A stretch of DNA of 64,000 nucleotides. Source: Levilactobacillus fuyuanensis (GTDB taxonomy: Bacteria > Bacillota > Bacilli > Lactobacillales > Lactobacillaceae). Shown one piece after another: positions 1-64,000 of the stretch (its first letter is position 1; each line of letters starts with the position of its first letter). A model generated the notes under the pieces. That model ran no database searches. It was given only the letters and a program-made list of their open reading frames with translations, and was not told the DNA's origin. The DNA lies in NCBI RefSeq assembly GCF_003946395.1, contig NZ_RHNZ01000003.1, positions 62,001 to 126,000 of the forward strand, read 5' to 3'. A program made the position numbers and the translations under genes.

Positions 1-1085
1 TTATCGGGGCACCTATCGCAGCGCTGGTCATGATTCTCTTGCCAAATGCCGGGTCGTTTGGCTTCGGTTACGCCTCGCTTGCCGCCCTGTTATTTGGGGC
101 CATCGCCATTCTCTTCATGGACCTGTCCTCTAACGTCTGCATGCAACCGTTCAAGATGATTATTGGCGATATGGTCAACGAAGACCAAAAGGACCTCGCG
201 TGGTCTTGGCAACAATCCTACTCCAATTTGGGTGGGGTATTAGCCACGATCTTCCCCTTCCTGTTAACCTGGTTCGGGGTGTCTAACGTTGCTGCTAAAG
301 GGACCGTGCCCTTATCCGTGCGATTAGCCTTCTACATTGGTGCTGGCATCTTACTTCTGACTTCCATTTACACGATTGTTTCCGTCAAAGAATACGATCC
401 TGAAACTTACAACCGTTACCACCACGTCAAGGCGGAAACGAAGCAGGAGACCGCCAGCCTCTGGCATTTAGTCAAGACAGCCCCCCGCGCCTTCTGGGAA
501 ATTTCCTTCGTCCAACTCTTCGACTGGTTTGCCATTCAATACCTGTGGACTTACGGGACCGGTGCCATTGCCGATAACGTTTGGCACACCGCTAACGCCG
601 CTTCCGCTGGCTACCAAGCAGCCGGCAACTGGTTCGGGATTCTCTCCTGCATTCAGTCATTGGCCGCCGTTGTCTGGGGCTTCGCCGTTCTCTCGCACAC
701 CAAGCCTAGCCAACGGAAATTCTGGTTCCGCGTCAGCCTGGTTCTCGGTGGTGCTGGGATGATCTGGATCTACTTCATTCACTCACAGTGGCTATTGATC
801 CTGCCATTCTGCCTGATTGGGATCTGCTACCTGACGATGCAGACGCAAGCGATGTCCCTCTTCACCGAATCCCTCAACGGTCAAAATGAAGGTGCCTACC
901 TGGGCCTCTTCAACTGTGGGATTTGCCTACCACAAATCATCGCATCCATCGCCAGTTTCGCCATCTTCCCTGCTATCGGCAAGTCCATGCCCGGCATGTT
1001 AGTCATCGCCGGAATCGCCTTGTTATTAGGGGCCGTATCCGTCAGCGTCATTCATCCCAAATTATCCGCAAATTCAGCTAATTAA
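1..1085 (+). CDS. MFS/GPH-type sugar transporter, SLC45-like (5' end outside window)
   Basis: The frame is open from the first bases of the window (codons from position 3), so this is the C-terminal ~360 residues of a larger membrane protein. The sequence is a run of hydrophobic segments joined by short charged loops. The part reading DMVNEDQKDLAWSWQQS is typical of the sucrose/maltose-type (SLC45-like) major facilitator carriers of lactobacilli, which import disaccharide with protons. The GH13 glucosidase follows 200 bases downstream on the same strand, so the pair probably imports and then hydrolyses an alpha-glucoside. Substrate is inferred from context only. Confidence is high for transporter, moderate for subfamily. 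Confidence 0.85.
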   Translation, partial: IGAPIAALVMILLPNAGSFGFGYASLAALLFGAIAILFMDLSSNVCMQPFKMIIGDMVNEDQKDLAWSWQQSYSNLGGVLATIFPFLLTWFGVSNVAAKGTVPLSVRLAFYIGAGILLLTSIYTIVSVKEYDPETYNRYHHVKAETKQETASLWHLVKTAPRAFWEISFVQLFDWFAIQYLWTYGTGAIADNVWHTANAASAGYQAAGNWFGILSCIQSLAAVVWGFAVLSHTKPSQRKFWFRVSLVLGGAGMIWIYFIHSQWLLILPFCLIGICYLTMQTQAMSLFTESLNGQNEGAYLGLFNCGICLPQIIASIASFAIFPAIGKSMPGMLVIAGIALLLGAVSVSVIHPKLSANSAN

Positions 1086-1288
1086 TTTTTAACGGTTAAG
1101 CATTGGACTTTGTCGCCTGCGGATGGCTGCTTCCCTGGCCTCCTTCGGCTAAGCTAATTTTTAACCTAAATTATTAACTGAATAGCGAGATCATTAGACT
1201 CATACACGACATCTGACTGATAACTTTGGAATTAACAAGTAAGCTTTAACACTTAAATCACTCATCTAAAATTCAGGAGGTTTTATTT
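1086..1288. other. Intergenic region with compact hairpin repeat remnant
   Basis: This gap separates the transporter from the glucosidase. It contains a GC-rich hairpin at 1112-1153 whose two ends match the ends of the larger repeat at 5264-5452 and 48516-48712 (see the repeat entries). No promoter I would defend is visible. The glucosidase ribosome-binding site AGGAGG is at about 1275-1280. Confidence 0.5.
1112..1153 (+). repeat. Probable internally deleted copy of the ~190-nt structured repeat
   Basis: The first 11 bases (GTCGCCTGCGG) are identical to the start of the copy at 5264, and the last 12 (CCTTCGGCTAAG) differ by one base from the end of the copy at 48516-48712. What remains folds on itself: GCC pairs with GGC, GGA with TCC, and GGC with GCC around a short loop. 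I infer loss of the middle with retention of the terminal stem, but the match is short. Confidence 0.45.
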
Positions 1289-2965
1289 ATGGCAACAACA
1301 CAATGGTGGAAAAACGCCGTCGTTTATCAAGTTTACCCACGTAGTTTTCAAGACAGCAATAATGATGGTATCGGCGATCTGCCCGGCCTCACCCAACGCT
1401 TACCTTATATTAAGAAGTTGGGCGCCGATGTGATCTGGCTCAATCCAATTTACAAATCCCCCGACAAGGACAACGGCTACGATATCAGCGACTACCGCCA
1501 CATTCAGGATGCTTACGGCACCATGGCCGAGTTCGACCACATGCTGGCATCCGCACACCAACAGGGGTTAAAGATCCTGATGGACTTGGTCGTCAACCAC
1601 ACCTCGGACAAACACGATTGGTTCCAACAAAGCCGTCAATCCAAGGACAACCCGTACGCCGACTACTACATCTGGCGCGACCCGGTCGATGGCCACGAAC
1701 CGAACAACTGGGGTTCCTACTTCAGCGGCTCAGCTTGGACCTTTGAACCCAAGCGCCAACAGTATTACCTACACCTCTTTGCACCGGGCCAACCCGACCT
1801 CAACTGGGAAAATCCTAAGGTCCGCCAAGAAGTCTACAGCCTCATGAAGTTCTGGCTGGACAAGGGCGTCGATGGCTTCCGAATGGACGTCATCAACCTG
1901 ATCTCCAAGCCAGCCGGCTTGCCCGACGCGCCGCAAGCACCGGGCGCCCTGTACGGTAACGTGGAACCAATCGTTGCCGACGGACCTAAGCTCAACGACT
2001 ACCTTAAGGAAATGAATGAACAAGTCCTGTCCCACTACGATGTGATGACAGTGGGTGAAATGCCAAGTTCAACGCCGGAAGACGCGATCAACTACACCGG
2101 TTTTGATGCCCACGAACTCAACATGGTCTTTCAATTCCAGCACGTTTCGTTGGCGCCAAATCCTGACAAACGACTGGGCAAGTGGAATGATGCGCCAGTC
2201 AAGCTGACCGAATTAAAGGCCGCCCTCTCCCGGTGGCAAAAGGCCTTGGATGGTCGCGGCTGGAACAGTCTTTACTGGAACAATCACGATCAACCCCGGA
2301 CGATTTCACGCTTCGGTAACGACGCTCCGGAATATCGCGAACTCTCGGCTAAAATGTTGGGAACAACGCTACACATGCTCCAAGGAACGCCCTACGTTTA
2401 CGAAGGTGAGGAGCTTGGAGAAACCAACGTCCACTACACGCGTCTCGACCAATACGAAGACCTGGAAAGTATCAACGCCTACCACCAACTCGTCGAACAG
2501 GAAAAAGCCGTTGACGGACCAACCATGCTGAAGTATTTGGCCAACATGTCTCGCGACAATGCCCGGACGCCAATGCAATGGGACGACTCAACCAATGCTG
2601 GCTTCTCTCAGTCCAAACCATGGTTCGCTTTAAATCCAAACTACACCAAGATTAATGCCGCGGCCGAAGTGGGCCAACCGGACTCCGTCTTCAGCTACTA
2701 TCAACGACTGATTGCCTTGCGCCACAACAACGCACTCATCGTTCACGGCTCTTACGAAGAGATCGACCCAGACGACGACCAAGTCTTTGCTTACCACCGG
2801 CACTACCAGGGCCAGACGCTCTTGGTCATCAGTAACTTTACCGACCAGACCGTCACCAGAGACTACCACCAAGACCAAGCGGACCAGAAGTTAATCGGCA
2901 ACTACGCCGATGACCTGGGAGCCACGCTACGGCCTTACGAAACTAAGGTTTACCGATTCAATTAA
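1289..2965 (+). CDS. GH13 alpha-glucosidase, oligo-1,6-glucosidase type
   Basis: This 558-residue cytoplasmic enzyme has the full alpha-amylase-superfamily layout: N-terminal WWKNAVVYQVYPRSF, the calcium-site-like D21-D29 loop, nucleophile D200 (GFRMDVIN), acid/base E257 (TVGEMP) and transition-state D334 (NNHDQPR). Val201 after the nucleophile is the residue linked to alpha-1,6 (isomaltase, dextran glucosidase) preference, whereas Thr marks maltases, so panose and isomaltose are likelier substrates than maltose. Length is normal for the family. The ATG follows AGGAGG with 8-base spacing. It lies downstream of the SLC45-like transporter and is followed by a terminator. Confidence is high for family and moderate for specificity. 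Confidence 0.93.
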   Translation: MATTQWWKNAVVYQVYPRSFQDSNNDGIGDLPGLTQRLPYIKKLGADVIWLNPIYKSPDKDNGYDISDYRHIQDAYGTMAEFDHMLASAHQQGLKILMDLVVNHTSDKHDWFQQSRQSKDNPYADYYIWRDPVDGHEPNNWGSYFSGSAWTFEPKRQQYYLHLFAPGQPDLNWENPKVRQEVYSLMKFWLDKGVDGFRMDVINLISKPAGLPDAPQAPGALYGNVEPIVADGPKLNDYLKEMNEQVLSHYDVMTVGEMPSSTPEDAINYTGFDAHELNMVFQFQHVSLAPNPDKRLGKWNDAPVKLTELKAALSRWQKALDGRGWNSLYWNNHDQPRTISRFGNDAPEYRELSAKMLGTTLHMLQGTPYVYEGEELGETNVHYTRLDQYEDLESINAYHQLVEQEKAVDGPTMLKYLANMSRDNARTPMQWDDSTNAGFSQSKPWFALNPNYTKINAAAEVGQPDSVFSYYQRLIALRHNNALIVHGSYEEIDPDDDQVFAYHRHYQGQTLLVISNFTDQTVTRDYHQDQADQKLIGNYADDLGATLRPYETKVYRFN

Positions 2966-3052
2966 CTGATTCTTCTTCGTGGACGTGACTGCGAGCCCGT
3001 TCACGCTGAGATCTAACACTGATGACACACGTCTTGCGTTGAGCCGTCACAA

Positions 3053-3100
3053 AAAGCACCGTCTCACCCGGGTAATTCCCTGGATGAGGCGGTGCTTTTA
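3053..3100. terminator. Intrinsic terminator
   Basis: A 15-bp stem (AAAAGCACCG... paired with ...CGGTGCTTTT, one G-T) closes the glucosidase unit and could serve both strands. Confidence 0.8.
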
Positions 3101-3114
3101 CGATGCTTTAGATG

Positions 3115-3324
3115 CTATTTCTCTCTGCCAATCGGCATGACTTCCATACGCTCTGGATTGTGTGCCAATTCATTTTTATAATCGTAGTTTTGCCAATCCA
3201 ATGAATCAAAAATATTTTTCTTCTTCAATTGATAAAGTACAGATTCATCAACTAATTGTGTCACTTTATATTTTGCATTAATACTAAAAGTGCTTCTTTT
3301 GACAGCCTCCCCTATTCTTCGCAA
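3115..3324 (-). CDS. Small hypothetical protein
   Basis: This is a reading frame of 69 residues if the TTG at 3324 is used. GGAGG sits 7 bases before that TTG, which is better placed than the signal for the in-frame ATG at 3339. The product is basic and polar (RRIGEAVKRSTF... ending MPIGREK), with no signal peptide or membrane segment and no family I recognise. It is more AT-rich than its neighbours. It lies between the glucosidase terminator and padR, in the same direction as padR but with about 50 bases between them. It may be a gene remnant. Confidence 0.4.
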   Translation of the reverse strand: MRRIGEAVKRSTFSINAKYKVTQLVDESVLYQLKKKNIFDSLDWQNYDYKNELAHNPERMEVMPIGREK

Positions 3325-3372
3325 AATATTAACCTCCATAATTCAAAACCAGCTAGCTCCTACAGACAAAGC

Positions 3373-3933
3373 TTATTTTTCCAAATACTGCGCCAGCCAC
3401 TCCACGTAATGGCTCTCGCGCTCAATCGCGTGGTCCAGAATCAGATAGTGCCCATAGGCCTGATCAATTGCCTTCTGATTGGGAAAGACTGTCTCCTGGC
3501 GCTGCTGCAAGTGGTGCAACTGCGACTGATGGAGTTGGTACTGTTCCCGCAACATTGGTTGAATTCGCGGATCGTTAGCCGTCTTGATGAAGTAGAGTTT
3601 CAGAATAAATTCGTCCTTGCTGGGCGTCAGCTCCGGCGAGGGTTGGCTGACCCAGGTCACCAACTTTTCCCGGCCTGCCGACGTCAGCGTGTACTTCTTC
3701 TTAGCCAGTTTTTCGCCGGTCACCGTATCTTCATGGCTGATCTCACCGGCCGCTTCCAACCGCTTCAGCATGGGATAGATCTGACTGTGCTGGGCCTGCC
3801 AGAATTCACCGATTTCATTTTCAAAAGCCTTAGCCAAGTCATACCCCGTCTGTGGGTGCTGGTTCAGCAAGCCTAAAATAATATATTGTAGCCGATTACG
3901 TTGTCCGATAGTTGGCATCCCCCTTGATTTCAC
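3373..3933 (-). CDS. padR: PadR-family repressor of phenolic acid decarboxylase
   Basis: 186 residues. The N-terminal winged helix (RNRLQYIILGLLNQHPQTGYDLAKAFE...) and C-terminal helical dimerisation part (Vir-type) are the PadR layout. It is divergent from the decarboxylase gene, with a perfect palindrome of PadR-operator type in between, so it very likely represses padA until phenolic acids such as p-coumarate or ferulate appear. The longest frame begins with GTG at 3933. An ATG at 3918 (MPTIGQRN) is the alternative, but it abuts its purine-rich sequence with no spacer. The exact start is uncertain. Confidence 0.92.
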   Translation of the reverse strand: MKSRGMPTIGQRNRLQYIILGLLNQHPQTGYDLAKAFENEIGEFWQAQHSQIYPMLKRLEAAGEISHEDTVTGEKLAKKKYTLTSAGREKLVTWVSQPSPELTPSKDEFILKLYFIKTANDPRIQPMLREQYQLHQSQLHHLQQRQETVFPNQKAIDQAYGHYLILDHAIERESHYVEWLAQYLEK

Positions 3934-3987
3934 GCGGTTATTTACCTTTATTGAAACAGTTTAAACCCAAAACTGCAAGAAAAATTG

Positions 3988-4016
3988 TTGACAAAGACGT
4001 GAATTCTGACTACACT
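3988..4016 (+). promoter_or_regulatory. padA promoter
   Basis: TTGACA (3988-3993) and TACACT (4011-4016) are separated by 17 bases, which is near consensus for the housekeeping sigma factor. The operator palindrome starts 18 bases after the -10. Confidence 0.8.
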
Positions 4017-4033
4017 AATCAAGTAAATCAAAG

Positions 4034-4051
4034 CATGTAATTAATTACATG
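4034..4051. promoter_or_regulatory. PadR operator candidate
   Basis: CATGTAATTAATTACATG is a perfect 18-bp palindrome just after the padA transcription start. It contains the ATGT...ACAT arms known for PadR operators, so bound PadR would block transcription of padA. Confidence 0.8.
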
Positions 4052-4085
4052 TTCGTTTAGGCAGAATAGAAGGAGCACACAACTT

Positions 4086-4622
4086 ATGACTAAAGAATTT
4101 AAAACCTTAGATGACTTTTTAGGCACCCATTTTATCTACACTTACGACAACGGCTGGGAATATGAATGGTACGCGAAGAACGACCACACCGTTGACTACC
4201 GGATTCACGGCGGCATGGTCGCTGGCCGTTGGGTGACGGATCAAGAAGCCAACATCGTTATGCTGGTTCCTGGCATCTACAAGATTGCCTGGACGGAACC
4301 AACCGGGACCGACGTGGCCTTGGACTTTGTTCCCAACGAAGGCAAGCTGAACGGGACCATCTTCTTCCCTAAGTGGGTTCAAGATCATCCTGAAATCACG
4401 GTGACTTACCAAAACGAACATATTGACGTGATGGAAGCTGCTCGGGAAAAGTACGATACTTACCCTAAGCTGGTCGTTCCAGAATTTGCCAAGATCACCT
4501 ACATGGGCGATGCCGGTCAAAACAACGAGGACGTCATCAGCGAAGCCCCTTACGCTAGCCTGCCAGACGACATCCGTGCCGGCAAGTACTTCGATGCAAA
4601 CTACAAGCGGATTAACAAGTAA
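4086..4622 (+). CDS. padA: Phenolic acid decarboxylase
   Basis: 178 residues, the normal length of this single-domain lipocalin-like enzyme, which decarboxylates p-coumaric, ferulic and caffeic acids to vinyl phenols without cofactor. The active-site residues of the Lactiplantibacillus enzyme are all at identical positions: Tyr18 and Tyr20 (FIYTYDNGW), Arg48 (VAGRW) and Glu71 (WTEPTG). Transcription starts at a strong promoter with the PadR palindrome downstream, and a terminator follows. This is a stress-detoxification gene for plant-derived substrates. Confidence is very high. Confidence 0.97.
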
Positions 4623-4677
4623 TTGAAAATAACATCGTCGCCTACAAATGTGAAGTAATCTCATACAAGCGACCTTT

Positions 4678-4726
4678 AAAAGCGATGATATTCAGTTTAA
4701 GTTAAACTGTGTATCACCGCTTTTTT
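4678..4726 (+). terminator. padA terminator
   Basis: A long hairpin (AAAAGCGATGATA... with ...TATCACCGCTTTTTT, few mismatches) ends in a T-run. Confidence 0.8.
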
Positions 4727-4799
4727 CATCCTGTAAAACACCCCGCCGTATTTTGTGGCATACTAGGACTTAATCCGATAGAAAGTAGGTCATCCACTC

Positions 4800-5258
4800 A
4801 TGGCAAATTATATTCAAGAAATCCGTGGCCTTGTTGGTCACCGACCGTTAATTCTCAACGCTGCCGGTGCTATTTTGGTTAATGATCAGCAGGAAGTACT
4901 GCTCAACTTGCGAACTGATACCCACAATTGGAGTCTGCCCGGCGGCTACCTCGAATACGGCGAAACCTTCGATCAGGCCTGTGTTCGCGAGTATAAGGAA
5001 GATGCCGGTATTGACGTCGAAATCGTTCAACCACTAGGACTGTTCGATCAAGGCTTTACGACCTATCCCAATGGTGACGAAACGCAAGTGATCTCGCGCC
5101 TTTACCTCGTTAAACAGGTCGGCGGGCACACGCTGCGTGAAGAAACCGACGAGACACTGGATTTGCAGTATTTTCCTTTCGACAACCTGCCACCCCTGTT
5201 AAATCAGCAAACAGCAGATATGTTAGCTACGGGACGGGACTACTTTGCCAAGGATTAA
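4800..5258 (+). CDS. Nudix hydrolase
   Basis: 152 residues. The Nudix box is present around residues 48-70 (GGYLEYGET...REYKEDAG), with Asp instead of the second Glu of the usual EE pair, a conservative change. These enzymes hydrolyse nucleoside diphosphates linked to another moiety (house-cleaning, ADP-ribose or nucleotide sugars), and the substrate cannot be read from the sequence. It is a single gene with a weak ribosome-binding site (AGTAGG) and no obvious operon partner. Immediately downstream begins the structured repeat at 5264. Confidence 0.88.
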   Translation: MANYIQEIRGLVGHRPLILNAAGAILVNDQQEVLLNLRTDTHNWSLPGGYLEYGETFDQACVREYKEDAGIDVEIVQPLGLFDQGFTTYPNGDETQVISRLYLVKQVGGHTLREETDETLDLQYFPFDNLPPLLNQQTADMLATGRDYFAKD

Positions 5259-5263
5259 AAACT

Positions 5264-5452
5264 GTCGCCTGCGGTTGCCAGGGATTCTGCCACTGTGGGG
5301 ATCGTCTGCAGCCAAAGAACGGGCTTCCGACTCGGTTTGAACCCTCACGAAATACACGTGAGTTTCCAAGCACGTCCCACGCTGTAAGGCCGGGAAAAAT
5401 CGAGCGCCCGGTCTAACACCGTTTTCACGGTTGGCGCCATCCCTTTGGCAGA
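5264..5452 (+). repeat. Structured ~190-nt dispersed repeat, copy A
   Basis: This non-coding element aligns along its whole length with the reverse complement of 48516-48712. Visible stems are: closing AGGGAT (5280-5285) with ATCCCT (5439-5444); CTCACG (5344-5349) with CGTGAG (5357-5362); ACGCTGT (5379-5385) with ACACCGT (5416-5422), one mismatch; and nested CCGGG (5390-5394) with CCCGG (5407-5411). In the other copy the corresponding stems have changed on both sides and still pair. It begins 6 bases after the Nudix stop codon. I do not recognise it as a named RNA family. Confidence 0.75.
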
Positions 5453-5462
5453 GCATTACAAA

Positions 5463-5590
5463 TAGAGCTTGGGACTTTGTCTCAAGCTCTATTTGTATGC
5501 AACCCTATCCGATTTTATATGGCTGAAACGTGCGCCAAAAGGCAGCTAGTTCCGCTTAAAACTGCTAACCACCTTTTGTCCCACTCTCTT
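5463..5590 (+). repeat. Hairpin repeat family 2, copy 1 (short form)
   Basis: It starts with a perfect hairpin AGAGCTTG...CAAGCTCT (also a plausible terminator), then carries TTTTATAT, GAAACGTG, CAAAAGGCAG and the 16-mer GTTCCGCTTAAAACTG, and ends CCCACTCTC. The same blocks in the same order occur at 27070-27240, which has about 45 extra bases in the middle. The CAAAAGG and CCTTTTG blocks pair to make a second hairpin. Confidence 0.7.
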
Positions 5591-5771
5591 ATTTATGCTC
5601 TTTCGTATCCCAACCCAGACTCACCAAGATTAGAAAAGCCCCCGTCCCGAAGCCCACTGAACGCGTGGTGGCCGTGTCAAAATGCCAGATGCTGATCTCG
5701 GCCAGTACACAGAGAATCCCTAACCAAAACGAAACGGTCCGGTAGAATTGTCGATTGAAGTGAAACCACAT
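5589..5771 (-). CDS. Small two-helix membrane protein, unknown function
   Basis: 60 residues from an ATG at 5771 (MWFHFNRQF). That ATG is preceded at suitable spacing by AAGGGAGG, whereas the upstream in-frame ATG at 5804 has no ribosome-binding site. Two hydrophobic segments (about residues 12-28 and 37-52) separated by a short loop suggest a hairpin membrane protein with both ends on the same side. No family is recognised. Its stop overlaps the end of the neighbouring repeat by two bases. Confidence 0.5.
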   Translation of the reverse strand: MWFHFNRQFYRTVSFWLGILCVLAEISIWHFDTATTRSVGFGTGAFLILVSLGWDTKEHK

Positions 5772-5804
5772 GCCTCCCCGCCTCCCTTGAAATTGATTAG
5801 CCAT

Positions 5805-6106
5805 AAGCTACCATATTTCAAGCGGCAGGGGTGACCGGACACTGGGTTTGGTTCGGCGAAAGTCCCTACTTCTCTAAATATAAGACGGCGTTGGATACTT
5901 TCTGGGGTAACTGCCGCCTACCACTTGTTCACGCTCTGACGACGTAACAGGGTTTGTTTCTTTGACACACGCTTCTTGTCGCCGCTGACCACCACATTTT
6001 CTCTTAACGCTGGCTAAAAATTAGCCAGCGTTTTTTGTTTACACTACACTGTCAATATTTAAGTGGTATCCTAGAACTTAGGAATTTTTACTGAGGAGGC
6101 ATCACA
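5805..6106. other. Gap with possible coding remnant and a terminator
   Basis: In the + strand frame 5807-5947 the translation reads ...GHWVWFGESPYFSKYK... and then stops. It looks protein-like, but has no credible start and is only about 45 residues, so it may be the tail of a decayed gene. A perfect 10-bp hairpin with a T-run follows at 6008-6036. Confidence 0.35.
6006..6036 (+). terminator. Intrinsic terminator without an obvious intact gene upstream
   Basis: CGCTGGCTAA and TTAGCCAGCG form a perfect stem with a 3-base loop and six T residues. It would end any transcript from the 5807-5947 remnant. Confidence 0.85.
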
Positions 6107-6634
6107 ATGAGTTTAATTTTCATCAAACGGGCCAAACTACGTGACTTACCAGCCATCATGGCAATTATCGATCACGCTAAGGCCCAATTAAAGGCCGCTG
6201 GGAGTCCGCAATGGCAGGATGGCTATCCGGATGCTGCGGCACTGAAGAAGGACGTAGACGGCCAACAATGCTGGTTACTGGTGGTTGATGGTCAGGTGGC
6301 TGGGACGGCAACTATGATTATTGGCGACGAGCCCAGTTACGTCGACATCGAAGACGGTCAGTGGCAGAATAACCAAGACCCTTACGCAACTATCCACCGA
6401 ATCGCCATTGGCGCTGGCTTTGGCGGACAGCACCTGAGCCACTACTTTTTCTCCAATCTGATCAGCGAGGCCTACCACGAAGGCGTCCGCAATTTCCGCA
6501 TGGATACTCACGCGCAGAATCAGCAAATGCAGGCGATTGCCAGAAGCTTTGGCTATAAGCATCGTGGTACCATCTACGTGACGGAACAGACCAGCGATGC
6601 CTCTCGGTTGGCGTTTGAATTGAACTTAGACTAA
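6107..6634 (+). CDS. GNAT-family acetyltransferase (paralogue 1)
   Basis: 175 residues. The GNAT fold is suggested by the N-terminal beta-strand/helix (IFIKRAKLRDLPAIMAIIDHAK), the central strand YATIHRIAI and the acetyl-CoA loop region GFGGQHLSHYFFSNLI, a variant of the usual Q/RxxGxG/A. It closely matches the protein at 7913-8440 over its whole length (conserved SPQWQDGYPD, NNxDPYATIHRIA, GVRNFRxDTH). Such enzymes acetylate small amines or protein N-termini, and the substrate is unknown. GAGGAGG precedes the ATG. It is monocistronic, with a terminator after it. Confidence 0.88.
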   Translation: MSLIFIKRAKLRDLPAIMAIIDHAKAQLKAAGSPQWQDGYPDAAALKKDVDGQQCWLLVVDGQVAGTATMIIGDEPSYVDIEDGQWQNNQDPYATIHRIAIGAGFGGQHLSHYFFSNLISEAYHEGVRNFRMDTHAQNQQMQAIARSFGYKHRGTIYVTEQTSDASRLAFELNLD

Positions 6635-6660
6635 ACGTTGATTATTAACCATATACAAAG

Positions 6661-6710
6661 AAATCGCAGGACATTGTCAGCCAACCAGCTAACCATATTC
6701 TGCGATTTTT
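6661..6710. terminator. Intrinsic terminator between convergent genes
   Basis: AAATCGCAG pairs with CTGCGATTTTT across a ~30-base loop. It is usable from both strands, for the GNAT gene and the dehydrogenase. Confidence 0.6.
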
Positions 6711-6748
6711 CATATTCATTTTTAAATTAATGATTTACTGAAAAAACC

Positions 6749-7777
6749 TCAATCCGCCTTCGAAATCGGCACCCGAATGGCATTGCTGGTCGTTCCGGTC
6801 GTGAAGAAGTCGTGAAAATTGTCATAGCTAATACGAATCATATCGACGAGGGCTGGTTCCGTGTACGACCCGACGTGCGGCGTGACTAGCACTTGGGGGT
6901 ACGCCGCCAGTAACTGGCGGGCCTCTGGATTGGGCACCTCATCCAGACTGGCAAATTGCTTGCCCAACAGTGCCACCTCATCACGAAAGACATCGGTGCC
7001 GTAGCCGCTGAGTTGACCGCTGTCTAAGGCACTCAGAATAGCCGGCACATCTGCCAACTCGCCTCGTGCAGTATTGACGAGAACGGCGCCAGACTTCATT
7101 TGTGCGAGAAATTCTGCATCAAGCAGATTGTCATTTTCACCGGGGAAGTATGGCACATGAACTGAAACAATATCGCTTTGCGCGAGTAATTCCGGAAGCG
7201 ATACCACCGTCACGGCTGCCTGCACTGCCGCAGACGGCCGCGGATCATACGCCAATACTTGGGCGCCCAGTCCCTGATATAACTTCGCCTCGGCTAGGCC
7301 AATCCGCCCAGCGCCGAGAATCCCGACTGTGGCGGTGTGAATCTCTCGGCTAAAGAGATTGTCACTGATTGTAAAGTTGGCTTGGCGGGTCTGTTCCGCG
7401 GCCAGATTAACGTGGCGAAACTGCGTCATTCCTAGCGTCAATGCTAATTCAGCGACAGCCGCTGGCGAATAGCCGGGTACCCGGGCCAGCGTGATGCCGA
7501 GGTCGGCTGCGGCCTGCAAATCCAGGTGATTATAGCCAACCGAACGGGTGAAGACTGCTCGAATCCCCCAGTCGGCGAACTGTTGGAGGTTCTGTCGATC
7601 AACCACGCAATTGCCTCGAACCAGGACAGCGTCAGCCCCCTTGGCAGCGGCCACATTGTCGTGAGTCAAGAGTTCCCGGACGTAGTTACAGGTAAACTGG
7701 TACTGATTCAGGCGGTCAAAGTACGGCTCTTCCAGGGCACGGACGCCGTAAGCAGTAATTTTCACCAATTCGAACAC
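6749..7777 (-). CDS. D-isomer-specific 2-hydroxyacid dehydrogenase
   Basis: 342 residues in the longest frame. NAD-binding GAGRIG is at about 155-160, with catalytic Arg238 (NTARGE), Glu267 (DVFRDE) and His301 (TPHVGSYTE) in the spacing of D-lactate and D-hydroxyisocaproate dehydrogenases. It should reduce a 2-oxoacid (pyruvate or branched-chain oxoacid) to the D-hydroxyacid with NADH. The longest frame opens with GTG at 7777, but AAGGAG overlaps that position. A TTG at 7768 or GTG at 7765 (reading KITAYGV, the usual family start) fits the ribosome-binding site better. It lies between the two GNAT paralogues. Confidence 0.9.
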   Translation of the reverse strand: MFELVKITAYGVRALEEPYFDRLNQYQFTCNYVRELLTHDNVAAAKGADAVLVRGNCVVDRQNLQQFADWGIRAVFTRSVGYNHLDLQAAADLGITLARVPGYSPAAVAELALTLGMTQFRHVNLAAEQTRQANFTISDNLFSREIHTATVGILGAGRIGLAEAKLYQGLGAQVLAYDPRPSAAVQAAVTVVSLPELLAQSDIVSVHVPYFPGENDNLLDAEFLAQMKSGAVLVNTARGELADVPAILSALDSGQLSGYGTDVFRDEVALLGKQFASLDEVPNPEARQLLAAYPQVLVTPHVGSYTEPALVDMIRISYDNFHDFFTTGTTSNAIRVPISKAD

Positions 7778-7912
7778 ACTCCTTCTCCCTAAACTCTAGC
7801 AAAATTCAGCGGGAAAGTCGCCCGAACTGATGAAAAAATTAAATATTTCGTTCGACCACAGAAAGTGGTATTCTTGTCTTTAAATTTAAAGTGAACAATT
7901 GGAGGACGACTG

Positions 7913-8440
7913 ATGAGTTTAGTTTATTTACGACACGCCACCAAGACGGACGTGCCAGCCATTATGGCAATTATTGACGATGCAAAAGCGCTGTTGAAAG
8001 CAGATGGCAGTCCGCAGTGGCAAGATGGCTATCCCGATGAGACGGCCATTCGCGAAGACATTATGGCGCAACGCAGTTGGGTCTTGATGGTCGATGACCG
8101 AATCGCCGGAACCGCGGCACAAGTGGTGGGCGACGATCCAAATTACCACGAAATCAGTGGCGACGGCTGGCAAAATAACACGGACCCTTACGCCACGATT
8201 CATCGGATCGCGCTAAGCAAGGACTTCGCTGGCCAACACCTTAGCCACACCTTTTTCTCCAATTTAATCAGCCAAGCCTATCAGAACGGCGTCCGCAATT
8301 TTCGAATCGATACGCACCGCATGAACCAACGGATGCAGGCCATCGTAACCAGCTTGGGTTACCAGTTTCGTGGTATCGTCCACGTGGCTGAACCCGGGGA
8401 TAATGCCCGCCGAGCATATGAATTGAATTTGCCACGGTAA
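7913..8440 (+). CDS. GNAT-family acetyltransferase (paralogue 2)
   Basis: 175 residues, the same length as the protein at 6107-6634 and recognisably its duplicate. It shares MSLxxxxxAxxxDxPAIMAIID, SPQWQDGYPDE, YATIHRIAL, the GQHLSHTFFSNLISQAY acetyl-CoA region and the C-terminal ELNL. A TTGGAGG precedes the ATG at good spacing. The substrate is unknown. The pair flanks the D-hydroxyacid dehydrogenase, so either the duplication happened around it or the dehydrogenase inserted between tandem copies. No terminator is clear directly after it. Confidence 0.88.
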   Translation: MSLVYLRHATKTDVPAIMAIIDDAKALLKADGSPQWQDGYPDETAIREDIMAQRSWVLMVDDRIAGTAAQVVGDDPNYHEISGDGWQNNTDPYATIHRIALSKDFAGQHLSHTFFSNLISQAYQNGVRNFRIDTHRMNQRMQAIVTSLGYQFRGIVHVAEPGDNARRAYELNLPR

Positions 8441-8598
8441 AGCGGTAACATAATCAGTTAGCGGACGACACCCGAAAAGTGGGGTCAAAATTCGCTAAAG
8501 TCCTGCATCATTATGGCTGTAAATTAATTAAGTGATGATGTATAATAGGCTCTATTGTTTGAGTCCACGTTTCAACAGAAAGGGGATTTTCTTTTAAA

Positions 8599-9258
8599 AT
8601 GTATCGATTCTTCGTCCAACCGCAGATCAACGCGGTTACGCAAAAATTAGCGGGTTATGAATTGTTATTACGCTCATATTGCCATGACTACTGGGTAACG
8701 CCAACTGATTTCACTGCGCTACCAATGGACCAGCAGGTTTCACTGTCCTATCAAGAGATCACGAACATTTTAAAGGATCATCAAGATAACCCCGAAATTT
8801 CACTCAACTTAAACCGCGAACAATTCACGGATCGGCGGACCATTGGCCACCTGATTCACCTGAAGAAGTCCGTTCAAAATTTAAATTTAATCGTCGAGCT
8901 GACGGAAGCCCCTTCGTTGGAGGAACTTCACCGCTATGTCGCTATCTACCAGGCTTACGATATCAAGCTGAGCCTAGATGATGTTGGCACGGACAACCCG
9001 TGGTGTGAAGCCATTCAGGATGTCTTACCTTTTATGGACAGCATTAAATTTGCGATGCAGAACTACCGGTTCCAACATCGGCAAAAAGAGATGATGACCA
9101 GCCTCAACTTCTGGCGTAATGTTGCCGATACATATCATCTCAAGTTCACCCTCGAAGGTATTGAGGACAAGGGCGACGTCGACTTGGCCAAGCGTTACAA
9201 TGTTGGCATGACTCAGGGGTATTACTACAGTAAACCGGTGCCTTATGCGGCTGGGTAA
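8599..9258 (+). CDS. EAL-domain protein (cyclic-di-GMP phosphodiesterase or degenerate relative)
   Basis: 219 residues consisting of little more than one EAL domain. The EAL signature appears as GYELLLR (residues 19-25). Metal-site residues appear as SLNLN, VELTE, LDDVGTDN (the DDFGTG loop) and LEGIE, and the C-terminal QGYYYSKPV is intact. The usual KxD motif reads SIKFAM, so the Lys is kept but the Asp is lost. No GGDEF cyclase, PAS or membrane sensor domain is attached. It may hydrolyse c-di-GMP, or bind a partner if inactive. A TATAAT-like -10 is at 8541-8546, and a strong terminator follows. Confidence 0.85.
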   Translation: MYRFFVQPQINAVTQKLAGYELLLRSYCHDYWVTPTDFTALPMDQQVSLSYQEITNILKDHQDNPEISLNLNREQFTDRRTIGHLIHLKKSVQNLNLIVELTEAPSLEELHRYVAIYQAYDIKLSLDDVGTDNPWCEAIQDVLPFMDSIKFAMQNYRFQHRQKEMMTSLNFWRNVADTYHLKFTLEGIEDKGDVDLAKRYNVGMTQGYYYSKPVPYAAG

Positions 9259-9285
9259 AGCGTTTTAAAATTACATGACTAAAAC

Positions 9286-9337
9286 AAGAGTCACCGTTCA
9301 ACCTACCCCCTGGTAGATTGAATGGTGATTCTTTTTT
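9286..9337 (+). terminator. Terminator after the EAL gene
   Basis: A stem AAGAGTCACCGTTCAA... with ...TTGAATGGTGATTCTT and then Ts, with the nested CTACC/GGTAG extension. Confidence 0.8.
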
Positions 9338-9497
9338 AGCTACTATCATTCAGTTTAAAGAGACCGTCTCATTCGCTTTTCTAAAGTGTGAGAACAATGA
9401 TAAATATTTTTATATTTTAGTTTTTTTTGACGAGTTCTTTCTATAAATGGCCGTCAATCCTTGCTACAAAGCCTTTTAATTTTCTAAAGTCTTCCTG

Positions 9498-9526
9498 TTG
9501 ACATCTCCCCAACCAACGACTATTAT
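9498..9526 (+). promoter_or_regulatory. Promoter of the T-box/oppA unit
   Basis: TTGACA (9498-9503) and TATTAT (9521-9526) have 17-bp spacing. The predicted start falls at about 9533, the 5' end of the T-box leader. Confidence 0.8.
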
Positions 9527-9532
9527 TAGAGC

Positions 9533-9813
9533 CAAGTTAGAAATACATGAACGCATCACCAGGAAGAGTAGTTGTTCCCGCTAAGTCTAGAGACCACCGG
9601 TAGCTGAAAAGGTGGCTTACAACGGAACCGCGAAGATGAGCCTGGTAGCTAACAATTGGTGAAAGCTGATTGTTCGATTTGAAGCCCGTTACCGCTTCCG
9701 ACTTTTGGCAACAGAAGTTACGGAGATGGTGGGTGTGAGCCCCCCATGAAACAAGGTGGTACCGCGAGTGAAATCGTCCTTATGTAAATTACATAAGGAC
9801 GATTTTATTTTTT
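9533..9813 (+). promoter_or_regulatory. T-box riboswitch controlling the oppA-type gene
   Basis: The T-box core AAGGTGGTACCGCG is at 9753-9766, followed by a terminator (9770-9813) whose 5' arm would compete with the antiterminator. Stem I is visible: GTTAG pairs with CTAAC, CACCAGG with CCTGGTag, and GTTCC with GGAAC. It has the AGTA of the specifier-loop 5' side (9580s), the AGAGA bulge, and GAA on the 3' side. The triplet after GAA is GAT (9635-9637, Asp), followed by purine G. ATG (Met) one base later is the out-of-register alternative. Uncharged tRNA would switch the transporter gene on, giving amino-acid-starvation control of peptide uptake. Confidence 0.92.
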
Positions 9814-9829
9814 TAGGAGATGTTTTGGG

Positions 9830-11473
9830 ATGAAGAAAAAAGGAACGATTTTAACCATTGCCGCACTGAGCCTCTTAACGTTAGCAGGTTGTGGGAGTCA
9901 AACCAGCAGTAGTAACAGCAGTCACAAGTACGCCGCCAAACAGGAATTGAACTGGACCGAATCTTCAGAGTTAGCCAGTTCCGATCTCGCACAGGCCACA
10001 GATACGCTGAGCTTTACCGTCCTGCAGAACACACAGGAAGGTCTCTACCGCCTCAACAGCAAGGGCACACCAGCCAACGCCCTCGCCACCAGCACCAAGG
10101 TCACCAACGGCGGCAAGACTTACACCTTCAATCTTCGTAAAGATGCCAAGTGGTCCAACGGCGATCCCGTAACGGCCAAAGACTTCGTTTACTCCTGGCA
10201 ACGGACGCTGAATCCGAAGACGGCTTCACAAGACGCCTTCTACCTCTACCAAGTCAAGAACGCCGAGGCCGTCAACAAGGGTAAGAAGTCTCTGAGCGCC
10301 CTGGGCATCAAGGCCGATGGCAAATACAAGCTGACCGTGCAACTCACCAAACCCGTTTCCTATTTCAAGAAACTCCTCGCTTGGCCCCTCTTCTACCCGG
10401 TTAACCAAAACGCCGTCAACAAATACGGTAAGAAGTATGGGACTAGTTCCGCCACGACAGTCTACAACGGACCCTTCCGTCTGACCAAGTGGAACGGGAC
10501 TGGCAAGACCTGGACGCTGGCCAAGAACAAGACCTACTGGGATAAGAAGGCTGTTCACCTGACCAAGATCAACGAGCAGGTCACCGAATCCACCACGACC
10601 AGCTACAACCTCTACAACGCCAAGAAGACCGACGAGACGCTGCTGAGTGGCCAACAAATCAAGAACAACAAGAACAGCAAGGACTTCGTTAAGCGCCTCC
10701 CAACCGGTTCCGAACGACTCGATCTGAACCAAAAGAAGGTCGCCGCCTTCAAGAACGCCAACGTCCGCAAAGCCTTCTCCTTAGCCATCGACCGTAGCCA
10801 ACTGGTCAACGATGTCTTGCAAGACGGCTCAGTTGCCTCTAAGGGCTTTGTTCCTGGTGGCATGGGCAACAACCCTAAGACGGGCGAGGCCTTCAACAAG
10901 GAAGCCTACGTCAAGTCCGGCGTTTCCTACGACCTCAAACAAGCCAAGAGCTTACTGGCCAAGGGCCTGAAGCAGACCGGTGATAAGCAACTCAACGTCA
11001 CCCTCTCCGTTTCCGATACCGACACCAACAAGCAGACCGCAGAATTCCTGCAAAGCTCCTTGGAGAAGTTGCCAAACGTTAAGGTGACCATCAAGACGGT
11101 ACCTTACGTGCAACTGATTACCCAGCAAAACAACGGTAACTACGAGTTAACGTTAGCCGGCTGGCAATCCGTCTTCGCCGACCCAATCAACTTCCTGGAT
11201 GTCTTCGAAGCCGACTCCAGCTACAACACGACCGGCTGGAAGAACACACAGTTTGACAAGCTCCTCGACGAAGCTGAAAACCAAGACGGCAACAAACCAA
11301 CCACTCGGTGGAACAAGCTGGTCAAGGCCGAAAAGATCTTAATCAACGACCAAGGCACGATTCCACTGTACCAGGCTGCAAAGTCACAACTGTTACGGAG
11401 CAACGTCAAGAGCATCGTTTACAACGGCGCCGGGGTCCCTTACGACTTCAAGACGACTTACATTGCCAAGTAA
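9830..11473 (+). CDS. OppA-type oligopeptide ABC transporter substrate-binding lipoprotein
   Basis: 547 residues. It has a lipoprotein signal peptide with lipobox LAGC (Cys21), a Ser/Asn-rich tether, and then the family-5 solute-binding fold (LxxxxxTxxVTNGGKTYTFNLRKDAKWSNGDPVTAKDFVYSWQRTL is the hallmark block). It captures peptides outside the membrane for an Opp permease, but no permease or ATPase genes lie nearby, so it must share a system encoded elsewhere. A T-box leader in front ties expression to one amino acid. It is paralogous to the protein at 46700-48343, which also has a T-box. The ATG follows TAGGAGA. Confidence 0.95.
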   Translation: MKKKGTILTIAALSLLTLAGCGSQTSSSNSSHKYAAKQELNWTESSELASSDLAQATDTLSFTVLQNTQEGLYRLNSKGTPANALATSTKVTNGGKTYTFNLRKDAKWSNGDPVTAKDFVYSWQRTLNPKTASQDAFYLYQVKNAEAVNKGKKSLSALGIKADGKYKLTVQLTKPVSYFKKLLAWPLFYPVNQNAVNKYGKKYGTSSATTVYNGPFRLTKWNGTGKTWTLAKNKTYWDKKAVHLTKINEQVTESTTTSYNLYNAKKTDETLLSGQQIKNNKNSKDFVKRLPTGSERLDLNQKKVAAFKNANVRKAFSLAIDRSQLVNDVLQDGSVASKGFVPGGMGNNPKTGEAFNKEAYVKSGVSYDLKQAKSLLAKGLKQTGDKQLNVTLSVSDTDTNKQTAEFLQSSLEKLPNVKVTIKTVPYVQLITQQNNGNYELTLAGWQSVFADPINFLDVFEADSSYNTTGWKNTQFDKLLDEAENQDGNKPTTRWNKLVKAEKILINDQGTIPLYQAAKSQLLRSNVKSIVYNGAGVPYDFKTTYIAK

Positions 11474-11525
11474 CTAGCGACTGCCAAACGACTTAAGCTG
11501 TTTCATTAAAAACATTATATATAGA

Positions 11526-11579
11526 AGAAACCAGGTTCCAACCAGCGTTTGAAGTGCGCGCGGTTGGAACCTGGTTTTC
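11526..11579. terminator. Bidirectional terminator
   Basis: GAAACCAGGTTCCAACC pairs perfectly with GGTTGGAACCTGGTTTTC between the convergent oppA and secreted-protein genes. Confidence 0.85.
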
Positions 11580-11634
11580 GTTTACGATTTATTTAAACTT
11601 CTGGGAATGACCGTACCTAAAGGGCCGACCCTCA

Positions 11635-12138
11635 CTATTCATCCGTTGGAATGTAGTCCTGAAAATCCCAACCCCAGGCATGCGCCCGGACCGGTTGGCG
11701 GAAGGCATAGACGGCATCCGCCTCGCCCCAGACGTTCAGCGCCTGCGTCCGTTTACCATTGACCTTGACCGTCGTCAATTGCAACGCATTCAAGTCGTCC
11801 ATGAAGGCTTCGGAATTCAATTCGTAGTAAGCCCGATGATGCTTATCGGTCCGCTGTTTGTAGGTCACAAGGGACTTCTCACCCCACTGCCAGTCGAGCT
11901 GGCTGAGGTTGGACTTGGTCGTCTGTAAGTAATTATAATCCATCCGATTGCTGGTGAACCGTAGTTTGACGGCGTAATAGGTTCTCACGTGACCGTCCTT
12001 TTCCGAGCAAACGTAGCCGTACCAGTTGCCCCGATAACTCTCCGGAAGCTTACTCTTGGCCTGAACCGTCACGCTACCGGCGAGAATCGCCACGACCAAT
12101 CCCGCCAGTCCCAGCATTAATTGTTGTGTCCTTTTCAT
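11635..12138 (-). CDS. Secreted protein of unknown function (tandem paralogue b)
   Basis: 167 residues from ATG 12138 (MKRTQQL), chosen because GGGGAG lies 9 bases upstream. An in-frame TTG six bases earlier is too close. A signal peptide of ~27 residues ends VQA-KS. The mature part starts LPESYRGNWYGYVCSEKDGHVRTYY, parallel to LPSQYQGTWYGYISSEKSHHVRHYD in the next gene, and ends with a shared FRQPxRxHxWG motif. This looks like a small beta-rich extracellular domain, and I cannot assign a function. It is downstream of its paralogue, 18 bases apart, so the two form an operon. Confidence 0.8.
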   Translation of the reverse strand: MKRTQQLMLGLAGLVVAILAGSVTVQAKSKLPESYRGNWYGYVCSEKDGHVRTYYAVKLRFTSNRMDYNYLQTTKSNLSQLDWQWGEKSLVTYKQRTDKHHRAYYELNSEAFMDDLNALQLTTVKVNGKRTQALNVWGEADAVYAFRQPVRAHAWGWDFQDYIPTDE

Positions 12139-12156
12139 AGCCAACTATCTCCCCGT

Positions 12157-12657
12157 CTAATCGTAAAGCTCCAATGAATCCTCATAACCGATGCCCCACG
12201 GATGACTACGCAAGGGTTGGCGGAAGAGGTAGAGATTCTCGTAACCTTCATTTAAAATCAACACCTGCTTGCTGGCGCCCGTTCCGGTGACCGTTCCCAG
12301 TCGAATCTTAGCGACCGCATCGTCTTCCTCGACGGGCAAATAAATCTTGTAGATCTGGCGATTCTTCTTGTCTTTCTTAGCCTTGTATGTGGCCAATGAA
12401 GACGCGCCCCAGGTCCACTTGAGATTCTTGAAGCGGGCATTCGTCGTTGACAGATAATCAAACGAAATTCGCTTTGACTTGACCGTAATTTTACTGAAAT
12501 CGTAATGGCGCACGTGATGGCTCTTTTCCGAACTTATGTAGCCGTACCACGTCCCCTGATACTGGCTTGGCAGTGCATCCGCTTGGGCTGGCACCGTCAG
12601 TAGTGCCCCACCCAACAAGATACCCGCTAAACCAAAGACAAATTCTTTCCCTCGCAT
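12157..12657 (-). CDS. Secreted protein of unknown function (tandem paralogue a)
   Basis: 166 residues from ATG 12657 (MRGKEFVF). AAGGG is 6 bases upstream of that codon but touches the alternative ATG at 12663. A signal peptide ends near PAQA-DA. The mature domain has WYGYISSEK near its start, several Lys/Tyr-rich strands (TVKSKRISFDYLSTT) and the C-terminal FRQPLRSHPWG shared with the downstream gene. Function is unknown. The two genes probably arose by tandem duplication and have diverged strongly, keeping mainly the ends and aromatic positions. Confidence 0.8.
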   Translation of the reverse strand: MRGKEFVFGLAGILLGGALLTVPAQADALPSQYQGTWYGYISSEKSHHVRHYDFSKITVKSKRISFDYLSTTNARFKNLKWTWGASSLATYKAKKDKKNRQIYKIYLPVEEDDAVAKIRLGTVTGTGASKQVLILNEGYENLYLFRQPLRSHPWGIGYEDSLELYD

Positions 12658-12827
12658 CGGCATCCCTTGCTTTCCGAAATAATTGTTACCGCAACTAACT
12701 ATCTTAAATATAGGTCAACCCGGTAAATTAAACAAGCTATTTTTAATATGATTAGTTTGACCATTTGCTATTCTGACACGATTTATACCATTTAATTTGT
12801 CCAGCTTGTCTAAAGTGTCTCTCAGAA

Positions 12828-12877
12828 CAAAAATGGATGTCAACCGTAACTACAGCTAACACCCACATCTTTTTTTA
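12828..12877. terminator. Weak bidirectional terminator
   Basis: AAAAATGGATGT and ACATCTTTTTTT arms lie on either side of a ~24-base loop, downstream of the ROK regulator on the minus strand. Confidence 0.4.
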
Positions 12878-12921
12878 GTTCTATGGTAAAGGCTGACCAA
12901 CCGTCCAATTTACCAACAATT

Positions 12922-14100
12922 TTAATTATCCGTATAGTCCCAGAAGTGCAGCTTCATCCCGGTCAGCCCCAGCACAGTATGGCTGGTCAGCGCCGCCCCG
13001 CCCAACAGGGTCGCCAACTGGATATTCGGAATCAGCTTCACCGGAATATCGTAGCCCGACAACCGCTTAAAGTAGTTACGGACCTGGGGAATGGCACTGG
13101 GCATCTGATGAAGGAGTGGTGAGTTCAGGTAGAAAACATCGGGATCGAGCATCCCCACCACATTGTTCAGAATGCCGGCAATGCCATTGGCAAATTGCGA
13201 GAGCACCGTGATCACCTCGGCGTTGTGGTCGGCATATAGTTTAGAAATTTCATCTAACGACATATCCGCTTTACCCAGCAAATCGCTGATCTGATGAATA
13301 ACGGCGTACTCGGAGTAGACATCCTGGTACGTCACCTGGCTTCGGCTGTTATTGATGGAGAACGCCGGCATGACAATGTTGTGTCCGAGATTACCAACTC
13401 GGCCCTGTGACCCCCGGTAAAGTTTGTTTTCCAAAATAAAACCGGCCGCAATTCCCTGGTGAATGCTCAGCGTCACTGTGTTCTCCAGTCCCAGCTCTTC
13501 CACAAAGTCACGGGAGTAGATAGCAGAAAGGTTCGCCTCATTTTCCAACAAGATTGGCACGCCGTATTTCGCGAAATAAGCTTTGAGGTCCAAGTCGCCG
13601 AGATCCAGAAAGGACTCCTGAACCTGCGTGCCATTGGTAATGCCGTGGATGGCAAAACAGATGCCCACCAAGCCGCGAGTCGTGCCGAGAATCGCCGTGA
13701 ACTGACCGATCAGCTGGTCCAACGTTGTCGCGAGATCCGTGATGCCCGCAGTCGTGACCTGCTGGAACTGTAGCGTCTCACCATCTAGGTAACAGGCTAG
13801 TGCCCGAATCACCTGGGAATCTAGCTCAACCGTCAACGTATACCCATAGTGCCGATTAATCTCAATCAACGTAGGCTTTCGGCCACCATTTGAGGACGCC
13901 GACCCGGAACCGATCTCGGAGACGACCCCTCGATCCTGCATCTCACTACACAGTAGCGACACGGTGGCCTTGTTCAGCCCCAGATCACGGGCAATCGCCG
14001 ACCGCGACGTTGCACGGTGATTAAAAATATACGCAACAATTCTTTGATAGTTATAATCATGTGAATTACTTCGACTCGCTGATTCCGCCACAACGTCCAC
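12922..14100 (-). CDS. ROK-family transcriptional regulator of the xyloside genes (XylR-like)
   Basis: 392 residues. An N-terminal winged helix (ATSRSAIARDLGLNKATVSLLCSEM, residues ~30-55) is followed by a ROK sugar-kinase-like fold with LLENEANLSAIY and the GxxGRVGNLGH signature. The cysteine zinc cluster usual in ROK proteins (CxCGxxGC) is absent: the corresponding stretch SRSQVTYQDVYSE has no Cys, so ligand sensing does not use that zinc. It lies next to, and in the same direction as, the beta-xylosidase and transporter, suggesting control by xylose or xylosides. It reads away from them with its own promoter region at 14101-14230. Confidence 0.88.
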   Translation of the reverse strand: MDVVAESASRSNSHDYNYQRIVAYIFNHRATSRSAIARDLGLNKATVSLLCSEMQDRGVVSEIGSGSASSNGGRKPTLIEINRHYGYTLTVELDSQVIRALACYLDGETLQFQQVTTAGITDLATTLDQLIGQFTAILGTTRGLVGICFAIHGITNGTQVQESFLDLGDLDLKAYFAKYGVPILLENEANLSAIYSRDFVEELGLENTVTLSIHQGIAAGFILENKLYRGSQGRVGNLGHNIVMPAFSINNSRSQVTYQDVYSEYAVIHQISDLLGKADMSLDEISKLYADHNAEVITVLSQFANGIAGILNNVVGMLDPDVFYLNSPLLHQMPSAIPQVRNYFKRLSGYDIPVKLIPNIQLATLLGGAALTSHTVLGLTGMKLHFWDYTDN

Positions 14101-14232
14101 TCCCGACTGATTTTTTCACAAATTCACGTGTGTACCAAAAGTTTAACACACTCTGCTAGTAGCACTAAACGATTCTTTCTTTTCATTTGACAGTGCGCCG
14201 CCCCGTCCCAGTGACGACTATTGCCAGCGGCG

Positions 14233-14270
14233 AAAAATGATCTAACCTCTGTGCGAGATTAGACCATTTT
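14233..14270 (-). terminator. Terminator of the xyloside operon
   Basis: On the minus strand AAAATGGTCTAA pairs with TTAGATCATTTTT, just after the GH43 stop codon. Confidence 0.75.
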
Positions 14271-14280
14271 CTCCCCGCGC

Positions 14281-15834
14281 TTACCGCGTCACATCGTACG
14301 TGAAGTCAGTAAACGTTGCCTGGGTACTGTTACGTTTGTACATATCAATAACGTCTAAGCCAATGAAGTTCCCGGTATACCCACCGGACAGGAAACTGAC
14401 ATCCATCGCCCCCAGTGAGGTCTGCTTGACCCCATCGTTGACGATAAATTCGGCTTGCGATTCGTTGATCTGAATGCTGAAGTTATACGTGCCGTCACCA
14501 CTGACCGGAATCTTGGTGATCTGTTCAAACTCCCCGGCAATTGAGCGGTGGAGAATGACACATGGCTTGTCATTTTCATCCAGCGTGACCATTAATAGCA
14601 CGTAGTTGTCCAGATCAAGGTACAGCGTCATCCCGGCCATCTGCAGGTAGCTTTCAGGCTTGTACTGCATCTGAACGGCGGCTCGGCAGTAAAAGTCCAC
14701 TTGCCGCGTAGCAATCAGGTGTTGGTCAAACGCCGACTGGGGCGACTGGCCACCAGCAAGTGTTAACCCGGACTTACTTGGCTGTAGCCACGTCTTGTTC
14801 GGGAACTGCCGCAACGTGTTCCAGTACTCCGTGTTCAGGTGGTCGCCAGTCAGGCTATCGCTAAAACTGTGACTCTGAATCGGCGTACTGTCCACGCCAG
14901 CGGGTGCTGGGGCTTCTAGGCTAGGATGATTGCCACCGCTTGCTAACCGCAGCCAACCATCATCGGTCCAAACGACCTTTTGAATAGCGGTTTCACGGCC
15001 CAAAACGGGGTCATCACCCTTGAGTGGCCGGGTGCACAAGTGCGCCATGTACCACTCATGATTGGGTGTTTCGGTGATGCTGGCATGACCGGCACACTGC
15101 AATGGCAGGATGGGGTCGTTGGCCGACGTCAACATTGGGTTCTGTGGATCGACCTCGTAAGGCCCCCAAACGTTGCGACTCCGAGCCACCGTTTCTTGGT
15201 GACCGGCTTCCGTCCCACCTTCGGCACATAATAGGTAGTAATAGCCGTCGTGCTTGTAAATCTGTGGGGCTTCTGTCTTTCGAGCAGCCGTTCCCTTGAA
15301 GATCACGCGTGGCTTACCTTGAAGTTCCAAGGTATCGGCATCGATCTTTTGGGCCACGATACCCGCAGACTTATTGTGCGTCGACAGCCGGTAATCCCAA
15401 ATTTCATTCAGGAAGTAAGCTTGCCCATCGTCATCGAAGAAGATCGAAGGGTCGAAGCCTGAACTGTTGATGTAAACGGGTTCGCTCCACGGGCCATGGA
15501 TGTCATCGGCCGTGACAATGTAGTTGTCAGCGTCCTTGTATGGCACCTTAGTCGCGTTAACGTTGGTGTAAACAATGTAGTATTTGCCATTGTGGTAACT
15601 GGCGAATGGCCCCCAGATGGAGCAGCCAGTCGGATTCCCTTGCAGATTGATGTTATTGTCTGGTTGGAGCACCGACGTTTCGTAGGTCCAGTTGACCAAG
15701 TTATCCGAGGAGTAGACCCGAATACCGGGCAACCACTCGAAGGTCGAGACTACAATGTAGTATTTATCTTTGACTCGAAAGAGTACGGGATCGGGATTGA
15801 ACCCGGTCAGGACAGGATTTTGAATATTTCTCAT
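14281..15834 (-). CDS. xynB: GH43 beta-xylosidase
   Basis: 517 residues, cytoplasmic. It has the five-bladed propeller start NPVLTGFNPDPVLFRVKDKYYIV with general base Asp15, pKa-modulating Asp128 (GFDPSIFFDD) and acid Glu188 (KTEAPQIY), followed by the C-terminal beta-sandwich typical of the ~520-540-residue beta-xylosidases. It should release xylose from xylobiose and short xylo-oligosaccharides. It is the second gene of an operon, 14 bases after the GPH transporter. The start ATG at 15834 is in the usual MRNIQNPVL context. Confidence is high for the family. Some relatives also act on arabinosides. Confidence 0.94.
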   Translation of the reverse strand: MRNIQNPVLTGFNPDPVLFRVKDKYYIVVSTFEWLPGIRVYSSDNLVNWTYETSVLQPDNNINLQGNPTGCSIWGPFASYHNGKYYIVYTNVNATKVPYKDADNYIVTADDIHGPWSEPVYINSSGFDPSIFFDDDGQAYFLNEIWDYRLSTHNKSAGIVAQKIDADTLELQGKPRVIFKGTAARKTEAPQIYKHDGYYYLLCAEGGTEAGHQETVARSRNVWGPYEVDPQNPMLTSANDPILPLQCAGHASITETPNHEWYMAHLCTRPLKGDDPVLGRETAIQKVVWTDDGWLRLASGGNHPSLEAPAPAGVDSTPIQSHSFSDSLTGDHLNTEYWNTLRQFPNKTWLQPSKSGLTLAGGQSPQSAFDQHLIATRQVDFYCRAAVQMQYKPESYLQMAGMTLYLDLDNYVLLMVTLDENDKPCVILHRSIAGEFEQITKIPVSGDGTYNFSIQINESQAEFIVNDGVKQTSLGAMDVSFLSGGYTGNFIGLDVIDMYKRNSTQATFTDFTYDVTR

Positions 15835-15848
15835 ATGGCAACTAGCTC

Positions 15849-17267
15849 CTATTTTTCTTCGTTGGCAGCGGCTTCTTCAGCTAATTCCTTAGCGTTCCGT
15901 TCCTTCAATTCAGCAGAAATCCGCTTGTAGGTTTCCTTATCCAAATTGTAGAACTTCATGGAGAAGATAGCGATGAAGTAAATGATAATAGGCACAATTG
16001 TCGTGGCGATAACGATCCCGTGTAAGGCACCAGCAGTTTGATGCTGCGTCGTTGCCACGTAACCGGTAGCGGAAAGAACCAGGCCAGGAATCATCCCACC
16101 TAAGGCGTTCCCACATTTGAACACGAAGCCGATGATGGCGTAGATGACACCACCCATCCGTTTGTTCGTCTTGTATTCACCATATTCAACAGTTTCTGGA
16201 ATCAAGGCCCACATGTAAGCGGAAATCATCCCGTTACCAACTGAGGCGATTCCACGAGAAATAAAGATCCAGACGATCCATTCTGGCTTAGCGAAGAACA
16301 GACCAATCATCCCAATGATGTCGGCAGCCACGGAGACGATGATCAATTGGAACTTGGTCATATGGTTGGCTAACCAAGGAATGGCTGGAATGAAGGCTAA
16401 GGCTGGTAAGGTCCCAGCTAAGGAGTACCACTTAACCAAGTCGGCACGGCCAACATAGTAAGTGACGTAGTAGATCCCAGTTGAACTAACGATGGACTTA
16501 ACCCCGTAAATAACAAAGAAGAAGATACACAAGATGACCAAGGGACGGTTATGTAATAATTGTTCGAAGACATCTTTAACTTTGATCTTCGTATGTGAAG
16601 CTGGTACCTTAACCCGTTCGTTAGTGGAGAAGAAACAACCCCAGAGTAACAGGCCACCCATGACACCCATGATGACCATGGTCAGTTGCCAGCCTTTGGC
16701 AGCGCCCATACTCTTCGTAAAGAGATCGGCTAAGAATGGCACGAAGAACGCCACGATAACTTGACCAACGTTGGCCAAGAAGGTCCGGTACGTCGTTAAA
16801 CTAACAGATTCTTGTTGGTCGTTGGTCATGGCGGACGTTAAGCTCCCATAAGGAACGTTGACGAACGTGTAGCAAACGGACAACAGAATGTAAGTGACGT
16901 AGGCGTAAGCTAATTTACCCACACCACCGAAACTTGGTACCGTGAAACAGAGAACAGCTAAGATGGCAAATGGAATCGCGCCATATAGCAGGAATGGCCG
17001 GTACTTCCCCCAGCGGGTATTCGACTTATCAACGAAGAATCCAATGATAGGATCACTGAATGCATCGATAAACCGAACCACTAAGAACAGTAATGAAGCG
17101 GCACCAGCCGACAATCCAAAGACATCGGTGTAAAAGAAGAGTAAGTAACTCGACAAACTTGCGTAAATTAAATTACAGGCAAAATCACCAAGCCCAAACC
17201 CAACCTTTTCACCCACACCAATCTGACCAATGGGCCTAATGGTGCGTTTTGGTTGTGCATTTTCCAT
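15849..17267 (-). CDS. GPH-family xyloside/oligosaccharide:cation symporter
   Basis: 472 residues with about 12 membrane segments. The MelB-type motifs are visible: GEKVGFGLGDFACNLIY near the N-terminus, RFIDAFSDPIIGFFVDKSNTRWGKYRPFLL around residues 65-95, and MPETVEYGEY-like IPETVEYGEYKTNKR in the second half. There is no C-terminal IIA regulatory domain. As the first gene of the operon with the GH43 enzyme it probably imports xylo-oligosaccharides. A promoter is visible upstream (17322-17349), and a cre-like site lies farther upstream. Confidence 0.92.
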   Translation of the reverse strand: MENAQPKRTIRPIGQIGVGEKVGFGLGDFACNLIYASLSSYLLFFYTDVFGLSAGAASLLFLVVRFIDAFSDPIIGFFVDKSNTRWGKYRPFLLYGAIPFAILAVLCFTVPSFGGVGKLAYAYVTYILLSVCYTFVNVPYGSLTSAMTNDQQESVSLTTYRTFLANVGQVIVAFFVPFLADLFTKSMGAAKGWQLTMVIMGVMGGLLLWGCFFSTNERVKVPASHTKIKVKDVFEQLLHNRPLVILCIFFFVIYGVKSIVSSTGIYYVTYYVGRADLVKWYSLAGTLPALAFIPAIPWLANHMTKFQLIIVSVAADIIGMIGLFFAKPEWIVWIFISRGIASVGNGMISAYMWALIPETVEYGEYKTNKRMGGVIYAIIGFVFKCGNALGGMIPGLVLSATGYVATTQHQTAGALHGIVIATTIVPIIIYFIAIFSMKFYNLDKETYKRISAELKERNAKELAEEAAANEEK

Positions 17268-17321
17268 GAATGAGGCATCTCCTTCGACTATAAATTTAAA
17301 ATATTAAACTAACCACCTCGA

Positions 17322-17349
17322 AGTATATCAGGAAGCGATTTCAATTCAA
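17322..17349 (-). promoter_or_regulatory. Promoter of the xyloside operon
   Basis: On the minus strand TTGAAT (17349-17344) and TATACT (17327-17322) are 16 bp apart, upstream of the GPH gene. Confidence 0.55.
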
Positions 17350-17397
17350 GAGGCCGAAGGAGTTGGACATGCTGGTTTCAGATGGAATATTTAATTA

Positions 17398-17411
17398 TGA
17401 AAGCACTTTCC
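17398..17411 (-). promoter_or_regulatory. cre-like CcpA site
   Basis: TGAAAGCACTTTCC matches the palindromic cre TGAAAGCGCTTTCA at 12 of 14 positions. It lies ~50 bp upstream of the -35, which is unusual for simple repression. Confidence 0.55.
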
Positions 17412-17702
17412 AAAAGACATTACTACTTATTTTACGAATTTGTATGTTTTGTGAAAAATATTTTATGAAAGTTTTAAAAGTCATGATTTTAAATGTTATT
17501 TTAAGAAAATAAACTAATCGGGGGATATGAACGATTTGCTAACTGATATTGGTGATAATCCCTATTGTAACGGGGGTTATCGCGATAATACTTTGCCCTT
17601 AGTAAATGAAAACAACTAACTTATCGGGTGAATACCGCTCCTAAATAACTGCCGACGTACCGGCAATTCTACAACATCTTCCAACAAGTTCGCTTACATT
17701 AA
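17412..17702. other. AT-rich intergenic region with a dyad
   Basis: No gene is visible. The one clear structure is an inverted repeat, GATAATCCC (17554-17562) with GGGGTTATC (17573-17581), of unknown role. The rest is AT-rich sequence between the xyloside promoter region and the terminator hairpin at 17703. Confidence 0.4.
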
Positions 17703-17750
17703 CGACAATGACCGGTGCCCATTCAACTTTCTCGGCACCGGTCATTGTCG
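17703..17750. terminator. Long perfect hairpin, terminator of the purine genes
   Basis: CGACAATGACCGGTGCC and GGCACCGGTCATTGTCG pair without mismatch over 17 bp. The T-run is short on both sides. Confidence 0.65.
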
Positions 17751-17787
17751 TTTATCAGGTTTGTTTAATTTTTAGATCAAGGCGTAT

Positions 17788-18330
17788 TTACCGCGGAAAC
17801 AAAGGCAGTTCCGCCAAAAATTCAATGTCCGGTCGGTCAACCGCGTCACCTTCGGCCAGGATAGCCAGCTGCCCCACGACTGTCGCGCCAGCCTTCTCGA
17901 TCAAGGCTTGGGCCGCCGCGAGTGAGCCGCCACTACTGATGACGTCATCGACAATGACAACCTTCTTAGCGACCAGTTTGTCCGCATCGGTTCCGTCTAG
18001 GACCAATTGCTGTGGCGCACTGGTTGTGATGGCCTTTACCGGCACCGTCAGCGGCGCTACCATGTAGTCCTTCACGTTCTTCCGCAAGACCACGAACTGG
18101 GGGTGATTCGTGACGCGACTCAATTCTTGCGCCAGTGGAATTCCCTTACTCTCTAAGGTGACGAAATAATCGAAATCTGCCGGCACGCGCTTCGCTAAGG
18201 CCTGAGCCGCATAATCCGTCAGTTCAGCATCGCCCAGCAATACGAAGGACGCAATCGATGTCGTGTCACTGATTGGCATGATCGGCAGGCGCCGGGTTAA
18301 CGGCCCAATCTTAATCTCAAAAGTTTTCAA
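17788..18330 (-). CDS. Purine-type phosphoribosyltransferase (adenine/xanthine PRT-like)
   Basis: 180 residues. The PRPP-binding motif VVIVDDVISSGGSL lies at about residues 122-135, preceded by the FVTLESKGIPLAQELS hood segment of the apt/xpt-like group. It transfers a purine base to PRPP for salvage. The gene starts three bases after the stop of the NCS2 permease, so transport and salvage are co-transcribed. The exact base (adenine, guanine or xanthine) is not clear. The N-terminal MKTFEIKIGPLTRRLPI is a family variant rather than canonical Apt. Confidence 0.85.
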   Translation of the reverse strand: MKTFEIKIGPLTRRLPIMPISDTTSIASFVLLGDAELTDYAAQALAKRVPADFDYFVTLESKGIPLAQELSRVTNHPQFVVLRKNVKDYMVAPLTVPVKAITTSAPQQLVLDGTDADKLVAKKVVIVDDVISSGGSLAAAQALIEKAGATVVGQLAILAEGDAVDRPDIEFLAELPLFPR

Positions 18331-18333
18331 CGC

Positions 18334-19410
18334 TTAAACCCCCAGTCCCAAAAGTGGCAAACAGAATTTCAGAATTGCTCCGGCCAATAATCCGGCGAAG
18401 GGATCGGCCACCGCCGTAATCACCAGCGTAATCGCCGCAATAGTTGCCGTAGGTCCTTGTAGGGCCACACCGGCGTTGACCGGGAAAATAACGACTGTCC
18501 CCAGGATAAACAAGAAACCAGCAATCGAAGCGCTCGGCACGTATTTACCCAGCTTGGGCAACCACCCGACGGCCAGAATCGCCGCCATAATCAGCATCAT
18601 CATGATCCCGGCAACGACTGGCTCAGGCGCGCTGGCCGTTGCCGAGATAATGGCCTCGACCGGGGCCCCACCCAACAGACTGGTCCCCATGTCGGCGATG
18701 GATTGTGTAATCGTCAGTAAGTTTAAATCAACCGGATTCGGCTTCTTACCCGTCATCTGACCGGTAATCAGGCCGTAAGAAATATTGGCACCGATGTTCA
18801 AACATGCCAGACTCAGCGCTCCACGGACCACGCGCACGTTAACTGTCGGCTTGGTAAAGACAAACCGCCGGGCCGTCACGTGCTCGGGTAGCTCCGCGCG
18901 GTAGTGTTGAACAAAGACCGCAGCAAGGCTGGACCCGACTACCGAAACGACGATAGTCCACACCAAATCCTTGGTAATCAGGTAGGTCGCGGCGGCCAAC
19001 GCCACCGATAGCCACCCAGTCAGACGTTCAGTCTTCGCCATCCCCAGGGCAATTTTGGCCAGCATGATGCCCACCCCGGCCATCATTCCCGCCATGATGC
19101 CGTTACCGAGGATGTCGACAATCTTGGTAAGGGTTCCGGTGACCCCGATCAGCAACATCACGATGGACCCGCCCAAGATAATCGAGGTCCGTTCGCGTAA
19201 GTCCCGACCCAACTTACCGGTTAGGGCCAGCGACTCTGCCTGAAACGATAATGGTGCGACAGAACTAAAGGCACCGTTGATCGCTGACGCAAAAATAAAA
19301 GAAAACATCGTTGGAAAAATTGCAAAACCGAGCGACATCGCCATAATTCCCTGCGGGATGCCGTTTAATACTACCCCGATGGCCGCTAACAAATCGGCTA
19401 CCCAGTGCAT
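18334..19410 (-). CDS. NCS2-family nucleobase permease
   Basis: 358 residues from ATG 19410 (MHWVADLL). GGAGG is 8 bases before it, while the upstream ATG at 19416 is only 2 bases from GGAGG. About ten hydrophobic segments with Gly-rich kinks (GNGIMAGMMAGVGIMLAKIALGMAK) are seen. It belongs to the xanthine/uracil or AzgA-like permease superfamily in a short form. With the phosphoribosyltransferase directly downstream, it most likely brings in a purine base for salvage. Substrate is inferred. Confidence 0.8.
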   Translation of the reverse strand: MHWVADLLAAIGVVLNGIPQGIMAMSLGFAIFPTMFSFIFASAINGAFSSVAPLSFQAESLALTGKLGRDLRERTSIILGGSIVMLLIGVTGTLTKIVDILGNGIMAGMMAGVGIMLAKIALGMAKTERLTGWLSVALAAATYLITKDLVWTIVVSVVGSSLAAVFVQHYRAELPEHVTARRFVFTKPTVNVRVVRGALSLACLNIGANISYGLITGQMTGKKPNPVDLNLLTITQSIADMGTSLLGGAPVEAIISATASAPEPVVAGIMMMLIMAAILAVGWLPKLGKYVPSASIAGFLFILGTVVIFPVNAGVALQGPTATIAAITLVITAVADPFAGLLAGAILKFCLPLLGLGV

Positions 19411-19462
19411 AATCATTTCCTCCCCACTAGAAACGGTTTATTCGTATTTCTTCACCATCATA

Positions 19463-19474
19463 CGGTATATACCG
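19463..19474. promoter_or_regulatory. 12-bp palindrome upstream of the permease
   Basis: CGGTATATACCG is a perfect palindrome 53 bases before the permease start, a candidate operator. It does not match the PurR box I know. Confidence 0.3.
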
Positions 19475-19609
19475 ATTTAAGTCTACATTTATTTTCATTT
19501 TTACGAATAATAAATATAAAAGTCGTTATTAAATTCGTATATAGTTAAAACTCACGACTACTTGTCGCACGATCGGTCACGCCCCACAACCACTCTCAGG
19601 CCTAAATAC

Positions 19610-19638
19610 TTGCGATTATCGCCACTTTCCCGTATGCT
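19610..19638 (+). promoter_or_regulatory. Promoter of the MerR gene
   Basis: TTGCGA (19610-19615) and TATGCT (19633-19638) have 17-bp spacing. Confidence 0.55.
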
Positions 19639-19650
19639 AATGAACAATTG

Positions 19651-19667
19651 CTTCGAGTAACTCGAAG
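19651..19667. promoter_or_regulatory. Operator-like dyad before merR-type gene
   Basis: CTTCGAGTAACTCGAAG is a perfect 7-3-7 inverted repeat between the promoter and the gene, a likely autoregulatory site. Confidence 0.5.
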
Positions 19668-19693
19668 GTCAATCTCGTCGGGAGGAATTCAAA

Positions 19694-20113
19694 ATGTCTT
19701 ATACCATTCACGAAGTCGCCGAAAAAATGGGAATCTCCACTTACAGCATCCGTTACTACCATGAACATGGCATGTTGCCATTTGTCCAGCGTGACGCCAA
19801 TAACAACCGGGTATTTGAGGACAGTGACCTCGAATGGCTCAACATCATCGTTTGCTTACGGGCAACTGGGATGTCAGTCGAACGGATCAAGCATTACCTC
19901 GACCTCGCACAAGACGGCGATGACACCGTCCCAGAACGCTACGAGATGATGAAGGAACAGCAAGCCCGAACCTTGCAAGAGATTCAAGATCTTCAACAGC
20001 ATCTCGCCACGATTAACTTCAAGGTTGACCATTATGCCCAATTAATGGAGAATCATGAACCCGATAGTTTCCTGCCATCGAACTTACAACAGAGAACTGC
20101 GGTTAACCAATAA
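19694..20113 (+). CDS. MerR-family transcriptional regulator
   Basis: 139 residues. The N-terminal MerR winged helix is clear (YTIHEVAEKMGISTYSIRYYHEHGMLPFVQRDANNNRVFEDSDL), followed by the dimerisation coiled coil (QARTLQEIQDLQQHLATINFKVDHYAQLM). There is no Cys metal-binding loop, so it is not a metal sensor of the MerR/CueR type and is more like the oxidative or aldehyde-responsive AdhR/NmlR or BltR types. Its target is not evident. It has GGAGG before ATG and a dyad in its leader. It is single, followed by a terminator. Confidence 0.9.
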   Translation: MSYTIHEVAEKMGISTYSIRYYHEHGMLPFVQRDANNNRVFEDSDLEWLNIIVCLRATGMSVERIKHYLDLAQDGDDTVPERYEMMKEQQARTLQEIQDLQQHLATINFKVDHYAQLMENHEPDSFLPSNLQQRTAVNQ

Positions 20114-20126
20114 GCGTGTCATCCTA

Positions 20127-20153
20127 GGCTTGAAGTCAATTCAAGCCTTTTTT
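20127..20153 (+). terminator. merR-type gene terminator
   Basis: GGCTTGAA, a 5-base loop and TTCAAGCC, followed by six Ts. Confidence 0.85.
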
Positions 20154-20343
20154 CTTGGCAAACCAAGATCAGTGCCGAACGCTATCAAATCGAATCGGCA
20201 AGGCACCTGTTCTTACGCTAACAGTACCAGTAAAATTCGGAAAATTAACAGTCAACCAGCCTAACCATCACGTAGACTGGCAACCATCCATCGACCATTA
20301 AAAGCGGTTTGGAACAAGTTAATATAGCGACTAACTCCTAAAA
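20154..20343. other. Intergenic stretch, nothing recognised
   Basis: Between the two terminators I see no open frame with a start signal, no repeat shared with the rest of the window and no clear promoter. Confidence 0.5.
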
Positions 20344-20377
20344 AAAGGGTGCTGAGACGATTGGTCTCGGCACCCTT
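20344..20377 (-). terminator. Terminator of the OYE operon
   Basis: AAGGGTGCTGAGAC and GTCTCGGCACCCTT form a 14-bp stem with one G-T pair. On the minus strand it is followed by Ts. Confidence 0.85.
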
Positions 20378-20418
20378 CTGTCATAGTTTAGCTAGTTGCG
20401 ACGAACGCCGCCAACTCT

Positions 20419-21606
20419 TTACATCTTCTTTTCAAACCCTTCCATCGGTGCCGCCTGATTCTGATAATCGGCTGCGACCTCGGGATCCGTGGTAAAGTGC
20501 ATCACGGAATAGAAGGCCCCGTTCAGGTAGTCCTGCATGGCACGTGGAATCTTCAACTCATCCATTTCGGACGGAGAAAGTTGGTAGCGAATGCTGGCTT
20601 CATCCCCATCCACAACTTTTTCCACCCACTGGGGCTCGCGAATCATTTCACGTCCCATGGCAACTAGGTCGGTGCCCATGGCCAGAACGGCATCGGCATC
20701 CGCTGGTGTTTCCACGGAACCCACCCCGATCAATGGCTTACGGCCAGCCAATTGTGCCACTAGCTTTGCAATAATTGGCTCGTGATCGGACTTGTCGTTC
20801 AGCGACGTCCGTTGGGCAGAGCCCATCGACGTATGAACGTAATCCACTGCGGAATCTCCCAGCATATCCACGAAAGCCAAGGTATCGGCTAAGCGGATAC
20901 CGGGCGTTTCGATCTCTTCTGGTGAAATCCGGTAACCCAGCAGGAATGGCTGATCTGCGTACTGGTCAATGGCGGCATGTGCACTGGCGATGACGGCCTT
21001 GGCAAACGCCATCCGGTCATCGCGGTCGCCGCCCCACTTGTCGGTCCGCTGGTTGGAATTAGGAGAGAAGAACTGTTGCAGCAAATAGGTGTTGGCGCCG
21101 TGGAGTTCGACCCCGTCAAAACCAGCAGTAATCGCCCGGCGCGTGGCCTCACCAAAGGCCGTGATGATGTCATCAATCTCATCGGCAGTCAGCTCCCGTG
21201 GCGTCTGAGAATCGGCTGGATAAGCGGCCTTAATCGCACTGGCACTGACGGGCTGGTTGCCCCGCAGAATCTGGTCGTTAGACTTACGCCCAGCGTGAAA
21301 AATCTGAAGCACGGCCTTGGTCCCATTACGCTTCATGGCGTGGGCCAGTTCGCTCAGCCCAGCGATATCGCTGTCATTAGCAATCGATAGCTCGCCTTCA
21401 AAGCCCTTGCCACTTGCAATCACGTTGGCCACTTCGCCAATGATCATGCCCAGACCACCGGAACGAGCGCCATAAAAGGCAATTTCATCGTTTGTCACGT
21501 GGCCGTCATAGAAACTGGACATCGTGGTCGTTGGTGACATGACCATCCGATTCTCCAGTGTGATGCCGTTCTTAAAGGTATAGGGTGCCATAAACTTATG
21601 TGTCAT
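20419..21606 (-). CDS. Old yellow enzyme family NADH:flavin oxidoreductase
   Basis: 395 residues from ATG 21606 (MTHKFMAPY). The longer frame starts at a GTG that overlaps the ribosome-binding site AAAGGTGG. FMN-barrel features include NRMVMSPTTT near the start, the substrate-binding HGANTYLLQQFFSPNSNQR (His-x2-Asn pair) and a GVGSVETPADAD phosphate-binding loop. Members reduce alkene bonds of unsaturated carbonyls or nitro compounds. It is translated in an operon with the small winged-helix protein upstream, the frames overlapping by 11 bases. It probably serves electrophile detoxification. Confidence 0.92.
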   Translation of the reverse strand: MTHKFMAPYTFKNGITLENRMVMSPTTTMSSFYDGHVTNDEIAFYGARSGGLGMIIGEVANVIASGKGFEGELSIANDSDIAGLSELAHAMKRNGTKAVLQIFHAGRKSNDQILRGNQPVSASAIKAAYPADSQTPRELTADEIDDIITAFGEATRRAITAGFDGVELHGANTYLLQQFFSPNSNQRTDKWGGDRDDRMAFAKAVIASAHAAIDQYADQPFLLGYRISPEEIETPGIRLADTLAFVDMLGDSAVDYVHTSMGSAQRTSLNDKSDHEPIIAKLVAQLAGRKPLIGVGSVETPADADAVLAMGTDLVAMGREMIREPQWVEKVVDGDEASIRYQLSPSEMDELKIPRAMQDYLNGAFYSVMHFTTDPEVAADYQNQAAPMEGFEKKM

Positions 21607-21904
21607 TAGATTTTCCACCTTTCTGAGTTGCGTTACAGGTTTGAATTGCGTTTAAAATGGGCCGGAGCGTTTCCCCCGCGGTGGTCAACGACCAGCACCA
21701 TTGTTTCATGTGAAACATCACGAGTTGGTGGCGCTGGAGCCGCAGTAGGCCACGCCAACACCGCCAATGCTGCCAAATCGGAATCTGACGGGACAACATC
21801 CCCGGCGATTGGGGCGCTTCGGCCAGGAGCAACAGAACCTGCCACTGCATGGGCTGGGTCACGATTGCCCGCGTGGCTTCGAGGCCACGAATTGTGGGTT
21901 CCAT
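21596..21904 (-). CDS. Short HxlR/MarR-like winged-helix protein
   Basis: 102 residues with GAGGAGG nine bases before ATG. The sequence MQWQVLLLLAEAPQSPGMLSRQIPIW...VMFHMKQWCWSLTTAGETLRPILNAI has the wHTH pattern: helix pair, a wing, then the TxxGxxLxPIL end of HxlR proteins. It is likely the cognate regulator of the OYE gene it overlaps. Tryptophan-rich and unusually short, it may be a diverged copy of the HxlR gene just upstream. A parS-like 16-mer (21702-21717) lies inside the coding sequence and encodes the MFHMK stretch. Confidence 0.6.
   Translation of the reverse strand: MEPTIRGLEATRAIVTQPMQWQVLLLLAEAPQSPGMLSRQIPIWQHWRCWRGLLRLQRHQLVMFHMKQWCWSLTTAGETLRPILNAIQTCNATQKGGKSNDT
21702..21717. 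other. parS-like site, variant, inside a coding sequence
   Basis: TGTTTCATGTGAAACA differs from the Spo0J/ParB target TGTTTCACGTGAAACA by one base. The same variant occurs at 50077 and (other strand) 56676. Confidence 0.6.
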
Positions 21905-21950
21905 GGAACCACCTCCTCAACATCACCTAGCATAAAGGCTCGCTGGCCAT

Positions 21951-21978
21951 AAAAAAAGAAGGCACTTTGAAGTGCCTC
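21951..21978 (-). terminator. hxlR-type gene terminator
   Basis: On the minus strand AGGCACTTCAAAGTGCCT is followed by TTCTTTTTTT. Confidence 0.85.
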
Positions 21979-21981
21979 CCA

Positions 21982-22353
21982 CTAATTCTGTAATAATTTA
22001 GCAAATCCATCATGGTCATTTTGAATTTCCATATCCGGCACCTGACTGGCCCGTTGCTCGCCCCACAGCGACATCTGCACCAGAATTTGGCCCAGCGAGC
22101 GACCCAAGTCTGTCAACTCGTAGACCACCTTGAAAGGTGCCCGGTCGCCGTATACCAACCGTTTGATGATGCCATCGTCTTCAAGTTCCCGCAGCTGTTG
22201 CGTCAGAACCTTTTGCGAAATGGCCGGTAACTTTTGGCGGAGATCACACGTCCGTTGTGGTCGATTGCCCAAATGGCAGAGAAGTTGGGGCTTCCATTTG
22301 CCACTAATAACGCCCAAAGTGGCTTCAACACCATTGTTATATGACTTTTTCAC
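21982..22353 (-). CDS. HxlR-family transcriptional regulator
   Basis: 123 residues, the normal length. The HxlR core is plain: VISGKWKPQLLCHLGNRPQRTCDLRQKLPAISQKVLTQQLRELEDDGIIKR, then a wing and YELTDLGRSLGQIL. There is no conserved N-terminal redox Cys of the YodB type; the Cys residues present are C26 and C36 (in LLCHL and RTCDL). It is divergent from the LD-carboxypeptidase gene, with repeated elements in the intergenic region that could be its operator, and upstream of the OYE operon. Possible targets are either neighbour. Confidence 0.92.
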   Translation of the reverse strand: MKKSYNNGVEATLGVISGKWKPQLLCHLGNRPQRTCDLRQKLPAISQKVLTQQLRELEDDGIIKRLVYGDRAPFKVVYELTDLGRSLGQILVQMSLWGEQRASQVPDMEIQNDHDGFAKLLQN

Positions 22354-22392
22354 GTGATGACCTCCCGGTGTTTTTTCCTATTCTACCGCGTT

Positions 22393-22423
22393 AGGCGCCT
22401 TTTGGGGAGTAGGCACCTTTTGG
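22393..22423. promoter_or_regulatory. Direct repeats, candidate HxlR operator
   Basis: AGGCGCCTTTTGG (22393-22405) and AGGCACCTTTTGG (22411-22423) are 13-mers with one difference, 18 bp apart, between the divergent hxlR-type and LD-carboxypeptidase genes. A partial inverted copy, AAAAGGCG, is at about 22446. Confidence 0.6.
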
Positions 22424-22491
22424 TAACCATGGAAATTCCCCTCTAAAAGGCGTAGAATAACGATAATTTTATTCGTATAGGAGGTCTGTTC

Positions 22492-23580
22492 ATGCTTAAA
22501 CCTTATCCGTTAACCGTTGGCGATAACGTCGCCATCGTCAGTCTTTCCAGTGGTGTTCTAGGTGAGGACTTCGCCGCCCACGAGCTCACTCGCGGCCAAC
22601 AACGCCTGCAAGAATTGGGCCTCACATCTGTCACCATGCCCAACGCGCTCAAGGGACTCGACTATCTTGAGGCGCACCCAGAAGCCCGTGCGGCCGACCT
22701 GAAGACGGCCTTCACCGATCCCCAAATCAAGGGCATCATCTGTGCCATTGGCGGGATTGATACCTACCGTCTGGCTCCCTACTTATTGGACGACCCGGAA
22801 TTTATTGCGGCCGTTCAGGCGCATCCCAAATTATTCACGGGCTTTTCCGACACCACAGTCGACCATTTGATGTTGTATCGATTAGGCCTTACAACTTATT
22901 ATGGCCCGAATCTGTTGAATGACTTGGCCGAACTTGGCCCAGACTTGCTGCCTTATACGCGGCAGACGTTAACCCATTATTTTCAAAACCCAGCCACCAC
23001 GGCAATTACCAGTAGTCCCGTTTGGTACGAGGAACGCACGGACTTTTCTCCAGCCGCACTGGACACGCCACGGCGTAGCCATCCCGAGACTCGTGGCTAC
23101 GAAGTCCTTCGCGGAACGGGCCGCGTCACGGGTCGCCTCCTGGGTGGCTGTATCGACAGTCTCAACAGCCTGCTGACGGACACCCGCTACCCTGACGAAC
23201 CCAAGATTGCTCAGAAATATGACTTGTTACCGGCACCGGAGACGTGGCGTGACAAGATTCTTTTCCTAGAAACCAGCGAAGAGCAGCCGACACCGGCCGC
23301 CTACCAAACGATGCTACAGAATCTCAAACATGCTGGTATCCTCGGTAACGTCCGCGCCATCATCACCGGCAAACCGCAGAACGAGCGCTACTACTACGAC
23401 TATTGTCAGGCACTATTGACCACGACTAGCGACCTAAACACACCCATCATGACCAACTTTAACTTTGGCCACGCCTATCCTCGAACCGCCTTGCCCTATG
23501 GTCTGTCGGCGGAATTGGACTGCACGGCAAAGACGTTAACGGTGACGGAGCCGTTCTTTGCGGGAGCTGTTACAAAATAA
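22492..23580 (+). CDS. LD-carboxypeptidase / MccF-like peptidase (S66)
   Basis: 362 residues. The catalytic triad of family S66 is visible: Ser119 (FTGFSDTT), Glu260 (LFLETSEE) and His327 (NFGHAYPR). Bacterial members trim L-Ala-D-Glu-mDAP/Lys-D-Ala muropeptides during wall recycling, or cleave microcin C-type adenylates (MccF) for self-immunity. There is no signal peptide, so it is cytoplasmic. It is divergent from an HxlR regulator, with AGGAGG before ATG. Its specificity is open. Confidence 0.9.
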   Translation: MLKPYPLTVGDNVAIVSLSSGVLGEDFAAHELTRGQQRLQELGLTSVTMPNALKGLDYLEAHPEARAADLKTAFTDPQIKGIICAIGGIDTYRLAPYLLDDPEFIAAVQAHPKLFTGFSDTTVDHLMLYRLGLTTYYGPNLLNDLAELGPDLLPYTRQTLTHYFQNPATTAITSSPVWYEERTDFSPAALDTPRRSHPETRGYEVLRGTGRVTGRLLGGCIDSLNSLLTDTRYPDEPKIAQKYDLLPAPETWRDKILFLETSEEQPTPAAYQTMLQNLKHAGILGNVRAIITGKPQNERYYYDYCQALLTTTSDLNTPIMTNFNFGHAYPRTALPYGLSAELDCTAKTLTVTEPFFAGAVTK

Positions 23581-23752
23581 GCAGTTGCTGACCATATTAT
23601 CCCACACTATTATTTGCCTTAATTATTAATAATTAAATATTGATTATTAGCTTGCAACTAACCAGATATTAATTACTAGTCACAACCATTACTTAGAACA
23701 TCCAAATAAGTCTAAAAAGAACCCTAGCATACAACGTCTTCAAAATAGTCTC
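23581..23752. other. AT-rich gap, nothing recognised
   Basis: AT-rich sequence with TTAATTATTAATAATTAA-type runs lies between convergent genes, with no frame or motif I can support. Confidence 0.4.
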
Positions 23753-23790
23753 AAAAAAGGGCACTCAGTCAAATTGACCGAGTGCCTTTC
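23753..23790. terminator. Bidirectional terminator
   Basis: AAAGGGCACTC pairs with GAGTGCCTTTC, and inner GTCAA with TTGAC. It lies between convergent genes. Confidence 0.75.
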
Positions 23791-23802
23791 CTCATATACG
23801 AT

Positions 23803-24780
23803 CTAACTTGCCGGTACCGCCATCACGTCGGTATCCACAATCCCAAACTGCAAGCGCATTGCTGCCTCAATTTCTTCCCCTAAACGATAGCTCTCCTGAA
23901 CTTCCATGTGGGGGTCAACCGCAATCACCAGCTCCAACGTCACCACGTTCCCATTGTAGTGGGCTTTCAGCTCTGTGACGCGTTCGACTTCTGGGAAATT
24001 CTCTGCCGTTTGGCGAAACTGATCCTCCACTTTCGGATCAAAGTAGTCCGCCAAATTCAGACTGCTCTCGCGGAAGATTTTAACCCCCGCCGCGAGCAGA
24101 AAGAACCCGACCAAGATACTGGCCACGCCATCCAGCCAACTCAGCTTGAAAAATAGCGCGCCACCGATAGCCACCATCGTGCCCAGACTGGTTACGGCGT
24201 CGCTCAGACTATCTTGGGCAGCGGCCGTCAACGCGGCATTCTGAAGCTTTCGACCCGCTCGCCGGTTCAGCCACCAGACCCCCAGCATGATAACCGTTGC
24301 AATCCCAGCCCCGACCAACGTGATTGCCCGAGGGATCTCCTGCGTATCCGGATGCATCAGGCTCTTGATTCCGGAAAAAATAACGCTGGCGGCAATGACG
24401 ATCATTACCAGCCCCGTAATCAGGGTGAAGACGGTCTCGTAGTGAAACCGTGTCAGTTGCAAGCGCTGACCGCTGTTCTCAAAATCTTCGGGTAATGGCT
24501 GGCCCATCAGGTCATCGTCGTGAATATCCCGGGCAATGTAGAGCCCGACCATCAGAAGGACGGACGCAATGATCCCCGATAAATTATTAAATGCATCCGC
24601 TCGCAACGTCTGCGAGTGACCAACGATGGCAAGGTAAAATTCAATCACTGAAATTGCTAGGTAGGCCCCAACGTTTAACACCAAATGTCGCTGGGCACCC
24701 TTTAGCTTCGCCAGCTCGGTCTGTTGCCGAGCCTGCCACACGGCCTGCTCACTGCGGCGGTGCGCATCCATATCCTTCAT
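23803..24780 (-). CDS. Cation diffusion facilitator (CDF) transporter
   Basis: 325 residues from ATG 24780 (MKDMDAHRR). An N-terminal Gln/Lys-rich helix is followed by six membrane segments and a C-terminal cytoplasmic domain (VERVTELKAHYNGNVVTLELVIAVDP). The TM5 metal motif is DSLSD (DxxxD). The TM2 motif reads RADAFNNLSG, where the usual H/DxxxD becomes NxxxG, so one metal carboxylate is missing. It exports divalent metal, and the altered site hints at Mn or another specificity rather than Zn. No regulator is adjacent. Confidence 0.9.
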   Translation of the reverse strand: MKDMDAHRRSEQAVWQARQQTELAKLKGAQRHLVLNVGAYLAISVIEFYLAIVGHSQTLRADAFNNLSGIIASVLLMVGLYIARDIHDDDLMGQPLPEDFENSGQRLQLTRFHYETVFTLITGLVMIVIAASVIFSGIKSLMHPDTQEIPRAITLVGAGIATVIMLGVWWLNRRAGRKLQNAALTAAAQDSLSDAVTSLGTMVAIGGALFFKLSWLDGVASILVGFFLLAAGVKIFRESSLNLADYFDPKVEDQFRQTAENFPEVERVTELKAHYNGNVVTLELVIAVDPHMEVQESYRLGEEIEAAMRLQFGIVDTDVMAVPAS

Positions 24781-24786
24781 ACCCAT

Positions 24787-25133
24787 TCCTTCTCACATGC
24801 TAAGATACTTTCATTATAACCATATTGATGAAAGAAACGTGTACCTAGAGAATTTGTTTTGCCAAATTACCCACTAATTGGGCGTCATTGTTGTGTTGAC
24901 TAGTCAACTTGTTAGCTTTTTCATTATTTCAAAAATCCAATTTTATACCAAAAATTCATTTTTCTTAGCATCTACTACATCCCCTTCACATCAGCATTTC
25001 ATCCGGTTGCACGCTCCCCAAAATTCACAAATTGAACGAAACCTATTGCAAACTGTAATCACCTAAGTTATAATTACTTTGTGAAATTGGTACTAAGGAT
25101 TTTCAAAACTTCTGAAAGAGGGAAAATTGAATT
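24787..25133. other. Intergenic region with a perfect palindrome
   Basis: It contains GTTGACTAGTCAAC (24895-24908), a perfect 14-bp palindrome, and TTTGTGAAATTGG near 25079, a half-site resembling the redox-repressor Rex box TTGTGAA. No gene is credible here. The frame 24878-25066 lacks a ribosome-binding site and runs through AT-rich sequence. Confidence 0.4.
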
Positions 25134-26306
25134 ATGGCTGAACGTAGTTATGACTTTCTTATGCCCAGTGTCAACTTTTTTGGCCCTGGCGTAATTAGCA
25201 AGATTGGTGAACGTGCAAAGATGTTAGGGATGAAGAAGCCCGTCATCGTGACTGGGAAGATTCTCGAAAGCATGGAAAATGGTGCCGTTCAACAAACCAT
25301 TGCTTCTCTTGAAGCGGCTGGTGTGGACTACGTGATTTACGATAACGTTGAACCCAACCCAAAGATCCGGAATATCAAAGAAGTTAAGAAACTTTATGAA
25401 GAAGCTGAAGCCGACTCCATCATCACCATTGGTGGGGGATCCGCTCACGATACTGGTAAGGGTGCTGGTGACATTTTGACCAACGGCGATGACATTACCA
25501 AGTTAGCCGGGATCGAAACGCTCGACCACGCCTTACCACCACTGATTGCCGTTAACACGACTGCCGGGACTGGTTCCGAATTGACCCGTCACGCCGTTAT
25601 CACTAACGAAAAAACCCACTTGAAGTTCGTTGTCGTTTCATGGCGGAACATTCCATTAGTTTCCTTCAACGACCCTACTTTGATGCTCGACATTCCTAAG
25701 AACTTGACTGCCGCAACTGGGATGGATGCCTTCGTCCAAGCCATCGAACCATACGTGTCCGTTGACCACAACCCAATCACCGACTCACAATGTATCGAAG
25801 CCATCAAGTTAATTGAAGGTTCCTTACGTGAATCCGTTGCTAACGGTCACAACTTGGATGCTCGGACCAAGATGGTCGAAGCTGAAATGTTAGCCGGGAT
25901 GGCCTTCAACAACGCCAACTTAGGTTACGTTCACGCCATGGCTCACCAACTCGGTGGCCAATATGACGCCCCACATGGTGTCTGCTGTGCATTGCTTCTC
26001 CCTTACGTTGAACAATACAATATCATCGCTTGCCCAGAACGTTTCGCCCAATTAGCTGAAATCATGGGTGAAGACACTACTGGTTTGTCAACACGTGACG
26101 CCGCTGAATTATCCATCAAGGCCATGAAGCAAATGTCACAAGACGTTGGTATCCCAACTTCCATCAAGGAAATCGGTGCTAAGCCAGAAGACTTCGAACT
26201 GATGGCTGAAAACGCCTTGAAAGACGGGAACGCCTTCTCTAACCCTCGTAAGGGTACCAAGGAAGACATCATCAAGATCTTCCAAGCTGCTTACGACGCT
26301 GAATAA
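25134..26306 (+). CDS. Iron-type (group III) alcohol dehydrogenase, altered metal site
   Basis: 390 residues. The Fe-ADH fold is clear: NAD loop GGGSAHDTGKG (100-110) and TTAGTGSE (142-149). Expected metal ligands are Asp198, then His, His267 and His281. The second ligand is Gln202 (DAFVQAIE where the family has DAxxHAIE). Family members oxidise or reduce short alcohols and aldehydes such as ethanol, 1,2-propanediol or 1,3-propanediol. Codon use is strongly biased, consistent with high expression. It is a single gene with its own terminator. Function as an NADH-recycling reductase is inferred. Confidence 0.92.
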   Translation: MAERSYDFLMPSVNFFGPGVISKIGERAKMLGMKKPVIVTGKILESMENGAVQQTIASLEAAGVDYVIYDNVEPNPKIRNIKEVKKLYEEAEADSIITIGGGSAHDTGKGAGDILTNGDDITKLAGIETLDHALPPLIAVNTTAGTGSELTRHAVITNEKTHLKFVVVSWRNIPLVSFNDPTLMLDIPKNLTAATGMDAFVQAIEPYVSVDHNPITDSQCIEAIKLIEGSLRESVANGHNLDARTKMVEAEMLAGMAFNNANLGYVHAMAHQLGGQYDAPHGVCCALLLPYVEQYNIIACPERFAQLAEIMGEDTTGLSTRDAAELSIKAMKQMSQDVGIPTSIKEIGAKPEDFELMAENALKDGNAFSNPRKGTKEDIIKIFQAAYDAE

Positions 26307-26372
26307 AGAATAAGCATTGATTGTGGGAAGCCGCCACTTCCTGCAGTCAGTTAAAAATATTAGTTAACACTA

Positions 26373-26406
26373 CGAAAAGAGCCATCTCACTGAGATGGCC
26401 CTTTTT
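26373..26406 (+). terminator. Terminator of the Fe-ADH gene
   Basis: AAAAGAGCCATCTCA and AGATGGCCCTTTTT form a strong stem. It could also serve the minus-strand neighbour. Confidence 0.85.
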
Positions 26407-26418
26407 GATGTCACTAAA

Positions 26419-27045
26419 TTATTGTGGCGCGACCCGATACCGGAGCACCGTCTTTGCCTTCTCTAGTGCCGTCCGACGAGCATCAGTCAGGTAGATTTCG
26501 CGATGCCAGTAGTCGCCCATCGTGGGAACCACCTTGAGTTTCTGGTCAACCAACACCTCCTGGAGTTGCACGAACGTAGCCGGTTCATCGTCAAACGGCC
26601 CGTGATGAATCGTCTGGAGGACCTGGCCCTCTTCATATGTCTCCCATTTCAGCGCTGACAACCAGGGGTTCTGCTTCTTCGCCTGAACCCGGGCCAAGCT
26701 CGCCTGAAAGTCGGTTGCCGTCAGCCGATCCGGTTGCCGGAGCATGATCTTATAGCGTAGCGCAGCCTTGTTCAGGTCAGTTCCACGGGACCCATCGTCG
26801 GTCGTCCAGACACCTTCCAATGGATATACGGTGTACTCGTAGGGGTCTCCTAGATCACCGCGTTTCAAGGCCATCCGCAAATCGTAAGCCACGGGATAGA
26901 GCGCGCCAACCTGCTCGCTGAACTGCGGTTGGTTGGGATCACCGGTCCCCGCCAACGTGATAAAGTTTAACTTAGGTAACGTCAATAACGTCGGCTTCTT
27001 AGGGAGATACCAGTCTTTCTCGGCCTTTCGCCATTCATGTTTCAC
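26419..27045 (-). CDS. GyrI-like small-molecule-binding domain protein
   Basis: 208 residues if GTG at 27045 is used: AAGGAGG ends 9 bases upstream of it, whereas the in-frame TTG at 27054 abuts the AAGGAGG. The sequence KLNFITLAGTGDPNQPQFSEQVGALYPVAYDLR... and the later GPFDDEPATFVQLQEVL match the GyrI-like/SOUL-type proteins of Firmicutes. These bind or hydrolyse small amphipathic compounds and sometimes act as effector domains of MerR/AraC regulators. No DNA-binding part is attached. The start codon lies within a perfect parS site. Confidence 0.75.
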   Translation of the reverse strand: MKHEWRKAEKDWYLPKKPTLLTLPKLNFITLAGTGDPNQPQFSEQVGALYPVAYDLRMALKRGDLGDPYEYTVYPLEGVWTTDDGSRGTDLNKAALRYKIMLRQPDRLTATDFQASLARVQAKKQNPWLSALKWETYEEGQVLQTIHHGPFDDEPATFVQLQEVLVDQKLKVVPTMGDYWHREIYLTDARRTALEKAKTVLRYRVAPQ

Positions 27046-27053
27046 GTGAAACA
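27038..27053. other. parS site, perfect, overlapping a translation start
   Basis: TGTTTCACGTGAAACA equals the Spo0J/ParB consensus of Firmicutes at every position. It covers the start codons of the GyrI-like gene. Confidence 0.85.
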
Positions 27054-27069
27054 ACCTCCTTCGCTAAAA

Positions 27070-27240
27070 AGAGCTTGGGATAAAATCCCAGGCCCTAGCG
27101 TTGTTCAATTTTATATCGCCGAAACGTGGACAAAAAGGCAGTCGGTTCCGCTTAAAACTGATAACCAAACAATCCAAGCCCAGGATTATTCAGTTATCAG
27201 CCTTAATGCTCACCGGCTAACCGCCTTTTGGCCCACTCTC
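27070..27240 (+). repeat. Hairpin repeat family 2, copy 2 (long form)
   Basis: The ordered blocks AGAGCTTGGGA, TTTTATAT, GAAACGTG, CAAAAAGGCAG, GTTCCGCTTAAAACTG, CCTTTTGGCCCACTCTC are shared with 5463-5590. This copy is longer. The left half (GTGGACAAAAAGGC...CTGATAAC) pairs imperfectly with the right half (GTTATCAG...GCCTTTTGGCCCAC), so the whole element is one long hairpin. It lies between two minus-strand genes. Confidence 0.75.
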
Positions 27241-27243
27241 ACA

Positions 27244-27714
27244 TCACTTTTCAACCAACGGTACGAGCATCTCGCCGTGGACGCCGTCAGCGTCAGAGCC
27301 CGTCATGTAAGACGTGTTGGGGCCACCAACGTAGGCGTAATCGGTCAGTTGCGGCAGAATTTCACCGAAGGCAGGTCCTTCCAGGGCATTGTACAGGCCC
27401 ATCTGGTCCGCCGCCGCGCCCTTGATTACCAAATACTTGCCAGCTGGGAATGCAATCAGGCGTTGGCCATCCGCAACCGGCGTGTCAGCCGTAACTTCGC
27501 GGCCAGCGTAGTAACAGAACTTACCATTGACGGCTTCATTGACGGCAAAGGGATAGTCGTTCACCCCAGTCAAACTGTCGAGGGCGTGATTGGCATTGAT
27601 CTTCTGCCAAAAGTCCGTCTTCTGTTGACCCATTTCTGGAAAACCACCAGTAAGAACCGTGCCAATCCCTAATACCGTGAATGCTGATTTCGTTTCAATT
27701 GTATAATTTGCCAT
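27244..27714 (-). CDS. GyrI-like / AraC effector-binding domain protein
   Basis: 156 residues. The sequence YTIETKSAFTVLGIGTVLTGGF...FWQKINAN, GREVTADTPVADGQRLIAFPAGKYLVIKGAA and C-terminal DGVHGEMLVPLVEK are the pattern of stand-alone AraC-type effector-binding (GyrI-like) proteins. It is divergent from a WYL regulator with a 84-base gap, so the two are probably linked: the regulator controls it, or it modulates ligand availability. The biochemical role is unknown. AAGGAGG precedes the ATG. Confidence 0.82.
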   Translation of the reverse strand: MANYTIETKSAFTVLGIGTVLTGGFPEMGQQKTDFWQKINANHALDSLTGVNDYPFAVNEAVNGKFCYYAGREVTADTPVADGQRLIAFPAGKYLVIKGAAADQMGLYNALEGPAFGEILPQLTDYAYVGGPNTSYMTGSDADGVHGEMLVPLVEK

Positions 27715-27798
27715 GTTGTTGTGGCCTCCTTAAGATGATAGACTCAGTATACGGTCTAATAGTTTCAAAAACTGACACTGTTAGGAGAAAAACTACTC

Positions 27799-28761
27799 AT
27801 GCATAAAACTGATCGTATCAATACCATGATGCGCTACATCAATAACCGCCAATACTTTACGATTCGAGAACTGATGACGCAATTTAATGTTTCGCGCAGT
27901 ACCGTCATCCGCGATCTCAATACCATCCAGGAATTGGGTATGCCGCTGACAGCAAGTGTCGGGCGAGACGGCGGCTACGCGGTCTTACAGAACCAATTAC
28001 TCCCGGCCGTCCAGTTCAACAGCGAGGAGCTCAAGGCCCTGTTTGTCAGCTTTCTGGCGACCCTCAACACCCAGCTACCCTACCTGCAGAACCGCAATAC
28101 CCTAACGGAAAAACTGGTGGCGATTGCTTCGCAGACCCAGCAGGACGACCTGCTCACGCTGCAGGAACTGCTGGTCTTTGACCATACCAATCCCCGCAAT
28201 CCCAAGTTGACCGAGTTGACCGATTACGCGCCGGCCCTGTTAAAGCCCCTGCTGAATGCCTGTCTGACAACGCGACAACTCGTCCTGACCACCGCGACCG
28301 CCACCCAGACCGTCTGGATTCGTCATGTCTTCAGTCGCCAGGCCAACTGGTACGTAGATGCCTGGGATCTGACTAGTCACCGCTTGGTTCAAATTGCCAT
28401 CGACCAGCTGACGGCAGTGGCGCCCGTCGCCCAGGAGAAAATCCTCCAACCTGCAGCCATCGAGGCCGCCATCAAACGAGCTCAGCCACGACCCAACGTG
28501 AAACTAAAATTAAATGCCGATGCCATTCAACAGTGGCACAATCATCCCCACCCAACCGCGGCACTGCAGTATCAGGACGCCTTTCAACAGACGGCGATTC
28601 TGGAATGCACACTGGATTCGACCGATCAGCAACAACTCACTGATTTTAGCCGGTGGTACCTATACTTAGGCGCCGGTGCTCGTATAGTCCAAGCCCCGAC
28701 GCCTTTAATAACTATTTTAAAACAAGCCGCACAGCGTTTACTCGCACAATTACCGCAGTAA
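27799..28761 (+). CDS. HTH/WYL-domain transcriptional regulator (YafY-like)
   Basis: 320 residues. A DeoR-type N-terminal helix-turn-helix (TIRELMTQFNVSRSTVIRDLNTIQELGMPLTASVGRDGGYAV) is followed by a WYL ligand-binding domain (TTRQLVLTTATATQTVWIRHVFSRQANWYVDAWDLTSHRLVQIAIDQL) and a C-terminal extension. It is divergent from the GyrI-like gene, which is the commonest arrangement for this pair in lactobacilli. Its 3' end overlaps the convergent dehydrogenase gene by 12 bases. Confidence 0.9.
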   Translation: MHKTDRINTMMRYINNRQYFTIRELMTQFNVSRSTVIRDLNTIQELGMPLTASVGRDGGYAVLQNQLLPAVQFNSEELKALFVSFLATLNTQLPYLQNRNTLTEKLVAIASQTQQDDLLTLQELLVFDHTNPRNPKLTELTDYAPALLKPLLNACLTTRQLVLTTATATQTVWIRHVFSRQANWYVDAWDLTSHRLVQIAIDQLTAVAPVAQEKILQPAAIEAAIKRAQPRPNVKLKLNADAIQQWHNHPHPTAALQYQDAFQQTAILECTLDSTDQQQLTDFSRWYLYLGAGARIVQAPTPLITILKQAAQRLLAQLPQ

Positions 28762-29523
28762 GTACCCGCCATCGACTGGTACCATGACTCCAGTCACGTA
28801 GTCTGAAGCGTGACTGGCCAAGAAAATCATGGGACCCATCAGGTCGGCTGGGACACCCCAGTCGCCGCTTGGAATATGGGCGGCAATTTCTGGGCCCCGA
28901 ACGGGATCTTCTTGCAGTGCCTTCGTCATGTCGGTACTAATATAACCAGGGGCTAACCCGTTCACTTGAACGTTATCTTTGGCTAAGGCGTCGGCATACG
29001 CCCGCGTCAAGCCTAAGACGGCGTGCTTGCTGGCGGTGTAAGGGAAGATATACTTCCCAGCCCGGTAAGACAGCATGGAACCGATGTTGATGATCTTCCC
29101 GTGCTTCTGCTTGGTCAAGACCTTGGCAGCGGCGTGAGACAGGTAATAGGTGGCATTCAGGTTAATATCGATGACCTTCTGCCAATCCTCATCCTTGTAG
29201 TCGAGCACATCGTTTCTGATGATGACCCCGGCATTGTTGACCAGAATATCAAAGTGGTCAAATTCCTTCAAGGTAGCGGCGATGATCTGGTCGGCCGCGC
29301 CCGGTGCGGTCACGTCTTGCTGGAAGAAGCCCACGCGCTGACCGTTCTTCTCAACGACCTGGCGGATCTCATCCCAACCATTCTGCGTGCGGCTTACAAC
29401 CATCACGTCGGCCCCATACAGGGACAATGCCGTGGTGTAGAACTTACCGAGTCCCCGGGCACCACCAGTAACAATGGCAACCTGACCCTTTAATGAAAAA
29501 CTATCACGATTAAAATCTGACAT
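28750..29523 (-). CDS. SDR dehydrogenase, 2-deoxy-D-gluconate/KduD type
   Basis: 257 residues from ATG 29523, with AAGGAG 8 bases upstream; the GTG at 29532 overlaps that site. The NAD site TGGARGLG, NNAGV, catalytic Ser (NIGSMLSY) and YTASK are all intact. The overall sequence (LKGQVAIVTGGARGLGKFY, PVRGPEIAAHIPSGDWGVPADLMGPMIFLASHASDYVTG) is that of 2-dehydro-3-deoxy-D-gluconate 5-dehydrogenase or gluconate 5-dehydrogenase. It lies downstream of a sugar transporter, each with a cre site, suggesting catabolite-repressed sugar-acid use. Confidence 0.88.
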   Translation of the reverse strand: MSDFNRDSFSLKGQVAIVTGGARGLGKFYTTALSLYGADVMVVSRTQNGWDEIRQVVEKNGQRVGFFQQDVTAPGAADQIIAATLKEFDHFDILVNNAGVIIRNDVLDYKDEDWQKVIDINLNATYYLSHAAAKVLTKQKHGKIINIGSMLSYRAGKYIFPYTASKHAVLGLTRAYADALAKDNVQVNGLAPGYISTDMTKALQEDPVRGPEIAAHIPSGDWGVPADLMGPMIFLASHASDYVTGVMVPVDGGYLLR

Positions 29524-29538
29524 GCAATTCACTCCTTA

Positions 29539-29553
29539 GTAATGCGCTTTCAT
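29539..29553 (-). promoter_or_regulatory. cre site before the SDR gene
   Basis: ATGAAAGCGCATTAC fits the cre pattern WTGNAANCGNWNNCW at all but one specified position, 16 bases upstream of the start codon. Confidence 0.55.
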
Positions 29554-29583
29554 TTTTAATTTTATCACCGTTTCCTGAAAACA

Positions 29584-29628
29584 GGAAAGGATTGGTCAGA
29601 CCTTTCGTCTGTCACCAATCCTTTCTTT
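29584..29628 (-). terminator. Terminator between transporter and SDR genes
   Basis: GAAAGGATTGGT...ACCAATCCTTTC stem with inner AGAC/GTCT. Confidence 0.75.
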
Positions 29629-29637
29629 GAAATTAGA

Positions 29638-31014
29638 TTAATTTTCTGACTTTTGCTTATCTTGGTGCCGCAATTCCATTTCGATTTCTTCCAGTGACTT
29701 GCCCCGCGTTTCGGGAACCAGGTAGTGGACGAAGAACATGGAGAGGACGGCAAAGACAGCGAAGACGGCAAATGGTCCCCCCACGTTGTTGTGGAAGTAG
29801 GCCAGCATGACCAGGAAGAATTGTGACACTAAGAAGTTTCCGATCCAGTTAGCCGCTGACCCAATGGATGACCCAATCCCCCGAACGCTCAACGGGAAGA
29901 TTTCACCAATCGTTACCCAGGCGATAGGGCCCCAGGAAATGGCGAACCCGAAGATGTAAACGGCGATGAGAATCATAGTTGGGATAGCCGTCGTGTGAAT
30001 ATCCATGGTGAAGTTCATCACGGCTAAGATTCCCAGTGAGACCGCCATGACGATCGACCCGAACATCAGGAACGTCCGCCGGTTGAATTTATCCATAATG
30101 AAGGTGGCGAGGACCGTCACAACAAAGTTCACGATCCCAATCCCTACGGAAATCCAGATGGCACTGCCTTCCGCAAAACCGAAGCCCTTGATAAAGACTT
30201 GCGGAAGGAAGTAAATAACGGAGTTGATCCCAACTAATTGCTGCAGCAGCATGATGCCGACCGCCACAATAACGGCGGGCCGGGCGACCGTAAAGAGTTC
30301 CTTCAGACCACCCTTGGGCTGATTGGCAACAACCTTAATTTCTTCCAATTCGGCCGAGGGGTCATCCGTCGTATTCTTCCGCAACATTTTTAAGACGCTG
30401 AGCGCTTGGTCATTCTTACCTTGTTCGGCCAAGAACCGTGGCGATTCTGGTAAGAGCAAGCCCCCAATTAACAGTAGCGCCGCTGGAATCAATGCGGACC
30501 CCAGCATCCACCGCCAATCTCGGATACCCAACAAGTTGTGGTCGAGGAAGCCCAGGTTAGAAACGTAGGCCAACAGAATTCCCAAGGTAATCATCAGCTG
30601 GAACAACGTCCCCAATGATCCCCGCCGCTCTGCGGGTGCCAATTCGGCCAGGTAGGCTGGCGTCAACGCTGACGCCGATCCAACAGCCAGCCCCAAGATG
30701 ATTCGGGCAACGACCATTGACCAGAAGCCAATGGCAACCATCGATAGCGATGACCCGAGTAAGAAGAGGATTGCCGCCAGAATCAGCAGGCGTTTCCGCC
30801 CATACCGATCAGCCAGTGGCCCAACACCCAACGCCCCGACTGACGAACCAATCAGGACGGAAGACGTAATGAATCCCGTCTGAGCGATGTTCAAGCTAAA
30901 GTTATTTTCAATCAGTGGTGACGCTCCAGAAATAATCCCCGTATCAAATCCAAACAATAATCCACCAAGTGCGCCGAAAGTAAAAATAAAGAAGGTACTT
31001 AAGTGTCGATTCAT
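29638..31014 (-). CDS. Sugar porter family MFS transporter
   Basis: 458 residues from ATG 31014 (MNRHLSTF); the upstream GTG is inside the ribosome-binding region GTGGAGG. Twelve membrane segments are seen. Sugar-porter signatures are present: GFDTGIISG, DRYGRKR, PESPRFL, QQLVGINSVIYF and PETRGKSLEEIE. It is the proton-coupled hexose/pentose type (XylT, AraE, GalP relatives). It is followed by a KduD-type dehydrogenase, so the substrate may be a pentose or an uronic/gluconic-type compound. A perfect cre site lies upstream. Confidence 0.92.
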   Translation of the reverse strand: MNRHLSTFFIFTFGALGGLLFGFDTGIISGASPLIENNFSLNIAQTGFITSSVLIGSSVGALGVGPLADRYGRKRLLILAAILFLLGSSLSMVAIGFWSMVVARIILGLAVGSASALTPAYLAELAPAERRGSLGTLFQLMITLGILLAYVSNLGFLDHNLLGIRDWRWMLGSALIPAALLLIGGLLLPESPRFLAEQGKNDQALSVLKMLRKNTTDDPSAELEEIKVVANQPKGGLKELFTVARPAVIVAVGIMLLQQLVGINSVIYFLPQVFIKGFGFAEGSAIWISVGIGIVNFVVTVLATFIMDKFNRRTFLMFGSIVMAVSLGILAVMNFTMDIHTTAIPTMILIAVYIFGFAISWGPIAWVTIGEIFPLSVRGIGSSIGSAANWIGNFLVSQFFLVMLAYFHNNVGGPFAVFAVFAVLSMFFVHYLVPETRGKSLEEIEMELRHQDKQKSEN

Positions 31015-31061
31015 CTTATTGTCATCCTCCACTGTTCCTTAGAATTCCGATCAGGCTGTTT

Positions 31062-31076
31062 ATGTAACCGCTTCCA
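31062..31076. promoter_or_regulatory. cre site, perfect match
   Basis: ATGTAACCGCTTCCA fits WTGNAANCGNWNNCW at every position, 48 bases upstream of the sugar transporter start. Confidence 0.7.
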
Positions 31077-31158
31077 TAAAACATTTTACCCGTTCTTAGG
31101 GTGAGGTGCAATTGTCTAGACCATCATTTCTATATAAACTAGCAGATTAGCCATTAAA

Positions 31159-31198
31159 AGCACCGATAGATCCCACAATATAAGGATTTATCGATGCT
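31159..31198 (-). terminator. Terminator of the hrt operon
   Basis: AGCATCGATAAATCC pairs with GGATCTATCGGTGCT and Ts follow on the minus strand. Confidence 0.75.
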
Positions 31199-31243
31199 AA
31201 ATTTTCAAGTCATGTTCTTTTATATAATGTCTCCACACAGTAC

Positions 31244-31915
31244 CTAAGCCACCGTCATCTTCCCATCCATAATCGCGTAGGTCTTATCCGCAAACTCCTT
31301 GAGACGCAGGTCGTGGGTAACCACGACGATAGCTTTGTTGTGTTCCTTCGCGAGGTCGTGGAGAAGCTGACCCACCACCTTGACTCGTTCGCTATCCAAT
31401 GCCGCCGTAGGTTCGTCGGCGAGGATGATGTCGGGATTCTGGTAGAGGGCCCGGGCGATGGCGACGCGCTGTGTTTGTCCACCGGAAAGCTCGGCCGGAT
31501 ACTGGTTGATCAACTGACTAATCCCCAACTTTTCCAAGAGATGGCGGAGGTCGGTTGCGCTCAGGTTACCCTTTGACTTGACCCGGTCGACCAGCGCGAA
31601 CTGGTCCTTCACCGTCAGATAGGGCACCAGGTTGTAGGCCTGTAAAATAAACCCGATGTGGTTGAGCCGCAACGCATCCCGTGCCTTGCCCGAAAGCTGA
31701 GCGAGACCGTTGCCTTGGACCACGACATCCCCGTCAGTCGGCGTCTGAATCCCACCGGCAATCGTCAGGAAGGTACTCTTCCCCGACCCGGACGGTCCAA
31801 TCACCAGACTGACCTCGCCAGCGGCCGCCGTAAAGTTAACGTCCGTGAGCACCGTAACTTCATTAGTATTATGGCCAAACGTTTTGGTCACATGCTTTAC
31901 TTCAAGAACTGACAT
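31244..31915 (-). CDS. hrtA: ABC transporter ATPase, HrtA-like (heme efflux)
   Basis: 223 residues. Walker A GPSGSGKST (about 40-48), signature LSGGQTQRVAI and Walker B IILADEPTA with the H-loop THDLR are all intact. It belongs to the MacB/LolD/HrtA group that pairs with FtsX-type permeases. It is the last gene of a TetR-permease-ATPase operon whose order and lengths match hrtRBA of Lactococcus, which pumps out toxic heme. The ATG follows GGGAGG and is four bases after the permease stop. Confidence 0.85.
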   Translation of the reverse strand: MSVLEVKHVTKTFGHNTNEVTVLTDVNFTAAAGEVSLVIGPSGSGKSTFLTIAGGIQTPTDGDVVVQGNGLAQLSGKARDALRLNHIGFILQAYNLVPYLTVKDQFALVDRVKSKGNLSATDLRHLLEKLGISQLINQYPAELSGGQTQRVAIARALYQNPDIILADEPTAALDSERVKVVGQLLHDLAKEHNKAIVVVTHDLRLKEFADKTYAIMDGKMTVA

Positions 31916-31918
31916 GGT

Positions 31919-32980
31919 CTAACCTCCCATAACGCTGACGGGGTCAACGTTTAAAATGACTTTGACGGGGATCAAGGCACCGATGACCCCAGTCAATAAG
32001 ATTCCCCCGGTGACGCCCGCCAAAAGTGGCACGTTAAAACTCATCGGCACTCCCGCCGGCAACGCCAGTACGGTCGCCAACGTCAGTGTCGCCCCAATCG
32101 CCAGGCCACCGATAACGAGGACCAACGCCTGACTCACGGTCGTGGTGACCAACACCTTGGCGGGAATTCCCTGGGCACGCAGGACCGCGTAGTTTGGCAA
32201 CTTTTGCATGGTTAAAATGTACAGGAAAACGGCAATCACGACCATGGCAATAATCATCAGAAAACCAATCATGAAGGTAAAAGTCGTATTCTGGGCTGAA
32301 TAACCGGGTAATTTGTTAATGAATTTACCCATCGTCAGCGTACTCAGGCCACTGGTCTTGGTCTTGAAACTATCACGGTTGGTGATGATGCCACTCGCCT
32401 GAAAGTCTGAAGTCACGTGACTTAGTGTCCGCCACGTCCCGAGCGTCCCGTAGATGACTGGGGCCACGCTGAGCTTGGCATTGTGTGTAAATCCAACGAT
32501 CTTATACTGCGTGTCAGTCGAGTTCAGCGTGACCTTATCGCCCAGTCGATAGCCATTATCCTTAAAGCTATCGTCGACCATAATCTGGTGATTGGTTGTG
32601 GGCTTATGGCCGGCCGTCACTTTGACCCGTTTATAAATAAACTGACTCTGATTGATGCCCAGAAATTGGGCGGATAACTTTGCCTGACCCTTGGCCTTCG
32701 CCACTACCCCCGCCTGGCCGATGTAGGCTTCGTGGGCGGTCAGCTTGACCTTATCCGCCGTCTGCTTGGTGATCAGCGACTGCGACAGGCTATCATTGGC
32801 GTCCGAATTCAGAACGACCTTGCTGGCATTCCAGGACGAAATGGCCTGGGTATTCTGCTGGGCGAGGCCGTATGCCAGCTCGCTCAGGACAAACACAAGG
32901 TAACTGACCAGCACGATCATGCCGATAATCAGGCCGTACCGCAACTTCTCGTGGCGAATCTCCTTTAAAGCTAGAAACAT
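31919..32980 (-). CDS. hrtB: FtsX-type permease, HrtB-like (heme efflux)
   Basis: 353 residues. One N-terminal membrane segment (about 14-36, after MFLALKEIRHEKLRYG) is followed by a ~190-residue extracytoplasmic domain (KVKLTAHEAYIGQAGVV... VKVTAGHKPTT) and three C-terminal segments, the HrtB/FtsX topology. The opening sequence is the typical HrtB start. The start codon overlaps the last codons of the TetR gene by 10 bases (AAAGGAGG seven bases upstream), which suggests translational coupling. The heme substrate is inferred from operon, regulator and operator. Confidence 0.85.
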   Translation of the reverse strand: MFLALKEIRHEKLRYGLIIGMIVLVSYLVFVLSELAYGLAQQNTQAISSWNASKVVLNSDANDSLSQSLITKQTADKVKLTAHEAYIGQAGVVAKAKGQAKLSAQFLGINQSQFIYKRVKVTAGHKPTTNHQIMVDDSFKDNGYRLGDKVTLNSTDTQYKIVGFTHNAKLSVAPVIYGTLGTWRTLSHVTSDFQASGIITNRDSFKTKTSGLSTLTMGKFINKLPGYSAQNTTFTFMIGFLMIIAMVVIAVFLYILTMQKLPNYAVLRAQGIPAKVLVTTTVSQALVLVIGGLAIGATLTLATVLALPAGVPMSFNVPLLAGVTGGILLTGVIGALIPVKVILNVDPVSVMGG

Positions 32981-33501
32981 GGTCTGTCCTCCTTTGGCTG
33001 AAGCAAGGCTAACGTGGTCCGCAAACGTTCGCGAACGGTGGCCTCGCTATCAGGATCTAATAGAATTTCTTTGATAGCCGCGTGACTCAACACCATGGCG
33101 GCCCAGGCAATAGCAGGCAGCCGCGGTGAGACGGGCGCGCTAGGGAGTAGGCTTTCATTCTCCGCATAGTGGCGACGAATGAAGGCGTAGTACTGGCTGT
33201 CGTTGATCTGATCGACGAAGTCCACGACCCCCTGATAGATGCGGTCGGCGTCAAACGTGGTCCGTTCATCCCCACCGGCATCGCGGTGAATCTCGTGTAA
33301 CGCCACGTGATAAAGGTATTGGTAAGCATCCGTCAAGTTATCGAAGTACTTGTAAAAGGCACCGCGGGCAATATCGGCGCTCGCCACGATCCGCGCCACT
33401 TGGGCATCGGCTAGGCTGTGTGCGGAGAACTCAGTGAGTAACGCCGCGGTCACGCGGTCTCGTTTAGCTATTGGTAAATGATCAAAGGTCGTTGAAGGCA
33501 C
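32971..33501 (-). CDS. hrtR: TetR-family regulator, HrtR-like heme sensor
   Basis: 176 residues. An N-terminal TetR helix-turn-helix (SLADAQVARIVASADIARGAFYKYFDNLTDAYQYLY) is followed by an all-helical ligand domain. His65, His69 and His72 cluster in the first ligand-domain helix, and His140 lies farther on. In the lactococcal HrtR the heme ligands are His72 and a second His near 149, so the pattern is compatible. It is the first gene of the operon, its promoter carrying two palindromes of the HrtR type. It is expected to release DNA when heme binds. Confidence 0.85.
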   Translation of the reverse strand: MPSTTFDHLPIAKRDRVTAALLTEFSAHSLADAQVARIVASADIARGAFYKYFDNLTDAYQYLYHVALHEIHRDAGGDERTTFDADRIYQGVVDFVDQINDSQYYAFIRRHYAENESLLPSAPVSPRLPAIAWAAMVLSHAAIKEILLDPDSEATVRERLRTTLALLQPKEDRPCF

Positions 33502-33529
33502 TAGAAAAACTCCTCTCTTTTTTACGAAA

Positions 33530-33544
33530 GTGACATCGTGTCAC
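33530..33544. promoter_or_regulatory. hrt operator 1
   Basis: GTGACATCGTGTCAC is a palindrome between the -10 and the start codon. With flanking A/T it extends to 17 bp. Confidence 0.75.
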
Positions 33545-33552
33545 TGATAGGC

Positions 33553-33581
33553 AGTTTAGCATGACGATGACACGGTGTCAA
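33553..33581 (-). promoter_or_regulatory. hrtRBA promoter
   Basis: On the minus strand TTGACA (33581-33576) and TAAACT (33558-33553) have 17-bp spacing. Operator 2 covers the -35. Confidence 0.8.
33567..33581. promoter_or_regulatory. hrt operator 2
   Basis: ATGACACGGTGTCAA matches the lactococcal HrtR target ATGACACAGTGTCAT (as I recall it) at 13 of 15 positions. Confidence 0.8.
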
Positions 33582-33767
33582 CTTTGATGCAAAATAGTTT
33601 GCTGCTTTACTTTCAGGATGTCAGCAAATGCTTATGCAGCAAAATAATCATCCCACGAACTTAACACTGGACATTACCAATTAGTAAGCGTTATTTCAAC
33701 CCATTAAACGAATTGGGTGGTAAGCTAACCGTAAACAAGCAGATATAAAAGGATAGGAGTGATTTGA

Positions 33768-35606
33768 ATGTCGCATATAACTCGAAAATTATTACTCGCT
33801 GGCCTTTCCCTGGTTCTCTTCGGTGGCACAATTAGTCCGGTACTAGTTCAGGCAGATAGCGCCGAAACACCTAGCGTAACAGCTAACAGTAGTCGGACAG
33901 AACCCATTAAGATTAGTTCTGAACAAATGCCGTATATCAACTACGTAAATGGTAAAGAAGTACAACAACACTACTTGTTCTCCGGCTTACACGATTCTTA
34001 CACGTCCGATGAGATTCTTGGTAAAGATAATGGCGCTGCCTGGGGGACAAATTTCCTTGCATCTATTGCCCCCTCTATAGGAGGGGCCGACTCAGCAAAA
34101 ATGGCCGAGAGCTTCATTAAAAATATGGTCAGTGATGGTGGTACCTTCGTTGGCAAATCACTGGAAGAACCCTTAAGCGAATTCATTTTCGGTTCTACTT
34201 CTACCTCTGTTCTCGATGCGTCAAAAGCACAGTTATATTACGAGCTCTGGTTCATTAAAGAAGGCGCTGCGTATCAATTAGATAAAAATTCATTTAACCT
34301 CGAAGAAGCAAAAGAAGATTACGTACAAAATGTGTCACCTAAGATTATATCTGACTTCGGTATCGATGTATTTAAAGACACGTTTGACAGCCGAGCCAAC
34401 TTTGAAAAATTTGTAATTCCCACAGCGGAATCCTTCTGCCAAATACTTTACATAAACTATAATGATCCAGACTTTGTCAAAGAGTTCTCTCAACTAAATC
34501 CAGAAGCAACCGCCAACAATTCCTATAAGTTGTGGACAACCACGTATCTAAAAGACTACCTAACACCACAACTTGACGCTAACGGCAACGTTCTATCCTA
34601 TTCTGCAGATGGTCTGCTAGTTGCTAGTCAGGTGATAGCTAATGGACCTGGCGACCTCATCTTTGGAAATGAAAGCCCTTCAACACCAGCACCTTCTTCT
34701 CCAGCACCTACCAGCCAGCCCGTCACCGTCCACTACGTCGATGACCAAGGTAACGCGCTGAAACCTGATAAATCCTTAACGGGTTCCCTAGGTGGCACTT
34801 ACAAGGCTGAACCACTCACCATCACTGGCTATACACTTGCCAAGACGGCCGGAACGGAATCGGGAACGTTCGGTGACACCGCACAAACCGTCACCTACAC
34901 TTATACAAAGAACGCCGTCAAAGCAACCGTTCTGTCCGCAACCAAGAAGATTGGCCTCTACAGTTCTCCTGACTTTAGCAGTAAGACACTCAAGCAGTGG
35001 TACGCCAAAAAGTCCCGGCTGAACCGGCCCATGTTTGAAGTGATCGGCACCGCTACTTCCAAGACCGGTGTCAAACGCTACCAGGTCAAAGACGTTAATT
35101 CTGAAAGTGACACCTTCGGACAAACTGGCTACATCACGGCCAATACTGATTACATGACCTCTGCCTACGACACACCGACCGACAAACAGATTACGGTAAT
35201 TGGTCCCGAGGGCGTTAATGCTTATAGCCAGAAAGATCTCACGCATCAAAAGGCCCACTACCAGCAGGGCCAAGTCCTGACGATTAAAAAAGTTGTGACT
35301 CAAAATATGACGACTCGTTTCTTACTTACTAATGGCACTTACATCACCGCCAACAAGCAGCTTGTCACCACTGGTAAGCAGACGATGCCCAAACGCGTTC
35401 AAGCCAAAACAGCGTTGAACCGTTATGGTACAGCTAACCTGACCAAGCGCAATCATCACTATACCAAGAAAGCTCACGCCACCTTTAAGGTTACAGGTTG
35501 GGCCTACTCAAATGCCAATGACTTTAGTAAGGGCGATACCTTACGTTACAAGGTTGCCGGCGGGTACATTACGGCAAATAAACATCTCGTTCGCGCGATC
35601 GACTAG
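33768..35606 (+). CDS. Secreted MucBP-domain surface protein with novel N-terminal domain
   Basis: 612 residues. A signal peptide ends VQA (29); residues ~40-300 form a domain I do not recognise (ISSEQMPYINYVNGKEVQQHYLFSGLHDSYTS..., one Cys at 224). A Pro/Ser/Thr linker at 301-317 is followed by a MucBP repeat at 318-381 (VTVHYVDDQGNALKPDKSLTGSLGGTYKAEPLTITGYTLAKT) and then Lys/Tyr/Thr-rich repeats to the end, each with GYITAN or TYITAN (DUF5776-like wall-associated tail). There is no LPXTG. The N-terminal coding half is visibly more AT-rich than the C-terminal half, which suggests a mosaic gene. Confidence 0.85.
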   Translation: MSHITRKLLLAGLSLVLFGGTISPVLVQADSAETPSVTANSSRTEPIKISSEQMPYINYVNGKEVQQHYLFSGLHDSYTSDEILGKDNGAAWGTNFLASIAPSIGGADSAKMAESFIKNMVSDGGTFVGKSLEEPLSEFIFGSTSTSVLDASKAQLYYELWFIKEGAAYQLDKNSFNLEEAKEDYVQNVSPKIISDFGIDVFKDTFDSRANFEKFVIPTAESFCQILYINYNDPDFVKEFSQLNPEATANNSYKLWTTTYLKDYLTPQLDANGNVLSYSADGLLVASQVIANGPGDLIFGNESPSTPAPSSPAPTSQPVTVHYVDDQGNALKPDKSLTGSLGGTYKAEPLTITGYTLAKTAGTESGTFGDTAQTVTYTYTKNAVKATVLSATKKIGLYSSPDFSSKTLKQWYAKKSRLNRPMFEVIGTATSKTGVKRYQVKDVNSESDTFGQTGYITANTDYMTSAYDTPTDKQITVIGPEGVNAYSQKDLTHQKAHYQQGQVLTIKKVVTQNMTTRFLLTNGTYITANKQLVTTGKQTMPKRVQAKTALNRYGTANLTKRNHHYTKKAHATFKVTGWAYSNANDFSKGDTLRYKVAGGYITANKHLVRAID

Positions 35607-35616
35607 CGACCAATTC

Positions 35617-35656
35617 AAAAGTCACCTTATCCGAGACAATGGATAAGGTGACTTTT
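35617..35656 (+). terminator. Terminator after the MucBP protein
   Basis: AAAAGTCACCTTATCC and GGATAAGGTGACTTTT form a perfect 16-bp stem. Confidence 0.85.
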
Positions 35657-35846
35657 GACGTTATTTTAGCCGAAATCGACTGTTTCAAAATTCGCTAGTT
35701 CTCTGTCGCCAGCTTTTCCGGCTCCCCAATTAGCAAGTGGCCCAGGTCACCAGTAAACCCAGGGCCACGTTGCAATCGAACCACCTAAAAAGCAGTTAAA
35801 CATGAACCGGTCTCAATTATTAATTTCACATATAGAAATGACTTGT
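35657..35846. other. Intergenic stretch with a GC hairpin
   Basis: The only structure is GTGGCCC (35737-35743) with GGGCCAC (35762-35768). No gene is visible. Confidence 0.35.
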
Positions 35847-35886
35847 TAAAAAAAACGTTGCCCCCATTTCTGGAGCAACATTTTTT
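35847..35886 (-). terminator. Terminator of the phosphatase gene
   Basis: On the minus strand GTTGCTCC...GGGGGCAAC is followed by a run of eight Ts. Confidence 0.8.
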
Positions 35887-35890
35887 CCGC

Positions 35891-37138
35891 TTACTTCGTC
35901 ACATAGCTCTTCAAAATCCAAGCTGTATGACCGCTATGATCCCTCACCTGATAGTACGTCTTCATTTTCCCTTTGATTTTGACCTTCTCAGACTTTAGCA
36001 GCCGCCACTTCTTGTGTGAATGCTTTGCCGTATAACCATGCGCATGTTTGAGATGAGCATCTTTAAACCACTTTTTGTGAGCTTTTAAATGGTAAACATA
36101 CTTGGTATGTAGCTTTTTGGTTTTGACGATTTTAACCTTAGTTGCTTTTTTCTTAGGCTTAACACCTTTATCCGCCGCCCCATTTTCTACCGGCTGTGGT
36201 TCTGGTGTTGGTTTAGGATCAGGTGTGGGCTGGCTAGGGACAACCGGCGTTGGATTTGGTCGACTAGGCACATATGGTGCTGGATATGGCGTTTCTTTAC
36301 CATCAGTTGAGACTAAGTACTTAGCCCGTAACCGCGCCTGAGTTGCTGGTGAAATTTCCAAACTCGTGGTGATGTAGTTCTGCAAAGAACCGTAATTTTT
36401 CTCAACATCATAATAATACTTGGATATCCAGTCAATCTTCACGGTTCGACCCGTGTATTGCGACAACATGAAGTCATTCACAATGGTCTGCTTATCCATA
36501 CCTAAAATGGTCATAATGAGTACGGTGGCAATTCCAGTACGATCTTTCCCGGAAGAACAGTGATAAAGCGTCGCCCCATTAGTAGTTGCTAGCATTTTTA
36601 AGAACTGCCGATAACCGGTAACTGCTGGGTAGCCAAAATCCAATCGCTGATTATAGAAATCACCATCCCCGCCACCATCGCTGAATGCGTGCGGACCCAA
36701 AATGGAAATGTAAGTTTCACTTGCGCCAGGAATATTTTTATCTGGCTTATCTGCCACCTGCCCCGGCGTTCGAAAATCTACAATTGATTTTACGCGATAC
36801 TTATCAGTTAAGGTCTTAATATCGTCCGTATCTAGCGTACTAAGATTATCGGATCGTAATAACTGATAGGGTTTAATCTGCCACTTCCCATCGGCCGTCT
36901 GGTAGCCACCCAAGTCCCTGGTGTTTTGGGTATTGTGCATCGCGACCAAGGTCTTCTTCAAATCCTCTTGCTTAGAACCATCAACCAATAGACTTGTTTT
37001 GGTAGCCTTAGCAACTGTTTGCTTCGCCGTCGACGCTACTGCTGCAGTAGTCGCTGCTGAGGCAGTTGGCCCGCTTACGCCTGCCAATGCTAGCAAAACA
37101 CCAAATAGTCCCAATGACTTAATCAATTTATGCTTCAA
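35891..37138 (-). CDS. Secreted tyrosine/dual-specificity phosphatase with wall-binding tail
   Basis: 415 residues from TTG 37138 (KHKLIKSLG), chosen because GGGAGGG is six bases upstream; the ATGs farther up have none. A signal peptide ends near TASA (28). The phosphatase domain (about 60-280) has NTRDLGGYQT, the WPD-like loop region and the P-loop HCSSGKDRTG with Cys194 and Arg200, like the secreted LipA-type phosphatases. Then come a Pro-rich linker (PSRPNPTPVVPSQPTPDPKP) and a Lys/His-rich C-terminal SH3-like domain. Extracellular dephosphorylation of phosphopeptides or phosphoinositides is possible, but the substrate is unknown. Confidence 0.9.
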   Translation of the reverse strand: MKHKLIKSLGLFGVLLALAGVSGPTASAATTAAVASTAKQTVAKATKTSLLVDGSKQEDLKKTLVAMHNTQNTRDLGGYQTADGKWQIKPYQLLRSDNLSTLDTDDIKTLTDKYRVKSIVDFRTPGQVADKPDKNIPGASETYISILGPHAFSDGGGDGDFYNQRLDFGYPAVTGYRQFLKMLATTNGATLYHCSSGKDRTGIATVLIMTILGMDKQTIVNDFMLSQYTGRTVKIDWISKYYYDVEKNYGSLQNYITTSLEISPATQARLRAKYLVSTDGKETPYPAPYVPSRPNPTPVVPSQPTPDPKPTPEPQPVENGAADKGVKPKKKATKVKIVKTKKLHTKYVYHLKAHKKWFKDAHLKHAHGYTAKHSHKKWRLLKSEKVKIKGKMKTYYQVRDHSGHTAWILKSYVTK

Positions 37139-37474
37139 ATTGTTTCCCTCCCACTCTCTCATTTCCAAACATCATTTACAGGGATTAGGATATCAGGCGC
37201 ACATATTATTTATGCAAAGTTAATGTATATTCTTTGTAAAGCAACATTCTTATAATGACTTTATCGTCTAATTATTATCGCAATCAGACTACGCAATACC
37301 TACTTCCCGCCGAGGCACGTCACCTAGCCTACCAACGCAACTTTACTGCCCCAACAGACATGGATTCCCATGAAGTAAGCGTTCTTTTCATTTATTTTCA
37401 AAATAATCCTTACGAAATGAAAATATCTATGGTACGCTAGCATCTCGTGGGAAATTCAAACGAGGAGCAACACA
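37139..37474. other. Divergent promoter region, nothing further recognised
   Basis: AT-rich region between the divergent phosphatase and DUF2798 genes. A 61-codon frame at 37255-37440 has no ribosome-binding site. Promoters for both flanking genes must lie here, but I cannot pick confident hexamers. Confidence 0.4.
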
Positions 37475-37981
37475 ATGCCTAAAAACTTTAAAGAAGAACT
37501 TTTATTTACTGCCGTGATGGCCGGACTGATGGTCTTGGTCATGGCTGGCTACAACATCGCCTTAGCTGACGGTTTCTCTCATCACTTCATCCGTGAAGTC
37601 TTGACGGGTTACCCGTTGGCGCTCATGGTCGCCGCAATCTGCGACTTGGGGATCATCGGTCCCACCGTTAAGAGCATCTTTTTCAAATTTATCTTAAATG
37701 ATTACATGAAGAAAAAGCAGATTCGAATTGCACTGACCATCTCATGCATGATGGTCGTGGGTATGGTTACGCTGATGTCACTATTTGGGATGATCGTGAC
37801 GCAAAACTTTGGCGGTAACTTCTTCCTTACCTACCTGCACACTTGGATCTTCAACGTGTTCATGGCCCTACCACTCCAATTAATCGTGGTCGGTCCCATC
37901 GCGCGGGCAATCCTGGGTGCTGTTCAGAAGCGAACGGCTCCCGCTACCGAAAACTTAGAACCAGAATCAGTCGAAGATTAA
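37475..37981 (+). CDS. DUF2798 family membrane protein
   Basis: 168 residues with four hydrophobic segments in two similar halves (LLFTAVMAGLMVLVMAGYNIAL...FIREVLTGYPLALMVAAICDL and RIALTISCMMVVGMVTLMSLFGM...FLTYLHTWIFNVFMALPLQLIVVGPIAR), which is the duplicated DUF2798 arrangement. Function is unknown. It is a single gene with AACGAGGAG before the ATG, followed by several hairpins in a row. Confidence 0.82.
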   Translation: MPKNFKEELLFTAVMAGLMVLVMAGYNIALADGFSHHFIREVLTGYPLALMVAAICDLGIIGPTVKSIFFKFILNDYMKKKQIRIALTISCMMVVGMVTLMSLFGMIVTQNFGGNFFLTYLHTWIFNVFMALPLQLIVVGPIARAILGAVQKRTAPATENLEPESVED

Positions 37982-37989
37982 CCTAACTA

Positions 37990-38026
37990 AACGTCACCGC
38001 TACCAATCAGTAGTGGTGACGTTTTT
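37990..38026 (+). terminator. Terminator of the DUF2798 gene
   Basis: AACGTCACC...CTAC/GTAG...GGTGACGTTTTT stem and T-run. Confidence 0.85.
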
Positions 38027-38033
38027 CAATTTT

Positions 38034-38098
38034 ATGGTCGTTGTCCCCACGACAACGACCAACGGACGGCCATCGCTGATGATGACCGTCCGTTTTTT
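38034..38098. terminator. Two further hairpins in tandem
   Basis: GGTCGTTGTC/GACAACGACC (38036-38059) is followed at once by AACGGACGG...CCGTCCGTTTTTT (38061-38098). With the previous terminator this makes three hairpins in 110 bases. Confidence 0.7.
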
Positions 38099-38124
38099 AA
38101 TTGTTGGGTCGGCACTTCCCCTCT

Positions 38125-38153
38125 AAAAAAGCGCTCGGTCAAGCCCAAGCGCT
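38125..38153 (-). terminator. Terminator of the Mor-like gene
   Basis: On the minus strand AGCGCTTGGG...GAGCGCTTTTTT, right after the stop codon. Confidence 0.7.
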
Positions 38154-38173
38154 CTCACATTCACCAATCAATT

Positions 38174-38440
38174 TTACTTTTCCTCTTGTTCCCGATTCTT
38201 CTGAATAATCTGCCGAATCCAGCGCTGCGAGTACTCATACTCCCGGGTCAATTGCGCCAAGTTATGCCCATCGTATTCCTCGACAATCTGTTCAGCCACC
38301 TTATCACGGTTATAGAGCCGCATCGGAAATGAAATTTGCCGGCCACGATACATGTCATAAATCTTTGCCGTTAAGTCTTCACCCAATAACTCGTATAACT
38401 GGGCGTATGATTCCTGCAACAAATCCACCCGCATTGCCAT
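38174..38440 (-). CDS. Small Mor-like DNA-binding protein (a)
   Basis: 88 residues from ATG 38440 (MAMRVDLL), with GAGGAGG eight bases upstream. The sequence YELLGEDLTAKIYDMYRGRQISFPMRLY...EQIVEEYDGHNLAQLTREYEYSQRWIRQIIQK follows the pattern of the Mor transcription activator family (phage Mu middle-operon activator) as found in small chromosomal proteins of lactobacilli: a dimerisation segment, FPxRL, then a helix-turn-helix. It is a homologue of the protein at 39248-39517. A target is not evident. Confidence 0.7.
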   Translation of the reverse strand: MAMRVDLLQESYAQLYELLGEDLTAKIYDMYRGRQISFPMRLYNRDKVAEQIVEEYDGHNLAQLTREYEYSQRWIRQIIQKNREQEEK

Positions 38441-38585
38441 TACCAATTCCTCCTCATAGTACAGTTGTTTGCCATCAATAGCGTATCAAAGGGTTAAGGC
38501 GTGGGAAAATGCGGATTACCTTGGACTGTCCGTGCACACTACCTTGTATTGTGCCCGACAAAATTACAGGAATAATAGCATCCGG

Positions 38586-39152
38586 TTATTTTTCCGTAAT
38601 CACTAGTTTAGGCCAACGCTGCTGCCACTGCTTCGTCGCCATACGCTGACGAAATATTTTCAGATGGCGGTCATCCTGTTGATAGAACGAGATTGGCCGA
38701 CAGTGCAACTGCAATAGATCCGTCACGCCATGGGGGGCAATCAACTTGACCTCATCATGCGCATCGAGATAGGCGCCCACACAGGTCGGCACCTCCACAA
38801 AGTGGCCGATGGCATCCGCCACCGACGTAAAGTCCGGTGCATCCGCAAAATTATAGTGCGCCATGTAAACCTCGTTCTTCACCTGCCATTGGAACTGGGG
38901 GGCACGTGCCGTTAGCGCCGCATAAATTTTCAAGTCATCGCTTGCCGGCCGTTCCGGGTCAAAATAGACCACGTCGATGTCGCTGGTCAAGACCACCGGT
39001 TGATCACTCAACACTTGCCAAACTGTGTTGCGAATGCTGCCAGCAGCCAGGGCACCTTGCTTGAGATGACAATCCCGAATCAATTTAAGAATCAGCATCA
39101 GCTCCGGTGTTGTCCGAATAATCTCTAGAACACGTTCTTCTTCAGTCGCCAT
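38586..39152 (-). CDS. Nucleotidyltransferase-like protein (NTP_transf_6 type)
   Basis: 188 residues. The nucleotidyltransferase core appears as GALAAGSIRNTVWQVLSDQPVVLTSDIDVVYFDPER, with the G-S and the D-x-D motif (SDIDVVYFD), and a C-terminal helical part (HLKIFRQRMATKQWQQRWPKL). This matches the PF06042 group of uncharacterised bacterial proteins. Substrate and partner are unknown. It sits between the two small Mor-like regulators, in the same direction. Confidence 0.8.
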   Translation of the reverse strand: MATEEERVLEIIRTTPELMLILKLIRDCHLKQGALAAGSIRNTVWQVLSDQPVVLTSDIDVVYFDPERPASDDLKIYAALTARAPQFQWQVKNEVYMAHYNFADAPDFTSVADAIGHFVEVPTCVGAYLDAHDEVKLIAPHGVTDLLQLHCRPISFYQQDDRHLKIFRQRMATKQWQQRWPKLVITEK

Positions 39153-39247
39153 TTGTCATCACTCCTATTAGAGTTGATTATACGCGACTGCCCACCTATC
39201 CGCTGCATTTTCCCAATTGCCTGCCATTACCCCTCACCAATTTCTGT

Positions 39248-39517
39248 CTAAGACTTTTCTTCTCGTTTCTTGACTTTCGCCAATATGCGACGAACACTCC
39301 GCTCGGCATAATTATGGTGCCGCGCCAACTGCATGACACTACTCCCCCTGCAGTATTCCTGATACATGAGGTCTGCTTCCCGGCGTGGATCCAAGAGCCG
39401 CTGCGGAAAGTTCACCTGCATCCCTTGGAAATAATGATAGAGTTTTAGCGTTGCTGACTGCCCAATCACCTGCGAAAGCTCGCGGTATAGGGCCTGCCAA
39501 TTCTGTGGATCATCCAT
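39248..39517 (-). CDS. Small Mor-like DNA-binding protein (b)
   Basis: 89 residues. The sequence YRELSQVIGQSATLKLYHYFQGMQVNFPQRLLDPRREADLMYQEYCRGSSVMQLARHHNYAERSVRRILAKV aligns with the small protein at 38174 (FPxRL block and C-terminal helix-turn-helix). It is probably a Mor-family DNA-binding protein. It is divergent from a WYL regulator gene starting at 39604. The start ATG at 39517 is assumed, and its ribosome-binding site (GGGGGAATCAAT) is moderate. Confidence 0.68.
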   Translation of the reverse strand: MDDPQNWQALYRELSQVIGQSATLKLYHYFQGMQVNFPQRLLDPRREADLMYQEYCRGSSVMQLARHHNYAERSVRRILAKVKKREEKS

Positions 39518-39603
39518 ATTGATTCCCCCATTGCTAACTGATTGGCCTCAGTTTACACTGGTAGGTAGAACGTATACGTCTATCTACGAAAAGAGGAACC
39601 GCT

Positions 39604-40545
39604 ATGAATGCCGCCTACCGTCAACTCTATATCTTTCAATCCCTTTTAACGGGGCACGTTGCCATCAAAGCCGAGCTCGCCAGTCGCTTCAACGTCACGC
39701 CCCGGGTGATCCAGCGTGATTTCAGCCAGTTGCGTGACTTCCTAACAGCCGAGAACCTTGACTATCAGTTAACCTACTCGCGTCACCTAAAGGGCTACCG
39801 GCTACAGGGAACGCAATCTGCAGTTACTAAACAATCAATTTTATTATTAATAAAAGTATTATTAGCGAGTCGTTCCTTGGCCACTGATGAAATGCACCAA
39901 ACTGTCACCAATTTACTCAGTCTGACCACGGCCGAGGATCAACATGAAATTCAACCAATTATTAAAAATGAATCGTTCTATTATCAACCATTAAAACATC
40001 AACAGCCGTTGCTGGACCGCCTATGGCAATTCAGCCAATTCATCACGCAGAAACAACCCGTGACCATCATCTATCAGAAACAGCACCGCGAAGTCGTGAC
40101 GCGCACGATTCTGCCGGAGGCCGTTATCTTTTCTGAATATTACTTCTACGTCGTCGCCTATAACGCCAAATACAGAAGTAACCTCTTCTATCGGCTCGAT
40201 CGGATTCGCCACTACCAAACCAGTAGTCAGGCCATCACACGCACCCGGGCCGAGCGCTTTGAAGATGGCGAGCTACGACAACTCATCCACTACATGACCC
40301 CGGGCAAGAAAATCACGCTCCGCTTTAAGTTCTGGGGAATTGTGGAGGCCGCGCTTGACCGTTTTCCAACGGCCAAAGTCACCGTCCGTCACTCAGATTA
40401 CGTCGTCATTGAGGCGACCGTCTTCGACCTCGGTGCCAAGATGTGGCTACTTAGCCAAGGCAGTAATGTCGAGGCCATTGCACCACTTGATTTCGTCACC
40501 GAGATGAAAACTACCCTCGCAGAGATGGCGGCACGCTACCACTAA
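39604..40545 (+). CDS. HTH/WYL-domain transcriptional regulator
   Basis: 313 residues. An N-terminal helix-turn-helix (IKAELASRFNVTPRVIQRDFSQLRDFL) precedes a WYL domain (KQPVTIIYQKQHREVVTRTILPEAVIFSEYYFYVVAYNAKYRSNLFYRLDRIRHY) and a WCX-like C-terminal domain. WYL proteins bind nucleic acid or small ligands and control stress or defence genes. No defence genes are adjacent here. It is divergent from the Mor-like gene b, and GAGGAAC precedes the ATG. Confidence 0.88.
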   Translation: MNAAYRQLYIFQSLLTGHVAIKAELASRFNVTPRVIQRDFSQLRDFLTAENLDYQLTYSRHLKGYRLQGTQSAVTKQSILLLIKVLLASRSLATDEMHQTVTNLLSLTTAEDQHEIQPIIKNESFYYQPLKHQQPLLDRLWQFSQFITQKQPVTIIYQKQHREVVTRTILPEAVIFSEYYFYVVAYNAKYRSNLFYRLDRIRHYQTSSQAITRTRAERFEDGELRQLIHYMTPGKKITLRFKFWGIVEAALDRFPTAKVTVRHSDYVVIEATVFDLGAKMWLLSQGSNVEAIAPLDFVTEMKTTLAEMAARYH

Positions 40546-40666
40546 TCTTATTTTCACCGTGTTTCTCTCGCAATACCTTATTTTTTTGTAAACGACACTA
40601 CCTTATTTCGTGCCTTTGGCGTATGATTAAAGGCGTTAACAAGAATACATAAGGAGTCGATCAGGA

Positions 40667-41332
40667 ATGAAACATAACTGGAAAATGGGCCTCGTTGCCG
40701 GCATCATGCTACTCTTACCACTAGCACTTGCCACCACGACGGTCACCACTGCCAATGCCGCTAGTCAGACGACCACGTCTAAAACGGCCAAGAAACACTA
40801 CTTAATCGTCATGGGCCACGGCGCCGGCGATCCCGGTGCCCGTGGTAACGGGACGACGGAAGCGACCTTCTTGCGGAAACACATGTTGCCACAATTACGA
40901 AAGTACGCGAAGGAAGTCAAGGGCAGTACGATTACCTTCTATAATCCTAAGAAGAACTTAGTCAGCGATACCCTGTACCACCACAAGGGGTCTTACAAGC
41001 TCAACAAAAAGACTACGGTCATCATGTTCCACTTGGATGCCCCCGCTGGTCACGGTGGCCACGTGATCATTCACAAGAAGCACCCCACGAAGCGTGACAG
41101 ACGCTTAGCTAAGGTCATTAAGAAATATGTCGGTTTGAACCGAGCTTACAACGGCTTCAGTTACCGGACGAACCTACGCAACTGCAACGTCTTACGCCAT
41201 CGTGGTATCGACTACAGCTTGGTCGAATCTGGCTTCATCACCAACAAGAATGATGTTAAGCATCTCAAGAAGCATATGGCTAAGATTGCCAAAGCTGATA
41301 TCGAAGCCATTACCAACGAAAAAATTAAGTAA
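40667..41332 (+). CDS. Secreted N-acetylmuramoyl-L-alanine amidase-like protein (Amidase_3)
   Basis: 221 residues. A signal peptide ends near ANA (31). The Amidase_3 zinc site is visible: His51 (IVMGHGAGDPGARGNG), Glu65 (TTEAT) and His122 (MFHLDAP), with catalytic Glu187 (LVESGFITN). It would cut the bond between MurNAc and the stem peptide during growth or lysis. The protein is compact and very Lys/His-rich in the second half, which could hold it at the wall, and there are no LysM or SH3 repeats. It is monocistronic, with a terminator. Confidence 0.88.
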   Translation: MKHNWKMGLVAGIMLLLPLALATTTVTTANAASQTTTSKTAKKHYLIVMGHGAGDPGARGNGTTEATFLRKHMLPQLRKYAKEVKGSTITFYNPKKNLVSDTLYHHKGSYKLNKKTTVIMFHLDAPAGHGGHVIIHKKHPTKRDRRLAKVIKKYVGLNRAYNGFSYRTNLRNCNVLRHRGIDYSLVESGFITNKNDVKHLKKHMAKIAKADIEAITNEKIK

Positions 41333-41365
41333 CGCGTTTAGCACGCCTCCAAGGAGCTAATCGTT

Positions 41366-41398
41366 AAAGTCCAAGACGCAACTGTCTTGGACTTTTTT
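41366..41398 (+). terminator. Amidase gene terminator
   Basis: AAAGTCCAAGAC/GTCTTGGACTTTTTTT, perfect 12-bp stem. Confidence 0.9.
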
Positions 41399-41574
41399 TA
41401 CGTCACAATAATACGTCTAAACACCACAACACTAGCTACAATCTGCTCTCGTCCGGCGTCACTAGTGAAATTGTTAATGGTTAACTTGATTCGGTTATTC
41501 AACAAATGTTCGGGTTTATGGCCCCATTCTTTGCACCAATCCGCTTAAGCTGGTATGGTACCTTCAGGCGGGTA

Positions 41575-41590
41575 TGTTTCACGTGAAACA
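41575..41590. other. parS site, perfect
   Basis: TGTTTCACGTGAAACA lies in the leader region 34 bases upstream of the SDR start codon. Confidence 0.85.
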
Positions 41591-41623
41591 GCTCGTATCC
41601 ATCGAATATCGGAGGCAAAACTC

Positions 41624-42424
41624 ATGACAAAGACAGTTATTGTCCTTGGTGCCGGTTCTGGCTTTGGACTCGCAATTACGCGAGCCTTCAGCGAGGCCGG
41701 CCACCACCCTGTCCTGGTCGCCCGTAACGCGCAGAACTTACAGACCATGACGGAACAACTTCATACGGAAGGCTTGGCGGCCGACTGGATTGCTGCGGAC
41801 GCAACTGATCCGCAGCAAACGGCTCACTTGTTCATGCAGGTGACCCGACAATTCGGCCATCCCCAGACTCTCGTCTACAACGTTGCGAATACCGCACTGG
41901 ACGGCCCCTTAACCACGCCCACTAGTGAGATTAGCCAACGCTTCGATACCAACGTTCTCGGTGCCATTACCACCAGTCGGCAATTCTTGGAACTGGCCCC
42001 AACTGACACCCCTCGCAACATCCTATTCACGGGTGGTGGCGCTGCCCACCATCCTGACAAAACGACGACAACCCTCTCACTCACCAAGGCAGCCCTCCGT
42101 AGCTATGTCCTTTCCTTAGCTGCCGAAATGGCTGGTACCAACACCTACGTGGGCTTGCTGACGATTCAGGGAATCTCTGGCACCAGTGAGGCCATGCTTC
42201 CCGCGAATGTTGCCCAGATCTACGTCAAGGCCGTGAAAGACCGCAGCACAACGGAAATATTTTATCCAGGCACCACCGCAAACTCCCCCTCTGAATTTGA
42301 ACAATTGCGGAAACTCACTGCCGATCCGGTTAAGCGCCACGACTTTTTAGCAAGTCATCCTAGTGCTGCGGCCTTTCTTCAGAACCATCCCGAATTTTTG
42401 GAATCTAGCGGTCCCTCCCGCTGA
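41624..42424 (+). CDS. Short-chain dehydrogenase/reductase-like protein with degenerate active site
   Basis: 266 residues from ATG 41624, with GGAGG eight bases upstream; the longer frame runs through a parS site without a start signal. The dinucleotide-binding GAGSGFG (9-15) and Rossmann pattern are intact. The catalytic YxxxK reads LSLTK, so Tyr is replaced by Leu, and the catalytic Ser region reads FTGGG. It may bind NAD(P)(H) without classical SDR catalysis, or use a different mechanism. Substrate is unknown. It is a single gene. Confidence 0.82.
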   Translation: MTKTVIVLGAGSGFGLAITRAFSEAGHHPVLVARNAQNLQTMTEQLHTEGLAADWIAADATDPQQTAHLFMQVTRQFGHPQTLVYNVANTALDGPLTTPTSEISQRFDTNVLGAITTSRQFLELAPTDTPRNILFTGGGAAHHPDKTTTTLSLTKAALRSYVLSLAAEMAGTNTYVGLLTIQGISGTSEAMLPANVAQIYVKAVKDRSTTEIFYPGTTANSPSEFEQLRKLTADPVKRHDFLASHPSAAAFLQNHPEFLESSGPSR

Positions 42425-42721
42425 CCTGTAGTTTAGAAAGTTTCCGACAAATCTTCCAAAATTTATGAACCTCTAGTCGCTCTTGACGTTTGCCAAATTT
42501 CAAGGGCGACTTCGGCCACAAATTATTGTGAATCAATTTGCAATCAAACACAAAAGGGACTATAACGATGTCGAGTAATCAAATAAATACGCGCGTTTAG
42601 TTTTGATTATGTTTTGCTCACGTTGTAACAATCTGTGACGTTTTTTCGTTTACTACCCAGATATATTCGATGTTATCGCATCTACCGATTTGGATAATTG
42701 GGAAAGGAAGTATTTCGCATT
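42425..42721. other. Intergenic region with hairpin and Rex-like site
   Basis: A hairpin, GTCGCTCTTGA with TCAAGGGCGAC (42476-42510), may end the SDR transcript. TTGTGAATCAATTTGCAA (42526-42543) agrees with the Rex box TTGTGAAWWWWTTCACAA at 15 of 18 positions, upstream of the NAD-dependent aldehyde dehydrogenase. Confidence 0.45.
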
Positions 42722-44197
42722 ATGACACAGAACTCTGTCGCACTGAAACATTATCAAATGTACATTAACGGTGAATTCAAGGACTCCACTTCTGGTAACT
42801 TGATCACCGTGATCAACCCAGCTACCGGGGAACCCATTTCCACTGTTCCTAGCGCAACCCTCGATGAAACTCGTGAAGCCATCGACGCTGCCTATGAAGC
42901 TCAGAAATCCTGGAAGAAGGTTCCTGCCGCAACCCGTGGGCAATACCTCCACGACGTTGCCACCGAAGTTCGTAAAGACTCCGCTCACTTGATTGCCATG
43001 CTGCAAGAGGAACAAGGCAAGATCAAGTCATTAGCCACCACGGAAATTATGTTCTCTGCCGACTACTTTGACTACATGGCCAGTGCTTCGCGGACTTATG
43101 AAGGAGAAATTCTCCAATCCGATAACCCTAACGAAAGCATCATGATCGACAAGCAACCAATCGGGGTCGCTGCCGGGATCTTGCCTTGGAACTTCCCATT
43201 CTTCTTAATTGCCCGGAAGATGGGTCCAGCCTTGGTTACCGGGAACACAATCGTCATGAAACCAAGTACCGATACGCCTAACTTAGGCCTTGAATTTGGG
43301 AAGATTTGTGAAAAGGTTGGCATTCCTAAGGGTGTCGTCAACATCGTTACGGGACCTGGTGCCGTCATCGGGGACGAACTTTCCAAGAACAAGAAGATCG
43401 GGATTATCAGCCTGACCGGTTCCGTTAACTCCGGGAAGCGGGTCATGGCTGCCGCTGCCACCCACATGGCCAAGGTATCTTTGGAACTTGGTGGGAAAGC
43501 ACCTGCCATTGTTTGCAAGGATGCCGACATCGATTTGGCCGTCCAATCCATCATCGATTCACGGGTCGACAACAACGGGCAACTCTGCAACAACTGTGAA
43601 CGGGTCTACGTTCAAGAAGACGTTGCGGATGAATTCACGAAGAAGTTGGCAACCAAGATGGGCGAAGTTACCGTCGGCGATCCAATGGCTCACGAAGACA
43701 TTGGCATGGGCCCACTGATTAACCAAGCCGCTTTGGACAAGGTATCTGGCATGGTCGACCGCGCTGTTAAGGCCGGTGGCAAGCTGGAAACCGGTGGCCA
43801 CGTCGTTAAGATCGCTAGAGGCTTCTTCTTCGAACCAACCGTCATTAGCAACGTCAAGCAAGATTCCGAAATCGTGCAAGACGAAATCTTTGGTCCAGTC
43901 CTCCCTGTCTTGACCTTTAAGACGTTGGATGACGCCATTGAAATGGCTAACGACAGCGACTTCGGGTTGACCTCTTCCATCTTTACCGAGAATCTCGACA
44001 ACGCCATGCGTGCTTCCAAGGAACTTGAAGATGGTGAAACTTACATCAACCGGTTCAACTTTGAAGCCATGAACGGGTCTCACTCCGGCTGGAAGGAATC
44101 TGGTATCGGTGGTGACGATGGGAAGCATGGGATTGAAGAATTCCTGAACACTCACGTTATCTACCTGCAAGGCCATCCTGAAAAGGCCAACGGCTAG
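42722..44197 (+). CDS. NAD(P)-dependent aldehyde dehydrogenase (AldA/succinate-semialdehyde type)
   Basis: 491 residues from ATG 42722 (MTQNSVALKHYQMYINGEF). The upstream in-frame TTG overlaps the purine-rich ribosome-binding region. It is a complete ALDH: LPWNFPFFLIARKMGPAL, general base Glu255 (SLELGGKAP) and nucleophile Cys289 in GQLCNNCERVYVQ, a context much like lactaldehyde dehydrogenase AldA. It oxidises an aldehyde to the acid. Strong codon bias suggests high expression. A zinc alcohol dehydrogenase follows 230 bases downstream, so the two may process an alcohol and its aldehyde. Confidence 0.93.
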   Translation: MTQNSVALKHYQMYINGEFKDSTSGNLITVINPATGEPISTVPSATLDETREAIDAAYEAQKSWKKVPAATRGQYLHDVATEVRKDSAHLIAMLQEEQGKIKSLATTEIMFSADYFDYMASASRTYEGEILQSDNPNESIMIDKQPIGVAAGILPWNFPFFLIARKMGPALVTGNTIVMKPSTDTPNLGLEFGKICEKVGIPKGVVNIVTGPGAVIGDELSKNKKIGIISLTGSVNSGKRVMAAAATHMAKVSLELGGKAPAIVCKDADIDLAVQSIIDSRVDNNGQLCNNCERVYVQEDVADEFTKKLATKMGEVTVGDPMAHEDIGMGPLINQAALDKVSGMVDRAVKAGGKLETGGHVVKIARGFFFEPTVISNVKQDSEIVQDEIFGPVLPVLTFKTLDDAIEMANDSDFGLTSSIFTENLDNAMRASKELEDGETYINRFNFEAMNGSHSGWKESGIGGDDGKHGIEEFLNTHVIYLQGHPEKANG

Positions 44198-44208
44198 TCA
44201 TAGCGTCG

Positions 44209-44241
44209 AAAAAAGGTAATTCGTCAGGAATTATCTTTTTT
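44209..44241 (+). terminator. Aldehyde dehydrogenase terminator
   Basis: AAAAAAGGTAATTC/GAATTATCTTTTTT with a 5-base loop. Confidence 0.85.
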
Positions 44242-44352
44242 CCTGTGAATGTGAAAAAAGTGATTAATTCCGTCAGTTTCGATGTTTTGACGCCAGTATC
44301 ATAAACACCGGTATGACGGTGATTAGAAGGACATAGGTAGCAACTGGCTTTT

Positions 44353-44367
44353 ATGAAAGCGCTTGCT
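44353..44367. promoter_or_regulatory. cre site, perfect match
   Basis: ATGAAAGCGCTTGCT fits WTGNAANCGNWNNCW at all positions, 63 bases before the alcohol dehydrogenase start. A palindrome TGATAATTATCA follows at 44384-44395. Confidence 0.75.
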
Positions 44368-44429
44368 TTTCTCGCTACATGTGTGATAATTATCAATGTA
44401 AACATAAATTTAAAACCGAGGTGCCAATT

Positions 44430-45554
44430 ATGAAGATTAAAGCTGCAGTTGTTGATAAGCAAAATGCTGATTTTGAAATTCGTGATGACGTTGAACTGGC
44501 CAAGATGGGCCCAGATGACATTCAAGTCCACATGGTTGCCAGTGGGATCTGTCACTCCGACGAAGCGCTCCGTACCGGAGTCGCCGTCATTGACTACCCT
44601 ATCGTATTGGGGCATGAAGGCTCTGGGATCGTTGAAAAAGTCGGCCCCGAAGTTACCCAATTCAAGCCAGGCGATCACGTTGTCCTGAGTTTCTACGGCT
44701 GTGGGAACTGTAAGAGCTGCCTGAAGGGGATTCCAACGCAGTGTGAAAACTACGCTGCCAACAACCTTTCCGGGGTTCGGCCAGATGGGACCGCGCACTT
44801 TACCGAAAACGGTCATGACGTTGCCGACATGTTCGACCAAAGTTCCTTCACATCAACCACGGTCGTTCGGGAACGGAACGCCGTTAAAGTCGACAAGGAC
44901 TTGGATTTGCGGGGCTTAGGTCCTCTGGGCTGTGGCTACGTAACTGGTTCTGGGACTGTCCTGAACACCTTGAAGCCAAAGCCTGGTGACACCATCGCCG
45001 TCTTTGGGACTGGAGCCGTTGGGTTGGCTGCTATGATGGCCGGCCGGATCTCTGGTTGCACCAAGGTTATCGCCATTGATATCGTGGATTCTCGGCTGAA
45101 GTTAGCCAAGGAACTCGGTGCCACTGACACCATCAACAGTAATGACGTAGACGACGTGGTCAAGGCTGTGCAAGACTTGACCGGTGGCTACGGGGTCAAC
45201 TACGCGGTCGACACGACTGGGGTTGCCAGTGTCATTTCCAACTCCATCAACGCCTTGGCACAAGGTGGGACTTCTGCTGCGATTGCCGTAACGAACCACC
45301 ACATTGACCTGGATACTTGGAACGACCTCTGTGTCAACGATAAGAGTGTCATCGGGGTCAACATGGGGGACTCCATTCCTCAAGTTGATATTCCGCGGTT
45401 GATTGAATTCAACAAGTTAGGCATGTTCGACTATCAAAAGACTGAAAAGTTCTACAAGTTCAGCCAAATCAACGAAGCCAATGCCGACTCCGTTTCCGGG
45501 AAGACCATCAAGCCAGTCTTGGTCATCGATGAAGACTACGTTCCTGGTAAATAA
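44430..45554 (+). CDS. Zinc-dependent alcohol dehydrogenase (aryl-alcohol type)
   Basis: 374 residues from ATG 44430 (MKIKAAVVDKQ); AGGTG is eight bases upstream. Catalytic zinc ligands are Cys41, His62/Glu63 and Cys168 (GPLGCGYVTGSG), and structural zinc cysteines are 91, 94, 97 and 105. The NAD loop is GTGAVG. The overall pattern, including the long middle insert (SGVRPDGTAHFTENGHDVADMF) and GPLGCGYVTGSGTVLN, is of class-III-like/aryl-alcohol dehydrogenases that interconvert aldehydes and primary or benzylic alcohols. A perfect cre upstream implies glucose control. Confidence 0.93.
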   Translation: MKIKAAVVDKQNADFEIRDDVELAKMGPDDIQVHMVASGICHSDEALRTGVAVIDYPIVLGHEGSGIVEKVGPEVTQFKPGDHVVLSFYGCGNCKSCLKGIPTQCENYAANNLSGVRPDGTAHFTENGHDVADMFDQSSFTSTTVVRERNAVKVDKDLDLRGLGPLGCGYVTGSGTVLNTLKPKPGDTIAVFGTGAVGLAAMMAGRISGCTKVIAIDIVDSRLKLAKELGATDTINSNDVDDVVKAVQDLTGGYGVNYAVDTTGVASVISNSINALAQGGTSAAIAVTNHHIDLDTWNDLCVNDKSVIGVNMGDSIPQVDIPRLIEFNKLGMFDYQKTEKFYKFSQINEANADSVSGKTIKPVLVIDEDYVPGK

Positions 45555-45576
45555 ACGCTAATATTTAGGTAAAGGA

Positions 45577-45609
45577 AAGTGAGATGTCCTGTGAGGCATC
45601 TCACTTTTT
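45577..45609 (+). terminator. Zn-ADH terminator
   Basis: AAAGTGAGATG/CATCTCACTTTTT stem and T-run. Confidence 0.85.
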
Positions 45610-45850
45610 GTGTGCTCTGCCAAATTTGACAGAGAGGGCCTCCTGTAGCTTTCACCCAGTATGCCTGAAACGAACGGCAATAGCGAGAACTATCGTTTTA
45701 CCCACTTAGCTAACAAGTTACTGGGCTAATCCATAGCGCATTCATCTCTGCATTTATCAGTTGTCCGCCCAAACATTCCCGTTCATTGACCCAGCCCCTG
45801 ATACCGCATACACTAAAATTAGTTCCTAAATGATTAGGAGGTTTTCGCCC
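45610..45850. other. Intergenic stretch, nothing recognised
   Basis: No start-equipped frame and no repeat is seen. The ribosome-binding site AGGAGG of the next gene is at 45837-45842. Confidence 0.4.
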
Positions 45851-46204
45851 ATGGCAACTCGTCAAAATATCTTCGATTACATCGCAAATAATTACGCCAC
45901 TAAACCCGTCTACACATTCAAAAGTTTCCCCCACTATGCCGTACTCAAGACACCGCAAGACAAGTGGTTCGCGCTGGTCATGAACGTACCTCAGAAAAAA
46001 TTAGGCCTCTCCGGCACCGATGAGCTCGACGTCATCGACCTCAAAGTCGACCCCGACCTCGCTGGTATTCTACGCCAGAAGCCCGGCTATCTCCCGGCCT
46101 ATCACATGAATAAGGAACACTGGCTCACCATCGTTCTGAACGATCAGACCGATACCAAGACCCTCTATCAGCTCATCGATGATAGTTATAACTTAGTCGG
46201 CTAA
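45851..46204 (+). CDS. MmcQ/YjbR family protein
   Basis: 117 residues from ATG 45851 (MATRQNIFDYI), preceded by AGGAGG at 9 bases; the longer frame has no signal. The sequence YATKPVYTFKSFPHYAVLKTPQDKWFALVMNVPQKKLGL...YLPAYHMNKEHWLTIVLND is the YjbR fold (CyaY-like, possible DNA-binding double wing). Its cellular role is not established. It is monocistronic, upstream of the second T-box region. Confidence 0.88.
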   Translation: MATRQNIFDYIANNYATKPVYTFKSFPHYAVLKTPQDKWFALVMNVPQKKLGLSGTDELDVIDLKVDPDLAGILRQKPGYLPAYHMNKEHWLTIVLNDQTDTKTLYQLIDDSYNLVG

Positions 46205-46263
46205 GCTGAATAATTAATTATTAATAATAAATAAGCCAACCAAAATAAATTCCAATCCCCGGG

Positions 46264-46292
46264 TTGACACCAACTTTTTTCCGGGGTACACT
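46264..46292 (+). promoter_or_regulatory. Promoter of the second T-box unit
   Basis: TTGACA (46264-46269) and TACACT (46287-46292) have 17-bp spacing. Confidence 0.8.
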
Positions 46293-46297
46293 AGCCT

Positions 46298-46595
46298 CAA
46301 TTCAATAAATCGTCCGAAACAAACCATTGAAGTGGAGATCAAGATTATCGTGCACGTAAAGAGAGCCGTCGTTGCTGAGAGTACGGCCGAACGCAGGTAG
46401 TTAAATGGACCACCGAGGGCTTCCCCGAAACATTCGTAGTACGGGAAGACGTGCGACATACGTCAGTTGTCAGGGAAATGTTAGTTTCCTGTGGAGAGGG
46501 ATGGGGTCCGTCTATTTGACGACGACCCATCTAATTAAGGTGGCACCGCGGTTAAAACCGTCCTTAACACATTGGCTGTTGAGGACGGTTTTTTG
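46298..46595 (+). promoter_or_regulatory. T-box riboswitch controlling the second oppA-type gene
   Basis: The T-box core AAGGTGGCACCGCGG is at 46537-46551, followed by a terminator (AAAACCGTCCT...AGGACGGTTTTTT, 46554-46595) with which the antiterminator competes. The distal stem I motif AGAGAGCCG...GTTGCTGAGAG...CGGC is recognisable. Pairing of CCATT with AATGG or GTGG with CCAC at the base of stem I gives different specifier loops (GTAGTTA region), so I cannot fix the codon; GTA/GTT (Val) and TTA (Leu) are candidates. It differs clearly in sequence from the first T-box. Confidence 0.88.
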
Positions 46596-46629
46596 CATAC
46601 ATTTTTAACCTAACCGAGGAGGAACCCTA

Positions 46630-46800
46630 ATGCTCAAACGATGGCAAAGCTCAATGTTATTTCTAACCCAGACAATCACACAATTTGGAGGAATACATCA
46701 TGAGTTTATTAGATCACAAGAAAGCTTTACTATTATGCGCCGGAATCGTTGTTCTCGGCGGCGGAATCTTCGCCGTCACTGCGCACTCGAAGTCCACTAA
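46630..46800 (+). CDS. Possible leader ORF overlapping the oppA-type gene
   Basis: 56 codons from an ATG 7-8 bases after GAGGAGGA, the first good start after the T-box terminator. It runs into and beyond the start of the downstream gene in a different frame. The product (LKRWQSSMLFLTQTITQF then Arg-rich) resembles no protein I know. Its role, if translated, might be to deliver ribosomes to the overlapping start at 46700, or it may be a relic. Confidence 0.3.
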   Translation: MLKRWQSSMLFLTQTITQFGGIHHEFIRSQESFTIMRRNRCSRRRNLRRHCALEVH

Positions 46801-48343
46801 GACCGCGGCTGCCCAGCACTTAAACCTGTACCAGACCGCCACGATTTCCAGCCTAGACGTTTCCAAGATCACCGACAATATCTCCAGTAACACGCTCAGC
46901 CAAGTTGGCGAAGGCCTTTACCGCCTGAATGCCAACAGTCAGGCCGAAAACGCCTTGGCTACTAAGACCACCGTTTCCGACAACGGCCATCAATACACCA
47001 TCAACCTGCGTCACGATGGCAAATGGAGCAACGGCGATCCCGTGACTGCCCAAAACTTCGTCTACTCATGGGAACGGACGCTGAATCCGAAGTCCAAGTC
47101 GGAATTCACCTATCAATTTGCCAATATCAAAAATGCTAACGCCATTGCCGCCGGGAAGAAGTCGCCATCGACCCTCGGCGTCAAGGCTGTCGGCAAGTAC
47201 CAACTGAAGATCACACTGAGCCAACCCGCTTCCTACTTCAAGAAGATGCTGGCCAGCACGACCTACTACCCACTGAATGAAAAGGCCGTCAACAAGTACG
47301 GCAGCAAGTACGGTTCCTCTGCCAAGACGACCGTCTACAACGGGCCATTCACCCTCGCCAACTGGAGCGGAACCAGCGACAACTGGACGTTAAAGAAGAA
47401 CGCCAGCTACGCCGAAGCCAAGTCCGTCAAGCTGCAATCCATCGACTACAAGGTCATCAAGGACAGCACCACGGCCTACAACCTCTACCAGTCCAAGAAG
47501 CTTGACCAAGTCACGTTGAGCGGCGAACAAACGACGCAAAACAAGAATAACGCCAACCTGAAGTCACTATCCGCCGGCCGGATCGGCTTCATTCAATACA
47601 ACGAAAACAACAAGGTCGCTGCTAACCAGGACTTACGGATGGCCATTTCCCTGACTGTTAACCGGCAACAATTGGCGACGAAAGTCTTGAAGAACGGCTC
47701 CGTGCCAGCCAAGACGTTCGGTGTCCACGATATGATGAAGAACCCCAAGACCGGTGCTGATTTCACCAGCGACGCCTACACCAAGGGCACCGTAGATTAC
47801 GCACCAGCACAAGCGAAGAAGCTCTACCAGAGTGCCTTGAAGCAACTCGGGAAGAAGTCCGTCACGCTGACCATTACCTGTGGTAACGACGACGCCAGCC
47901 AAAACATCGCTGAATTTGTTCAAAGTGCTATCACCAGCAAGTTAGGTGCCAAGGTCGAAGTCCGGGCAATGCCATTCCCGTCCATGCTCAGCAACGTTTC
48001 CAAGGGCAACTTCCAACTGAACCTGACCAGCTGGGGCATGGATTACGCCGACCCAATTCAATCCCTACAGATTCTACAATCGGCGAACAATTCTAACATG
48101 GGCCACTACGACAGCAAGGCTTACGATGGTGCACTGAAAGCCGCTGAAGGAACGGACGCGCTCAACAAGACCGCCCGTTACCAAGACCTGGTCGCTGCTG
48201 CACAGACCGCACTGAAGGACCAAGCCGTCACCCCACTCTACGAAAGCCGAACCAGCAGTCTGATCAACCCTAAGATCAAGGGTGTCGTCTACAACAAGTT
48301 CAACGGTGACGCGGATTACCGCACCGCTTACGTTGCCAATTAA
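46700..48343 (+). CDS. OppA-type peptide-binding protein lacking a lipobox
   Basis: 547 residues from ATG 46700 (MSLLDHKKALLL), with GGAGG eight bases upstream. The family-5 solute-binding fold is complete (TVSDNGHQYTINLRHDGKWSNGDPVTAQNFVYSWERTLNPKS...) and clearly paralogous to 9830-11473. The N-terminus has a membrane segment (about 8-28), but its only Cys (13) is inside the hydrophobic core without a lipobox, so it is either membrane-anchored by an uncleaved helix or cut by signal peptidase I at about TAHS. T-box control links it to one amino acid. Confidence 0.92.
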   Translation: MSLLDHKKALLLCAGIVVLGGGIFAVTAHSKSTKTAAAQHLNLYQTATISSLDVSKITDNISSNTLSQVGEGLYRLNANSQAENALATKTTVSDNGHQYTINLRHDGKWSNGDPVTAQNFVYSWERTLNPKSKSEFTYQFANIKNANAIAAGKKSPSTLGVKAVGKYQLKITLSQPASYFKKMLASTTYYPLNEKAVNKYGSKYGSSAKTTVYNGPFTLANWSGTSDNWTLKKNASYAEAKSVKLQSIDYKVIKDSTTAYNLYQSKKLDQVTLSGEQTTQNKNNANLKSLSAGRIGFIQYNENNKVAANQDLRMAISLTVNRQQLATKVLKNGSVPAKTFGVHDMMKNPKTGADFTSDAYTKGTVDYAPAQAKKLYQSALKQLGKKSVTLTITCGNDDASQNIAEFVQSAITSKLGAKVEVRAMPFPSMLSNVSKGNFQLNLTSWGMDYADPIQSLQILQSANNSNMGHYDSKAYDGALKAAEGTDALNKTARYQDLVAAAQTALKDQAVTPLYESRTSSLINPKIKGVVYNKFNGDADYRTAYVAN

Positions 48344-48376
48344 CACCTGTTCCACAAATTTACAGTAGCCCCTCGC

Positions 48377-48412
48377 AACGCGCTCATGAAATCTATGGGC
48401 GCGTTGTTTTTT
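48377..48412 (+). terminator. Terminator after the second oppA-type gene
   Basis: CAACGCGC...GCGCGTTG followed by TTTTTT. Confidence 0.8.
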
Positions 48413-48895
48413 GCAAAACTAATTAGATAATCTTGACTCTCATATAAAGCCACCAATACTGTCACGTTAATTACAAGCTTATTACCACATCCTCTTACTA
48501 ATGTTTAAACACTATCTAAGCCGAAGGCAACCAAGGATGTAGCCAGCCGTGACGATGACGTTAGGACGGGCGCTTGCTTCTTCCCGTGCTTACGTCATGG
48601 GACGACCTTGGAAACTCGCGGTTTTTGCGAGGTTTCAAGTCGAGGTTCAAGACCGCACTTTGGCTTGGACCGGTCCCCACAGCAGGCGGAATCCTTGGCT
48701 GCCATAGGCGAACCATATTGGTTAAACCCTTAGTAAGTTTCAAATTAAAGGTGGTGTTGCGTTGCAGTGACGGTTAAAAACGGTATAATTAAATTAGCAA
48801 CTTAATTACACGTTTTCATAACTCAGGTTGACCGCTGAAAACTCTCGTAACGGTATGCCTCAGGGTTAGAACGTCACAGAAAGGTCTCAGAAGTT
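48413..48895. other. Gene-free region holding repeat copy B
   Basis: 48413-48515 is AT-rich and featureless, 48516-48712 is the repeat, and 48713-48895 leads to the gtrA-type gene. The frames that cross the repeat (for example 48561-48743) are not credible genes. Confidence 0.5.
48516..48712 (-). repeat. Structured dispersed repeat, copy B
   Basis: Read on the minus strand it aligns with 5264-5452 from end to end. Stems are: closing GGCAGCCAAGGAT with ATCCTTGGTTGCC (13 bp, one G-T); CTCGC with GCGAG; ATGACGT with ACGTCAT (perfect); and nested ACGGG with CCCGT. Outside the closing stem GCC and GGC also pair. Compared with copy A, five base pairs have changed on both sides so that pairing is kept. 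Confidence 0.75.
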
Positions 48896-49429
48896 ATGGA
48901 GAGCGAACCAGAAGACAAAACGCCATTACGGCACGACCATTACCCTACTACTGAAGCAGAGTATGAAGCGGAGTTAACTGAAACGGAAGCAGAATTCGAA
49001 GAACAACTAGAAGAAGTCGAAGACAAGGTTCACGGCCAAGTCCAACGTTACCTGTTATTCGGGGCGTTGACCGTCGTCGTCAACATCGCCCTCTTCTACT
49101 TCCTATCCCACACCCTGGGCATCGAATACCAACTGGCCAACTTTATTGACTGGATTCTGGTCGTCCAAGGGTCATTCTGGTTGGACCGGACGTTTGTCTT
49201 CAAGCACAAGTCCAACACCCCATTTCGTGAAATGGGGACCTTCTACAGCACGCGGATTGCCACGTACTTGATTGAATTCGTCATGCTGTGGTTAGGGATC
49301 TCCGTCATGGGCGCCAACGGGACCATCACCAAGATTATCGGTCACGCGGTTGCCGTCACGGTCAACTACTTCCTATCCATGAAGGTCGTCTTCAAGCACA
49401 AGCCTGAAGCCAAAGAAGAAGCTAAGTAA
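48896..49429 (+). CDS. GtrA-family membrane protein
   Basis: 177 residues. A Glu-rich N-terminal helix (about 1-48, likely coiled coil: EAEYEAELTETEAEFEEQLEEVEDKV) precedes four membrane segments of the GtrA fold (QRYLLFGALTVVVNIALFYFLS...QGSFWLDRTFVFKHKS...NYFLSMKVVFKHK). GtrA proteins are thought to help move polyprenyl-linked sugars in wall teichoic acid or polysaccharide glycosylation. The acidic extension is unusual. No glycosyltransferase is adjacent. AAAGG lies some 12 bases before the ATG. Confidence 0.85.
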   Translation: MESEPEDKTPLRHDHYPTTEAEYEAELTETEAEFEEQLEEVEDKVHGQVQRYLLFGALTVVVNIALFYFLSHTLGIEYQLANFIDWILVVQGSFWLDRTFVFKHKSNTPFREMGTFYSTRIATYLIEFVMLWLGISVMGANGTITKIIGHAVAVTVNYFLSMKVVFKHKPEAKEEAK

Positions 49430-49439
49430 CTAGACAAAT

Positions 49440-49473
49440 GAAGCGGTCATCTCGCTGGAGACGGCCGCTTTTT
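49440..49473 (+). terminator. gtrA-type gene terminator
   Basis: GAAGCGGTCATCTC/GAGACGGCCGCTTTTT. Confidence 0.7.
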
Positions 49474-49501
49474 CATTTCAACATAAAGGTTGGGTCTGTT
49501 C

Positions 49502-50074
49502 ATGTCACTGTCACTACTGCTCACCAGCATCGGCATCTTCTTCGTCACGGATACCGATGATCTCATCGTGCTCCTGCTCCTCTGGCTGGCCGCCAAGAAT
49601 CGCCGGCAGGCCCGAGCCATCATCATTGGCCAATACCTGGGCATCATCACATTGATTCTCGCCTCGTGGCTGATCAGTCGGGGAATGCTCCACTTCAACG
49701 TGGCTCACTGGACCCACTGGCTGGGTTTGGTGCCATTCATTCTGGGGGTGACGGGCCTCGTCAACTGGTGGCCAGCACGGCATAACCAAACGTTGCCGCC
49801 CCAACTGGCCCGTGTTGTCAGTCTGCCGTTGATGTGGTCGCTAACGCTAGGCAACGGCGGGGATAACCTCAGCATCTACATCCCCTTTTTCACCGGTCTA
49901 ACAGTCACCGATTTCGGTGGGGTCTTCCTCATCTTCATGGTGCTGGTCGCCCTGTGGCTGTTTGTTAGCCACCGTCTTGCCCGGTCAACGGTAGCGACTG
50001 CCTTCTTCGCCCGGTTTGGCGCGTGGTTGTCACCGCTCCTCTTCATCCTCGTAGGATTGATCATTCTTTTCTAA
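49502..50074 (+). CDS. CadD-family cadmium resistance-type transporter
   Basis: 190 residues from ATG 49502 (MSLSLLLTSIG), the upstream TTG being less likely. Five to six membrane segments are seen, with the CadD motifs FFVTDTDDLIVLLLLW near the start, GQYLGI, and LGNGGDNLSIYIPFF in the second half (an acidic DN pair in each half). Family members give cadmium or quaternary ammonium export. The metal specificity is unproven, and no ArsR regulator is adjacent. A parS-like variant follows the stop codon by two bases. Confidence 0.85.
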   Translation: MSLSLLLTSIGIFFVTDTDDLIVLLLLWLAAKNRRQARAIIIGQYLGIITLILASWLISRGMLHFNVAHWTHWLGLVPFILGVTGLVNWWPARHNQTLPPQLARVVSLPLMWSLTLGNGGDNLSIYIPFFTGLTVTDFGGVFLIFMVLVALWLFVSHRLARSTVATAFFARFGAWLSPLLFILVGLIILF

Positions 50075-50076
50075 AA

Positions 50077-50092
50077 TGTTTCATGTGAAACA
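50077..50092. other. parS-like site, variant
   Basis: TGTTTCATGTGAAACA, one base from consensus, lies between convergent genes. Confidence 0.6.
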
Positions 50093-50138
50093 AAAGCAGC
50101 GCGTTCAGACAATTCTGCCCGAACGTGCCGCTTTTTTG
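50093..50138. terminator. Terminator between convergent genes
   Basis: AAAGCAGCGCGTTC...GAACGTGCCGCTTTTTT. Confidence 0.65.
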
Positions 50139-50155
50139 ACGCATAGTTCTGAATT

Positions 50156-50770
50156 TTACCAAAAGAGTTGGCCGGCTTGCCAGAGCAGGTAGGCCCCATA
50201 AAACATGACGACGATTCCAGAAAGAATGTTGACCCAGAGCATCAGCTTCTGTGGCAACCGTTCCTTCAGCAGTCCCAGAATCAAAGTGATGCTGGCAAAC
50301 CAGATAGCGGTCGCCGTGATGACTCCAGTGATAAAAGGAAAGACTTCTCCGTCGGCCAGCGTACTCCGCAGAGCCCCGAACATCAGACTCGTATCGATAA
50401 TGGCTTGGGGATTGGCCCAGGTCACGACCCACGCATTGACCAGCGATTTACCCATGGGCATGGTCTGACTGGAACTCGCCAACCGGAAACTACTGGCGGA
50501 CCGCAGAATCCCGAATCCAATCCAGAGGACCAGGATTCCCCCGAGGAGCATAATAATTAATTTAACCGTTTCGTGGGCGCCAATCAGTGCCCCCATCCCA
50601 AAGAAGGCGGCTAAGGTCAGTGCCGTATCGGCAATCCAGACCATCACGGCGACGATGCCGGCCCGCGGTAGGCGTTGATTAATGGCGTTATTAAAGACAA
50701 ATAAATTTTGCATCCCGATTGACGAGACCAACGCGATGCTCAGTAACAGCCCGCGGAAAAACATCGACAT
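50156..50770 (-). CDS. LysE/ArgO-family amino acid exporter
   Basis: 204 residues with six membrane segments. The opening LLLSIALVSSIGMQNLFVFNNAINQ and central NAWVVTWANPQAIIDTSLMFGAL are the LysE signatures (LysE/ArgO branch). It exports basic amino acids or related compounds to prevent their build-up. There is no LysG-type regulator next to it. Starts may be ATG 50770 or the in-frame ATG two codons later. The downstream convergent neighbour is the CadD-like gene. Confidence 0.88.
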   Translation of the reverse strand: MSMFFRGLLLSIALVSSIGMQNLFVFNNAINQRLPRAGIVAVMVWIADTALTLAAFFGMGALIGAHETVKLIIMLLGGILVLWIGFGILRSASSFRLASSSQTMPMGKSLVNAWVVTWANPQAIIDTSLMFGALRSTLADGEVFPFITGVITATAIWFASITLILGLLKERLPQKLMLWVNILSGIVVMFYGAYLLWQAGQLFW

Positions 50771-50903
50771 AGAAATTCTATCCTCTCATTTTGCACTATC
50801 TAATGATGATACACCACCTGAACGAAAAAAACAGCCCCCAGGCGAGCTGTCAGTGTAACACGGATCTCTGTCAATTGATAATTTCTAGCCTATCAGCCTA
50901 ATT

Positions 50904-51500
50904 TCAAACGAAGTCTTGCCCGACAAATCCGGTCTTGTCCGCTGCCGTGATTGGCCGCAACACGTGACAAGGATTCCCCGCAGCAATCACGTTAGCCGGA
51001 ATATCATGCGTCACGACACTGTTGGCGCCAATAATGGTGTTCTCGCCAATCGTAACGCCCGGCATCACCGACACATTGGCCGCCAGCCAGCACTGATCGC
51101 CAATCGTAATGGGCTTGGCAATGCACCCACCCAGCTGACGTTCAGTCGGATCAAACAGGTGATTACTGGTATACAGACCCACCTTGGGGCCAAACAAAAC
51201 ACGATTTCCAATTGTAATCCGACCACCATCGAGCATGACCACATCATAATTGGCGTAGAAGTCCTGACCAACGTGAATATTCATGCCAAATTCGCAGCGA
51301 AAGTTGGGATTGACCACTGGATCAGCGCCGGTGCTCCCCACCAATGCCGTAAATAACTGCGTCCGTTCCGCCGGATCATCCGCGGCATTGAGCGCATTGG
51401 TCTTTGCCGTGGCCTGATCTCGTGCGGCAATCAACACGGGATCGAGGTCGCTGTAAGGTTTACCAGTCGCCATGTAGGCAAATTTTTCTTGTAAGTTCAT
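50904..51500 (-). CDS. Maltose/galactoside O-acetyltransferase-like (left-handed beta-helix)
   Basis: 198 residues. An N-terminal Maa helix (MNLQEKFAYMATGKPYSDLDPVLIAARDQA) is followed by hexapeptide repeats (ITIGNRVLFGPKVGLYTSNH..., PITIGDQCWLAANVSVMPGVTIGENTIIGANSVVTHDIPANVIAAGNPC). The catalytic His is in TSNHLFD. It transfers acetyl from acetyl-CoA to a sugar hydroxyl and acts as a trimer. It is a single gene with AAAAGGAGG before the ATG. Confidence 0.93.
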   Translation of the reverse strand: MNLQEKFAYMATGKPYSDLDPVLIAARDQATAKTNALNAADDPAERTQLFTALVGSTGADPVVNPNFRCEFGMNIHVGQDFYANYDVVMLDGGRITIGNRVLFGPKVGLYTSNHLFDPTERQLGGCIAKPITIGDQCWLAANVSVMPGVTIGENTIIGANSVVTHDIPANVIAAGNPCHVLRPITAADKTGFVGQDFV

Positions 51501-51606
51501 GGGGAAACCTCCTTTTAAAATTAATCATACAAGTTCTGAAAATCAGTCGCAACTCCGCCAATCCCAGGTATAATGGGGGCAAGACAAACTTTACAGGAGG
51601 ATTACT

Positions 51607-52299
51607 ATGAGCCACGACCACATCATTTATCAAGCCAGCCTCACCCCACAGGGCGACCCGCAGATCACATTTACCCCGGAGACCCCCGACTACGCCAACA
51701 TCGACGTTTTCCGTAATCTACTCATGCTCTCCATGCAGGCATCCCAGGATGTCTTGCACCTGTCCGACGATCAATTCGAAAAGCTGGTGACTGATGCCTT
51801 GGCCGAAGCTCAAGAACGGCGGCAAGACAACCTGTTGACGCCACAGGATACTCTCAAATTAATCACGAAAAATCTCATGACCAACAAGCGGGAAGAATTT
51901 ACCATCCCCCTCAGTGACCTTCAGGATCTCAGTAACGACGACGATACGTTGACCGTGACGACGTCTAAATTTTCATTTTCCTTCATTGATAACGAAGCCT
52001 ACAAACAGATTAAAAAGAATGTGCCGGCCGATGCCATCGATCAGATTCCAGACGCACTGGGCATCGATCACGTGCTCTACGCCTACAAGTCCAACCGCGA
52101 GGGCGTGGGCCAGCTGATCCAGTACGCACAGGCCCATAACCTCTATACCGAAGTGACCACGGATGATGACGATGACGAAGTTCCTGATACGCCAGAAGAA
52201 TTCGACAAATTCATGGAACAGGAATTTGGCTACCTACGAGATGACAATAACAATCAGTCCGGTAAGCCCTCAAATATTATTCCCTTTCCCAAACGATAG
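51607..52299 (+). CDS. Hypothetical acidic protein
   Basis: 230 residues, cytoplasmic by sequence (no signal, no membrane helices). It is rich in Asp, with a run of six Asp near residue 190 (TTDDDDDEVPDTPEEF) and a C-terminal tail ending SNIIPFPKR. The IPFPKR ending is a recurring C-terminal motif in lactobacillus proteins of unknown role. I recognise no domain. ACAGGAGG stands at good distance before the ATG. It is followed by a terminator shared with the convergent XRE pseudogene. Confidence 0.75.
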   Translation: MSHDHIIYQASLTPQGDPQITFTPETPDYANIDVFRNLLMLSMQASQDVLHLSDDQFEKLVTDALAEAQERRQDNLLTPQDTLKLITKNLMTNKREEFTIPLSDLQDLSNDDDTLTVTTSKFSFSFIDNEAYKQIKKNVPADAIDQIPDALGIDHVLYAYKSNREGVGQLIQYAQAHNLYTEVTTDDDDDEVPDTPEEFDKFMEQEFGYLRDDNNNQSGKPSNIIPFPKR

Positions 52300-52302
52300 A
52301 CC

Positions 52303-52341
52303 AAAACTGCCAGCGCCTTTTTAGGGTGCTGGCAGTTTTAT
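52303..52341. terminator. Bidirectional terminator
   Basis: AAACTGCCAGCGCC/GGGTGCTGGCAGTTT with Ts on both sides. Confidence 0.8.
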
Positions 52342-52620
52342 TTAGCCAATCGAAATGGACAGCGACTGATTTAGAGCTTGCGCAATCCGTACTAGCGTTT
52401 TAACTGAAGGATTGCCTGTGCCACTCTCTATCTGACTGATCGTGTTTAAGTCAATGTTTGCCCCTCCGGCTAGTTCCTTTTGTGACATCCCAGCAGCCTC
52501 ACGCGCTTGGAAGACAGTTACTGCCAGCTCAAGCTGAACTGTTGCCTATTCAAAACCAGCCTTGAACTTCAGATCCTTCATCATGCGTTGGATCAAATCA
52601 TCTACTGCCTCAGTTCGCAT
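52342..52620 (-). pseudogene. XRE-family helix-turn-helix (antitoxin-like) gene with a nonsense codon
   Basis: From ATG 52620, preceded by GGAGG, 24 codons run to an in-frame TAG at 52546-52548. The same frame then continues for 67 codons to a TAA at 52342. The second part is a textbook XRE helix-turn-helix: VFQAREAAGMSQKELAGGANIDLNTISQIE, then SVKTLVRIAQALNQSLSI. The layout (N-terminal ~30 residues, then HTH) is that of HigA-type antitoxins. No toxin gene is next to it. One base change would restore a 92-residue protein, so either the mutation is recent or the TAG is a sequencing error. Confidence 0.8.
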
Positions 52621-52712
52621 TGTTCTTGCTCCTCCGTTAACGCAACCGTCTAGAACTTACCACACATACTCTAGAACAAAGCGCCTCCAATAGAAAGAGA
52701 TAGCTCTCGGTC

Positions 52713-53603
52713 CTACGCTTTTTCTTCCAGTGTCCCTCGCAGCACCGCCAACACCTGCTTCTGCGCCGGCGTCAGCACGTGTGACGAGCGGTAGACAATA
52801 CTGGAAATAAACGCCGGTTGCTCGTCATCCAACAGTTCCAGCCGGACCACGTCATCGCGGTGCTGATCGACCAGGGCCGTCAGATAGGTGACGCCCACAT
52901 TTTCTGCGACCAGATTCATGATGATATGGGTATCGCGGGCCCGGTAGACCACGTCCGGCCGGAAATGGTTGCGTCGCGCTAGCTGATTGAACGCCGTGTT
53001 ATGGATAAAACTACTATTAAATAACACAAACTTTTCTCGGCGTAGCTCACTGAAGTAAATTCGCTTGCGCGATGCCAAGGGGTGTTGACGCGAGACAAAA
53101 ATATTGAACGGCTTGCGGTCGAACTCCTCGGCCACTAGCGTCTCGTACGCGAGGGGGGCCGTCGACCCTAGCAGAGCCAGATCCACTTGCCCGTCACGCA
53201 GGGCGTTACGCAGCCAGACCGACCCACCTTCCAGCGTCTCGATATTCTCCAGCATGCCCAGTTCCTGCAAATGCGCCGCTACCCGTGGAAAATAGTGGTT
53301 CTCAATGATTGGCGGCAGTCCCAGCACCGTTCGCTGCTGCGTCAGATTGCTGATCTCATGGTGGGCCAGCGCCAATCTTTCCAGAATGGCCGCCGCGTGA
53401 ATCGCCAGTTGCTGGCCACTCGCCGTCACCGTCAGGGTGTTGTGGACCCGGTCACGCAACACCAGCTTCGACCCAAATTCCGTTTCTAATCGCTTGATGG
53501 CAGTGGTAATTGTCGGCTGAGTCACGCCAAACTCTAGGGCCACTTGCGAAAAGTTTTTTAAATTAATTAAACGGTCGAAATAGGCTAAGTCTTTTGTGTT
53601 CAT
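52713..53603 (-). CDS. mleR: LysR-type regulator of the malolactic genes
   Basis: 296 residues from ATG 53603 (MNTKDLAYFD), with GGGAG eight bases upstream. A LysR helix-turn-helix (LINLKNFSQVALEFGVTQPTITTAIKRLETEFGSKL) and an effector domain of usual length are seen. It is divergent from malolactic enzyme mleS, as MleR is in other lactic acid bacteria, where it activates in response to L-malate. The intergenic region has ATAG-type inverted repeats (ACTATAG...TTATAGT) that could be its sites. Confidence 0.9.
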   Translation of the reverse strand: MNTKDLAYFDRLINLKNFSQVALEFGVTQPTITTAIKRLETEFGSKLVLRDRVHNTLTVTASGQQLAIHAAAILERLALAHHEISNLTQQRTVLGLPPIIENHYFPRVAAHLQELGMLENIETLEGGSVWLRNALRDGQVDLALLGSTAPLAYETLVAEEFDRKPFNIFVSRQHPLASRKRIYFSELRREKFVLFNSSFIHNTAFNQLARRNHFRPDVVYRARDTHIIMNLVAENVGVTYLTALVDQHRDDVVRLELLDDEQPAFISSIVYRSSHVLTPAQKQVLAVLRGTLEEKA

Positions 53604-53669
53604 TTCAGAATCTCCCTCTAGCACTGTTTATAGACTCATTATAAATTATTTTTATAACGACTGCTAGAT

Positions 53670-53699
53670 TTGACTATAGTTTTCGTAACCGGTTATAGT
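53670..53699 (+). promoter_or_regulatory. mleS promoter with LysR-type dyad
   Basis: TTGACT (53670-53675) and TATAGT (53694-53699) have 18-bp spacing. ACTATAG and TTATAGT form an inverted repeat over the same stretch, compatible with MleR binding. Confidence 0.6.
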
Positions 53700-53739
53700 A
53701 TGACTTGTAAAGTTAACCACGAATTGGAGGAAATCATCT

Positions 53740-55377
53740 ATGAAATCCACAGCTTCAATCTTAAATAATCCATTTTTAAACAAAGGCACCGCGTTCACTC
53801 AGGCTGAACGCCAATCACTCGGCCTCGTTGGCACGTTGCCTAGTCACGTCCAAACGCTGGACGAACAGGCCACGCAAGCCTACACCCAATTCCAAAGCAA
53901 GCCTAACGACCTGGAAAAACGCATTTTCCTGATGAACCTGTTCAATGAGAACCGGACGCTCTTCTTCCGGCTGATGGACGATCACGTCGTTGAATTCATG
54001 CCAATCGTGTATGACCCAACGGTTGCCGACTCCATCGAAGAATACAGCCACCTCTTCACCGACCCCCAAAACGCCGCCTTCATCTCCGTGGATGATCCCG
54101 ACAACGTCGAGGCTGCCTTGAAGAACGCCGCTGACGGCCGGGACATCCGGTTGGTCGTGGTTACCGATGCTGAAGGTATCCTCGGTATGGGCGACTGGGG
54201 CGTCAACGGTGTCGACATCGCCGTAGGTAAGCTGATGGTTTACACCGCAGCCGCCGGTATCGATCCCGCCCAAGTGCTACCCGTCAGCATCGACGCTGGT
54301 ACTAACAATGCAACCCTACTCGCCGATCCCCTCTACTTAGGGAACCACCACAAGCGGGTCTACGGTGACCAATATTATGACGTCATTGACCGCTTCGTAA
54401 CCGCGGAACAGAAGCTATTCCCAGAATCACTCCTGCACTGGGAAGACTTCGGGCGCTCCAACGCTCAAGTCATCCTCGATAAGTACAAGGATAAAATTGC
54501 CACATTTAACGATGACATCCAAGGGACTGGGATGGTCGTCTTAGCCGGGATCCTCGGCGCCTTGAACATCTCCAAGGAAGATATCAAGGATCAAAAATTC
54601 GTGACGTTCGGTGCCGGAACTGCCGGCATGGGTATCGCCAACCAAGTTCTCGATGAATTGAAGCGCGCTGGTCTTTCCGAAGACGAAGCCCGCAAGCATT
54701 TCTACGCTGTTGACAAGCAAGGCCTGTTGTTCAGTGACACGCCTGACCTGACCGCAGCGCAAAAGCCATTCACCCGCGACCGTGCCGAATTCGACAACGC
54801 CGACGAGCTGACGACCTTAGCTGCCGTGGTCAAGACGATTCATCCAACGGTCTTGATCGGAACTTCCACGCAACCGGGAACCTTCACCGAAGCCATCGTT
54901 AAGGACATGGCGGCTCACACGGAACGGCCAATCATCTTCCCACTGTCTAACCCAACGAAGCTGGCCGAAGCGACGGCTGCTGACCTGATCAAATGGACGG
55001 ACGGTAAGGCCCTGATTGCCACCGGGATTCCTGCCGGCGACGTGGACTACAAGGGCACCACTTACCACATCGGTCAAGGAAACAACGCGCTGATGTACCC
55101 CGGCTTGGGCTTCGGTCTAATCGCCGCTAAGGCCAAGGTCTTAAATGGTGAAACACTATCCGCCGCTTGCCACGCCCTCGGGGGCATCGTCGACACCACA
55201 AAACCCGGCGCTGCCGTCCTGCCACCCGTTTCTCAACTGACCGCATTCTCCCAAAAGTTGGCTGAAATCGTGGCCCAAAGCGTCCTCGACCAGAAATTAA
55301 ACAAGGAACCCATCACCGATGCCAAGCAAGCCGTTGCTGACATGAAGTGGATTCCAGAATACAAGAGCCTCGACTAA
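53740..55377 (+). CDS. mleS: Malolactic enzyme
   Basis: 545 residues. The N-terminal [37 protein letters not shown] and the malic-enzyme core ([65 protein letters not shown]) are as in lactic bacterial MleS. It converts L-malate directly to L-lactate and CO2 with bound NAD and Mn, raising pH and, with the carrier, generating proton-motive force. The neighbours (mleR, mleP) favour MleS over the related oxidative malic enzyme. GGAGG precedes the ATG. Confidence 0.95.
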
Positions 55378-55409
55378 CCTGTTCCTAAACAACTTAATTC
55401 AATGTCACC

Positions 55410-55453
55410 TTGTGCCAGCAGGAGTTGGTTCGCCCCAATTCCCGCTGGCACAA
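55410..55453 (+). terminator. Hairpin between mleS and mleP
   Basis: TTGTGCCAGC...GCTGGCACAA with inner TTGG/CCAA and no T-run, so it could be a partial terminator or mRNA-stabilising structure. Confidence 0.5.
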
Positions 55454-55593
55454 TGCGTCACGGTCTATTGTGTATGATTAAATTGCAGTATAACAGTTAA
55501 TCAGTAAAACCACTTATCTCAAAAATAAATCACTACCTTACAGCACTTGGCATAAGTCGCTGAAAGAAATTATTTGAAAGAAGGACGTCACTC

Positions 55594-56565
55594 GTGGCTG
55601 TTTTATGGAATTCAATTCAAAGTGTCCTCGTCGTTGTTTTAATCATGATTCTCGGTTTTGTCCTCCGGCGACAAGGCTGGTTCGACGATAAATTCGGCGG
55701 GACCATCTCAAAATTTATTAAGAACATTGCCCTGCCCGCTTCCATCTTCGTTTCCGTTTTAAGTCGGTTAACGCGGGGGCAACTGGTCTCCTTCTCAGGC
55801 TATCTGGTCTACGCCTTTCTCGCCGTTATCATCGGCTATGTCATTGCGTTTGGCCTGGTGCGACTCATGCACGTGCGGCCCGGTCGTAAGGGGATATTTA
55901 TCAACGCGATGGTTAACGCCAACACCATCTTCATCGGATTGCCTTTGAACATCGCCCTGTTTGGCGACAAGAGTATGACCTACTTTCTGGTCTACTATAT
56001 CGTCAACACCGTGTCCACGTGGGCGTTCGGGGTCTTCCTGATCTCAAACGATGACCCAACCCAGCCGAAGGAAAAGCACCACAACAAGATCGACTGGAAG
56101 AAAGTCATTCCGATGCCACTGGTCGGTTTCCTGGTTGCGCTGATCTTCTTGCTCCTCAATATCCCCGTGCTCAAGGTCAGCTTCATTAACTCGACGCTGA
56201 CCTACGTGGGAAACCTGGTAACGCCGCTCTCCCCGATTTATATCGGGATTGTCCTGGCCGATGCCGGGTTGAAGAGTATTCACTTTGACCGCGATACCGT
56301 TGTCGCCTTGCTGGGTCGGTTCGTCCTGTCCCCTATCCTGATGGTCGGGGTACTCCTGGCTGCCGGTCATTTCGGCGCCACCTTCCCAACGCTGGCTTCA
56401 CAAACGCTGATCGTGCAATCCGCAACACCAATGCTAGCCGTCCTGCCAATCCTGGCGAACGAATCCCATGGTGACGTGGAATACGCCACCAACGTGGTCA
56501 CGACCAGTACCGTCCTGTTCATTATTGTGGTACCAATCTTGATGTCATTGATTCAATTTATCTAG
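55594..56565 (+). CDS. mleP: Malate permease, auxin efflux carrier family
   Basis: 323 residues starting with GTG 55594 (AVLWNSIQSVL); AAGAAGG is upstream. About ten membrane segments are arranged in two halves with a central Lys-rich loop (DDPTQPKEKHHNKIDWKK), typical of AEC-family malate carriers of lactic acid bacteria. It imports malate and may exchange it for lactate. It lies 215 bases downstream of mleS on the same strand, separated by a hairpin, and is followed by its own terminator. Confidence 0.9.
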   Translation: MAVLWNSIQSVLVVVLIMILGFVLRRQGWFDDKFGGTISKFIKNIALPASIFVSVLSRLTRGQLVSFSGYLVYAFLAVIIGYVIAFGLVRLMHVRPGRKGIFINAMVNANTIFIGLPLNIALFGDKSMTYFLVYYIVNTVSTWAFGVFLISNDDPTQPKEKHHNKIDWKKVIPMPLVGFLVALIFLLLNIPVLKVSFINSTLTYVGNLVTPLSPIYIGIVLADAGLKSIHFDRDTVVALLGRFVLSPILMVGVLLAAGHFGATFPTLASQTLIVQSATPMLAVLPILANESHGDVEYATNVVTTSTVLFIIVVPILMSLIQFI

Positions 56566-56587
56566 TTTGCTTACTTCCGATTTTACG

Positions 56588-56620
56588 AGGGGCACTGCCG
56601 TTATGGTGGTGCCCCTTTTT
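56588..56620 (+). terminator. mleP terminator
   Basis: AGGGGCAC...GTGCCCCTTTTT. Confidence 0.85.
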
Positions 56621-56642
56621 GATGCCTAAATTTTCTCAAACA

Positions 56643-56672
56643 AAAAGGCCACCCCTCACTGGAAGTGGCCTC
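56643..56672 (-). terminator. Terminator of the SnoaL-like operon
   Basis: On the minus strand AGGCCACTT...GTGGCCTTTTT. Confidence 0.75.
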
Positions 56673-56675
56673 TAA

Positions 56676-56691
56676 TGTTTCACATGAAACA
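56676..56691. other. parS-like site, variant
   Basis: TGTTTCACATGAAACA, the reverse complement of the variant at 21702 and 50077, lies between convergent operons. Confidence 0.6.
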
Positions 56692-56716
56692 TTGACATTG
56701 CTTTAATTTTTACCCG

Positions 56717-57079
56717 TCAGTAGGTCGTCACGACGGCTCCCATAATCTGCAGCTCGCCAGCGACGCGTTGGACCATCATATCCGTATTCAGTGGCCATTC
56801 ATTCTTGCCACTGCCATGAATACTGGCAACAACCCGGTTCTGCCCAACAACTCGCCAGCCATCGCCAACAGCCGTTACCGTCACGTGATCCTCAACGGAT
56901 GAGAAGTACCGCATGGTGCCCCGTTGGAGTTCCCCCAGCCATTCGGCGCGAAGCTGAACGTAGCCGGTCATATGGGTCAGTGTGAAGTCTGGTGCCAACA
57001 GCCGATCCAATACCACCGTATCGTCAGCGGCCATGGCAACGTTGTAGGCGCGATATAAATTCAAGATTTCTTCGTTCAT
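56717..57079 (-). CDS. SnoaL/NTF2-like small protein
   Basis: 120 residues from ATG 57079 (MNEEILNLYRAYNVAM), with GGAAG at 9 bases. The sequence YRAYNVAMAADDTVVLDRLLAPDFTLTHMTGYVQLRAEWLGELQRGTMRYFSSVEDHVTVTAVGDGWRVVGQNRVVASIHGSG is the NTF2-like cone fold (DUF4440-like), used by many small enzymes and binding proteins. It is the second gene of an operon with the NAD(P)-binding protein, five bases after its stop. Function is unknown. Confidence 0.82.
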   Translation of the reverse strand: MNEEILNLYRAYNVAMAADDTVVLDRLLAPDFTLTHMTGYVQLRAEWLGELQRGTMRYFSSVEDHVTVTAVGDGWRVVGQNRVVASIHGSGKNEWPLNTDMMVQRVAGELQIMGAVVTTY

Positions 57080-57084
57080 AGTCA

Positions 57085-57687
57085 TCACTTCCGGTTAATT
57101 CCCAAGCTGTCTCGTGACCCCAGCGTGTCGTCGTGCGCTAACCGCATCACGAGGTCGGCAATACTCTGCCTGGAAACATCGTGGCCACCGAAGGGCTCGC
57201 CCTTCTTAGTGACTTGGTAATCCGTGTCGCCACCATTGTCGAACCAGCCGGGACGGATCACCGTGTAGTTCAGGTCAGAGGCTTCCACAGCATCGGCCGC
57301 GTTCCGATAACCCTGTAACATGGGGTTGCTACGCAGGTTCCCACTCGCACCAAGACTAGCCGGAATTTCATTGTAGATACCCATGGAGGCGATGAATAAC
57401 AGCCGCTTGACGCCGGCCTCGTCCATCCCCGCAATCAAGCTCTTGGCCATGCCAGCCAAGTTGCCACTCAAAGCGGCGAAGACCACGTCCTGCCCCTTTA
57501 AAGCATCCTGTAAAGCCGTCGCATCGGTGACGCTCCCACTCACTGCCCGCTCGCGATCAGACAACTTGCCTAAACGTGCCGTGCTCCGGGCCATCAACGT
57601 TAAGTGATCGTCCGTATTGCCCAAGAAATACTGCCGGGTGACACTGCCCACAGAACCCGTTGCGCCAATAATTAAGATGTTTGTCAT
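57085..57687 (-). CDS. NAD(P)-binding NmrA-like oxidoreductase
   Basis: 200 residues. The dinucleotide-binding motif IIGATGSVG starts the protein, and TVIRPGWFDNGGDTDYQVTKKG is the usual NmrA/atypical-SDR second block. It may bind NAD(P)(H) to sense redox state or reduce a small quinone-like substrate. It belongs with the partial gene at 63722 and others in a cluster of oxidoreductases around a MerR regulator. Its promoter has a 19-bp spacer with a MerR-type dyad. The first gene of a two-gene operon. Confidence 0.85.
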   Translation of the reverse strand: MTNILIIGATGSVGSVTRQYFLGNTDDHLTLMARSTARLGKLSDRERAVSGSVTDATALQDALKGQDVVFAALSGNLAGMAKSLIAGMDEAGVKRLLFIASMGIYNEIPASLGASGNLRSNPMLQGYRNAADAVEASDLNYTVIRPGWFDNGGDTDYQVTKKGEPFGGHDVSRQSIADLVMRLAHDDTLGSRDSLGINRK

Positions 57688-57721
57688 AATGAATATCCTC
57701 CGTTCGTGATTGCTTAAAACT

Positions 57722-57752
57722 AGTGTAGTGCCTTGCAGTTACTTCAAGGCAA
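57722..57752 (-). promoter_or_regulatory. MerR-type promoter 1 (19-bp spacer)
   Basis: On the minus strand TTGCCT (57752-57747), 19 bases, TACACT (57727-57722). The spacer starts TGAAGTAACTGCAAGG, making a dyad CTTGAAGT...CTGCAAGG with the -35. Confidence 0.7.
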
Positions 57753-57780
57753 GCGTTATTTGCAAATTAATTTAACTTTT

Positions 57781-59121
57781 TTATTTTGACTGCCGTTCAC
57801 CCGGCACAATCAGAAAGATTGCCGCTAACAGAGCCAATATCAACAGGGCACCACCCATTAAGATAGCGTGTTGGAAGCCAGCGACTTGGCCGGTAAACAG
57901 CCCTTGCACCGTCACCAGAATTGACAATCCCACAGAGCCCCCAATCTGATGCATAACGTTAACAACACCAGAGGCTGCCCCCGCGTCAGTACCACGGGTA
58001 TGGGCCACACCGGCCGCCGTAAAGGGACTCAGCGAGAAGCCTTGACCAATCCCGACGATGACCATTGGGGCGGCAATTCCCCACCAGTAGCCAACTGCCG
58101 GCGTAAAGCGGCTCATCCAAATCATGCCAATTGCAGTCAGGGCAATCCCGATGACCAGCAAGCCGCCATTGCCCCATTTCGCCGTTAACCGCGCCACTTG
58201 TAAGGCCACGATAAAGTTTACGATGGTTAAGGGGAAGAACGCCACCCCAGCCATCAGGGCACTGAATCCGAGTTGATTCTGCATCAGCTGTGGCGTGATG
58301 AACCAGAAACCCATCATCGCCCCCAGATAGAGAAACCGGCCAATGTAGGCCCCGATGCGTTCGCGGTCGGTGAATAATCGCAAGGGCATGATGGGTTGCC
58401 CCGTCCGGTGTTCCTGATAGATGAAGATTCCCAAGAACAGGATCGCTAACAGAAAAACTGACAACTTGGCCCAGTCACCGATGATGCTGTAGACCAGCGC
58501 ACTCATCCCGATTAGAGAACTAAAGGTACCCAGCCAATCTAATTTACCCGTCTGACCGTTGTCCCTGTTCAACTGCTTAGTGGCTAAATAGAACATCCAG
58601 ATGCTGATGGGAACGTTCATGAAGAAGCCGACACGCCACGTCAATAGGCTGGCGAAGACCCCACCGATAACCAGACTTACACTGGCCCCGATACCAGCCA
58701 TGGCCCCGTAGTAGGCAATTGCCTTCACCCGTTCGGCCCCCTTATAGGTGTCCATCAGGATGGCTAACGTGGTCGGTGCCAGAATGGCCGAGCCAATACC
58801 CTGAAACGCCCGCGACGCAATGATCATGGGCGCGTTAACGGCCAGGCCGACAAGTAGCGACCCCAGGCCGAAGATCACCAGCCCAATCTCGAACACCCGC
58901 CGCCGGCCAAACAAATCACCCGCTCGGCCACCTAGTAGTAAGAAACCACCAAATGTCAGGGAGTAGGCGCTGCTGACCCAAGACAGGGTCGCCTGATTTA
59001 AGTTCAAGTCCTGAGAAATCTTGACCATTCCCGTAAAGATAATTGAATTGTCCAATAGAATCATAAAGTAACTCATTAAGATGACCAGTAAGATCCAGTC
59101 GAATCGTTTTTGCTTTGCCAT
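57781..59121 (-). CDS. MFS multidrug transporter, DHA2 type
   Basis: 446 residues from ATG 59121 (MAKQKRFDWILL), with AGAGAGG ten bases upstream. About 14 hydrophobic segments are seen, with LDNSIIFTGMVKISQDL, GGRAGDLFGRRRVFEIGL and RAFQGIGSAILAPTTLAIL, the EmrB/QacA motifs. A proton-driven exporter of toxic hydrophobic compounds. It has its own promoter with a 19-bp spacer (59162-59192), so it is probably induced by the local MerR protein. Substrate is unknown. Confidence 0.92.
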   Translation of the reverse strand: MAKQKRFDWILLVILMSYFMILLDNSIIFTGMVKISQDLNLNQATLSWVSSAYSLTFGGFLLLGGRAGDLFGRRRVFEIGLVIFGLGSLLVGLAVNAPMIIASRAFQGIGSAILAPTTLAILMDTYKGAERVKAIAYYGAMAGIGASVSLVIGGVFASLLTWRVGFFMNVPISIWMFYLATKQLNRDNGQTGKLDWLGTFSSLIGMSALVYSIIGDWAKLSVFLLAILFLGIFIYQEHRTGQPIMPLRLFTDRERIGAYIGRFLYLGAMMGFWFITPQLMQNQLGFSALMAGVAFFPLTIVNFIVALQVARLTAKWGNGGLLVIGIALTAIGMIWMSRFTPAVGYWWGIAAPMVIVGIGQGFSLSPFTAAGVAHTRGTDAGAASGVVNVMHQIGGSVGLSILVTVQGLFTGQVAGFQHAILMGGALLILALLAAIFLIVPGERQSK

Positions 59122-59161
59122 GTTTGTTTTACCTCTCTCATCTTTCAAGTGAATGATTAGG

Positions 59162-59192
59162 AGTTTAGACCTTCATCTGCACTTCAAGGCAA
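59162..59192 (-). promoter_or_regulatory. MerR-type promoter 2 (19-bp spacer)
   Basis: TTGCCT (59192-59187), 19 bases TGAAGTGCAGATGAAGGTC, TAAACT (59167-59162) on the minus strand. Confidence 0.72.
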
Positions 59193-59285
59193 GGGGGAAT
59201 TTGAAAAAAGTTACATTTAAATTCAACACGCGAGAATTTTTCAAGCTACGCCAGTCATTCGCAAGAAAAAAGGGGCAACGAAAAA

Positions 59286-59315
59286 CACGTGCTAACCCAT
59301 TAAAGTTAGCACGTG
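59286..59315. terminator. Hairpin between divergent genes
   Basis: CACGTGCTAAC and GTTAGCACGTG, 11-bp perfect stem with an 8-base loop. No T-run. Confidence 0.5.
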
Positions 59316-59489
59316 CCAATTATCATTATATTATGATTTTCTTCAAGCCCATTTTGTGGGAGAGCATCTGGCCTCAGGTAAAACCGGCCACGCCCTTTCC
59401 CCCATAATTATTATACCATGGCCACGTTAACAAAAACAGACTAGTCATTGCCACCAAAGGGCGTAAACTAGGGGCTCGGAGGTGATTGG

Positions 59490-61298
59490 ATGTCACAATC
59501 AGAGGCACACCACTTACAGGTGATCTATCAGCGTTTAACCAGCGATATCGATCGGTTAACGGCCCAGTTGGCTGATCTGAGTCAGTCCGCACGCGCCATG
59601 AAACAGCAGCTGAGTAGCGAAGGTCATCTCGACTTAGGGACCTTCAGTGATCAGTTGGAGACCTTTGCCAGTATTGAGGCCAATAATCGGCAGATTGACA
59701 CGTTAAATGCCCGCCACGATACCGCGGTGACGCGACTGGCCCACGCCCAATTCTTGTTGCCGCAAGCTTACTTTGCCAAACTCCAACTCGACTTTGGGGA
59801 TGGCGACCACGAGGCGCTTTACTTAGGCAAGGTCGGCTACACCGATGAAAATACCAACGACCTTATTTACGATTGGCGGGCGCCCGTGGCTGACGCGTAC
59901 TATGCCAACCGAACGGGCGCTACTAGCTATCAAGCTAACGGTCGCACCATCCCCGTCACCGTCGTTTCTCGGCAACAATTTATCATCGACCACGCCACCC
60001 TCCAACAGACGATTGACACCGACGCGGCCATCGGCGATCCCCTCTTGCTCGATGTTCTCGCCAGCAATCGCAGTGGTGGTCTGCAGGAAATCACGGCCAC
60101 CATTCAACAGGAACAAAACGCTATTATCCGCGAAAACAGCCAGCCGACGGTCATCGTCGACGGCGTAGCAGGTAGTGGCAAGACGTCCGTGCTCCTCCAG
60201 CGCGTGGCTTACCAACTGTACCGTCACCGAGACAGCTGGACGCCGGCCGATATCCTCATCTTAACGCCCAATGCTGCCTTCAGTCGCTACATTCGCGGCG
60301 TGTTACCGGCGCTAGGCGAGGCCGAACCACTGAGCACGACCTATTCGAATCTCGTCGGCTCGTGGGGGCGTCGGTTTGGGCTGACCATTTCCACCACTCA
60401 CGGCAACCACCTCGTCGAACTGGCCGAAATCATCCAAGCACCATTATCTAAAACACCAGCTGGCCTAGCCGAGGATGCGTACGTCCAGTCCAGTGTGCAC
60501 GACAGCCTATTAACCCGCATGCAGCGGGCCTGGCGATGGCTACAAGCCGTTGGTCGCCTCCCAGAAGACGTCAGTCAATGGCTCGACTGGCCGGCATTGG
60601 CCCATCAACTGGGCCTGGCTGAGCTGACGCTTTATGACCAATTGTATCTGCTCATTCGTTTCACAACCTACCAACAAACAACGACGGCTGCCCTTTTCGT
60701 GGATGAAGCCCAGGACTATGCCGCCGATACCTGGCTCTTTCTGACCGCCCTCTATCATAACGCCGAGCTGACCATCGTTGGCGACCACCGCCAGCGGCTA
60801 GCAGGACAGGCCGTCACCATCTCCGATTACTTTGACCCGGCGAAGACGGCCGTCCTCCACCTCACCACGAGTTACCGCGCGACGGGTGAGATTACGCAGT
60901 TTTTCGCGCAATTCGCTGGCGACTGGCAAACGACGATCCAGGCGGTACAGGCTGCGGGGACACCGCCACGCCAACTCGCAGCCGCTGATTTGAAAACCAC
61001 ACTCGCTGATCTACCAGCGACCACCGACCAAAGCATTGGTATCCTCACCCCCTCAGCAAAGGCCGCAGCCGAACTTGCGGAACGCCTGCCAAATGCACAG
61101 CTGATTACCAGCGATGGCACACGCACCGTCCGGCCCGGCATCAACATCCTCCCCCTAACCGTAGCGAAGGGCTTGGAATTCGACTTCGCCGTAGTGACCG
61201 ATTGGGAGGCCAGCTTCTATCAGGACCCACAATTCGGTAATAACCGGCGTTACGTGGCCGCCTCGCGGGGAACTAAAGGGTTGCTTTTGTTACACTAA
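59490..61298 (+). CDS. helD: HelD-like UvrD/Rep-family helicase
   Basis: 602 residues. An N-terminal coiled coil (about 1-90) is followed by LYLGKVGYTDENTNDLIYDWRAPVADAYY, the HelD-specific block, then Walker A GVAGSGKTS (near 225), ALFVDEAQDY (motif II), TSYRATGEI and a C-terminal GLEFDFAVV...YVAASRGTKGLLLLH (motifs V-VI). HelD removes stalled RNA polymerase from DNA. Bacillus HelD is near 770 residues, so this is a short member, lacking part of the middle. It stands alone with TCGGAGG before the ATG and a terminator after it. Confidence 0.88.
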   Translation: MSQSEAHHLQVIYQRLTSDIDRLTAQLADLSQSARAMKQQLSSEGHLDLGTFSDQLETFASIEANNRQIDTLNARHDTAVTRLAHAQFLLPQAYFAKLQLDFGDGDHEALYLGKVGYTDENTNDLIYDWRAPVADAYYANRTGATSYQANGRTIPVTVVSRQQFIIDHATLQQTIDTDAAIGDPLLLDVLASNRSGGLQEITATIQQEQNAIIRENSQPTVIVDGVAGSGKTSVLLQRVAYQLYRHRDSWTPADILILTPNAAFSRYIRGVLPALGEAEPLSTTYSNLVGSWGRRFGLTISTTHGNHLVELAEIIQAPLSKTPAGLAEDAYVQSSVHDSLLTRMQRAWRWLQAVGRLPEDVSQWLDWPALAHQLGLAELTLYDQLYLLIRFTTYQQTTTAALFVDEAQDYAADTWLFLTALYHNAELTIVGDHRQRLAGQAVTISDYFDPAKTAVLHLTTSYRATGEITQFFAQFAGDWQTTIQAVQAAGTPPRQLAAADLKTTLADLPATTDQSIGILTPSAKAAAELAERLPNAQLITSDGTRTVRPGINILPLTVAKGLEFDFAVVTDWEASFYQDPQFGNNRRYVAASRGTKGLLLLH

Positions 61299-61308
61299 CT
61301 CACGTAAA

Positions 61309-61342
61309 CAAAAAGGCCCACGTCAATCAGACGTGGGCCTTT
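61309..61342. terminator. Terminator between convergent genes
   Basis: AAGGCCCACGTC/GACGTGGGCCTTTATT, perfect stem. Confidence 0.85.
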
Positions 61343-61364
61343 ATTATTAATAATTGTAAATTAA

Positions 61365-62408
61365 TTAATCGCTAATAACTAATAATGACTTGATAGCTTC
61401 ACGCTTATCCATTGCGGCATAAGCCTCCGCTACGTGGTCAAGGTCGAAACGCTGGGTGAATACCTTACCGGGGTGAATCTTACCGGTCAAAACGGCATCC
61501 AACAACACGTCGCGGTCATAAGTCGTGACGGAAGCAATTCCCCCACGCAGGCCAATATTCTTCCAGAAGAGGTTGTTCGTGTTCATTTCAGCCTTTTGTG
61601 GCACGCCGACGCGGCCAACCACGGCTCCAGCCCGGCCAACTTTAACGGCCGTATCGACAGATTGGGCCGTCCCCACACATTCCAAAACAGCATCGGCACC
61701 AGCGCCGTCCGTTAGTTCCATGACGCGCTTAACCGCGTCATCCCCACGTTCAGCCACCACATCGGTCGCCCCGAACTCTTGGGCTAATGCTTGGCGATCG
61801 GCATGCCGGCTCATCGCGATGATTCGTTTGGCACCACGAAGCTTGGCGGCAATCACACCACACAGACCCACGGCGCCATCACCCATGACCATGACCGTGT
61901 CGCCGTCCTTGACCTCGGCGGTGGCAGCGGCATGGTACCCGGTCGCCATCACGTCGGCCAACGTCAACAGGTCGTTGAGTTGGGCATCGGAATAATCGCT
62001 AGGTTGGCCAGGAACCTTAACCAGCGCCCAGTTGGCATTCTTGAAGCGTAAATACTCGCCTTGGTAGCCGACGATTTCGTCATCGGTCCGGGCGTTTTCA
62101 CAGTTACCATCGAATCCAGCTAAGCAGGCCGCACAGTGACCACAACCGTGTGTGAACGGTGCGATAACAAAGTCGCCGGGCTTAACGTTGGTAACTTCAC
62201 TCCCAACACTTTCCACGATACCAACGGCTTCGTGCCCGACCGGCGTATTCTTCTGACGGTCATTGATGCCACGGTACCACCACAGGTCGGAACCGCAGAC
62301 ACAGGCCCGTACAATTTTTAAAACGGCGTCCGTTGGGTTCTTGACCGTTGGCTTTGGTAACTCTTGGGCTTCAACCTTGCCCGGTTCGACAAATACTGCT
62401 GTTTTCAT
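61365..62408 (-). CDS. Zinc-dependent alcohol dehydrogenase
   Basis: 347 residues from ATG 62408 (MKTAVFVEPG), with GGAGG eight bases upstream. Catalytic zinc region Cys38 (ACVCGSD), His59/Glu60, and structural cysteines 89, 92, 95 and 103 (CGHCAACLAGFDGNC). NAD loop GDGAVG. The pattern (SDLWWYRG, DLLTLADVMATGYHAA) is that of the glutathione-independent formaldehyde/threonine-dehydrogenase-like group common in MerR-controlled aldehyde stress operons. Its promoter has an exact 19-bp spacer with a MerR dyad. Confidence 0.92.
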   Translation of the reverse strand: MKTAVFVEPGKVEAQELPKPTVKNPTDAVLKIVRACVCGSDLWWYRGINDRQKNTPVGHEAVGIVESVGSEVTNVKPGDFVIAPFTHGCGHCAACLAGFDGNCENARTDDEIVGYQGEYLRFKNANWALVKVPGQPSDYSDAQLNDLLTLADVMATGYHAAATAEVKDGDTVMVMGDGAVGLCGVIAAKLRGAKRIIAMSRHADRQALAQEFGATDVVAERGDDAVKRVMELTDGAGADAVLECVGTAQSVDTAVKVGRAGAVVGRVGVPQKAEMNTNNLFWKNIGLRGGIASVTTYDRDVLLDAVLTGKIHPGKVFTQRFDLDHVAEAYAAMDKREAIKSLLVISD

Positions 62409-62440
62409 TGATTCATCCTCCATTTTTGATCGATACAGTC

Positions 62441-62471
62441 AGTGTAGACCTTAAAGTGGACTTCAAGACAA
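62441..62471 (-). promoter_or_regulatory. MerR-type promoter 3 (19-bp spacer)
   Basis: TTGTCT (62471-62466), 19 bases TGAAGTCCACTTTAAGGTC, TACACT (62446-62441). CTTGAAGTCCACTTTAAGG is an almost perfect dyad. Confidence 0.78.
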
Positions 62472-62482
62472 GCAAAATCTGC

Positions 62483-62962
62483 TTAATTCTGGAAATTACG
62501 CCACCAACCACGCAGCACCTGTTGGTCACGAGCCAAGTCACCAGCCATCATCCCGAGCCCCATCACAAAGGTTCCCCGCGGAACCAACTGTTCGAAGTCA
62601 TCCTCATAGCCGCCAGGATTGCCCGTATCCGTATAGAATGGCGCGACAATTCCCTGAAAACTAGTCAGTTGTTGCAGAAAGCTACGCACCGGTGTAGCAA
62701 CCTTACCGTTCCAGACGGGCCCCCCAACCAGCAGCGTTTGATAGTGACTAAGGTCTGGTTGTTCATTGGTCAGCGTCGGCAACTTGCCACTCGAAAGTTG
62801 TTGACTGGCGACGTCAGCGGTCGCAAACATATCGGGTGGAAACGTCCCTTGCGTGACGGTCAAATTGACCTTGTCGGCCCCCGTCACCTGCTGTAAATCA
62901 ACGGCCATCTGGGCGGTCGTTCCGGACCAGGAATAGTCTACAATCAAAGCTGAGCTTGCCAT
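62483..62962 (-). CDS. Flavodoxin-like protein
   Basis: 159 residues from ATG 62962 (MASSALIVDYSWSGTT), with GAAGGAG upstream. The FMN loop DYSWSGTTAQMA is near the N-terminus, and LLVGGPVWNGKVATPVRSFLQQL and PFYTDTGNPGGYEDDFEQLV complete a flavodoxin_4/NAD(P)H-dependent-oxidoreductase-like fold. It may serve in quinone or aldehyde detoxification or electron transfer. Promoter 4 (63001 region) drives it. Confidence 0.88.
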   Translation of the reverse strand: MASSALIVDYSWSGTTAQMAVDLQQVTGADKVNLTVTQGTFPPDMFATADVASQQLSSGKLPTLTNEQPDLSHYQTLLVGGPVWNGKVATPVRSFLQQLTSFQGIVAPFYTDTGNPGGYEDDFEQLVPRGTFVMGLGMMAGDLARDQQVLRGWWRNFQN

Positions 62963-62995
62963 CTGAAAATCTCCTTCATGTTTCATCTTGTGTCT

Positions 62996-63026
62996 AGTAT
63001 ACCGGGTTATAGTCCCTCTAAGTCAA
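62996..63026 (-). promoter_or_regulatory. MerR-type promoter 4 (19-bp spacer)
   Basis: TTGACT (63026-63021), 19 bases TAGAGGGACTATAACCCGG, TATACT (63001-62996). CTTAGAG...CTATAAC is a dyad of the AdhR/NmlR kind, though different in sequence from promoters 1-3. Confidence 0.65.
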
Positions 63027-63088
63027 TGCTTAGCTCAGGAATCGTATTAACCATATATTTATTATAGTTATTAACTGTTTAGGAAAAG

Positions 63089-63130
63089 CAAGGGCTCAGC
63101 CACCCCCATTATCGCGGTGACTGAGTCCAT
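63089..63130 (-). terminator. Terminator of the MerR operon
   Basis: On the minus strand GGACTCAGTCACC...GGTGGCTGAGCCC followed by TTGCTTTTCC. Confidence 0.6.
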
Positions 63131-63253
63131 TCTAAACTTCGCTGACTTAACACGATTCGGCAGCTCACCAATTGTGCCTGCCATGCACGGCTCCTCGACA
63201 ATCTAAATAGACTAAAAAGGGACGGCTCCCTCATACAAGGCCATCCTTCATCA

Positions 63254-63700
63254 TTAATAGTTGGTCAACCCATCGCCATCTTCGGTCGGCTTCTGCGTAA
63301 CCTTATCAGCATGTTGACGCTCCAACTCGCGGAGCTCTTGTTCCGTCGATTCCATGTGGTCGTAGAAGTGGTTGAGCTTGTAATTCAGGTGGTCAATGGC
63401 CGCCTGCAAGTCACCGTGCTTTTCTTCCATCACGCCGAGCTGTTCCTGCAGAAGGGCCTTTTGTTCCTTGGTATTGTCCTCCTGAGCATCAAACAACTCG
63501 ATGTAACGCCGAAGATTTTCAATGCTCATCCCCGCTGCTCGCATTTGCGTGACAAACGTAATCCTCCGAATGATCCGGTCGTCGATGTCTCGGTTACCAA
63601 CCGCGGTCCGGTCGATAGGTGGAATCAATGATTCTTTTTCGTAGTAGCGAATCGCTGCGGAGGAGACCCCCGTCTTTTCGCTGGCTTCTTTAATATTCAT
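63254..63700 (-). CDS. MerR-family regulator
   Basis: 148 residues from ATG 63700 (MNIKEASEKTGV), with GAGGAG upstream. The MerR winged helix (NIKEASEKTGVSSAAIRYYEKESLIPPIDRTAVGNRDIDDRIIRR) is followed by a dimerisation coiled coil (LLQEQLGVMEEKHGDLQAAIDHLNYKLNHFYDHM). There is no metal-binding Cys cluster, and no Cys in the protein, which is against a thiol sensor of the AdhR type. It is the best candidate to activate the four 19-bp-spacer promoters nearby. Operon with the preceding gene, 21 bases apart. Confidence 0.9.
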   Translation of the reverse strand: MNIKEASEKTGVSSAAIRYYEKESLIPPIDRTAVGNRDIDDRIIRRITFVTQMRAAGMSIENLRRYIELFDAQEDNTKEQKALLQEQLGVMEEKHGDLQAAIDHLNYKLNHFYDHMESTEQELRELERQHADKVTQKPTEDGDGLTNY

Positions 63701-63721
63701 TTTATCTTCGCTCCTCACAGA

Positions 63722-64000
63722 TTAATAAACAGGTCGCTCTTGGCCCTCGGTATCAGGGTCAGCCATCCCAATACTATCGCGACTGTACTGGATAGGATCA
63801 GCGACAATGTGCAACACAACATCGGCAACACTCTGCCGTGACCCGGAAACACCATTGTAGGCTTGATCCTTGGTGGTCACCACGTATTTAATGCCGCGGT
63901 CATTCAGCCAAGGCAGCCGCAACGTCGTGTAATCTAAGCCAGAATCGGCCAATAGTTTATCGGACTCGCGCGCCGGTGCCATGCCAGCACCGATCATTTC
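63722..64000 (-). CDS. NmrA-like NAD(P)-binding protein, C-terminal part (gene runs off the window)
   Basis: The frame is open to the window edge (GAA codon at 64000-63998), so the N-terminal NAD(P) site is outside. The visible ~92 residues ADSGLDYTTLRLPWLNDRGIKYVVTTKDQAYNGVSGSRQSVADVVLHIVADPIQYSRDSIGMADPDTEG align with the C-terminal part of 57085-57687 (LNYTVIRPGWFDNGGDTDYQVTK..., SRQSIADLVMRLAHDDTLGSRDSLGI). Together with the MerR gene it forms an operon whose promoter lies outside the window. Confidence 0.8.
   Translation of the reverse strand, partial: EMIGAGMAPARESDKLLADSGLDYTTLRLPWLNDRGIKYVVTTKDQAYNGVSGSRQSVADVVLHIVADPIQYSRDSIGMADPDTEGQERPVY

Follow-up and report, generated by a model that had tools for sequence, protein, structure and literature searches.

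Proteins comparable to the one described here fall into three groups: MucBP surface proteins of lactobacilli (PF06458), proteins with C-terminal DUF5776 tails, and the SlpA/S-layer cassette of C. difficile. SH3 domains, to which DUF5776 is related, bind envelope polymers; according to PMC12208459, binding by DUF5776 itself is still to be formally established, and PMC11299179 likewise describes DUF5776 as SH3-like. In Enterococcus AtlE, the endolysin PlyYouna2 and the Apilactobacillus Giant proteins, C-terminal DUF5776 units stand behind another part, which the available portions of these sources give as a muramidase, an amidase, or a beta-solenoid with repeats (PMC12208459, PMC10468668, PMC12863079). 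PMC7677006 describes homologous recombination as a source of diversity in C. difficile surface features, and PMC10100898 describes SlpA as a phage receptor.

The gene analyzed here lies in a 64,000-nucleotide stretch of a Levilactobacillus fuyuanensis contig (the whole stretch is referred to as “the window”). As in MucBP surface proteins, its product carries MucBP behind a non-repeat N-terminal domain, and distant relatives in two other genera have LPxTG-like ends and between one and seven MucBP units. Unlike them, the window protein has a single MucBP and an N-terminal domain absent from Pfam, and the sortase signal LPxT[GAS] was found in the last 60 residues of 0/61 Levilactobacillus members of at least 500 aa, the window protein included. 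With DUF5776-tailed proteins it shares C-terminal DUF5776 units behind another part, but that part is a globular domain of ~250 residues without known relatives. As in the C. difficile cassette, a surface-protein segment appears to be varied by homologous recombination; the family differs in that it is not an S-layer as far as known, in that a single domain is exchanged, and in that exchange was found at two loci of the family but not at the window's own locus.

Gene architecture and spread of the family

The gene is an intact reading frame of 612 aa on the forward strand (33768-35606; ATG at 33768, TAG stop at 35604-35606). A ribosome-binding-like AGGAG precedes the ATG by 8 bases (33755-33759, forward strand) and a terminator-like perfect 17-bp inverted repeat lies just past the stop (35616-35657; arms 35616-35632 and 35641-35657), signals from which we infer that the gene is probably transcribed alone. 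The protein opens with a predicted signal peptide (residues 1-29, 33768-33854), whose start is conserved in the family alignment and whose cleavage was placed by eye after VQA. There follow an AT-rich N-terminal domain without a Pfam, NCBIfam or PDB-sequence family, for which an AlphaFold2 model was made (residues 30-303, 33855-34676), a Pro/Ser/Thr-rich linker to residue 316 (34647-34715), one MucBP (PF06458, residues 318-380, 34719-34907; 71 bits, Pfam cut-off 23) and a DUF5776-type, SH3-like tail (residues 385-612, 34920-35603; PF19087, 96.9 bits, cut-off 27, best stretch 471-533), all on the forward strand. Two or three DUF5776 stretches are counted in the tail, depending on the E-value limit. 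The initial annotation had placed an unrecognized domain on a common wall-binding chassis; the chassis, putatively wall-binding, is borne out by two domains above their Pfam cut-offs. Judged from its sequence, the window gene probably encodes a wall-attached surface protein of a large Levilactobacillus family.

A TetR-type regulator and an FtsX-type permease are encoded upstream, and a secreted tyrosine phosphatase downstream on the reverse strand (35891-37168; PF13350, 155 bits; SH3 match below cut-off). The slot adjoining the window gene is variable, the phosphatase being replaced by other genes in L. parabrevis (L219), whose products we take to be a transporter of the MFS kind and a secreted protein resembling NlpC/P60. 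Neighbors of family members were clustered (ORFs of at least 80 aa, two per side, within 2.5 kb; 254 ORFs) and the 16 largest clusters inspected, with their labels unchecked. The largest (30 of the 254 ORFs) is the N-domain family itself; small neighbors do recur (one of 116 aa next to 5 members, one of 112 aa next to 4) but seem confined to single loci, and no covarying adjacent immunity gene was apparent among these 16 clusters.

The N-terminal domain is what defines this family of paralogs, which spans the genus. It matches six places in the window's genome, all of them intact ORFs (603-615 aa) with MucBP and DUF5776 above Pfam cut-offs. A profile built from 25 N-terminal domains (A1) matched 31/35 Levilactobacillus genomes at E ≤ 0.001 and 29/35 at E < 1e-15, the source genome included, with 0-6 copies per genome. 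In a scan of named genomes, full-length relatives among the best 80 of 182 matches were all within Levilactobacillus; within these 80, the nearest species-named relative was L. parabrevis ATCC 53295 (79% identity over residues 31-612), and an uncultured Lactobacillus MAG held a partial relative (88% over residues 185-612). Sixty genomic stretches yielded 72 ORFs or ORF pieces at E < 1e-15 in 28 genomes (one match, in G008 at 9.3e-24, lay outside the fetched stretches), and 12/60 stretches carried two or three family ORFs together. In a pattern test, five of the 61 ORFs of at least 500 aa lacked MucBP and had a linker rich in Pro; Pfam agreed for L126, the one tested. Shortened members of 349, 444, 391, 482 and 351 aa (L172, L177, L198, L208 and L214) and two interrupted ones (L169 and L194; one split, one with a stop) were located away from stretch ends.

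Across 397 genomes of the taxonomic family, the domain was detected in 21 genomes of the genus and in 5 genomes of two other genera; among 395 genomes of the order, no further genera with the domain were found. Weak matches in four genomes of a third genus (g6) were dismissed as chance: the two proteins inspected resemble coiled coils, presumably of the DivIVA kind. In the four distant relatives scanned, of the five from the two other genera (L246, L256, L257 and L258), the domain precedes one, three or seven MucBP units, and all four have LPxTG-like C termini with a hydrophobic stretch. Profile comparison of the genus with these relatives gave probabilities of 99.0% and 95.8% over 252 and 241 columns, against 0.4% and 0.2% for reversed-profile controls. 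By this measure the same N-terminal domain also sits on other tails, which the initial annotation had suggested searching for. Phage records contained no match to the domain; 41 plasmid records matched the window protein, and the 25 matches listed all did so only from residue 317 on. No description of the family was found in the titles and abstract starts of the papers listed in literature searches, from which subscription journals were mostly absent.

Fold and base composition of the N-terminal domain

Residues 31-304 of the window protein gave no Pfam match (E ≤ 1), no NCBIfam match and no match to a PDB sequence model, in agreement with the initial annotation, which recognized no family there. 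Other members of a 49-sequence set (A3) gave weak Pfam or NCBIfam matches only (best E 8e-4), none common to more than 2/49. Pfam, NCBIfam and PADLOC matches of one or two members were rejected as chance, as was the slight similarity of the family profile to PrsA (E = 0.044). Confident AlphaFold2 models were obtained from 49 sequences each for the window domain (pLDDT 84.9, pTM 0.83) and for a member from L. huananensis (L118; pLDDT 92.9, pTM 0.86) that is 20% identical to it. Both models place strands first and then a mostly helical core, in a similar helix/strand order (the models were not superposed); in the window domain, beta-hairpins lead into the helical core, and the predicted folded core spans residues ~48-293, a size of ~250 residues. 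Foldseek returned no match at E ≤ 0.001 in the PDB for either full-domain model, and none at that threshold among viral structures for the window-domain model. The best VIA-align Z scores of the two models were 4.6 and 6.1; the similarity lies chiefly in the helical core, an arrangement that the tool calls common. Matches at Z 4.5-6.1 (FliS, designed bundles, colicin D immunity protein) are weak, and no family was concluded or excluded from them. On these results the domain is without an assigned family and its fold is possibly, not provenly, new. Conserved positions are mostly structural (e.g., Pro55, Tyr56, Trp161, Tyr185 and Gly282); at position 259, 94% of members have Pro but the window protein has Thr. 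Asp270 is the sole position at which D, E, H, K, R, C, S, T, N or Q reaches 80% across 54 members. The alignment thus suggests no obvious catalytic set, in a group so divergent that an enzyme would stay compatible with it.

The part of the window gene up to MucBP has a GC content of 0.426-0.430 and a GC3 of 0.381-0.387, compared with 0.495-0.498 and 0.575-0.579 from MucBP on (paired values are for two placings of the border), so that the N-terminal part is more AT-rich, as had been noticed before. Among 52 window ORFs of at least 150 aa, chosen greedily, GC3 averaged 0.614 (SD 0.060; minimum 0.451, the phosphatase ORF at 35891-37168); the window gene is counted in this set as a whole (GC3 0.477). 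The GC3 of its N-terminal half (0.38-0.39) is lower than that of all 52 ORFs, and that of the tail is ordinary. Composition in relatives, which the initial annotation had named as a refuting test, shows that the bias is shared. In a set of 42 distinct members of at least 500 aa with a recognizable MucBP start, which includes some close orthologues and is not a set of independent observations, the N-terminal part was poorer than the rest in GC in 41/42 and in GC3 in 42/42, and the window gene ranked 15th by GC difference and 24th by GC3 difference. After amino acid standardization the GC3 gap was +0.183 in the window gene and positive in 51/51 members (51 of 61 kept; ten failed the MucBP pattern). 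The AT bias is a property of the whole family and provides no evidence for recent capture of the domain by the window gene.

Amino acid change and domain exchange

N-terminal domains diverge far more than the tails they sit on: mean identity among 54 members from 25 genomes (54 of 61 kept, seven failing the tail pattern) was ~24% for the N-terminal domains and ~68-70% for the first 150 tail residues. When the window gene is compared with its orthologue in L. parabrevis, the N-terminal domain is 65-67% identical (dN 0.202, dS 0.34, ratio 0.59), compared with a dN of 0.050, a dS of 0.59 and a ratio of 0.09 in the tail. The partial MAG copy showed the same trend (dN/dS of 0.56 in residues 201-260 and 0.03-0.20 from residue 281 on), and N-domain dN/dS in 13 other pairs was 0.10-0.40. 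Along 60-codon windows of the L. parabrevis comparison, dN/dS was always <1 (maximum 0.85, residues 161-220), for which reason diversifying selection on the domain is not proven. Fourfold sites differed at 13/65 positions in the N-terminal domain and 47/153 in the tail (P = 0.14); neither these sites nor dS showed domain exchange relative to L. parabrevis at the window's own locus, a pattern indicative of rapid protein change with no replacement of the domain.

Loci in other species differ in this respect. To compare syntenic copies, 38 pairs were drawn from a set of 60, with identity taken over aligned flank parts of at least 400 nt. Both flanks were at least 85% identical in 17/38 pairs; N-terminal domains were 80-100% identical in 11 of these, and in four, at two loci, they were 50-55% identical with tails at 94-96%. 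At the locus shared by genomes G014, G029 and G016, nucleotide identity is 89-98% across 1.8 kb upstream. Between G014/G029 and G016 it is 100% over nt 1-100 of the ORF, declines to 72-90% over the stretch up to nt 300, lies at 30-66% within nt 300-750 and is 90-100% from nt 900 to the ORF end. Fourfold differences were concentrated in the domain for G014 against G016 (27/57 in the N-terminal domain, 21/173 in the tail; P = 9.6e-8), and not for G014 against G029 (17/101 and 23/177; P = 0.38). In the second case (G020 against G012), flanks are 90-91% identical, the N-terminal domain 52% (aa) and the tail 95%; the drop starts at nt ~100, just past the signal peptide, ends at nt ~850-900, at the linker, and contains two short bins of 74-80% (fourfold differences 40/55 and 45/168; P = 2.3e-9). 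G012 and G015 have less similar flanks (86-87%), yet their N-terminal domains are 92% identical and form the less divergent part (16/108 in the N-terminal domain, 60/170 in the tail; P = 1.8e-4). At one syntenic locus, dS was tenfold in excess in the N-terminal domain (1.59, compared with 0.16). A synonymous excess confined to the domain means recombination, not selection on amino acids. By sequence comparison, most or all of the N-terminal domain is replaced by recombination between conserved flanks at these two loci, and at both the DNA adjoining the domain was not exchanged along with it. The mosaic origin put forward in the initial annotation is thus upheld for the family and not for the window gene itself.

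Whole genes also vary between equivalent sites. The last two of the 17 pairs with similar flanks, G029/G016 and G025/G030, carry wholly different family members (N-terminal domains 26% and 29% identical, tails 64% and 68%). At L205 and its equivalents, the family member occupying a single chromosomal slot differs from species to species, and a slot marker gene, a membrane protein by eye, is among the two upstream ORFs of 14 members in 13 genomes. In G028 (L190), a neighboring pair (6218-7807 and 8384-9970) has tails 93% and N-terminal domains 26% identical, which may reflect local tail homogenization or replacement of the tip. Homogenization of tails within genomes as a general rule was rejected: among 45 members of multicopy genomes, the nearest tail was from the same genome in 4/45 and the nearest N-terminal domain in 0/45, and with shuffled labels (mean ~1.8 same-genome neighbors, maximum 8-10) neither count stands out.

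Candidate roles of the N-terminal domain

We consider it fairly probable that the N-terminal domain is a recognition or adhesion tip on a wall-binding stalk, diversified across the family by recombination. The tail, made up of two or three units of the DUF5776/SH3-like type, would hold the protein on the wall with no covalent anchor, the single MucBP would act as stalk or spacer, and the N-terminal domain would be outermost, as an exposed tip. This tip would bind a ligand, serving recognition or adhesion rather than catalysis, a preference founded on its fast change, its exchange and the lack of a conserved polar set. At some loci, the window's included, the domain would diversify by fast amino acid change; at others, homologous recombination would replace it, with the signal-peptide end and the conserved tail serving as flanks. 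Phages, competing strains, or plant or host surfaces may supply the pressure.

That the window gene recently acquired its AT-rich domain from a foreign source, as proposed initially, would account for an N-terminal GC3 below the window's ORF minimum beside an ordinary tail, but is very improbable: it is largely refuted by the family-wide composition and by the L. parabrevis orthologue, which carries the same domain with a dS not above that of the tail. Greater, though still low, likelihood attaches to a secreted enzyme with a divergent active site, acting for example on wall or plant polymers. DUF5776 tails are also found on an amidase and a muramidase, as given in the accessible text of two reports (PMC10468668, PMC12208459); against this, searches assigned the domain to no enzyme family and gave no significant match to a fold, a single polar column reaches 80% in the 54 members, and exchange with fast change would be expected more of recognition surfaces.

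Another candidate is a polymorphic toxin against other bacteria, or an effector resembling a bacteriocin, borne by a wall-binding carrier and paired with immunity specific to kin. It might explain why a variable domain is exchanged on a conserved carrier, and the helical bundle of the core weakly resembles colicin D immunity protein (Z of 5.7 and RMSD of 3.3 over 72 residues), below the level that the tool regards as meaningful. This too is improbable, given that the variable part is N-terminal, that no immunity-like neighbor appeared among the 16 largest clusters (ORFs of at least 80 aa), and that the DNA beside the exchanged domain did not move with it. Weak constraint alone, by which the family would consist of dispensable, drifting surface proteins with no particular recognition role, is about as unlikely as an enzyme. 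Copy number (0-6), the several interrupted members and an N-domain dN/dS of up to 0.59 are in line with drift; the lower ratios of the 13 other pairs, the common helix/strand order of two models (not superposed) at 20% identity and a tenfold dS excess in the domain at one syntenic locus, which is beyond drift, are not.

A recognition or adhesion tip remains our preferred reading. More tentatively, the tip may be built on a new fold and the chromosomal loci may act as fixed slots, with homologous recombination between species exchanging the tip or the entire gene, driven by shifting pressure, for instance from phages or the recognition of competitors. The window gene also corrects a tempting inference, as its AT-rich part reflects a family-wide property and not recent capture. 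Levilactobacillus species commonly occur in food fermentations, and the family presents an unknown domain with a known style of evolution. Exchange of a domain whose flanks stay conserved is a sign of a recognition surface exposed to shifting selection, and the family would therefore offer natural variants for phage adsorption, adhesion and strain recognition.
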